In this document: in pieces, positions 1 through 30,056 of the stretch
Position numbering within the stretch: position 1 is the first letter of the stretch
How the letters are laid out: the number at the start of each line of letters is the position of its first letter
Position numbers and translations under genes: made by a program
IMG/VR virus record: IMGVR_UViG_3300046007_009942
Location: 1-30,056 of that record
DNA length: 30,056 nt
Origin: a virus
Strand: one strand, 5' to 3'
The notes under the pieces: generated by a model
The model's database searches: none
Told to the model about the DNA's origin: nothing
Seen by the model: the letters and a program-made list of their open reading frames with translations, nothing else

Positions 1-40
1 ATGGTCCTGTGGGTTGTGACCAGTACACATAAAAAGACTC

Positions 41-69
41 CCGCCAGATAGAGTAGGTGGCTGTTTTTT
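41..69 (+). terminator. Possible weak Rho-independent terminator before the tRNA array
   Basis: CCGCC at 41-45 can pair with GGTGG at 56-60 (one G-T pair), followed within a few bases by a run of six T at 64-69. The loop is ten bases and the stem is short, so the call is tentative. It would end transcription entering from the left, before the tRNA genes. Confidence 0.3.
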
Positions 70-89
70 CACACAAAGCTCTATCATTT

Positions 90-164
90 GCCCCCTTAGC
101 TCAGCTGGCTTAGAGCAACTGATTTGTACTCAGTAGGTCGTGGGTTCGATTCCTACAGGGGGCT
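90..164 (+). tRNA. tRNA-Thr (TGT)
   Basis: Acceptor stem GCCCCCT/AGGGGGC closes 90-96 with 157-163, discriminator T164. Anticodon stem ACTGA/TCAGT (118-122, 130-134) presents the loop TTTGTAC, anticodon TGT. D-arm and T-arm (GTTCGAT loop) are standard. After the discriminator a single C is encoded, not CCA. Confidence 0.93.
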
Positions 165-381
165 CAACGAGTAAGAGATACTCAGCAGTCTTTAACCTAA
201 GACTCATTTAACAATAGGTTCGCAGAATGTCTACGGCGCGAGTGGGACATCATGGGAATAAAGGAGAACCGCACACCTCCTCCCAGTAGTGTTGACTAAT
301 TTTAAGAGGGATGACCCGCAGGTTTATTGAAAGGAAGAAAACCGATATATCTACTCACTTGGAATCTCAGGGTGGGGAAAC
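165..381 (+). ncRNA. Gene-free stretch with several hairpins: possible structured RNA
   Basis: No convincing reading frame lies here. The stretch carries at least three local hairpins: GAGTA-AGAGA-TACTC at 169-183; AGTCTT-TAACCT-AAGACT at 187-204; and a two-part stem in which GGGA (254-257) and GGAG (263-266) pair with CTCC (277-280) and TCCC (281-284). It is visibly richer in G and C than the protein genes around it. I do not recognise an RNA family. It could be a phage ncRNA, a leader, or decayed tRNA sequence. Confidence 0.35.
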
Positions 382-507
382 AGTCAGGTGGCAGAATTGG
401 CAATGCTTACTCATGATGGTTATTTTTATGACCTTTACAGGCGCCCATCATAGTAGAACCTATATATTCGTAACGTATAGGTAACAGGTTCGAATCCTGT
501 CCTGACT
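382..507 (+). tRNA. Over-long tRNA-like gene 1 (126 nt; anticodon not assignable)
   Basis: Acceptor AGTCAGG (382-388) pairs perfectly with CCTGACT (501-507). The T-arm ACAGG/CCTGT with a TTCGAAT loop is intact, and the D-arm resembles a class II (Leu-like) tRNA. The centre is about 40 nt too long. TACT-C-ATGATGG pairs with CCATCAT-AGTA as an extended stem, inside which GGTTAT-TTTT-ATGACC (418-433) forms a tetraloop hairpin. A second stem ACCTATA/TATAGGT would be an unusually long variable arm. No normal 7-base anticodon loop can be drawn without removing an insert. It may be an intron-bearing tRNA, a degenerate tRNA, or a tRNA mimic. Confidence 0.6.
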
Positions 508-511
508 ACAA
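484..511 (+). repeat. 28-nt direct repeat, copy 1 (tRNA 3' half)
   Basis: This stretch covers the T-arm, the 3' acceptor strand and a few downstream bases of tRNA-like gene 1. It is repeated without mismatch at 803-830 in tRNA-like gene 2. Identical tRNA 3' halves bracketing a short segment look like attachment sites or recombination joints. Confidence 0.7.
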
Positions 512-543
512 AAAATAAATTAAAACAACAAAATAAAAAGAAT

Positions 544-726
544 ATGAAAAATTTAATTGAAATATGGGCTATTGATAAAAATTGGAATACTACTGCTGAA
601 TTTAAAAATGAAGATGAAATAAATATTTGGTTACTAACAAATCCAATGTATTTTCAAATATTGTATAGAATTAATGGTAGTAGCGTTCATGTATATAAAC
701 AATATAGTCAGGTGGCGGAATGGTAG
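544..726 (+). CDS. Small unknown protein between the two long tRNA-like genes
   Basis: Sixty residues, start ATG after an A-rich tract with no Shine-Dalgarno, matching the style of other genes here. The product is acidic to neutral with several Trp residues, no membrane segment and no motif I recognise. Codon choice resembles the rest of the phage. Its last 21 bases (706-726) are also the 5' acceptor and D-arm of tRNA-like gene 2. The final residues are therefore dictated by RNA sequence, and the gene may have been cut short when the tRNA copy arrived. Its position between two copies of the same tRNA half suggests a small inserted cargo. Function unknown; it may be a chance reading frame. Confidence 0.5.
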   Translation: MKNLIEIWAIDKNWNTTAEFKNEDEINIWLLTNPMYFQILYRINGSSVHVYKQYSQVAEW

Positions 727-826
727 ACGCTATTATCTGAGAGTGTGTTTGCGAGTAGGATGCAAAACTACATAGATACAAGTGTTATAGGAGCACAACA
801 TTACAGGTTCGAATCCTGTCCTGACT
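706..826 (+). tRNA. Over-long tRNA-like gene 2 (121 nt; anticodon not assignable)
   Basis: Acceptor AGTCAGG (706-712) pairs with CCTGACT (820-826), with the same T-arm and a near-identical D-arm to gene 1 (D-stem GCG/CGC). The central part shares no obvious sequence with gene 1. TATCT (734-738 region) can pair with AGATA (774-778), and inside it TTTGC (748-752) pairs with GCAAA (762-766). TGTT/AACA gives a variable-arm candidate. Again roughly 35 nt exceeds any normal class II tRNA. A tRNA with an inserted or intron-like hairpin is the simplest description, but no clean anticodon loop emerges. Confidence 0.6.
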
Positions 827-830
827 ACAA
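803..830 (+). repeat. 28-nt direct repeat, copy 2 (tRNA 3' half)
   Basis: Perfect copy of 484-511, here as the T-arm and 3' acceptor of tRNA-like gene 2. The 319-nt spacing equals one tRNA-like unit plus the small reading frame at 544-726. Confidence 0.7.
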
Positions 831-847
831 TAGAATCGACGTTATTT

Positions 848-922
848 GCACCTTTAGCTCAGTTGGTTTAGAGCGCTACTTTTACACGGTAGATGTCGGT
901 GGTTCGAATCCATCAAGGTGCA
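848..922 (+). tRNA. tRNA-Val (TAC)
   Basis: Acceptor GCACCTT (848-854) with AAGGTGC (915-921), discriminator A922. Anticodon stem CTACT/GGTAG holds the loop TTTACAC, anticodon TAC. D-arm TAGCTCAGTTGG and T-loop TTCGAAT are standard. Confidence 0.93.
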
Positions 923-927
923 CAACA

Positions 928-1004
928 TTGGGATGGTGGTACAGAGATGGTCTCATGAGCCATATTGGGTAGCTCCCCTCCGAGGTTCGATTCCTCAATC
1001 CCAA
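928..1004 (+). tRNA. Atypical tRNA-Met-like gene (CAT) with reduced D-arm
   Basis: TTGGGAT (928-934) pairs with ATCCCAA (998-1004), and the T-arm GAGG-TTCGATT-CCTC is clear. ATGGT/GCCAT (947-951, 959-963) closes the loop CTCATGA, anticodon CAT at 954-956. Only 12 bases separate acceptor and anticodon arms, too few for a normal D-arm. The variable region is about 17 nt and can form GGG-TAGCT-CCC (967-977). An alternative fold pairs GAGC with GCTC (957-974) like a D-arm placed after the anticodon. Exact ends are uncertain by one base. Confidence 0.5.
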
Positions 1005-1009
1005 CAAAT

Positions 1010-1092
<83 letters not shown>

Positions 1093-1094
1093 CA

Positions 1095-1160
1095 AAAGTA
1101 AAAGATAGTGAAGCTGTAATAGATGATGGTGTTAAAATGATGAAAAAGGGTTTGGAGTAA
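1095..1160 (+). pseudogene. Orphan C-terminal coding fragment after tRNA-Tyr
   Basis: A short in-frame stretch ends in TAA at 1158-1160 and would encode roughly VKDSEAVIDDGVKMMKKGLE. It has protein-like codon structure, but reading upstream runs straight into the tRNA-Tyr gene with no start codon. It looks like the tail of a gene whose front was replaced when the tRNA was inserted. The fragment is very short, so chance is possible. The bases from 1161 to 1218 hold nothing I can identify. Confidence 0.25.
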
Positions 1161-1218
1161 TCAGAACGTAAACAAATTATCTATCAGAAACCCTGCAAGA
1201 CCCGAAATCTTTTATTTA

Positions 1219-1292
1219 GTATCTGTAGCTCAATTGGATAGAGCACCTGGCTACGGACCAGGAGGTTATAGGTTCGACTCCTGTCAGATACG
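1219..1292 (+). tRNA. tRNA-Arg (ACG)
   Basis: Acceptor GTATCTG with CAGATAC (1285-1291), discriminator G1292. Anticodon stem CCTGG/CCAGG holds CTACGGA, anticodon ACG. The A34 would normally be deaminated to inosine by host TadA. Confidence 0.93.
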
Positions 1293-1299
1293 CTTAAAT

Positions 1300-1372
1300 A
1301 GTACCTTAGCTCAGATGGTAGAGCGTAGGCCTGAAGAGCCTAGCGTCCCCAGTTCGATCCTGGGAGGTACTA
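1300..1372 (+). tRNA. tRNA-Phe (GAA)
   Basis: Acceptor AGTACCT with AGGTACT (1365-1371), discriminator A1372. Anticodon stem TAGGC/GCCTA holds CTGAAGA, anticodon GAA. Confidence 0.93.
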
Positions 1373-1377
1373 CTTTT

Positions 1378-1448
1378 GGTTCCATATCCGAGTGGCTAGG
1401 TGGTGGATTGCAAATCCATTTATGTTAGTTCGAATCTAACTGGAACCT
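1378..1448 (+). tRNA. tRNA-Cys (GCA)
   Basis: Acceptor GGTTCCA with TGGAACC (1441-1447), discriminator T1448, the base known to identify tRNA-Cys. Anticodon stem GTGGA/TCCAT holds TTGCAAA, anticodon GCA. Confidence 0.9.
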
Positions 1449-1455
1449 CTAATAT

Positions 1456-1529
1456 GTTTCCTTAGCTCAGTTGGTTAGAGCATCTGACTGTTAATCAGAG
1501 GGTCCTTGGTTCGAGCCCAAGAGGAAACG
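1456..1529 (+). tRNA. tRNA-Asn (GTT)
   Basis: Acceptor GTTTCCT with AGGAAAC (1522-1528), discriminator G1529 as expected for Asn. Anticodon stem TCTGA/TCAGA holds CTGTTAA, anticodon GTT. Confidence 0.93.
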
Positions 1530-1535
1530 CTATAA

Positions 1536-1609
1536 GGGCCTTTAGCTCAGTTGGTTAGAGCATCTGACTCATAATCAGAGGGTCGTTGGTTCAAGCCCAA
1601 CAAGGCCCA
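1536..1609 (+). tRNA. tRNA-Met or lysidine-type tRNA-Ile (CAT)
   Basis: Acceptor GGGCCTT with AAGGCCC (1602-1608), discriminator A1609. Anticodon stem TCTGA/TCAGA holds CTCATAA, anticodon CAT. The fully paired acceptor rules against an initiator tRNA. Elongator Met and TilS-modified Ile2 cannot be told apart by eye. Confidence 0.92.
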
Positions 1610-1622
1610 CTTTTATTTATAC

Positions 1623-1695
1623 GCGTCTGTAGCTCAGTTGGTAGAGCAGTGGTCTCCAAAACCAAAGGTCGGTAGTTCGAATCTATCCAGGCGTG
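1623..1695 (+). tRNA. tRNA-Trp (CCA)
   Basis: Acceptor GCGTCTG (1623-1629) with CAGGCGT (1688-1694), including G-T at the first pair and T-G at the fourth; discriminator G1695 as in Trp. TGGT/ACCA holds CTCCAAA, anticodon CCA, with an unpaired base pair at the top of the anticodon stem. Confidence 0.88.
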
Positions 1696-1702
1696 CAAAT
1701 AT

Positions 1703-1776
1703 AGTAGTGTAGCTCAGTTGGTTAGAGCATCTGACTGATATTCAGAAGGTCATAAGTTCGAATCTTATCATTACTA
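1703..1776 (+). tRNA. tRNA-Ile (GAT)
   Basis: Acceptor AGTAGTG with CATTACT (1769-1775), discriminator A1776. Anticodon stem TCTGA/TCAGA holds CTGATAT, anticodon GAT. Confidence 0.93.
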
Positions 1777-1779
1777 CTA

Positions 1780-1852
1780 CGAGGTGTAGCGCAGTTGGTA
1801 GCGTGCCTGGTTTGGGACCAGGAGGTCGTCAGTTCGAACCTGGCCACCTCGA
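1780..1852 (+). tRNA. tRNA-Pro (TGG)
   Basis: Acceptor CGAGGTG with CACCTCG (1845-1851), discriminator A1852. Anticodon stem CCTGG/CCAGG holds TTTGGGA, anticodon TGG. Confidence 0.93.
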
Positions 1853-1861
1853 CTTAATTTT

Positions 1862-1935
1862 GGGCTGTTAGCTCAGCTGGCTAGAGCGCCTGCCTTGCAC
1901 GCAGGAGGTCATCGGTTCGACTCCGATACGGTCCA
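1862..1935 (+). tRNA. tRNA-Ala (TGC)
   Basis: Acceptor GGGCTGT with ACGGTCC (1928-1934; two G-T pairs, one at the third position as expected for Ala-type acceptors), discriminator A1935. Anticodon stem CCTGC/GCAGG holds CTTGCAC, anticodon TGC. Confidence 0.92.
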
Positions 1936-1943
1936 CAACATAA

Positions 1944-2016
1944 GCAGTAATAGCTCAATTGGTAGAGCGTCGTCCTTCCAAGTCGAGGGTTGCAGGTTCG
2001 AGTCCTGTTTACTGCT
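1944..2016 (+). tRNA. tRNA-Gly (TCC)
   Basis: Acceptor GCAGTAA with TTACTGC (2009-2015), discriminator T2016 as in bacterial Gly. The anticodon stem has one T-T mismatch and holds CTTCCAA, anticodon TCC. Confidence 0.9.
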
Positions 2017-2058
2017 CTAAATACATCAGTGGTTTTGGCAATTTAACACTTAAAAATT

Positions 2059-2385
2059 ATGGAAACACTTTATTTTATCTTAGGAATGCTATCAGTAGTT
2101 ACTGTAATCCTAACTGTAGTAGCTGTATATGGTATTGTTAAATACAACCAATTACAAACACAAATCAACAATCTCCAGCGTGAAATAGAAGAAGTTCAAA
2201 GAGGCATGTGGAGAGAATCTGAGTCTATCAATAGACGTATAGACAGAGATGATGAATCAAGATGGCGTGCAATGGATGAGTTTAATAAAAGACTGGATGA
2301 ACTTCAGTCATATATTGATTCTCGAGTAGACAAATTAGATGCTAAATATTCCCCTAAAGGAGTAAAACAACAAATTAACGGATAA
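2059..2385 (+). CDS. Small membrane-anchored coiled-coil protein
   Basis: The product has 108 residues. Residues 4-28 form one hydrophobic segment (LYFILGMLSVVTVILTVVAVYG), giving a likely N-in or N-out single-pass anchor. The rest is a highly charged helical region rich in Glu, Arg, Asp and Gln (about 30-90), predicted here by eye as coiled coil, ending in a short polar tail. It sits in a gap between tRNA-Gly and tRNA-Gln and starts after an A/T-rich tract without Shine-Dalgarno. Similar anchor-plus-coil proteins are common unknowns in T4-like phages. A second protein of this design occurs at 4645-4932. It may act at the host inner membrane, but no function can be assigned. Confidence 0.8.
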   Translation: METLYFILGMLSVVTVILTVVAVYGIVKYNQLQTQINNLQREIEEVQRGMWRESESINRRIDRDDESRWRAMDEFNKRLDELQSYIDSRVDKLDAKYSPKGVKQQING

Positions 2386-2418
2386 TTAACCCGCTTTAAA
2401 CCACTGATGTATTTTTAT

Positions 2419-2489
2419 TGTCCCTTCGTCTAATGGCAGGACAAGTGGTTTTGGTCCACTTAATGGAGGTTCGAATCCTTCAGGGACAA
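2419..2489 (+). tRNA. tRNA-Gln (TTG)
   Basis: Acceptor TGTCCCT (2419-2425) with AGGGACA (2482-2488), discriminator A2489. Anticodon stem AGTGG/CCACT holds TTTTGGT, anticodon TTG. Confidence 0.92.
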
Positions 2490-2508
2490 CTATAAACCTT
2501 TAAATTAA

Positions 2509-2706
2509 ATTGAAACTCAAGATCTTGTTGATAAACTTTATGATGACGGTTATGAACCTAGTCAGTTAACTGACGGTCTGGACGAGTCGTTAAATGCACA
2601 TGATGAAATGTGGTTTGAAGTTGTCGACAAAATCAGACGAGGAAGGTTGCAGCTCAATCCTGAACAAGAATCATTGATACAGGAAATAGCTAGTAAGATT
2701 GTTTAA
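2509..2706 (+). CDS. Short reading frame without an ordinary start codon
   Basis: From 2509 to the TAA at 2704-2706 the frame is open for 65 codons. It encodes an acidic, soluble-looking protein that begins ETQDLVDKLYDDG and ends IQEIASKIV. The composition and absence of odd codons argue for real coding sequence. A TAA at 2506-2508 immediately precedes it, the first codon is ATT, and the first in-frame ATG is at 2608, which would leave only 32 residues. Either it uses ATT as start (rare), or its front was lost. Codons are slightly more G/C-rich than in the tail genes. No family is recognised. It lies between tRNA-Gln and tRNA-Ser. Confidence 0.4.
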   Translation: METQDLVDKLYDDGYEPSQLTDGLDESLNAHDEMWFEVVDKIRRGRLQLNPEQESLIQEIASKIV

Positions 2707-2711
2707 TATAT

Positions 2712-2796
2712 GGAGAATTGGCAGAGTGGTCGAATGCACTGCACTTGAAATGCAGCGTACCGAAAGGTACCGTAGGTTCGAATCCTACATTCTCCG
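2712..2796 (+). tRNA. tRNA-Ser (TGA)
   Basis: Acceptor GGAGAAT with ATTCTCC (2789-2795), discriminator G2796. Anticodon stem CTGCA/TGCAG holds CTTGAAA, anticodon TGA. The variable arm GTACC-GAAA-GGTAC is a long perfect stem, as expected for Ser. Confidence 0.94.
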
Positions 2797-2798
2797 CG

Positions 2799-2871
2799 GT
2801 GTTTGTGGTGTTAATGGTTAGCACATTAGATTGTGGTTCTGAAGGTTTGGGTTCGAATCCCAGCAAACACA
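2799..2871 (+). tRNA. tRNA-His (GTG)
   Basis: Acceptor GTGTTTG with CAAACAC (2864-2870), discriminator A2871. A G at 2798 could serve as the extra 5' G of tRNA-His. Anticodon stem TTAGA/TCTGA holds TTGTGGT, anticodon GTG. Only two bases separate it from tRNA-Ser(TGA). Confidence 0.9.
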
Positions 2872-2879
2872 CTTTTATT

Positions 2880-2963
2880 GGAAGATAATCCTCAACGGTG
2901 AGAGGGCTTGCCTGCTAAGCAATGTGTACCTTAGGGTATCTGGTTCGATCCCAGTGTCTTCCG
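2880..2963 (+). tRNA. tRNA-Ser (GCT)
   Basis: Acceptor GGAAGAT with GTCTTCC (2956-2962), discriminator G2963. TTGC/GCAA holds CTGCTAA, anticodon GCT. The variable arm TACC-TTA-GGTA confirms a class II Ser tRNA. It is the last gene of the array. Confidence 0.92.
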
Positions 2964-2999
2964 CTTGGCTATTTCAATATGTCTTTATATATTTACATC

Positions 3000-3452
3000 A
3001 TGAAAAATTTTAAAAAATGTGATGGAGATAGGGTTGATGTAGTTAATCATACTATCAAAATTTTAGAGGATAATCCTCATACTGAAATCCATATTGGAAC
3101 TGATTCCCAAAATAGGAGCGAATACACTTATTACGCTATTGCCATCGCATACCGCTTTGGTACTAGAGGTGTTCATTACATCTACCATAAAGAAAAGGTT
3201 CCACGTATCAAGGATCGTTTTACTAAACTGTTTAGAGAAGCTGAACTCACTATAGAGACAGCCGAATGGCTTACTACTAAAATTCCAAGCTTAAAAGTAG
3301 AACTAGACTTTGACTATAATGATGATAAAAAATATTTTAGCCAAAAACTAGTATCTGCTGTAAAGGGGTGGGCTGAATCTTTAGGATACAAAGCCAATAT
3401 CAAACCACATAACCAGATAGCTACTAAGGCAGCCGACTATCAGTGCCGTTAA
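3000..3452 (+). CDS. YkuK-like (DUF458) RNase H-fold protein
   Basis: The product has 150 residues from the ATG at 3000. An upstream in-frame ATG at 2979 is also possible, but longer extensions would run into tRNA-Ser and are rejected. Residues 30-37 read IHIGTDSQ, the signature of the YkuK/DUF458 family, whose members adopt an RNase H-like fold of about 150-170 residues. Acidic residues further on (VELDFDYND, near 108-116) could complete the metal site. The family is found in Firmicutes and in large phages, and its substrate is unsettled. A nuclease acting on RNA or RNA-DNA hybrids is the family-based guess. It is the first protein gene after the tRNA array and may share its transcript. Confidence 0.75.
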   Translation: MKNFKKCDGDRVDVVNHTIKILEDNPHTEIHIGTDSQNRSEYTYYAIAIAYRFGTRGVHYIYHKEKVPRIKDRFTKLFREAELTIETAEWLTTKIPSLKVELDFDYNDDKKYFSQKLVSAVKGWAESLGYKANIKPHNQIATKAADYQCR

Positions 3453-3507
3453 ATTCCCGCAAAAACAACTATATTACCCATTACCTATATAAAAACATAT
3501 ACTACGC

Positions 3508-3521
3508 CATATATATAAAAG
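3508..3521 (+). promoter_or_regulatory. Candidate phage promoter element
   Basis: CCATATATATAAAAG resembles the A/T element that recurs before starts elsewhere in this window (5671, 19327, 24241, 26075). Here it lies about 140 bases upstream of the next start codon, in the only sizeable gap between 3000 and 5670. Assignment as a promoter is inference. Confidence 0.3.
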
Positions 3522-3620
3522 ACCGTTTATTTACCCACTTAATCTATGTTATAACAGAAAGGTCTTAAAAAGTCTTAAAATATTTGGCCTCCTAAAATCC
3601 TTTATGTATCGTATAGATAC
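3519..3620 (+). other. Intergenic inverted and tandem repeats
   Basis: AAGACC (3519-3524) can pair with GGTCTT (3561-3566) across a 36-nt loop. GTCTTAAAA occurs twice in tandem (3562-3570, 3572-3580). GTATC-GTATA-GATAC (3606-3620) forms a compact hairpin. Together they could be a regulatory leader or processing region for the gene at 3656. There is no T-run to mark a terminator. Confidence 0.35.
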
Positions 3621-3655
3621 GGGTGTTAATAAGTAACTAATTAAAACTAAAACAT

Positions 3656-3856
3656 ATGAGAAACAGAGAAATGATTCTGAGACAACTGGAACGCATCGAT
3701 AACTCGATGAAGAAAATGAAATTCTATCTGAACCGAGGAGAATCGGTAGACAACTACAAGAAAGAAATTGAATTAGTAGAAAACATGATTTCTGAAGTTA
3801 AGTCTATGATTGAACGTGAAGATATGAATGCTAATGAAATTAATCCAATTAGATAA
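3656..3856 (+). CDS. Small charged helical protein, unknown
   Basis: Sixty-six residues with a heptad-like pattern of Leu, Ile, Met and charged residues over most of its length, so probably one long helix or a coiled coil. It has no membrane segment, Cys pair or catalytic motif. The start ATG follows an A-rich tract, and the gene ends three bases before the HD-hydrolase start. The two are therefore very likely co-translated, and the small protein may be a partner or antagonist of the HD enzyme. No family is recognised. Confidence 0.65.
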   Translation: MRNREMILRQLERIDNSMKKMKFYLNRGESVDNYKKEIELVENMISEVKSMIEREDMNANEINPIR

Positions 3857-3859
3857 ACT

Positions 3860-4648
3860 ATGCAATTAACTGCTGAACAAATTAAAGAAAACTGGGATCA
3901 GTTTACTAGTAATATTGAGAACTGGATTGAAGGAGACAGAAAACAGGCTCTACTTGATTTCTATAACCAATACCAGGACCGATTAATCTTAATGCCTGCG
4001 GCTCATAAGAAAGAGTATCATAATGCTTTTCCTGGAGGATATATTGAACATGTGAACCGTGTTGTTGGATGTGCTCTTAAATTATATGATTTGTGGGCCG
4101 ATATGGGAGCTGATATTACAACATTTACTGTTGAAGAACTCGTATTCTCAGCCATTAATCATGACTTGGGAAAAATGGGAGACGAGGATAATGAAGCTTA
4201 TATTCCTCAGACTGATAATTGGAGGAAGGAAAAACTAGGAGAAGATTACATGTTTAATTCTAAAGTACCTTTTGCCTCAGTCCCTGACCGCGGTTTATAT
4301 TTACTCCAGGCTCATGGTATTAGATATTCATTTAATGAAATGTTAGCCATTCAAACCCATGATGGTTTATATGATGAAGCTAACAAGAAATATCTTCACA
4401 CATTTATGCCAGAACAAAAACCACGTACTGCGCTTCCATTTATTTTACATCAAGCTGATTTAATGGCTGCTCGAATTGAATTTGAGAAAGAATGGTTACC
4501 TAAATTAAAAAATAACCAAAAAGAAGAAAAGCCTAAAAAAACATCATTTGTGTTAGATTCTAATTCTAAAAAATCAGCATCAAAACAAACCAAGGCTCTA
4601 GGCTCCATTAAGAGTAATAGCCTAAAAAATATGTTAGACGACTTATGA
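3860..4648 (+). CDS. HD-domain metal-dependent phosphohydrolase
   Basis: The product has 262 residues. HD-superfamily metal ligands can be picked out in order: H64 in PGGYIEHVNRV, H101-D102 in NHDLGKMGD, and D200 in LHQADLMAARIE; H167-D168 may be an additional pair. HD proteins hydrolyse phosphoester bonds of nucleotides or RNA. The PGGYIEHV...HD...D layout recalls the HD half of YhaM-like 3'-5' exonucleases, but the OB-fold part of YhaM is absent. After about residue 213 the protein becomes a Lys/Ser-rich, probably disordered tail of around 50 residues. The stop overlaps the next start (ATGA). A role in nucleotide-pool or RNA turnover during infection is likely; the exact substrate is not visible. 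Confidence 0.75.
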   Translation: MQLTAEQIKENWDQFTSNIENWIEGDRKQALLDFYNQYQDRLILMPAAHKKEYHNAFPGGYIEHVNRVVGCALKLYDLWADMGADITTFTVEELVFSAINHDLGKMGDEDNEAYIPQTDNWRKEKLGEDYMFNSKVPFASVPDRGLYLLQAHGIRYSFNEMLAIQTHDGLYDEANKKYLHTFMPEQKPRTALPFILHQADLMAARIEFEKEWLPKLKNNQKEEKPKKTSFVLDSNSKKSASKQTKALGSIKSNSLKNMLDDL

Positions 4649-4932
4649 TAATATTACTTACTTCATTAGCTATTTTCTTTGGAATATTAACAGTTATATT
4701 AGGTTTTACCACATATAACTTATTACGAAAAAATGAAAAGCAAGAGGATATACTGGCTGGGTATTTAAACTACCTAGACCAGTTATCTCGAGCTATTGAG
4801 ATTTCAGACACTAAACTAAAAAAACTGGATGAAAGAGGGGTATTTAAGTCTGATGATGAGGTAGGATTTTTCTTTACTAATCTTCAGAAAATCCAAAATA
4901 TCTTAAATGAATTCCAGTTAAAAAAATTCTAA
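4645..4932 (+). CDS. Small single-pass membrane protein, unknown
   Basis: The product has 95 residues. Residues 2-27 form a hydrophobic segment beginning MIILLTSLAIFFGILTV. A polar, partly helical remainder with repeated Leu/Lys/Asp pattern follows. The start overlaps the HD-gene stop by four bases, so the two are translationally coupled, and the sigma-factor gene begins three bases after its stop. It shares the anchor-plus-coil design of the protein at 2059-2385 without clear sequence identity. Function unknown. A membrane-located phage regulator or a lysis accessory are both conceivable, and neither is supported directly. Confidence 0.7.
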   Translation: MIILLTSLAIFFGILTVILGFTTYNLLRKNEKQEDILAGYLNYLDQLSRAIEISDTKLKKLDERGVFKSDDEVGFFFTNLQKIQNILNEFQLKKF

Positions 4933-4935
4933 ATT

Positions 4936-5667
4936 ATGGGTAAACGTTATTTCACAGAAGAAACTGAAAACGCTATTATCCTATATAATACATTAACTGA
5001 CCCTGAGGAGAAAAGCAGACTATATAATAAAAAAATACATTATGCTTTTTTCAAACTAACTCAAAATCTAATTCATACTTATAAAATTAGGAATACTGAT
5101 GTTGATGATCTAGAACATCTTCAACATGAAGTTATTATATTTTTGTTAAGTAAAATTCATAAGTTTGATCCTACATTAGGTAAAAAAGCTTATTCTTATT
5201 TTGGGACTATAGCCTTAAGGTGGTTAATTATATATAATAGGAAAAATTATAAGAAAAAAATTACTTCCACTCCTATTAGTGAAGTCATTAGCTATGAAAA
5301 AGATTATAAAGTATCATCTAACAAAGATAATCTAGATAAATTAAGTGAAGATGATATATTTGAATTTTCAGATGATGAAGATAATTTATCCTTCTTTATT
5401 GACGCCTTTACTCAATATTATACTGACCGCATATATCAATTCCACCCAGCAAAGGATGATGCTAAGATAGCAGATGCGGTTTTAGAATTATTCCGTAAAC
5501 GAGAAAATATAAATATATTTCATAAAAAAGCATTGTATATTTATATAAAGGAGATGGTGGATGTTAAAACTCCTAAAATAACTCAAGTGGTCAATAAAAT
5601 ATATGACCATTTTCGTCCTGAGTATCAATTTTATATTGACAACGGTTATATTAGATTTATAGAGTAA
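4936..5667 (+). CDS. 55: Late-transcription sigma factor, T4 gp55-like
   Basis: The product has 243 residues. Residues about 55-108 look like sigma-70 region 2: a helix ending in HLQHEVIIFLLSKI, then KFDPTLGKKAYSYFGTIALRW, followed by a Lys-rich stretch. The FDP-x-x-G-x-x-A-x-x-YF pattern is shared with sigma factors and with T4 gp55, which directs host RNA polymerase to late promoters. T4 gp55 is about 185 residues. Here a Ser/Asp/Glu-rich insert (about 115-150) and a longer C-terminal part add length. The C-terminal clamp-binding tail seen in T4 is not obvious. It sits immediately before the virion genes that it would be expected to switch on. The function is confident; the symbol is by analogy. 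Confidence 0.8.
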   Translation: MGKRYFTEETENAIILYNTLTDPEEKSRLYNKKIHYAFFKLTQNLIHTYKIRNTDVDDLEHLQHEVIIFLLSKIHKFDPTLGKKAYSYFGTIALRWLIIYNRKNYKKKITSTPISEVISYEKDYKVSSNKDNLDKLSEDDIFEFSDDEDNLSFFIDAFTQYYTDRIYQFHPAKDDAKIADAVLELFRKRENINIFHKKALYIYIKEMVDVKTPKITQVVNKIYDHFRPEYQFYIDNGYIRFIE

Positions 5668-5670
5668 CCA

Positions 5671-5685
5671 TATATATAATAAAAT
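5671..5685 (+). promoter_or_regulatory. Start-proximal TATAATAAAAT element
   Basis: TATATATAATAAAAT ends three bases before the ATG at 5689, in the short gap after the sigma-factor gene and ahead of the whole baseplate block. It is the best-formed copy, together with that at 26075. It is a candidate late promoter giving an almost leaderless mRNA, or an A-rich translation signal as used by Bacteroidota. Confidence 0.45.
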
Positions 5686-5688
5686 ATT

Positions 5689-6045
5689 ATGGGATCTTTA
5701 GATAAAAATATATTCGGTGATAAAAAATTCTCAGATTTACTATCTGAGATATATGAAAATCAAAAGAAAAAAGAAAAAACTATAGCGGGTCTAGTTCGTG
5801 AACTAAAGGATTTAGTCAATGATGTGAGTGATGCCACTGTTATAGTTCCTCTTATAGCTAATTATCTTGAAATTGGAGTTAAGAATGATGAACACCTACT
5901 TAAAATGGCCACTATCATTCAACGTATATTCAATAATCAAGAAAGCAATGGAGGTGGAGGTGATGGTTTAACTATTACTGATGCTGAACGAGAAGAATTG
6001 ATGGCCCAACTAGACCAACTAAATAAACCATTAGATGATAAGTAA
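5689..6045 (+). CDS. Unknown acidic protein preceding the spike gene
   Basis: The product has 118 residues. The first 85 are mostly helical, with charged and Leu/Ile positions. A Gly-rich linker (NGGGGDG, near 91-97) leads to a short acidic helix (TDAEREELMAQLDQL). Such a linker suggests two small modules joined flexibly. Its stop codon shares one base with the next start (TAATG), so it is translated with the spike gene. Its position right after gp55 recalls small T4 transcription co-factors such as gp33, but no sequence similarity is visible to me. A baseplate chaperone is another option. Function unknown. Confidence 0.7.
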   Translation: MGSLDKNIFGDKKFSDLLSEIYENQKKKEKTIAGLVRELKDLVNDVSDATVIVPLIANYLEIGVKNDEHLLKMATIIQRIFNNQESNGGGGDGLTITDAEREELMAQLDQLNKPLDDK

Positions 6046-7277
6046 TGGCATTAAGACAAAAAGCCAACCAACTATCAGGATCACCTAATTTATCTGCCTT
6101 ATCCTCAGGTGGAGGGATAAACATTCAATCAGTTAGAGTTAAATCTATAATTCTAGACCAAAATTCTTTAGGATTTTCAAGCAGGGGAGAATGGGCATCA
6201 TTAGGTGGAATATTTTGGTCAGACATTAATGCCCCTACTCCTACAGGAGATATAAACAATGATAATTTTGCTTTACCATTATTTCCTAACCAGAAAAATT
6301 TCCCGTTATTAGAAGAAATAGTCTATATAATAGCACTACCTAATACAGGAATTGGTGAAAGTACCAGCGCAGTTCAATATTATTATTTCCAACCAATTAA
6401 TTTATGGAATAGTATCCACCATAATGGCTACCCTCCTTTTATTGATAGTACATTACCTGAATCTCAACAAAAAGATTATCAACAGGTTGATGGAGGAAGT
6501 GTCCGTAAAGTAACAGATGGTTCTACTGAAATTAAATTAGGTAATACATTTAAAGAAAGATTAGATATAAAATCTCTTTTACCTTATGAAGGAGATATTA
6601 TATATGAAGGACGGTGGGGAAATAGCATCAGATTTGGTTCTACAGTTTTACGTCCCAATACTTCAAACTTATGGTCCACTGTCGGAGAAGATGGTGACCC
6701 AATTATTATTATAAGAAATGGTCAACATGATGATGGAAGAGATCCTTGGGTACCACAATTAGAGGATATAAATAAAGATCAAACTAGTATATACTTAACC
6801 TCAAATCAAAAAATTCCAATAGAGGTCTCTAGTAAAAATTATACCTCATACAAAATTAAACCACAGTCTCCATCTGAGTATCAAGGTAAACAAGTCATCA
6901 TAAATTCTGATCGCTTATTATTTAACACTAAAATAGACTCTATCTTACTCTCATCCCAAAAAACTATAAGTTTAAATGCTAGAGAGTCAGTCAATATTGA
7001 TGCCCCACAAACTATAGTCCAAAGCCCAGATATTAGATTGGGAGATTTAAATGCTACTGAACCTATTATATTAGGAGAGACATTCTTGACAGATTTATCT
7101 AGTTTATTGAAAAATATTATCTTATTAAGTCAAGCTCTACAAACTCCAATAGGAACTCCTGTCCCAAATGTACCTAACGCTAATATACCTATCCCTGCTG
7201 TTAGGGTAGAAGCCTCAGCCCAAGATATGATAAATAGAATAGAGAAATATAAATCTAAAATTAGTAAAACCAAGTAA
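6045..7277 (+). CDS. 5: Baseplate central spike protein, gp5-like, without lysozyme domain
   Basis: The product has 410 residues. The N-terminal part (about 25-200) has the Gly/Pro-rich beta pattern of an OB-fold spike base, including WASLGGIFWSDINAP and an LPNTG-type loop. Residues about 280-345 contain the strand repeat IINSDRLLFNTKIDSILLSS, NARESVNIDAPQTIVQSPDIRLG, which matches the C-terminal beta-helix pattern of gp5/VgrG-type spikes in T4-like marine phages. A Pro-rich stretch and terminal helix follow. T4 gp5 has a lysozyme domain between these parts, and none is present here. The trimer would sit at the tip of the baseplate and puncture the outer membrane. It overlaps its neighbours by one base on each side. 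Confidence 0.75.
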   Translation: MALRQKANQLSGSPNLSALSSGGGINIQSVRVKSIILDQNSLGFSSRGEWASLGGIFWSDINAPTPTGDINNDNFALPLFPNQKNFPLLEEIVYIIALPNTGIGESTSAVQYYYFQPINLWNSIHHNGYPPFIDSTLPESQQKDYQQVDGGSVRKVTDGSTEIKLGNTFKERLDIKSLLPYEGDIIYEGRWGNSIRFGSTVLRPNTSNLWSTVGEDGDPIIIIRNGQHDDGRDPWVPQLEDINKDQTSIYLTSNQKIPIEVSSKNYTSYKIKPQSPSEYQGKQVIINSDRLLFNTKIDSILLSSQKTISLNARESVNIDAPQTIVQSPDIRLGDLNATEPIILGETFLTDLSSLLKNIILLSQALQTPIGTPVPNVPNANIPIPAVRVEASAQDMINRIEKYKSKISKTK

Positions 7278-8311
7278 TGGCTTTTGATAAAATCATAACA
7301 AGTCAAGCAGTTAGTGCTGCCAAAGAAGGTATCAAACTTGAAAGAGCATTGGATGTATTGAGAGAAAAGGCTATTGATATAGTATCACAGCAAGTGGATA
7401 ACCAAATTCCAATTCCACTCCCATTCTCAACCAAAGATATTCTTTTAGGAGGAGGAACTCTCCCTAATATCTCCTCCCCAAATATTTCCCCTTCAGACTT
7501 ATTATCACCAAGTTTATTATCTCAAGTACCTGCAATCCCAGATAATGTAAAAATACAAACAAGAGAAACTCTAGATACAGTTGAAAGTACTCTTAATACT
7601 GTAATAGACCAAAAAAATACTATACAAGAGGCTCTAAGCACTATAACGGGACCTATCAACACATTGGAAGGTATAAGTGACTCAATAGGTAATATTGTAT
7701 CATTAGTGAATACTAGTATTACTACACTTAAAGCTATTCCTTTACCATTGGCCGCACCTCCAGGTGTTGGTCTTCCAGCCAATATAGTGATTGGTTTTTC
7801 TGATGCTTTAAGTGAGGCTAAAATATTTTTAGATAAAATTGAAGGTCCATTAAGTGTAATCCCTCCTAATATTGAACAAATAAACGGTATATTAAATACT
7901 GCTCTTGAAAAAGTTTCTACTTTTGATCCTATATTTGATAGAGCTACTAGTATTATTACCTTTATTAAAACATTATTAGATGTAGGCCCTAATGCCACTC
8001 AACAAGATATTGACAGGGTAGCTCTAGAGACTACCTCCAATATCCGAAAGTCATTAACTACCCCAATTATATCACAGATTGATGGAGACTTAGATCCTAA
8101 TTCAAATGCTCCTATATTTTATAAAGGATATCTCTTAACTACCGAGTATGATCCCTCAAACTCATTTTCTTTCCCTAGAAGAAGAATTAGAGCATCTTTG
8201 GCTGCCAATCCAAGTAATTCTATATTCGGACCATACTCATATAGTTCTTCAACACAAGTGTTAGTGGATGAAATAAAATTTAAAATAGATCAAATTGTTT
8301 TTAACTCTTAA
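7277..8311 (+). CDS. Probable baseplate or tail structural protein
   Basis: The product has 344 residues. The first 230 are dominated by long amphipathic helices with many Ile, Leu, Thr, Ser and Asn residues (for example NTVIDQKNTIQEALSTITGPI and a Pro-rich loop LPLAAPPGVGLPANIV), suggesting an elongated helical protein. The C-terminal 80 residues become beta-like (APIFYKGYLLTTEYDP, FSFPRRRIRASLAANP). It overlaps the spike gene by one base and is followed by a TATAATAAA element. Position between gp5-like and gp25-like genes argues for a baseplate hub or hub-assembly role. I cannot match it to a T4 protein; no enzymatic motif is seen. Confidence 0.65.
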   Translation: MAFDKIITSQAVSAAKEGIKLERALDVLREKAIDIVSQQVDNQIPIPLPFSTKDILLGGGTLPNISSPNISPSDLLSPSLLSQVPAIPDNVKIQTRETLDTVESTLNTVIDQKNTIQEALSTITGPINTLEGISDSIGNIVSLVNTSITTLKAIPLPLAAPPGVGLPANIVIGFSDALSEAKIFLDKIEGPLSVIPPNIEQINGILNTALEKVSTFDPIFDRATSIITFIKTLLDVGPNATQQDIDRVALETTSNIRKSLTTPIISQIDGDLDPNSNAPIFYKGYLLTTEYDPSNSFSFPRRRIRASLAANPSNSIFGPYSYSSSTQVLVDEIKFKIDQIVFNS

Positions 8312-8315
8312 ATAC

Positions 8316-8325
8316 TTATAATAAA
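8316..8325 (+). promoter_or_regulatory. Start-proximal TTATAATAAA element
   Basis: TTATAATAAA directly abuts the ATG at 8326. It is the same A/T element as at 5671 and 26075, here within a 14-base gap inside the baseplate block. Confidence 0.4.
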
Positions 8326-8670
8326 ATGAAAATCGACGCTCTAAAAAAAATCATCAAAGAATCAGTTCGAGAAGCTATCAAAGAAGAAATTAAAGATATT
8401 TTAATGGAGGCAATCCGTACCTCTCGTTCCCCAATTAATGAACAGCAATCATACCAGAATTATCCTTCATCTCCTAAAATGCCAACAGAGGACTTACGTT
8501 CCAAGTATGCGGGAATGATGGATATGCCATTTTCAAGAGGTGCCTCAGATACTCTAGAATTTAATACTGGTAATATTTATAGACCAATGTCCGCAGCCTC
8601 TGGAGTTGAAGGAAGTTTACCTCCTGGTGAAGTTGATATGAGCCAAATATCTAAATTACTTAACTCATAA
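8326..8670 (+). CDS. Small virion-associated protein with amphipathic N-terminal helix
   Basis: The product has 114 residues. The first 31 residues form a strongly charged amphipathic helix of Lys/Glu/Ile/Leu (MKIDALKKIIKESVREAIK...). A low-complexity Ser/Pro/Gln/Tyr-rich middle (about 33-50) and a Met/Gly/Ser-rich remainder follow. The N-terminus resembles short Lys/Leu/Glu leaders seen on other proteins of this phage (24271, 27643) and contains I-x-E and L-x-E triplets, the kind of site cut by T4 prohead protease gp21. It may therefore be carried into the capsid, although the surrounding genes are baseplate genes. The gene shares one base with the gp25 start. Function unknown. Confidence 0.6.
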   Translation: MKIDALKKIIKESVREAIKEEIKDILMEAIRTSRSPINEQQSYQNYPSSPKMPTEDLRSKYAGMMDMPFSRGASDTLEFNTGNIYRPMSAASGVEGSLPPGEVDMSQISKLLNS

Positions 8671-9077
8671 TGGCACAACAAATTCCATATAAGTTTCCTC
8701 TAGATATAGGCAATAATGTTCAAATTGGATTTGATCTAAATTTTGATGTTAATGGAGTATTCAATCCAACTTACACAACAGCAGACCAAATCAAGGCCAA
8801 CCTTATTAACTATATTCTTATTAATCCAGGAGAATTAGTATTTGCACCTAATTTTGGTTTAGGTATAAGGGCTTTATTGTTTGAACAAGCTAATCAAGGA
8901 ACATTAGATTCTCTTGAATTTTTAGTAAGAGATGGTGTATCTCAATTTTTTCCAAATATCTCTATTGAAGATATTAAATTTGATAATCAAGCTGATAGAA
9001 ATGCCATATTTATGACTATAACATATAAGATAGTTGGATTCGGAGTCCAAGATGAAATTAATATAGAACTTCAATAA
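8670..9077 (+). CDS. 25: Baseplate wedge protein gp25
   Basis: The product has 135 residues, the usual length for the gp25/GPW family (T4 gp25 is 132). The core motif NPGELVFAPNFGLGIRALLFE (about 51-71) is the family hallmark, followed by a helix and the strand pattern FPNISIEDIKF and ITYKIVGFGVQDEINIEL. In T4, gp25 forms the wedge core with gp6 and gp53 and is related to the sheath-initiation proteins of type VI secretion and R-type pyocins. It begins with a one-base overlap with the preceding stop, and the same TAATG overlap leads into gp6, keeping the two wedge partners translated together. Confidence 0.92.
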   Translation: MAQQIPYKFPLDIGNNVQIGFDLNFDVNGVFNPTYTTADQIKANLINYILINPGELVFAPNFGLGIRALLFEQANQGTLDSLEFLVRDGVSQFFPNISIEDIKFDNQADRNAIFMTITYKIVGFGVQDEINIELQ

Positions 9078-10936
9078 TGGCTACAACATTAAAACGAGAC
9101 ATAAGATATTTAAATAGGGATTTTAGTAATTTAAGGTCATCCTTAATTAACTTTTCAAGGACCTATTTTCCTTCAACATATAATGATTTCACACCCTCCT
9201 CCACAGGTATGCTATTTATCGAGATGGCAGCCTATGTTGGTGATATATTATCATTTTATCAAGATAACCAATTCCAGGAAACTTTCATTCAATATGCTCG
9301 CCAAAATGAAAACGTATTTGGTTTAGCATATCAACTCGGGTATAAACCTAAAGTAACCTCTCCTGCTATTGTTGATGTTGATGTTTACCAACAATTACCT
9401 GCTATCACAAGTGGTAGTATTACTTTTCCTGACTATACTTATGCTTTAAAAGTAGGAGAAAATACAATAGTTAATTCAACCAATGGTACCTCATTTATTT
9501 TAGAGGATCCAATTGATTTTTCAATCAGCAGTTCAAATGATCCTACTGAAGTAACTGTATACCAAATTTCAGGTACTCAACCAACATTTTACTTACTAAA
9601 GAAAACTCGTAAGGCTATATCAGCCACTATTAATACAACAACTGTATCTTTTGGTACTCCACAAAAATTCTCTACATCCACTATAAATGGAACTAACATT
9701 ATAGGAATACTGGATGTTTTTGATAGTGATGGAAACCAATGGTATGAGGTAGATAATTTAGCACAAGAAAGTGTTTTCACATCTATCCCAAATACTCCAA
9801 CCAATGACCCTAACTTATCAGGGGCAGATGATACTCCTAATCTTTTAAAGATTCAACAAGTTCAAAGAAGATTTACATCTCGTTTCTTAAATGAATCTGT
9901 ACTCCAACTAGAATTTGGAGCTGGTACAACTGGAGATAATGATGAGGAATTTACTCCAAACCCTGATAATGTAGGTTTAGGATTACCATTCCAAAAATCA
10001 AAACTAACTACAGCATATTCCCCACTAAACTTTGTATTAACTAATACTTATGGTATAGCTCCCTCAAACACTACATTAACTATAAGATATTTAACAGGAG
10101 GAGGATTAACCTCAAATATAGATGCTAATACATTAACAGGTATTAATACTAATTTAACTACCTTTGTCAACTCAAATATATCAAATACCGCCCTAGCTCA
10201 AACTATATTTAATTCAGTTGCATCCAATAACCCAATAGCAGCTAGTGGAGGTACTGCTGGAGATACATTAGAGGAAATAAGACAAAACGCTTTAGGTAAT
10301 TACCAAAATCAGTTAAGAACTGTTACCCCTCAAGATTATCTTATACGGGTTTTAAGTATGCCTTCCTCTTATGGGGCAGTGGCTAAAGCGTATGCTCAAG
10401 CAGCAAAATTATCAGACACCGCATTGAATGAGGCCCCAACTGTCCTTGATTTATACGTTTTATCTTACGATTTAAACCAAAATTTAAGGGTGGCCTCAAC
10501 CGCATTAAAACAAAATATCAAAACTTATCTATCTCAGTATAAAATGATAAATGACTCCATTAAAATAAAGGATGCCTTTATCATTAATATTGGTATAGAT
10601 TATGATGTGGTGGTATTACCTAATTACAATAACAATGAAGTATTACTGAGATGTAATAATGCCTTGATTAACCAGTTTAATATTGAGGATTGGCAAATCA
10701 ATCAGCCCATAATTATGAGAGACTTATATGTCTTATTAGATAGAATAGAGGGAGTTCAAACTGTTAAAAATATTAGAATATATAACAAAACAGGAACTAG
10801 TTTAGGCTACAGTAATTACTCATATGATGTTGAAGGAGCTCTAGTTAATGGAATTATTTATCCATCAATAGATCCTATGATGTTTGAAGTAAAATATCCT
10901 AATACAGATATTAAAGGTAGAGTAGTATCATTCTAA
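9077..10936 (+). CDS. 6: Baseplate wedge protein gp6 (J-like)
   Basis: The product has 619 residues (T4 gp6: 660). The N-terminus RDFSNLRSSLINFSRTYFPS, then DFTPSSTGMLFIEMAAYVGDILSFYQDN, is the recognisable start of gp6/J-family wedge proteins. The centre carries LEFGAGTTGDNDEEF and a beta-rich jelly-like region. Residues about 395-440 (AASGGTAGDTLEEIRQNALGNYQNQLRTVTPQDYLIRV) match the conserved GGxxxETxEEIR...RAVT..DY core of phage J proteins. The protein dimerises in T4 to link wedges into the iris-like ring. A candidate transition to the next gene lies in an 11-base A/T gap. Confidence 0.9.
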   Translation: MATTLKRDIRYLNRDFSNLRSSLINFSRTYFPSTYNDFTPSSTGMLFIEMAAYVGDILSFYQDNQFQETFIQYARQNENVFGLAYQLGYKPKVTSPAIVDVDVYQQLPAITSGSITFPDYTYALKVGENTIVNSTNGTSFILEDPIDFSISSSNDPTEVTVYQISGTQPTFYLLKKTRKAISATINTTTVSFGTPQKFSTSTINGTNIIGILDVFDSDGNQWYEVDNLAQESVFTSIPNTPTNDPNLSGADDTPNLLKIQQVQRRFTSRFLNESVLQLEFGAGTTGDNDEEFTPNPDNVGLGLPFQKSKLTTAYSPLNFVLTNTYGIAPSNTTLTIRYLTGGGLTSNIDANTLTGINTNLTTFVNSNISNTALAQTIFNSVASNNPIAASGGTAGDTLEEIRQNALGNYQNQLRTVTPQDYLIRVLSMPSSYGAVAKAYAQAAKLSDTALNEAPTVLDLYVLSYDLNQNLRVASTALKQNIKTYLSQYKMINDSIKIKDAFIINIGIDYDVVVLPNYNNNEVLLRCNNALINQFNIEDWQINQPIIMRDLYVLLDRIEGVQTVKNIRIYNKTGTSLGYSNYSYDVEGALVNGIIYPSIDPMMFEVKYPNTDIKGRVVSF

Positions 10937-10947
10937 TAATATAAGAT

Positions 10948-11574
10948 ATGCCTATAGTAACATTACAACATTCTTTTCCTTATACTAATCTAGATTTAGA
11001 GAATCCATCACCTAACGGGGGTCCAATAAAAGTATTAACTCAAGGAGGTTCTACATTTGCTAATGCTAATACTGAAGGATTTATTCAACAATATACTCCA
11101 AAAAATCCACTATTTGGTATAAGACAAAACGGTGATAAATCCACCCTTTTAGATATAAAAAGAAATAGTCCTTTACCTAATTCATTTGATAAAACCAATT
11201 TAGATTTAGAGAACCCATTACCAAACGGAGGTCCTATTAAAGTATTAGCACAAGGTGGTACTAATATTTTAAATACTAAAGCGGGTTTCAATCAACCTTA
11301 TTTACCCTCAAAACCTTTATATGATGGTAATGATATTAAATTAACTGATATTCAAGACAATAGTTTCCTATCTCAAACTTTTGCTGACACTGGTTTAGAT
11401 TTAATTGAAAATGAACCTATTATAGTAGGACCTCAAGGTGGTACTACAGTGAAAAATTTTAAAAAAGGATACACACAAACATTTACCCCAACTAATACAT
11501 ATTTAAATGATATAAATAAGGTGAATGGGGTTTATAATTCAATTTTTGGTAATATATCTTTTATTTACGGATAA
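10948..11574 (+). CDS. Small structural protein built of three internal repeats
   Basis: The product has 208 residues. Three tandem units begin at residues 13, 83 and 148 with TNLDLENPSPNGGPIKVL, TNLDLENPLPNGGPIKVL and a degenerate TGLDLIENEPIIV. Each is followed by Q-GG-[ST], a K/F-rich stretch ending in PxxP-type TPKNPL or LPSKPL, and LxDIxxxS. Unit length is 65-70 residues. Repeats 1 and 2 are nearly identical as protein but differ at many synonymous bases, so selection keeps the sequence. It lies between gp6 and other tail genes, so a baseplate decoration or fibre-attachment role fits. No named family is recognised, and it contains no Cys and few charged clusters. Confidence 0.65.
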   Translation: MPIVTLQHSFPYTNLDLENPSPNGGPIKVLTQGGSTFANANTEGFIQQYTPKNPLFGIRQNGDKSTLLDIKRNSPLPNSFDKTNLDLENPLPNGGPIKVLAQGGTNILNTKAGFNQPYLPSKPLYDGNDIKLTDIQDNSFLSQTFADTGLDLIENEPIIVGPQGGTTVKNFKKGYTQTFTPTNTYLNDINKVNGVYNSIFGNISFIYG

Positions 11575-11585
11575 TATAAAACATA

Positions 11586-12701
11586 ATGGCAATATATAAA
11601 ATTTTCCCTTCCAAAGACTCAACCTTATATACTGAGTATCCTACTATGAATACTGGGTTGGATGAGATATTGGAGGCTTCAACTTATATTAAAAATGGAG
11701 ACGATCAGGTAAGCCGTTACCTAATCCAATTTACTGATAATGACATTAACAACGTTATTAATAATAAAGTTAGTGGAGCTAGTTTCAAAACATACCTTAA
11801 AAATTATAAAGCTATAATTACAGGTTTAAACCTAGACACTACCTTAGAAATATATCCAGTATCAGGGAGTTGGGGAATGGGAACAGGTAAATTTGAAGAC
11901 TCACCTATTACAGACAATGGTACAAGTTGGACCTGGAGAGATTATGAAGGAGGAAATAAATGGTCCACTTCAAGTTTTTCCCCATATGTTACTGCCTCTT
12001 TTTCAGGTACTACAGGAGGAGGAACTTGGTATACAGGTTCATCTTTAGGACTAAATGTAGTCCATACCCAATCTTTTTCATATAGTGATCCGCTTGATTT
12101 AAATGTGGATGTTACCAATACTGTATTAAACTGGTATAGTAGTTCAATTGTAAATAATGGATTTATAGTAAAACAATATAGTACAAGTGAATTTAGTCAA
12201 AATGATGCTAATACCACTTATATGAAGTTTTTCTCTATTGATACTCATACTATTTACCCTCCATATCTTGAATTTAGATGGGATGATTATATATTCAATA
12301 CAGGTTCTTCCTCTAATAGAATAACTACAACCTCAAACATCCTATTATCTTTAGATTCAAATATAGGAGAGTATTACTCAGGAAGTATACAAAAGTTTAG
12401 ATTAAATGTAGCTCAAAAATATCCACCAAGAACTTATTCAACTTCCTCAGGTTATACTGTTAATTACTATCTACCTCAAGGATCTACGTATGCTGTAAAA
12501 GATACTAAAACAAACGAATACATTATTGACTTTGATAATACCTATACCCGTATTAGTGCTGATTCAACAGGTAATTACTTTACCTTGTATATGGATGGGT
12601 TTGAGCCAGAACGTTACTATACAGTGCTTATTAAAACCACTATTGACGGATCAACTCTAATACATGACCAAGACTTAACATTTAAAGTAGTGAATGGATG
12701 A
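11586..12701 (+). CDS. Tail/baseplate protein with DNRLRE-like beta domain
   Basis: The product has 371 residues. The opening IFPSKDSTLYTEYPTMNTGLDEILEASTYI resembles the start of DNRLRE-type (CBM-like) beta domains, in which a D-[AS]-T-[IL]-Y...N.G....L pattern leads the sandwich. The YLIQF strand and the region NVDVTNTVLNWYSSSIVNNGFIVK (about 170-195), then PPYLEFRWDD, follow the usual order of that domain. Beyond residue 240 is a second beta-rich part with IKTTIDGSTLIHDQDLTF. It may bind surface glycan or pack the baseplate periphery. The stop overlaps the next start by four bases (ATGA). Domain assignment is by pattern only. Confidence 0.6.
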   Translation: MAIYKIFPSKDSTLYTEYPTMNTGLDEILEASTYIKNGDDQVSRYLIQFTDNDINNVINNKVSGASFKTYLKNYKAIITGLNLDTTLEIYPVSGSWGMGTGKFEDSPITDNGTSWTWRDYEGGNKWSTSSFSPYVTASFSGTTGGGTWYTGSSLGLNVVHTQSFSYSDPLDLNVDVTNTVLNWYSSSIVNNGFIVKQYSTSEFSQNDANTTYMKFFSIDTHTIYPPYLEFRWDDYIFNTGSSSNRITTTSNILLSLDSNIGEYYSGSIQKFRLNVAQKYPPRTYSTSSGYTVNYYLPQGSTYAVKDTKTNEYIIDFDNTYTRISADSTGNYFTLYMDGFEPERYYTVLIKTTIDGSTLIHDQDLTFKVVNG

Positions 12702-13057
12702 GTAAGCTAAACTTAAACAGACAGGTATTTGATAAAAACAAGTTCACAAATACAGTTGATACTTCTTTTTCTCAGCTGAGAGAACCCGCCCCTACAACTC
12801 AAGCAACAAGTTTGGGAAATGTAGAAGAGTTTTTTACATTATACTCCGAGTTATTTTTTCAAATACCAAAGTTTGGACCAACTAACTCACATGAATTCTT
12901 AGTTAAAGAAAGTGGTGACTATATAAATGTTCAACAGAATAATGAAGAAATACAAGCCTTAATCCAGGAAATTACTTTATTAAGAGAAGAAAATCTTCAG
13001 TTACTACAGAATAATATAAATTTGACAACCCAACTAGCATCATCATTAAATGGCTAA
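12698..13057 (+). CDS. Small coiled-coil tail protein
   Basis: The product has 119 residues. The N-terminal half (LNLNRQVFDKNKFTNTVDTSFSQL..., EEFFTLYSELFFQIPKFG) is compact and aromatic-rich. The C-terminal 40 residues (NNEEIQALIQEITLLREENLQLLQNNINLTTQLASSL) have a clear leucine heptad pattern, hence a coiled coil, probably trimeric or dimeric. It overlaps the upstream gene by four bases and the giant tail gene by eight, so all three are translationally coupled. The design fits a connector or chaperone for an adjacent tail protein. No T4 counterpart is recognised. Confidence 0.7.
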   Translation: MSKLNLNRQVFDKNKFTNTVDTSFSQLREPAPTTQATSLGNVEEFFTLYSELFFQIPKFGPTNSHEFLVKESGDYINVQQNNEEIQALIQEITLLREENLQLLQNNINLTTQLASSLNG

Positions 13058-16000
13058 TTTCACTGTTACTGACATAGACCCAATATTTCTAACCCAAACA
13101 GGGTTTGAATTAGCCGACCAAACTATTATTCCTAGTTTTGAGGTTGAAGGATTATTTACTCCTGGTCAAGATATTATTGAGTATTATATTTATGATTTAA
13201 ATAAAAATCTAATATATACTGATTATAATTTTAGAGGATGGTCTATAGTTCAAGATCCAAGCATAACAGATACAGAAAAAGCCTCTACTATAGAACTTGA
13301 TCCTGGTAAAGATATTCAAGATGCTGGATTTGATGTAGGAGATTATTACTCAATGTATAATTTTATATACAGAGAATTTAATTCCTCCATCAATAACACA
13401 TTCTATATTTCTGATATCTCAGGAGACCGTACTGAATTAAGATTAAAATCCAATTTTATAGCTCCTGAAACTATAATATCAGAGTATCCTTCTGTATTAG
13501 AGCGTTTAAGTAACCCACAATATTTTGATGAATTTTATATTGGATTTGGAGAAAATGAATATGAAATTGTAACCAACATAGAGTTAGATGGAGCAGGAGA
13601 AAATCTTTCTGTTTTAATTAAACTTTATGAACCCCTACCTTCACAATATGGAGTTAAAGACACTCTATATGTCATTTCAAAAGTAGCGGAAAGTAAAGCA
13701 TACCAAGTTGTATTTGAGGATGAATTTATACTTAGTGATGATTTAATTAAAATTAAGGGTCCTAACACCAATCTAGATTTTAAAGACAAAATCAATAATT
13801 CCTCTGATTACCAATCAGTATCAAACTTATTAAATGTTAGTTCAACTTCTTCTCTAGACCAACTTCTAAGTATATTAGAGGAACAATCCACAGAACTAAA
13901 TATAGACTATACTGATTTTTCTAACTTTACCCATTTTTCCTCTATTCAATCTCGTATAGAGAATTTCTATTATAAAGTTAGCCAAATTCAGTCTTATGAA
14001 AATGATCTTAATGCTTTAACTTCAGTATCTCAGTCTCAACAACTTAGTACAAATAAAACCTTACTTGAAGGTAAGATATCCGATATTATTAAAAACTTTG
14101 ATGGTTATGAATACTTCCTCTATTATGAATCTAGTTCATATGCTTACCCTAAATCTGGAACACTTCCTCCTTACACTCTACTGCCTACAGGTAGTGCCAC
14201 AGTACTAACATGGTTAGGTAGTGCTAATACCTCAAGTCCATATTTTGGAGGACAAATATACTCAGCATCTTTATATGATGAAAATAATCAAAGTAATCTA
14301 TATTATACAATACCTGAGTATTTAAGAGAAAATCCAAATAATGTTCAATATTTAACATTTATAGAAATGGTTGGTCAACTATTTGACTATCTATGGACTT
14401 ATGCTAAATATTCAACTCAAAAACTCCAGGCCACTAATAATATGAACTTAGGTATTCCCCCTGAAATGGTGGAAGATGCCTTAAATTCGTTTGGTTTTAC
14501 CACTTACGGTAATAATTATAATAGCCAGGATAACTACACTGCTTGGACAGGTCTAAATCCATCTTTAGGATATACTCCTCCAACAGGTAGTGAACTTATA
14601 ACTAATTATATAGCGGCTAACTTAACATCATCTTTAGTTAATTCATGGGATCCATACGGTCAATTATCTACTATGACCTCCCAAAGTTATGTTTATCCAA
14701 CGGATGATATAAGTAAAGAAATATACAAACGTTTGTATCATAACCTTCCTAGACTAGTTAAATCCAAAGGTACTTTAGCAGGTCTAAGAATGTTAATAAA
14801 CATATTTGGTGTTCCTGACACTATCTTAAAAATAAGAGAATTTGGTGGTAAAGATAAAATTGACACTAATAACTGGGATGCTTTTTATCGCCGATATAGT
14901 TACGCTTATAAAACATTTACCTCTTCCTCGGCTCTATTTCCATGGATGCCTTTATATAAAAATTACATAGAGAGTTCTCAGTATGTAGTACCTGATACTA
15001 TTGAGTTTAGATTTAAAACCGAGGGAATACCAACTACAACTCCATTTACTCAGTCTTTATTAGTTAAAAAATCCGATAGCTCAGGAACATCAACTGATTT
15101 TGATTTTGGTGTTTTCCTATACTATTCAGGTTCGTTAACCTCAGGTTCATACTCAGGTTCAATACCTGATGAATATAATCAATACGGAAATTTAAGATTC
15201 TATATCTCAGGATCTTCAACTCAAGGAGGTACCATAACCTCACCTGACATTACATTACCATTCTTTGATGGTGATTGGTGGAGTGTTATGTTTAGAAGAA
15301 ACCAACATATTTCCGCTAGTGATTCTTCTTCTTTAACCTCCTATACTCTATATGCTAAAAATAAGCTATATGAAGGATGGGATGGAGACCAGCTAGGATG
15401 GAGTGATTTAGTTACAGTAGTAACACCTTCTTCAGGTTCAAGTTCTCAATATGGAGTATCTCAATATGGTTCATCCTCTTACGGCTCAGTAGTAATTGTA
15501 TCTGGCTCATATAATCAAGCTTGGAACTCATTCGGTACCTCCTCGGTTGATGGAGTGTATTTAGGAGGATTTATATCAGGTTCTAGTATCGGTAACTTAA
15601 CATTAAATCCAGCAAATAATCTATTTTCAGGTTCATTCCAAGAATTTAGATATTATGGTCTTCCATTAAGTGAGGCGGCATTCAATGATTATGTTATGGA
15701 TCCTGAATCTATTGAGGGTATGGCTCTACAAGGAGTATCAAGTTCTTTTGATATTCTAAACTTTAGAGCACCATTAGGAAATGAACTTGAGTCAATATTT
15801 TCTTCAACTCAAACTACATTCCATTCATCCTCATTTACCTCAACCCACCCCGCAATACTAGGTAATGCTCCTTCATTAATAACAGCATCATTCATAGACC
15901 CAAGTACAGGAGTTACCTCTTCTGCATATCAAATATTATTTTATGATAATAGTATAACTGGAGGATACAGTGAACCAAATAGAGAAATTGTATATCAAGA

Positions 16001-16970
16001 TAGTCCTGCGGTAGGTATAAAAGGACAAGTAGACGATAAAATTCAAATCGTCTCTAGCCAAGCATATGGTACAGTACTATCTAACCAAATTAGTATTCAA
16101 CAAAACTATATTCCATCTCAAAGTTATAGTCCTGATATTAATATGTTGGAGGTTGGTTTTTCACCTCAAAATGAAACCAATGATGATATTATTCAACAAT
16201 TAGGAGCCTTTAATATAGGTGAATTTATTGGAGACCCAAGACAACGTTTTAATACCTCCAGAAATTATCCTCAACTAGATGAATTAAGAGATGATTACTT
16301 TAAAAAATATGGTCAACCATATAACATATGGGATTATGTTAGGTTAATTAAATATTTTGATAATTCATTATTTAAAACCTTAAAAGATTTTATACCTGCC
16401 CGTACTAAAATGGCCACAGGTATTATAATCAAACCTACATTATTAGAGCGCCAAAAAGTAGCTCCTGTTCAAACCTCTTATGAGGAACAAATTTATACAG
16501 GTTCTATTCAAATGTATGCTTTTACTGGCTCTTCAGCCGGTTCAATGCCTGATTTGAAAGGTCAAATCTCAGGATCAGGACCTGGATTCAATATAGTTCC
16601 TATCACTCAAAGTTGGAGTTATACAAATCAATCTGTGTTAGGTCCTGTAAATGAAACCCAATCAACTCAAGATGAATTTTATAATGGAGAATTTTCAGGA
16701 TCCTCTATCCAAGCTGCTCGTCAAGTACTAAACCCTGGTTGTCAGGTCATATTAGAAGGAAGTACATTAGAAATAAACTATAATGTTACTTTATATCAAT
16801 ATAATCAAAATACAGTGCCTCCAGGATATAATTGGACATCAGGAGAATTTTTAACTTATGCTAATCCAAACCAAGGAGAAATATATTTATGGTATGACTC
16901 AGGTAGTACATTAGTAAACGTAGGACCTGGAGGAGGAATAGTACCTGGTGGTTTAACAACTTCTCCTTAA
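13050..16970 (+). CDS. Giant tail/baseplate protein with LamG-like domain
   Basis: The product has 1306 residues, the largest in the window. Residues about 560-590 contain IYKRLYHNLPRLVKSKGT and GLRMLINIFGVP, a motif shared with P2 gpI-type and other wedge proteins that join baseplate to fibres. Residues about 645-885 look like a concanavalin/laminin-G sandwich: TIEFRFKTEG, FFDGDWWSVMFRR, LGGFISG, FSGSFQEFRYYG. A conserved segment ARTKMATGIIIKPTLLER (about 1117-1134) follows, then a Gly/Ser-rich tail. The long N-terminal part is of unknown fold. SGS tripeptides recur in the sandwich. It probably plays the gp7-like wedge role and carries a carbohydrate-binding module. Confidence 0.7.
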   Translation: MANFTVTDIDPIFLTQTGFELADQTIIPSFEVEGLFTPGQDIIEYYIYDLNKNLIYTDYNFRGWSIVQDPSITDTEKASTIELDPGKDIQDAGFDVGDYYSMYNFIYREFNSSINNTFYISDISGDRTELRLKSNFIAPETIISEYPSVLERLSNPQYFDEFYIGFGENEYEIVTNIELDGAGENLSVLIKLYEPLPSQYGVKDTLYVISKVAESKAYQVVFEDEFILSDDLIKIKGPNTNLDFKDKINNSSDYQSVSNLLNVSSTSSLDQLLSILEEQSTELNIDYTDFSNFTHFSSIQSRIENFYYKVSQIQSYENDLNALTSVSQSQQLSTNKTLLEGKISDIIKNFDGYEYFLYYESSSYAYPKSGTLPPYTLLPTGSATVLTWLGSANTSSPYFGGQIYSASLYDENNQSNLYYTIPEYLRENPNNVQYLTFIEMVGQLFDYLWTYAKYSTQKLQATNNMNLGIPPEMVEDALNSFGFTTYGNNYNSQDNYTAWTGLNPSLGYTPPTGSELITNYIAANLTSSLVNSWDPYGQLSTMTSQSYVYPTDDISKEIYKRLYHNLPRLVKSKGTLAGLRMLINIFGVPDTILKIREFGGKDKIDTNNWDAFYRRYSYAYKTFTSSSALFPWMPLYKNYIESSQYVVPDTIEFRFKTEGIPTTTPFTQSLLVKKSDSSGTSTDFDFGVFLYYSGSLTSGSYSGSIPDEYNQYGNLRFYISGSSTQGGTITSPDITLPFFDGDWWSVMFRRNQHISASDSSSLTSYTLYAKNKLYEGWDGDQLGWSDLVTVVTPSSGSSSQYGVSQYGSSSYGSVVIVSGSYNQAWNSFGTSSVDGVYLGGFISGSSIGNLTLNPANNLFSGSFQEFRYYGLPLSEAAFNDYVMDPESIEGMALQGVSSSFDILNFRAPLGNELESIFSSTQTTFHSSSFTSTHPAILGNAPSLITASFIDPSTGVTSSAYQILFYDNSITGGYSEPNREIVYQDSPAVGIKGQVDDKIQIVSSQAYGTVLSNQISIQQNYIPSQSYSPDINMLEVGFSPQNETNDDIIQQLGAFNIGEFIGDPRQRFNTSRNYPQLDELRDDYFKKYGQPYNIWDYVRLIKYFDNSLFKTLKDFIPARTKMATGIIIKPTLLERQKVAPVQTSYEEQIYTGSIQMYAFTGSSAGSMPDLKGQISGSGPGFNIVPITQSWSYTNQSVLGPVNETQSTQDEFYNGEFSGSSIQAARQVLNPGCQVILEGSTLEINYNVTLYQYNQNTVPPGYNWTSGEFLTYANPNQGEIYLWYDSGSTLVNVGPGGGIVPGGLTTSP

Positions 16971-16982
16971 TATATTAATATC

Positions 16983-19322
16983 ATGCCAACACCAACTATA
17001 ACATCAGGAATAAAATATATTAAAATAAGCAAGACAGATCTTGCTGGGGCTAACAGAGACAATAATTTAAACTCGCTCCAAAAATTACGCCTAAAATATA
17101 ATGATATAGGTGTAGTTGAATATGATATTATAAACATATCAGAATTTTCAGATCATTACTTATACTCAGTATACGCTAACAATAATGTATCGGCCACTGA
17201 CAATGAGATTTTAAATTATACATTTTCAGCTAATCTAAGTACTACTTCTCAACTCAATAATGTATCTCCTTATGGAGATGTTATTATAAATTATGGAGCT
17301 ATAAATAATCCTTTAGGATATTTTCAAACATATGCTCAAGGTTCTCAATATGGTGGAGGTGCTTTTACTGTAGGAAAAGCCGCTAATACTAGAGTTAGTA
17401 TATTCTGTAATTATACATTTTTTATGGGGTTTGGAACTTCCACCACTATTAGTTTAATATCTAATATAAGAGGAACATTAACCTCAGTATCAATAACACA
17501 AGCTAATCCATCAGGATTCATTAGTCATTCTTTGCCTAATTTATATGATAATGAAATTATTCGTATACAAATCACCCCCGATTTATCAGGATTTGCTTGG
17601 TTAACTAACTTAGCTTTGGTTATTCAACCTGCAACTTCAGCCCAATCAGTATCTCCTACATTAACTATTTTAGAACCAATTACTCCACCTAACTTCTATA
17701 ATAGCCCTTGTAACGCTACTATAAATAACGCCACTGAAAATAGATTCAGTCTAGATTATCAAAAAGTAGACTATCCATATGCTAGCATAACAGCTCAAAA
17801 CACTCAAGCCATTATAAATGGTTCAGCAATTAGAGCCCAAGTACAAGACTCAAACTATACTAGTCTACGACATACAAATCCTAGATACAACGGAAGTCGT
17901 CTAATAGGAGCTCAACTAAACGAATATACCCCAGGAGATATTTCTTATGGTAAAACAGCTGTTATAGAACAAAACCAAAAATATTTTGGGTATTTTGACT
18001 GGGTAGGATCTTTTGAACCTGAACTAAAAGGAGCTACTGCCGCCCACGTTATCTATCTTATTGATGAACAAGGTAATGCTATTCCAACTCGTGAGGACTT
18101 TGATAAAGGTAGGTACTATGATTTAGTATACAATTTTGAAAGAGATAAAGATGCTTTGATAAGTCTTAAAGTTCCTGAAGAAGTACCATCACTTAAAACT
18201 ATGAATGGTTTAAAACGAGTCTTATATTCAGGGGCAGATATTACTCCTATTGTTCATACTGATAAAGGAGTAAATTATACAACAGGAAATAATGTTAACA
18301 TAACAGTTAAATTTACCTTTAATGATGCTAAAACAATTCCATTAGACCCTGCCCAACCTCTTTATGTAATACTTTTAGATATACAGGGAGGACCTTATGA
18401 TTGGCCAAATGATCTTCAATCTCCTGGAGTACTAGCTTATCAAGTATTACCCCCAGCATTTTTAGCAGGAACATCATTTGTCCTAAATTATAATGGAACT
18501 CTTAATTCTGGTCAAAAATTATATCCTTTTATAGTATGGTCAAATTATGATGCTAATAAAACAGTTAATATAAATTTCAAAATAGCAGATAAATTTGAAA
18601 GAAATATAATTGTGAATACTAATCCCCAACAACGTACTAGTACATCTGTTCTAGATACTTATAATGGATGGACCCAAGTAAATATTCTAAATACCCCCGG
18701 AGTTTTAGACTTTTATTTAGTTAAACAAGAATTGATTGATTACTTAAATAACGCCTCCCCTGTAACTCTTACCTTTACTGAACCTTCTCTTAATACTGTT
18801 CGTAATGTTTCTTATCCATTTTGGACCTCTACCGGTTCAAACTATATAGAATCATCTGGAAGTTTATTGGCATTTAATAATCTAGCAGCTATAAATTACG
18901 GTAATTCTTCTCAACCTAATCCAACATCATTCCTTCAAACCTCCCCTAACAGAGACCAAACAGGATACGATGAAGTTACAACTCCATTCACTATTGAAAT
19001 AGGAGATCAATTTAGATTTGGATATGATGAAAATAATATGTATACTGTAGTGAGTCAATCATTTTCATTTTTCGGGTTTTTAGGGGTAACTAATCGTATT
19101 TTCTTTGATAGAGATATATCAACATCAGGATTAACAAATATTGAACTAAACAGTTTCCTAATAAGAAGAGTGATTCCTGATCCTGCTTTAATTATATTTG
19201 ATTATACTAAACCTCAAGGAGTTGGAGCAGATGGATTTATTTATCCCGCCGCAATAGGTGATACTCTAGAAAATAATATAGACAAAATTCAAGAAAAATT
19301 GAAAAGAGACAATGTCATATAA
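16983..19322 (+). CDS. Large tail structural protein, unknown
   Basis: The product has 779 residues, rich in Asn, Thr, Ser, Tyr and Ile with alternating beta-type hydrophobicity, typical of tail or fibre proteins. There is no signal peptide, membrane segment or catalytic motif. The segment EYDIINISEFSDHYLYSV near the N-terminus and ENRFSLDYQKVDYPYASITAQN (about 240-265) look like junction segments between beta domains. The extreme C-terminus (DGFIYPAAIGDTLENNIDKIQEKLKRDNVI) ends in a helix, as in fibre-attachment ends. It follows the giant protein after 12 bases. Candidate roles are a baseplate-to-fibre adaptor or a long baseplate wedge arm; none is proven by sequence. Confidence 0.65.
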   Translation: MPTPTITSGIKYIKISKTDLAGANRDNNLNSLQKLRLKYNDIGVVEYDIINISEFSDHYLYSVYANNNVSATDNEILNYTFSANLSTTSQLNNVSPYGDVIINYGAINNPLGYFQTYAQGSQYGGGAFTVGKAANTRVSIFCNYTFFMGFGTSTTISLISNIRGTLTSVSITQANPSGFISHSLPNLYDNEIIRIQITPDLSGFAWLTNLALVIQPATSAQSVSPTLTILEPITPPNFYNSPCNATINNATENRFSLDYQKVDYPYASITAQNTQAIINGSAIRAQVQDSNYTSLRHTNPRYNGSRLIGAQLNEYTPGDISYGKTAVIEQNQKYFGYFDWVGSFEPELKGATAAHVIYLIDEQGNAIPTREDFDKGRYYDLVYNFERDKDALISLKVPEEVPSLKTMNGLKRVLYSGADITPIVHTDKGVNYTTGNNVNITVKFTFNDAKTIPLDPAQPLYVILLDIQGGPYDWPNDLQSPGVLAYQVLPPAFLAGTSFVLNYNGTLNSGQKLYPFIVWSNYDANKTVNINFKIADKFERNIIVNTNPQQRTSTSVLDTYNGWTQVNILNTPGVLDFYLVKQELIDYLNNASPVTLTFTEPSLNTVRNVSYPFWTSTGSNYIESSGSLLAFNNLAAINYGNSSQPNPTSFLQTSPNRDQTGYDEVTTPFTIEIGDQFRFGYDENNMYTVVSQSFSFFGFLGVTNRIFFDRDISTSGLTNIELNSFLIRRVIPDPALIIFDYTKPQGVGADGFIYPAAIGDTLENNIDKIQEKLKRDNVI

Positions 19323-19326
19323 TACA

Positions 19327-19336
19327 TATAATAAAA
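19327..19336 (+). promoter_or_regulatory. TATAATAAAA element before the 217-residue gene
   Basis: TATAATAAAA lies 13 bases before the ATG at 19350 in a 27-base gap. It is the same element as at 5671, 8316, 26075 and 27630, with a somewhat larger distance to the start. Confidence 0.4.
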
Positions 19337-19349
19337 CAATAATATAACT

Positions 19350-20003
19350 ATGGGATATTTATCAAATCAAACAGTAACAGTAGATGCTATCTTGACAACT
19401 AAAGGTAGAGAGTTACTAGCAAGGAACGATGGTTCTTTTCGTATTACTCAATTTTCATTAGCTGATGATGAAGTAGATTATACTTTATATAATCCTTCTC
19501 ACCCATCAGGTTCAGCATATTATGGAGAAGCTATCCAAAATATGCCTTTACTTGAAGCATTCCCTCAAGAAACACAAATGTTAAAATACAAATTAGCCAC
19601 TTTGCCTAGAGGAACAGCTAAACTTCCTGTTATTGACTTAGGATATACTTCTATTGTCTTGAAACAAGGAGCATCACTTTCTATTACTCCACAAACCCTA
19701 AATTATACTGGTGGTAATAATTTTGAATCATCAGGATACACAGCTATTATTTCTGATGTTAGATTATTTAATACATTCAATGGTGTAGGTATTGATACTG
19801 AGGCAGCAAATTCCCTTAATGTAACTCAAACTATTGGTACTAATGTTTCTAAAACAGTAGTAGGTACTACAATTAATATAAGAGCTACTACTGTAAATAC
19901 TTTATTTGGAACTAATACAGCCTTATATGCTACATTAACTGTAATAGGTAGAGACAGTGGTGCTCGTTTAACAATCCCAGTTCAAATTACTAAAATTTCC
20001 TAA
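19350..20003 (+). CDS. Virion structural protein of the DGSFxITQFSLADDEVDY type
   Basis: The product has 217 residues. The N-terminal 90 residues read TVTVDAILTTKGRELLARNDG, then FRITQFSLADDEVDYTLYNPSHPSG and LLEAFPQETQMLKYKLATLPRG. I recall this pattern from marine T4-like phage virion proteins of unknown detailed function. The remainder (about 95-217) is a beta-rich domain with TIGTNVSKTVVGTTINIRATTVN, compatible with an Ig-like fold. The gene is separated by a 27-base promoter-like gap from the upstream gene and is followed closely by two paralogous tail genes. A tail-tube or neck-associated role is possible, but position supports only 'tail'. Confidence 0.65.
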   Translation: MGYLSNQTVTVDAILTTKGRELLARNDGSFRITQFSLADDEVDYTLYNPSHPSGSAYYGEAIQNMPLLEAFPQETQMLKYKLATLPRGTAKLPVIDLGYTSIVLKQGASLSITPQTLNYTGGNNFESSGYTAIISDVRLFNTFNGVGIDTEAANSLNVTQTIGTNVSKTVVGTTINIRATTVNTLFGTNTALYATLTVIGRDSGARLTIPVQITKIS

Positions 20004-20014
20004 AATAAAATACT

Positions 20015-21025
20015 ATGTCATTTAAAAGATTAGAATCAGATGATTTTGTTGTAAGCAGTGATGCTATCTCCTCAACAGCATGGAGTACAGAATCACCCAT
20101 ATTAACAACATTTTTTACTTCATCTGTCCAAGAAGCTAGTTCAACAGGAGATTATTACCTGAATATTTATCAAACAGGTTCAACCTTAGATAATGCGGCT
20201 ATCCAATTTGCCATAGCATATGGAAATAAATACGGAAGTGGAAGTGCTCTATATAACTCAGTAGTTCCAGAAAACTCACCTACTAAAACTATTTTTGGTC
20301 AATACCAAAACTTAGTAATAGGGGATGAAAACACAGACTTTTCATTTGGAGGAACTACCTCTGATGATCTATGGGTTATATCCATTGACAGAGCAAGGTA
20401 TAAAGAAAAATTATTTTTAGGCTCATTTACCTTACTACTATCAGGTAGTGGAGGAACATTATCATTAACTGAAAACTCAACAACCACAACCTCACAGACA
20501 TTCAATGAGGCAGGAAGAGTATTCCAAATTGTATCGGGCTCAGTAGGTACAGTTTATACAGGTGTTAATGCTTCTGGATACAGCCCATCTAAAGGATCTT
20601 ACGGTTGGTTCTTACCTGACATTGGTACTATCTTATTACACCCAACCGCTATTAGTGAATCAATCCAACTTGTTCCTTCTTACTCAGTTAACTCTGATGG
20701 TTTGAACAATCGTAAATTATTTAACTCTATTAATGGAACAAGTGCTCGCTCATTCCGTTTAAATAGTGAAGAAACTATTACCTCTGATTATGTGTTTATT
20801 CGCCCAAGAAGTTCAGAATTTAATTATTCAACGAACCCAAGCTATATATCGGGCTCAACAGGTGAAGTCATATATCCATTATTTATTAATGCCCCCCAAA
20901 CATATATTACAACAGTGGGGTTATATAATGACAATAATGAGTTATTAGCTGTAGCTAAATTATCAAGACCATTATTGAAAGACTTCACAAAAGAAGCACT
21001 AATCAGATGTAAATTAGACTTTTAA
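20015..21025 (+). CDS. Tail structural protein, paralogue A
   Basis: The product has 336 residues with a beta-rich, Ser/Thr/Gly-rich composition. Its last 75 residues (EFNYSTNPSYISGSTGEVIYP..., YITTVGLYNDNNELLAVAKLSRPL) align clearly with the end of the next gene's product (EFNFSLNPSLLSGSEGAIYS..., YLTTIGMYDDSQNLLAVAKLSQPL). The N-terminal halves have diverged. The arrangement indicates tandem duplication of one tail protein. The stop shares a base with the next start (TAATG), so the two paralogues are made together, perhaps as a hetero-oligomer. No receptor-binding or enzymatic motif is evident. Confidence 0.7.
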   Translation: MSFKRLESDDFVVSSDAISSTAWSTESPILTTFFTSSVQEASSTGDYYLNIYQTGSTLDNAAIQFAIAYGNKYGSGSALYNSVVPENSPTKTIFGQYQNLVIGDENTDFSFGGTTSDDLWVISIDRARYKEKLFLGSFTLLLSGSGGTLSLTENSTTTTSQTFNEAGRVFQIVSGSVGTVYTGVNASGYSPSKGSYGWFLPDIGTILLHPTAISESIQLVPSYSVNSDGLNNRKLFNSINGTSARSFRLNSEETITSDYVFIRPRSSEFNYSTNPSYISGSTGEVIYPLFINAPQTYITTVGLYNDNNELLAVAKLSRPLLKDFTKEALIRCKLDF

Positions 21026-22032
21026 TGAGTGCCTATAAGCAGTTCACAACCCAAGATGTAATAGTTTCTCCTTTTAAAGTAAGCAAAGGCTTTACTTTTA
21101 AGGGGAGACTAGAACTTTCTGGTAGTGCATCTGAACCAATAGGTATTGAAACATACCAGGCAATATCGTCTAGTGCTCTATTTGACCCTAATTCAGCGAA
21201 TCTAACGGGTACTTCAACAGGCCAACAATACTCTGCGTTATTATATGATTCTATAAAACACCTGTATTATTCCAATTTTTTAAGTTCAAGTTATGGAGAT
21301 ACAGGTTCATTAGCTCAATTAGTACCTGGAGTTGATTCTGAAGGAGATAGATTAGTAGGAGCATACTCAGGACCAACTAGAGAAAATTTTGCTCAAACCT
21401 CAGTTACATATCCAAGGTTATTTAATCAAATACCTACAGATAGGTTCTTTATATTATCTGTACCTTCAAGACTATATGGGGAATATATAGTACCAAACTC
21501 ATTTATATATGAAACGGTAATACCAAAACCACCTCCTACCATACCCAATAACCCACCAGCAGGAACCTATACTTTAACTGATGATGGAGAAGGTAATATA
21601 TTATTAAATGCTCAAGCAAGTGGTATTAATATTGTAAATGAAATTGTAGGCAATATATTTTATGAACATGGTATAGTTACAATGTTGACTGCCTCATTAT
21701 CCTCTACTACTTTATATAATCAGGTTATTTATGGATTAAATGCAGCATCAAACATGACCTGTTCTTTTTCCTCTTCTATAACCTTATATGAAACCCAATA
21801 TAGAGTAAATATAAGAGAAAATGAATTTAATTTCTCATTAAATCCTTCACTCTTATCAGGTTCAGAAGGAGCTATATATAGTTTTGCAACAGGTTCAGAT
21901 TTTACTCCTTATCTTACAACTATTGGAATGTATGATGATAGCCAAAATCTACTAGCTGTTGCTAAATTATCCCAACCTCTAAAAATAGATAGTACAACAG
22001 ACATAAATATACTAGTAAATTTAGACAGATAA
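21025..22032 (+). CDS. Tail structural protein, paralogue B
   Basis: The product has 335 residues, almost the same length as its upstream neighbour, with which it shares the C-terminal 75-residue module. The start MSAYKQFTTQDVIVSPFKVSKGFTF also parallels MSFKRLESDDFVVSSDAISS in position. A Pro-rich linker PKPPPTIPNNPPAG (about residues 168-181) separates the front domain from the rest, a feature missing from paralogue A. Position at the end of the virion block, right before replication genes, suggests it is the last tail gene of this transcript. Confidence 0.7.
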   Translation: MSAYKQFTTQDVIVSPFKVSKGFTFKGRLELSGSASEPIGIETYQAISSSALFDPNSANLTGTSTGQQYSALLYDSIKHLYYSNFLSSSYGDTGSLAQLVPGVDSEGDRLVGAYSGPTRENFAQTSVTYPRLFNQIPTDRFFILSVPSRLYGEYIVPNSFIYETVIPKPPPTIPNNPPAGTYTLTDDGEGNILLNAQASGINIVNEIVGNIFYEHGIVTMLTASLSSTTLYNQVIYGLNAASNMTCSFSSSITLYETQYRVNIRENEFNFSLNPSLLSGSEGAIYSFATGSDFTPYLTTIGMYDDSQNLLAVAKLSQPLKIDSTTDINILVNLDR

Positions 22033-22034
22033 AC

Positions 22035-22484
22035 ATGTGGTTATATAAAGGAAAACAAATTAGTTGTGTAGAGGATTTTGGACAACCAACCCCCTATGGT
22101 TTTATCTATATTACAACTCATATCCCTTCAGGGATAGCTTATGTAGGAAAAAAAGCCCTACAACATAAAGTTAAAAAGAAATTAACCAAAAAAGAATTAG
22201 CTGAACAATCAGGCCCCGGCCGTAAGTCCTCTTTTAAACATGTATTTAAAGAATCGGACTGGAAAACATACTATGGTTCGGAAACCTCCATTAAGGCCTC
22301 TATTAAAGAGGGGAGACAAAATGAGTTTACTCGAGAAATCCTTCAGCTAGTTTATGATAAAAAACTCTTAACATATTATGAATGTAAATACATGTTTGCA
22401 TTTGGAGTTTTAGAACAACCTAAAAAATATCTGAATAGTAATATTTTAGGGAAGTTTTTCACTGTTGACTTTATGGTAAGATAA
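22035..22484 (+). CDS. GIY-YIG-like nuclease
   Basis: The product has 149 residues. Y21-GFIY25 and, after a short loop, IAYVGKK (34-40) fit the two strands that name the GIY-YIG fold. Basic residues in a Lys-rich segment (45-55) and Arg63, then E116 in YYECKYMF as possible metal ligand, complete the usual order. The string KESDWKTYYGS (72-82) is common in phage members of this type. Such proteins are either homing endonucleases that spread between phage genomes or nucleases acting on host DNA. The gene sits two bases after the last tail gene and just before replication genes, a typical place for a free-standing mobile endonuclease. No DNA-binding C-terminal module is seen. Confidence 0.65.
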   Translation: MWLYKGKQISCVEDFGQPTPYGFIYITTHIPSGIAYVGKKALQHKVKKKLTKKELAEQSGPGRKSSFKHVFKESDWKTYYGSETSIKASIKEGRQNEFTREILQLVYDKKLLTYYECKYMFAFGVLEQPKKYLNSNILGKFFTVDFMVR

Positions 22485-22523
22485 TTTGGTTATCTAAATA
22501 TTTTTCATTATCATGATAAATGT

Positions 22524-23450
22524 ATGGTAAATGAACTGCTTGTAAATGTTTTTAATTCAATCTTAGGAGTAGGGAAACCTACCTCTCGGGGCAATTATTC
22601 ATATCATTGCCCGTTTTGTAATCACCATAAACCTAAATTTGAGATTTGTTTTGACCAAAACTCAACTCACTTCCAGAAATATGCTTGTTGGGTATGTGGA
22701 AATAAAGGTACTAAACTTACTAAATTATCTAAAAATTTAAAAGTCCCCCAAAATATACAAGAGGAGATATCCTCCCTTTTACCTAAAACAAGACAAATAC
22801 AAGAACAACTAAATAAAACTTCATTAACATTACCTAAAGAATATATCCCTTTATATAAACATTCATCTTCCATCATATACCGTCATGCCATGGTTTATTT
22901 GCGGAAACGAGGCGTGACTCTACAAGACATCATAAAATATGATATAGGATATTGCGAGACAGGAGAATACGCTAATTCCATTGTTATTCCCTCATATGAT
23001 GAAAAAGGAAACCTAAACTATTTCACATCTAGGTCATTTAATAATTCAAAATTAAAATATAAAAATCCTGACACTTCCAGAGATATTATTCCTTTTGAAT
23101 TTTTTATAAATTGGGACCAACCTATTATTTTATGTGAGGGACCTTTTGATGCTTTAGCTATAAAACGAAACGCTGTTCCTTTATTAGGTAAAAACATTAC
23201 TCCTAAATTAATGACTAAATTAGTGGAATCTAAAGTTAAAAAAATATATATAGCCTTAGATAAAGATGCTGTGAAAAAAGCATTAGAGTTTTGTGAAACC
23301 CTTATAAATGAAGGAAAACAAGTATTTTTAATTGACTTAGAAGAAAAAGACCCAGGTGAAATTGGATTTATCCAGTTTACTCGCCTTCTACATAACGCCA
23401 AACCCTTAACATTCTCTAGATTATTAGAGAAAAAAATGCAATTACTATGA
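22524..23450 (+). CDS. 61: DnaG/gp61-like DNA primase
   Basis: The product has 308 residues. A zinc ribbon is visible as C29-x2-C32 (CPFCNHH) and C55-x2-C58 (CWVCG), the DNA-template recognition module. Toprim catalytic motifs follow: E205 in ILCEGPFDALA, and D246-x-D248 in IALDKDA, which bind the metal ions for primer synthesis. Length is close to T4 gp61 (342 residues), which makes RNA primers together with the gp41 helicase. No helicase domain is fused, and the helicase must lie elsewhere. The gene overlaps the downstream nuclease by four bases. Assignment as primase is strong; the symbol is by T4 analogy. Confidence 0.88.
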   Translation: MVNELLVNVFNSILGVGKPTSRGNYSYHCPFCNHHKPKFEICFDQNSTHFQKYACWVCGNKGTKLTKLSKNLKVPQNIQEEISSLLPKTRQIQEQLNKTSLTLPKEYIPLYKHSSSIIYRHAMVYLRKRGVTLQDIIKYDIGYCETGEYANSIVIPSYDEKGNLNYFTSRSFNNSKLKYKNPDTSRDIIPFEFFINWDQPIILCEGPFDALAIKRNAVPLLGKNITPKLMTKLVESKVKKIYIALDKDAVKKALEFCETLINEGKQVFLIDLEEKDPGEIGFIQFTRLLHNAKPLTFSRLLEKKMQLL

Positions 23451-24217
23451 GTACATTCAAAAAATCATACAAACGTTTGTTGGAGATATCTGATGACCAC
23501 AAACAAATTACTTTACCCGATTCTAGGTATTATAAAAGAAATGGACAGTATTATCCTTCTATAACTTATGTTCTACAGTATTATCCTAAAGGAAGACATT
23601 TTGAGGATTGGTTAAAGAAAGTAGGATATGCCTCTGAACATATTGTAAAACAGGCAGGAGAAGAAGGTACTCAAGTCCATAGTTTGATAGAAAAATATTT
23701 AGAGGGAAATACTTTAAATTTTTTAAATGAAAAAGGAAATCCAAAATACTCATCAGAGGTATGGCAAATGTTTTTACGTTTTGTTGAGTTTTGGGAAACA
23801 TACAATCCTGTATTAATTGAAACCGAGGTTCATCTATTTACAGATGAAATAAAAGTAGCAGGTACTTGTGATCTTGTATGTGAAATTGATGGTAAAAGAT
23901 GGTTGATAGATTTTAAAACATCTAATCATCTTCATTTAACTTATGATCTTCAAACAGCAATATATAAAAAATGCTATGAGGAATGTTTTGGAAAAGATAT
24001 TGACAATTATGGAATATTATGGTTAAAATCCTCTAAACGTAGATTCAATAAAGAAAAAATGCAAGGTAAAGGTTGGGAAATAGTTCAATCAGATCGTTCA
24101 TATGAAGAAAATTTAGATATATTCAAAACCGTTAAAAAACTATTTGACTTAGAGAACCCAACCCCAGAACCAGTTTTTATCTCTTTTCCTACTGAGGTGA
24201 AAAGAAATTTGTCTTAA
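23447..24217 (+). CDS. PD-(D/E)XK (RecB/Cas4-like) nuclease
   Basis: The product has 256 residues. The nuclease core reads E125/E127 in LIETEVHL, D142 in VAGTCDLVCEIDG, then D155-x-K157 in WLIDFKTS, the D...(D/E)-x-K metal-binding set. It is followed by Q169-x3-Y173 (QTAIY), the RecB-family motif. An upstream H78 (EEGTQVHSL) fits the conserved His of the Cas4/AddB group. No Cys cluster for an iron-sulphur centre is evident. The four-base overlap with the primase shows co-translation. It probably processes DNA ends or flaps in replication-coupled recombination, as similar proteins in T4-like marine phages are thought to do. Confidence 0.82.
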   Translation: MSTFKKSYKRLLEISDDHKQITLPDSRYYKRNGQYYPSITYVLQYYPKGRHFEDWLKKVGYASEHIVKQAGEEGTQVHSLIEKYLEGNTLNFLNEKGNPKYSSEVWQMFLRFVEFWETYNPVLIETEVHLFTDEIKVAGTCDLVCEIDGKRWLIDFKTSNHLHLTYDLQTAIYKKCYEECFGKDIDNYGILWLKSSKRRFNKEKMQGKGWEIVQSDRSYEENLDIFKTVKKLFDLENPTPEPVFISFPTEVKRNLS

Positions 24218-24240
24218 TAATATTTTTTATTTATCTTTAG

Positions 24241-24257
24241 CATATATATGATAAAAT
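24241..24257 (+). promoter_or_regulatory. CATATATATGATAAAAT element
   Basis: Copy of the A/T element with a single-base variation (G in place of A), 13 bases before the ATG at 24271, in a 53-base gap after the nuclease gene. Confidence 0.35.
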
Positions 24258-24270
24258 AATATTTTAAATT

Positions 24271-24627
24271 ATGAAACAACAACTCAACGAAGAATTTAAA
24301 AGAATGCAAAAACTAGCAGGCATTGTTAATGAATCTCAACCAGATGAAGCTATTGATAGCCAAATATTAGATAAATTTATTGATATTTTTGATACATCTG
24401 AGGGATACCAAGGCCCTTTAGACTCAGGAACAGAACGTAGCGTAATAGTAGATATAAATGATTATATAGAAGATGGTGAAGAGGAATATGAAAATGAAAT
24501 AGACATTTTTAATAAATGTTATGAGTATCTTCAAAGTAAAGGAGGAAAAATATATTATCCAAAATATAAAACAACTTTTGAAATAATAAGTCAAAATGAA
24601 ATAGAATATTCTTGGAAACAAGAATAA
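24271..24627 (+). CDS. Small acidic protein with N-terminal leader-like motif
   Basis: The product has 118 residues. The N-terminus MKQQLNEEFKRMQKLAGIVNE is basic and amphipathic, in sharp contrast to the rest, which is very acidic (IEDGEEEYENEIDI, about 67-80). I recall similar (F/L)xRMQKLAGI-type tags on unrelated proteins of marine T4-like phages. They contain Leu-x-Glu cleavage-type triplets, so a capsid-targeting leader is a reasonable guess. The downstream half includes strands FEIISQNEIEYSW. It stands alone between a promoter-like element and the strong terminator at 24691, so it may be a single-gene transcript. Function unknown. Confidence 0.6.
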   Translation: MKQQLNEEFKRMQKLAGIVNESQPDEAIDSQILDKFIDIFDTSEGYQGPLDSGTERSVIVDINDYIEDGEEEYENEIDIFNKCYEYLQSKGGKIYYPKYKTTFEIISQNEIEYSWKQE

Positions 24628-24690
24628 TTATAAATTTACAACCTGATTCATAGCCAGGCGCTCTAACAAGAGAAAAAAATTATGGAAGCT

Positions 24691-24726
24691 GTGGCTCCGA
24701 TCGAAAGATTGGAGCCACTTTTATTT
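24691..24726 (+). terminator. Strong Rho-independent terminator with GAAA tetraloop
   Basis: Twelve bases GTGGCTCCGATC (24691-24702) pair with GATTGGAGCCAC (24707-24718) through eleven Watson-Crick pairs and one G-T pair, capped by the stable GNRA loop GAAA, and followed by TTTTATTT. It separates the upstream DNA-metabolism genes from the accessory genes. This is the clearest terminator in the window. Confidence 0.9.
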
Positions 24727-24775
24727 GGCTCTTTAAACAAAATTTATTATATTTAATAGTTAAACATAATCAAGT

Positions 24776-26074
24776 ATGAATAATAAGAAAATTGTAATTA
24801 TTGGAGCAGGAGTAGCAGGCATTAATGCTGCCACTAAATTAATAGATAAAGGATACTCTGGAGGTCTTATCACTATTATTGATAAAGGAAGTGATCCATT
24901 CAAACGTAAGCCTGAGGAAGTTATGACAGGTATGCTAGGAGCAGGAGGATGGAGTGATGGTAAACTAACATACCATACTGCTATTGGAGGTCAACTTTCA
25001 AAATATTGTGGTGAGGAAAAAGCCATGGAGTTAATGAAAGAAGTTGTGGATAATTTCACTCGTTTTCATCCTAAACCAGAGGAAATCTTTATGTCTGACC
25101 CACAAGAAGAACCTGAATTTATTAAACCATATTTTGGGTTACGTTTATTCCCAGTATGGCATATTGGTTCAAATTATTTACATGAAATTGCTAAAAATTG
25201 GTATCAATATTTAATTGATAGAGGAGTTAAATTTATGTGGGAAACCGAGGTTCTAGATGTTAATTTTAGAACATGTTCTGTATGGTTCACTGGAGGACAG
25301 ATATTTTACGATTCTTTAATATTTGGAGCAGGTAAATCAGGTATTGATTTTACTCAACAACTATCTACTAAATATAAATTACCTACAGAACCAAAATCAG
25401 TTCAAATTGGAGTTAGGTACGAGGCACCACAAAAATACTTTCAAAAACTAATTGACATTAGTTATGACTTTAAACTATATCAAAAATTTGATAATGTAAG
25501 TTTACGCTCATTCTGTACTAACAATAACGCTGCTTATGTTGCTGTGGAAGAAACTTATGGTGATATTAGTTACAATGGTCATGCTAAAAAAGGAGAACAA
25601 TTCCGAAACGATATGACCAATTTTGGTATTTTGATGGAAATTAAAGGCATTAAAAACCCATTTGAATGGTCAAGAGAAGCAGTTAAAAAACTCCAAATCA
25701 ATGGTACTGGAACCTACTATTCACCAAACCGTACTCGTAAACCAGCCTTAACTTCAGAGGGTAATACAGTATCAGCCATTCAAGTTGATACAATGGATCC
25801 TTTATTTGATGCATTAGGAGAAGAGTATGCCCAATATATTGAAGATTTTATTACAAATCTACAAACAGTATTTCCTGAGATAGGAGATGATTGGGGTATT
25901 TATATGCCTGAAGTAAAATATTTAAGTCCTGAACCTCTTGTTAATTATAATAATCTATCTTTGACAGAATATCCTAATGTTCATTTTGTAGGAGATGCAT
26001 TAAGTGCTAGAGGAATTACAGTAAGTGGAGCTCATGGTATTTATGTAGCTGAAGCTATTACAAGAGGCTTCTAG
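24776..26074 (+). CDS. FAD-dependent dehydrogenase (COG2509-like)
   Basis: The product has 432 residues. An N-terminal Rossmann motif VIIGAGVAGINAA (7-19) binds FAD. GMLGAGGWSDGKLT (about 52-65) is the hallmark of the uncharacterised COG2509 dehydrogenases, normally G-A-GT-SDGKL. SFCTNNNAAYVAVE and ISYNGHAKKG (about 240-275) parallel the FCMCPGG...VVNGMS segment of that family. The C-terminal VHFVGDALSARGITVSGAHGI is the second FAD contact. The family CMCPGG cysteines are partly replaced (only one Cys, SFCTN). It is transcribed alone after a strong terminator, from an A/T-rich region. It is an unusual enzyme for a phage; substrate unknown. Confidence 0.8.
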   Translation: MNNKKIVIIGAGVAGINAATKLIDKGYSGGLITIIDKGSDPFKRKPEEVMTGMLGAGGWSDGKLTYHTAIGGQLSKYCGEEKAMELMKEVVDNFTRFHPKPEEIFMSDPQEEPEFIKPYFGLRLFPVWHIGSNYLHEIAKNWYQYLIDRGVKFMWETEVLDVNFRTCSVWFTGGQIFYDSLIFGAGKSGIDFTQQLSTKYKLPTEPKSVQIGVRYEAPQKYFQKLIDISYDFKLYQKFDNVSLRSFCTNNNAAYVAVEETYGDISYNGHAKKGEQFRNDMTNFGILMEIKGIKNPFEWSREAVKKLQINGTGTYYSPNRTRKPALTSEGNTVSAIQVDTMDPLFDALGEEYAQYIEDFITNLQTVFPEIGDDWGIYMPEVKYLSPEPLVNYNNLSLTEYPNVHFVGDALSARGITVSGAHGIYVAEAITRGF

Positions 26075-26089
26075 CATATATATAATAAA
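26075..26089 (+). promoter_or_regulatory. Start-abutting CATATATATAATAAA element
   Basis: The 15-base element runs directly into the ATG at 26090 with no leader. It nearly duplicates the copy at 5669-5685. Confidence 0.45.
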
Positions 26090-26572
26090 ATGTCAAGAAT
26101 AGTCCTTTTAAGCTGTACTAAATCTAAGCTAGATAAAAAATCCCCAGCATATCAACTTTACTCACCTTCTCCTATGTTTCAGAAAACTATGGAGTATGGT
26201 AAATCTTTAAAACCAGATAAAATGTTTATTTTATCAGCCAAATATCATCTTGTTCCTATGAATAAAGAGTTAGAACCCTATGATTTAACTCTTAAAACTA
26301 TGAAAAGTGATGAGAAAAAGACATGGGGAGCAGAAGTAATCAAACAGATGAAATCCTCAGGTATAAATCCTTCCTCTGATAAATTTGTTTTCTTAACTGG
26401 TGTAGAATATATGAAACCTTTAAAAGAATATATCCCTGAGGAAAATATTGAAACTCCTATGGATGGAAAAAGAATGGGTGAAAGATTAAGTTGGCTAAAT
26501 AGTCAAATTAAAAAGTTAAACGAAATTGTCAAATATATTAAATCATTGATCTATGAACATATCAAGAGATAA
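26090..26572 (+). CDS. DUF6884-like protein (SCTKSK motif)
   Basis: The product has 160 residues. The signature IVLLSCTKSKLDKKSPAYQLY (4-24), SPMFQKTMEYG, then FILSAKYHLVPMNKELEPYDLTL (46-68) is the pattern of the DUF6884 family found in bacteria and phages. Members carry an invariant S-C-T-K-S-K strand-loop. Some are discussed near tRNA-modifying or nucleotide-transfer systems, but the biochemical role is not established. C8 could be functional. The C-terminal 20 residues are a helix and overlap the next gene by 20 bases. It follows the FAD enzyme in a 15-base gap carrying a promoter-like element. Confidence 0.7.
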   Translation: MSRIVLLSCTKSKLDKKSPAYQLYSPSPMFQKTMEYGKSLKPDKMFILSAKYHLVPMNKELEPYDLTLKTMKSDEKKTWGAEVIKQMKSSGINPSSDKFVFLTGVEYMKPLKEYIPEENIETPMDGKRMGERLSWLNSQIKKLNEIVKYIKSLIYEHIKR

Positions 26573-26792
26573 ATTAAACGAGTATATCACATTATATTTA
26601 AATGATATGGAGGATTATGGAGATGATCCTGAATTTGGAATACTGGCTGAATCTATGTTAATTCCATTAAAAAATCTTATTACTGAGACTAAAATATCTC
26701 AAGTAAATATTCATGAAATATCTAGTATAATCAAAAATAAAGAAGTGTCACAAGACTTTGTATCTTACCTTCAAATATGTTTGGCTAGCTGA
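26553..26792 (+). CDS. Small acidic helical protein, unknown
   Basis: The product has 79 residues and is acidic, with a Leu/Ile-rich helical profile (ITLYLNDMEDYGDDPEFGILAESM). No motif is recognised. The ATG lies 20 bases inside the preceding gene in a different frame, the longest overlap in this region. Codon use is normal for the phage, and the protein has reasonable amino-acid balance, so it is likely genuine. The overlap suggests that expression depends on translation of the DUF6884-like gene. An inverted repeat stands just after its stop. Confidence 0.6.
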   Translation: MNISRDKLNEYITLYLNDMEDYGDDPEFGILAESMLIPLKNLITETKISQVNIHEISSIIKNKEVSQDFVSYLQICLAS

Positions 26793-26799
26793 AATATTA

Positions 26800-26819
26800 T
26801 TCTTATATTTATATAAGAA
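26800..26819 (+). promoter_or_regulatory. Palindromic A/T element between genes
   Basis: TTCTTATAT (26800-26808) and ATATAAGAA (26811-26819) form a perfect 9-bp inverted repeat around TT. It could be a weak hairpin at the end of the upstream transcript, or an operator/promoter for the ATPase gene starting at 26832. There is no T-run after it. Confidence 0.4.
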
Positions 26820-26831
26820 ATAAAAACAGTT

Positions 26832-27617
26832 ATGAACATAACAAAAAGAAAAGGACGCCCCGTTAAAAATGCTAATGTTACTTTTAAAGTAAAAACCACC
26901 AAAATGAACTCTCTAAATTTTAGTAAAGAGTTGTTCACACCTATGGTTACTAACACAAAACTAGATGAATTCTTTTCTAATGATGGCGGTTTAATGAGGG
27001 GTACTAATTATATTGGAACTGGAGATCCAGGGGTAGGAAAATCAACATTACTTCTAGATATGTTAGCTAATTTACAAGCTAATGGTGTTAGATGTTTATT
27101 TATCTCTGGAGAAATGAACGCTATTGATTTGTATGGTTATGTTAAAAGATACCCAAAATTTGGTGATTTAGAAATTTTATTCATGTCAGATTATTCTGAA
27201 GTAAATCCAGATTTAGTATTGCGTGAAGCATTAAAAGATGGATATGATGTAGTATTGGTGGACTCAATGGCTGAAATTTCAGATGTATATACTGACTATT
27301 TTGGAGGTACTAATAAAAGTAATCAAACACGTTTATTGCAATTATTTGAGGAACATAATTTGGGCAAAAATCAAGCTAACAAAAACACCTCATTCTTAAT
27401 CATCCAGCAAGTTACAAAATCAGGAACATTTGTGGGCTCAAATAAATTAAAACATATGACCACTGGAATGTTTAGTATGAAATTGTCTTCTGAAGGAGAA
27501 CGTTATTTAATGTTTAATAAAAACCGTCGAGGAGGGAATATGAATAAATTATATTTTAGTTTAGGTACTTATAATCGTGTTGAATATTTAAGAGATGAAG
27601 CTCCAAATGCTGAATAA
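26832..27617 (+). CDS. RadA/RecA-like ATPase (compact)
   Basis: The product has 261 residues. Walker A GDPGVGKST (64-72) and Walker B VVLVD (143-147) are clear. The segment FLIIQQVTKSGTFVGSNKLKHMTTGMFSM (about 188-216) matches the end of the RadA/Sms ATPase core, where HVTKDG...GP..LEHM.D is typical. GEMNAIDL after the second strand corresponds to the catalytic Glu region. The RadA zinc ribbon and Lon-like C-terminal domain are missing, so only the core is present, preceded by 35 residues of basic linker with GRP, possibly AT-rich DNA binding. A role in branch migration, recombination or helicase loading is likely. T4 UvsX is longer and different. Confidence 0.8.
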   Translation: MNITKRKGRPVKNANVTFKVKTTKMNSLNFSKELFTPMVTNTKLDEFFSNDGGLMRGTNYIGTGDPGVGKSTLLLDMLANLQANGVRCLFISGEMNAIDLYGYVKRYPKFGDLEILFMSDYSEVNPDLVLREALKDGYDVVLVDSMAEISDVYTDYFGGTNKSNQTRLLQLFEEHNLGKNQANKNTSFLIIQQVTKSGTFVGSNKLKHMTTGMFSMKLSSEGERYLMFNKNRRGGNMNKLYFSLGTYNRVEYLRDEAPNAE

Positions 27618-27629
27618 GTAATGAATACG

Positions 27630-27640
27630 TATAATAAAAT
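27630..27640 (+). promoter_or_regulatory. TATAATAAAAT element before the kinase gene
   Basis: TATAATAAAAT ends two bases before the ATG at 27643, in the 25-base gap after the RadA-like gene. Confidence 0.4.
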
Positions 27641-27642
27641 AA

Positions 27643-28434
27643 ATGATTAAACTAACTGATTTATTAAAAGAAATCCAATCTAGCCCCAAAGCATTGCTAT
27701 TAGCAGGTGCTCCTGGGGCTGGAAAGGGTTCTATTCTAAATAATTTAGGTTTAGATAATATAAAAACTCTTAATGTTGATGATACTATTATAGCATTATC
27801 TAAAGAAATGGGTTTTACTCTAGACCAAAAACAAGCAGATGCTGATGATAGGAGTAAATATGCTCAAGCCATGGCTCAAGCCACTCAAAAGTTAAAAAAA
27901 GAGCAACTCCCTAACATTATTTCCAACCGTGAGTCTTTTATCCTAGATGGAACATCAGCCTCCTCTAAGCAAACTTCTGAACTTAAATCTCAATTAGAAT
28001 CAGCAGGGTATGAGGTTATGATGTTATATGTTTATACTGATTTAACAACATCATTAACACGTAATCAAGAAAGATTTATCAAATCCAAAGGACAAGATAG
28101 AAGTTTAAATCCAAATATAGTTTTAAGAACATGGAATGAAGTGACTAAAAACTTCAATACATATAAACAAATGTTTGGTAATAATTTTATATCGGTATCA
28201 AATACTGGAGAAAAAGAAAATATAAAGGATATTGAAGATATTTTACAAACATATGTTGATCCTTTTAGACCAACAGATTCTAAACCTAAAACAGATAAAG
28301 AAATAGAAAAAATTGAACAATTATATTCTGATACTCAAAATCTTCTCCTTTCAAATATAACTAAAGAAATCATCCAGTCCTCTTTATCTAAGGAACAAGC
28401 CCAATCCAAAATTAAATCATTCTTCAATAAATGA
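27643..28434 (+). CDS. P-loop kinase (zeta-toxin/AAA_33-like) with leader peptide
   Basis: The product has 263 residues. P-loop GAPGAGKGS (22-30) is followed by a strand and NVDD (44-47), in the positions where zeta-toxin and polynucleotide/nucleoside kinases hold their catalytic Asp. FILDGTSAS (near 105-113) and VYTDLTTSLTRNQERF carry further kinase-style elements, including a possible lid arginine. The first ten residues MIKLTDLLKE, with L-x-E, look like an added leader rather than part of the kinase fold. A charged C-terminal tail (about 210-263) is probably helical. The stop overlaps the next start (ATGA), coupling it to the multidomain protein. The phosphorylated substrate is not evident; possibilities are a nucleotide, a nucleotide-sugar or an RNA 5' end. 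Confidence 0.75.
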   Translation: MIKLTDLLKEIQSSPKALLLAGAPGAGKGSILNNLGLDNIKTLNVDDTIIALSKEMGFTLDQKQADADDRSKYAQAMAQATQKLKKEQLPNIISNRESFILDGTSASSKQTSELKSQLESAGYEVMMLYVYTDLTTSLTRNQERFIKSKGQDRSLNPNIVLRTWNEVTKNFNTYKQMFGNNFISVSNTGEKENIKDIEDILQTYVDPFRPTDSKPKTDKEIEKIEQLYSDTQNLLLSNITKEIIQSSLSKEQAQSKIKSFFNK

Positions 28435-30056
28435 ATAAAATATCATATATATTAGCTAATGAAATATTAAAAGATAATACAACTTTAATATATGGAGGAG
28501 GATTTAAACCTCCTACTAAAGGTCATTTAGCAGTAGTTAAACAATCTTTAGAAAAATATCCTCAGGTAAATAAATACATTATATTTGTAGGATCAGGTAC
28601 TAGAGATGGAATTACCCAAGACCAAGCAGTCCAAGTATGGAACATTTATAAAAAATATCTTCCAGTCAATATGGAAGTTATCCCTGTCCCTTCTCCTATT
28701 AAATCTGTGTTTGATTATTCAAAAGAAAATCCAGATGAAAATATCATATGGATTATAGGAGGGAGACAAGGAAATGAAGATGATTTAAAAGATTTTGTAA
28801 ATCGTACGAAAACAATTGAAAAATACCCTAATATAACTGCTACTAACATTATTACCCCTATATCCAATATTAGTGGTACTAAAGCAAGACAAGCACTAAA
28901 ATCTGGTGATAAATCTGAAATAATAACTTACTTTCCATCCGATATCTCCGAAGATATTGAAAAAATTATAGACATCACTACCCCAGATTTAATAAATGAG
29001 GCTGAAGAATTTGATAAAGTGGATTATTATACTTCATTTATCACTAATGTAGTCCCATCTGATTTTAATGTTTTTAGAGAAGAAAATAGAATCATAGTAG
29101 ATAATATTTTAAATGATACTCAAGAAAATGTGGCCCCTAATCATAAAGGTAAGTCATCTCCATATGGATCAGGGTATAAGAAATTAAATGAAAATACTAT
29201 ACCCTCTATTGATGTAATGCAAAAATGTGCTGAATTAACTCAGCATATGATTGAAAAAGGATTCAATATTAAACCTCTACCATCAGTTAAATTTATAGGT
29301 GATGATGTATCCAATGCAGAAAATTTCTTAGGTAAGACTGCTCATTATGACCCAAATAAAAAAACAATTGTAGTATATACTTATGGGCGTCACCCTAAAG
29401 ATATTGTGCGTTCTTTTTCTCATGAAATGATTCATCACATGCAAAATATTGAAGGTAGATTAGGTGATATTTCTACTACAAATACTCTAGAAGATGATCA
29501 TATAAATAATTTAGAAAAAGAAGCTAATTTGAAAGGCACAATGACATTTAGAAATTGGACTGATAGTTTAAATGAAAAGAAAAATAAAGACCCATTTGGT
29601 ATAAATCAATATGCCCGGGAATTAGCTCAAGGACTAGAAGAACAATCTCAAAATTATGTCATATACTGTGATATGGATGGAGTTATTGCTGACTTTGATA
29701 AAAGATTTATGGAATTAGCCAAAATGAGTCCTGATCAGTATGAACAAAAATATGGTATTGAACAGTTCTGGAATTTTATAGACAATAAAATCGGAGTAAG
29801 ATTTTGGGTAGGGATTCCATGGATGCAAGATGGAAAACAACTATGGGAATATATCAAAAAATATAAACCAACACTACTCTCAGCTCCTTCCCGTAATAAT
29901 GAATCTAGGTTAGGAAAAAGACTATGGGTAAAAAAACATATTCCTGGTGCTAAACTTATATTAGCATCACGAGCTAATAAACAAGATTACTCTAAACCCA
30001 ATGCTATTTTAATTGATGATAGGCCTGATACTATCATAGAATGGGAAAATAAGGGA
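28431..30056 (+). CDS. Multidomain protein: HIGH nucleotidyltransferase, HExxH zincin, HAD nucleotidase (incomplete)
   Basis: At least 542 residues; open to the window edge with no stop seen. Residues 19-32 (LIYGGGFKPPTKGH) are the TxGH form of the HIGH motif of NadD/CoaD-type adenylyl- or cytidylyltransferases, completed by ISGTKAR (147-153). Residues 331-336 (HEMIHH) are an HExxH zinc-protease site with EKEAN about 35 residues later as possible third ligand. From 410 a HAD domain shows YCDMDGVIADF (D414, D416), LLSAPSR (motif II Ser), LWVKKHIP (motif III Lys) and AILIDDRPD (motif IV), resembling 5'(3')-deoxyribonucleotidases. The 4-base overlap couples it to the kinase. Nucleotide or NAD salvage, or RNA-end repair, are the candidate roles. 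Confidence 0.8.
   Translation, partial: MNKISYILANEILKDNTTLIYGGGFKPPTKGHLAVVKQSLEKYPQVNKYIIFVGSGTRDGITQDQAVQVWNIYKKYLPVNMEVIPVPSPIKSVFDYSKENPDENIIWIIGGRQGNEDDLKDFVNRTKTIEKYPNITATNIITPISNISGTKARQALKSGDKSEIITYFPSDISEDIEKIIDITTPDLINEAEEFDKVDYYTSFITNVVPSDFNVFREENRIIVDNILNDTQENVAPNHKGKSSPYGSGYKKLNENTIPSIDVMQKCAELTQHMIEKGFNIKPLPSVKFIGDDVSNAENFLGKTAHYDPNKKTIVVYTYGRHPKDIVRSFSHEMIHHMQNIEGRLGDISTTNTLEDDHINNLEKEANLKGTMTFRNWTDSLNEKKNKDPFGINQYARELAQGLEEQSQNYVIYCDMDGVIADFDKRFMELAKMSPDQYEQKYGIEQFWNFIDNKIGVRFWVGIPWMQDGKQLWEYIKKYKPTLLSAPSRNNESRLGKRLWVKKHIPGAKLILASRANKQDYSKPNAILIDDRPDTIIEWENKG

Follow-up and report, generated by a model that had tools for sequence, protein, structure and literature searches.

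We report a phage gene in which three enzyme domains, a nucleotidyltransferase (NT), a zincin (ZN) and a nucleotidase of the HAD type (HAD), are joined on one chain, and we consider it fairly probable that a T4-like phage packs its product into the head as a cargo polyprotein, which the prohead protease would cut and which would be injected with the DNA. The gene lies at the end of a 30,056-base IMG/VR virus contig (hereafter the window), probably from a T4-like phage with a Bacteroidetes host. Its features, by position in the window and with '^' marking a candidate cut, are as follows.

27643..28434, plus strand: upstream P-loop kinase-like gene, overlapping the start of the fusion ORF (ATGA) and related to HTVC008M gp129
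28431..30056, plus strand: whole visible ORF, 542 codons, 3'-open; 22 further residues known from relatives
28431..28469, plus strand: leader MNKISYILANEIL, a candidate capsid-targeting sequence, weak (ANE^I here, VNE^I in near relatives; disordered in the AlphaFold model)
28488..28904, plus strand: NT, NMNAT/NadD/PPAT-like nucleotidyltransferase, residues 20-158 (Pfam, Foldseek, profile comparison, motifs)
28506-28526, plus strand: KPPTKGH of NT, residues 26-32
28869-28889, plus strand: ISGTKAR of NT, residues 147-153
28992..29000, plus strand: INE^A, candidate cut by the prohead protease after E190 (inferred)
29001..29192, plus strand: disordered linker 191-254 with a SSPYGSGYKK cassette and, at its end, candidate site LNE^N (codon 29190-29192 for E254)
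29220..29570, plus strand: ZN, predicted zincin domain, residues 264-380 (motif, conservation, AlphaFold, Foldseek)
29421-29438, plus strand: HEMIHH of ZN, residues 331-336
29514-29516, plus strand: E362, likely third ligand of ZN
29568..29576, plus strand: LNE^K, candidate cut by the prohead protease after E382 (inferred)
29577..29642, plus strand: linker cassette KKNKDPFGINQYARELAQGLEE with, at its end, candidate site LEE^Q (codon 29640-29642 for E404)
29652..30056, plus strand: HAD, putative NT5C-type nucleotidase, starting at residue 408 and truncated at the window end (PHROG, motifs)
29670-29678, plus strand: DMD of HAD (DMDG, residues 414-417)
29979-29981, plus strand: K517 of HAD
30015-30020, plus strand: DD of HAD (LIDD, residues 527-530)

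Positions 28431-30056 of the plus strand form a single frame of 542 codons, open at the record end, and the same frame is present in five other contigs that are 97-98% identical, which rules out a frameshift or assembly join between the three parts. The first-pass annotation was right that one uninterrupted frame carries a nucleotidyltransferase, an HExxH segment and a HAD domain, with their motifs in place, as a real fusion. Its suggestion that further domains might follow the window edge did not hold, since the full-length relatives are 564 aa long and reach their stop 22 residues beyond the edge with no extra domain. PADLOC gave no match for the window protein.

The fold of NT, together with its (H/T)xGH and ISxTxxR-type motifs, makes it a HIGH-superfamily nucleotidyltransferase of the NMNAT/NadD/PPAT type. 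It matches CTP_transf_like in Pfam (E 1.3e-4) and NadD/PPAT by Foldseek (best E 1.4e-5); among non-redundant relatives the GH, the SGT-type Thr and the Arg are near-invariant, and TKGH and ISGTKAR are kept. We claim no substrate because all curated cutoffs were missed: TIGR00482 scored 28.7 bits against a cutoff of 112.45, every other NCBIfam equivalog model also fell below its cutoff and a sequence search of the PDB gave no significant match, so that assignment as an NMNAT/NadD equivalog was rejected. By profile comparison (hhalign, prob 96.4, E 1.1e-9) NT belongs with the T4-like 'cytidyltransferase' family, and PHROG 3041 matches L058 at 6.5e-10.

The HExxH of ZN and its E362 are near-invariant in non-redundant relatives, the invariance of the former stretch being biased by the use of HEMIHHMQ as a search pattern; independently found zincins of phages B23 (HELVH) and S-SRM01 (HEFIH) keep the motif. 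In an AlphaFold (AF2) model of a 564-aa relative the domain has the element order of a zincin-like fold, and the HExxH helix with a downstream Glu in this predicted fold identifies ZN as a putative zincin metallopeptidase. Pfam M91 (0.006) is below cutoff, and no peptidase family is claimed because the best Foldseek matches, IrrE and selecase, are weak (E 0.01-0.03). The model holds three confident compact domains (pTM 0.37) with residues 189-259 and 401-407 at pLDDT below 50, suggesting beads on a string, three domains on disordered linkers.

HAD matches PHROG 2643, deoxyribonucleotidase (3e-20), and Pfam NT5C at 0.05, below cutoff. All four HAD motifs had been assigned to it at first; the DxD, the Ser of LLSAPS (residues 482-487) and the DD stand, while the Lys of LWVKKH does not, the conserved lysines being K496 and K517. 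In non-redundant relatives D414/D416, K517 and D529/D530 are near-invariant and residue 487 is Ser in 56/60. The spacing of K517 is that of motif III in NT5C enzymes. The DxD, Ser/Thr, Lys and DD, with the family similarity, point to an NT5C-type nucleotidase which, by family, would be a deoxyribonucleotidase.

A scan of viral contigs gave 219 relatives, of which the best 80 were examined. In essentially all of these 80, NT and ZN share a single ORF in fixed order (the ZN ORF of L035 has no detected NT), although this near-universality is partly biased by retrieval, most loci having probably been found through the HEMIHHMQ pattern. HAD forms the C-terminal part of the chain in 18 of 77 loci; in the other 59 it has a gene of its own a short way downstream. 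The HAD tree requires six changes between fused and split states (at least three by well-supported branches), the ZN tree five. The three-enzyme fusion is thus real but optional. The first-pass annotation had proposed searching other phages for the same domain order, which is conserved as NT-ZN-HAD, and had taken homologues with the parts always in separate genes as evidence against a fusion; that describes HAD in most relatives and NT-ZN in almost none. A first full-length alignment (A1), built with domain fragments, was left out because NT was poorly aligned.

Between NT and ZN lie 43-709 aa, and after ZN 0-408 aa, and both stretches hold modules that are exchanged between relatives. Among these are a zinc ribbon, a further zincin with the motif RHEIEH, a nucleotidyltransferase of the pol-beta type and pieces resembling DUF6934 and IrrE, along with the short cassettes AAPYGSGYKK and KDPFGLNQYARELAQGLEE. 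Some cassettes recur in neighbouring proteins encoded at these loci, many of them basic. With NT, ZN, HAD and these inserts, the family has the two or more unrelated catalytic domains in shuffled architectures that define polyvalent proteins, in which unrelated enzymatic domains, including zincins and pol-beta nucleotidyltransferases, are likewise shuffled in one polypeptide (Iyer et al. 2017, PMC5512222). It differs from them in occurring in T4-like phages, whose relatives have stand-alone versions of the parts, and in border sites that point to the prohead protease and not to the embedded zincin. A further module, FTxHFxxR(V/M)xDxRN...TIMRKxNFxT(S/P)NP, occurs as an insert in NT-ZN proteins, in other proteins and as stand-alone genes, and also forms the C-terminus of Sinorhizobium phage phiM12 gp159 (L109 3543-5351; also L110 5905-6354 and L092 2788-3546).

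Within the phage collection the NT-ZN architecture is confined to isolates of Flavobacterium phage immuto. There gp088 has the same NT-ZN order and motifs and gp087, directly after it, is an NT5C-type HAD gene, in a complete genome that also encodes gp21; unlike the window protein, HAD is separate, and gp088 is extended at both ends, by a pol-beta-like segment at the N-terminus and by a second zincin at the C-terminus. That N-terminal nucleotidyltransferase-like segment (GSVKAGSKADFGDLDI) has a similar motif in the adjoining upstream gp089 (GSVGKKDYSGDIDLAL; L002 4263-5171 and 5173-6050). About 85,000 bacterial and archaeal genomes yielded one relative, on a short Flavobacteriales MAG contig that is likely phage, and plasmids matched HAD alone and never the full architecture; on these grounds we rejected the idea that the whole arrangement came from bacteria or plasmids.

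Proteins of the 'cytidyltransferase' family phrog_3041 (S-CREM2 gp154, HTVC008M gp130) have a homologous NT and a similar leader and differ in that, in those examined, the chain lacks both the HEMIHH zincin and HAD. In pelagiphage HTVC008M the gene order is as in the window, with the kinase (E 5e-22), NT and, a few genes on, HAD (3e-31). The combination of activities, at first thought odd, is therefore real as a chain and less odd in context, NT and HAD being neighbours behind the same kinase. Elsewhere, Synechococcus phage S-SRM01 has a zincin gene without a leader just ahead of its cytidyltransferase gene (L288 1441-1839 and 2072-3300), a gene order from which the ZN-NT association may be older than the fusion. 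A dehydrogenase-like protein (window 24776-26074, phrog_12409, starting IVIIGAGVAG) is encoded near the primase and the fusion gene.

The neighbourhood in HTVC008M, where kinase, NT and HAD are all of nucleotide type, would also suit an uncut multifunctional enzyme of nucleotide or NAD salvage in the infected cell, in which fusion gives co-regulation and LxE came to lie at the borders merely through the shuffling of linkers. The repeated fusion and splitting of HAD agrees with this, and phage salvage by NadM/NadR is known (PMC9503650). We nevertheless regard this reading as unlikely: no salvage role fits the zincin, NT lies under every equivalog cutoff, an NT homologue is found in virions, the leaders resemble T4 capsid-targeting sequences in form and the border motif is specific in both residue and spacing.

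The window protein has LxE at each domain border (E190, E254, E382 and E404), with four more LxE inside folded domains. Counts of plain [LI].E over whole linkers gave weak enrichment (z 1.7), and since this was unconvincing the borders were tested against 12 control motifs (seven with another residue in place of E, three with altered spacing, one with a polar P3 and one with the motif reversed). In 39 non-redundant relatives [LIVM].E[AGSNQ], a motif whose restriction to small P1' residues was set after viewing the sequences, occurs in 35 of 67 border segments against 11.0+-2.8 expected from shuffles (z 8.6), while the control motifs gave z of -1.8 to 1.5 (all |z|<2) and the same motif showed no enrichment inside domains. 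Directly before the second-zincin module [LMIV]-x-E^G is found in 19/19 cases, with the x position free. The T4 prohead protease gp21 cleaves after L/I-x-E (PMC9026906), and gp23 of related phages reads AKQIV[SA]E^A or AKQLVVE^Q, that is, V-x-E^A/Q. On sequence grounds, the border motif [LIVM]-x-E^small is likely a prohead-protease site. One gp23 profile match (G003:C1:12249-13727) is reported with two internal TAA codons.

This border signature points to the capsid protease. In place of one enzyme with three activities and a built-in processing part, we now read the chain as a probable head-cargo polyprotein. The middle protease had been proposed as a processing or targeting device; the border sites fit a gp21-type protease better and the targeting element looks to be the N-terminal leader, although some chance of ZN autoprocessing is left. 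ZN need not be a processing device and looks like cargo, because zincins of its type also stand alone, with their own leader in B23-type phages. That a packaged and injected polyvalent protein has its domains released by its own embedded zincin, in line with the zincin-driven processing proposed by Iyer et al. (PMC5512222), we hold to be quite unlikely: HExxH and E362 are conserved and several relatives have two or three zincins, but the border motif matches the known gp21 consensus, the identical motif closes the leaders of NT and HAD proteins that stand alone and have no zincin, and HTVC008M gp130 is an NT without ZN.

Leaders ending in LxE are found in 12 of the 20 NT-ZN proteins with room for one (4.3 expected) and in 24/39 separate HAD genes (4.9 expected). 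Stand-alone NT genes of cyanophages carry MKxFxAFLxE^A (19/19), stand-alone zincins of the B23 type MxYKQFLxE^S (6/6) and pelagiphage-type HAD a leader in 18/24. The T4 proteins IPII and IPIII begin MKTYQEFIAE^A (NC_000866), a known capsid-targeting sequence (PMC9026906). The kinase-like gene upstream of the fusion begins MIKLTDLLKE^I, a leader common to the separate HAD genes of L034 and, nearly so, L035; by analogy with T4, a leader appears to be shared by unrelated cargos. One NT-ZN clade has no leader, its proteins starting directly at the domain, and the S-SRM01 zincin gp257 has none; the window protein's own leader, with ANE^I, is a poor match. In three phages, immuto, G001 and G003, the genes with leaders are concentrated around those for the head, with bins chosen post hoc and p-values that are only indicative. 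Two further leader families were noted: MxxQFxRMQKLAGxI(T/N)E^S on short proteins (window 24271-24627, L092 1275-1739, L090 25061-25456, L004 7927-8301) and M(D/E)NFDLKK(F/Y)LxE^ on other proteins (immuto, G001, G003).

The leader data by themselves would lead one to expect an intact three-domain protein that is packaged and injected with removal of the leader alone, as T4 internal proteins lose propeptides only (PMC5694885) and phage N4 packages its virion RNA polymerase without processing (PMC5512222). LxE also stands between domains, as in the 19/19 cases before the second zincin, and we think intact injection very improbable.

Mass spectrometry of CsCl-purified S-CREM2 virions detected gp154, gp156 and gp160 (PMC10665884); its authors warn that enzymes of this sort could have been co-purified. 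Of these, gp154 is the NT homologue, with the leader MKNFSSFLTE^A; gp156 has a homologue in the pol-beta insert of L027 (E 5e-35, 30% over 220 aa); and gp160 has a short module in common with basic proteins adjoining the NT-ZN genes. For the immuto lineage our literature search of open-licence papers found no virion proteomics. Of 14 records of relatives, 7 encode the gp21 protease (PF03420), the isolate immuto among them with gp070; a search found none in the window or in its near relatives, which are all fragments no longer than about 16 kb.

The preferred reading, a cargo polyprotein cut in the head, has several partial parallels. T4 IPI-III and Alt have short leaders ending in (L/I)xE, a gp21-type protease occurs in related genomes and unrelated cargos stand behind similar leaders; the T4 internal proteins differ in losing propeptides only, whereas the fusion has several enzymes per chain with candidate sites between them. 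The Dar proteins of P1 (DarB, DarA, DdrB) are also packaged in the head, DarB with a capsid-targeting N-terminus, and some are thought to be processed (PMC9024508; PMC5512222), but these are separate large proteins with unrelated domains and a prohead protease, Pro, with HK97-like parallels. The T4 internal-protein and polyvalent-protein kinds are thus known already, and what is probably new is the joining of enzymes with border sites; no description of an enzyme polyprotein cut by a prohead protease was found in the open-licence papers searched.

We propose that the polyprotein would be made late in infection and drawn by its short N-terminal leader into the prohead core, where a gp21-type prohead protease would cut the linkers after [LIV]-x-E (candidates E190, E254, E382 and E404) to give free NT, zincin and nucleotidase. 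The freed enzymes would be retained as the head matures and pass into the host along with the DNA, there to act on nucleotide- or NAD-type metabolites and on a protein; early manipulation of nucleotide or NAD pools is a reasonable guess. A wider proposal, to which we give even chances, is a modular cargo code in T4-like phages, with exchangeable leaders and LxE linker cassettes, enzyme modules that are swapped and a prohead protease that releases the injected set.

If the polyprotein reading is true, the odd enzyme fusion is explained, and a capsid maturation protease separates several packaged enzymes, beyond propeptide removal or scaffold clearing. Short leaders ending in LxE, together with LxE at module borders, would then be a rule for spotting packed, injected phage proteins. 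Injected proteins are a known source of anti-restriction functions, as with T4 Ip1-3 (PMC12373910), and an adenylyltransferase, a nucleotidase and a peptidase delivered by the virion would be candidates for early host takeover or counter-defence. Should the cargo code also hold, this would be a bacterial-virus polyprotein matured by a capsid protease, and its signature would flag many unrecognised injected proteins.
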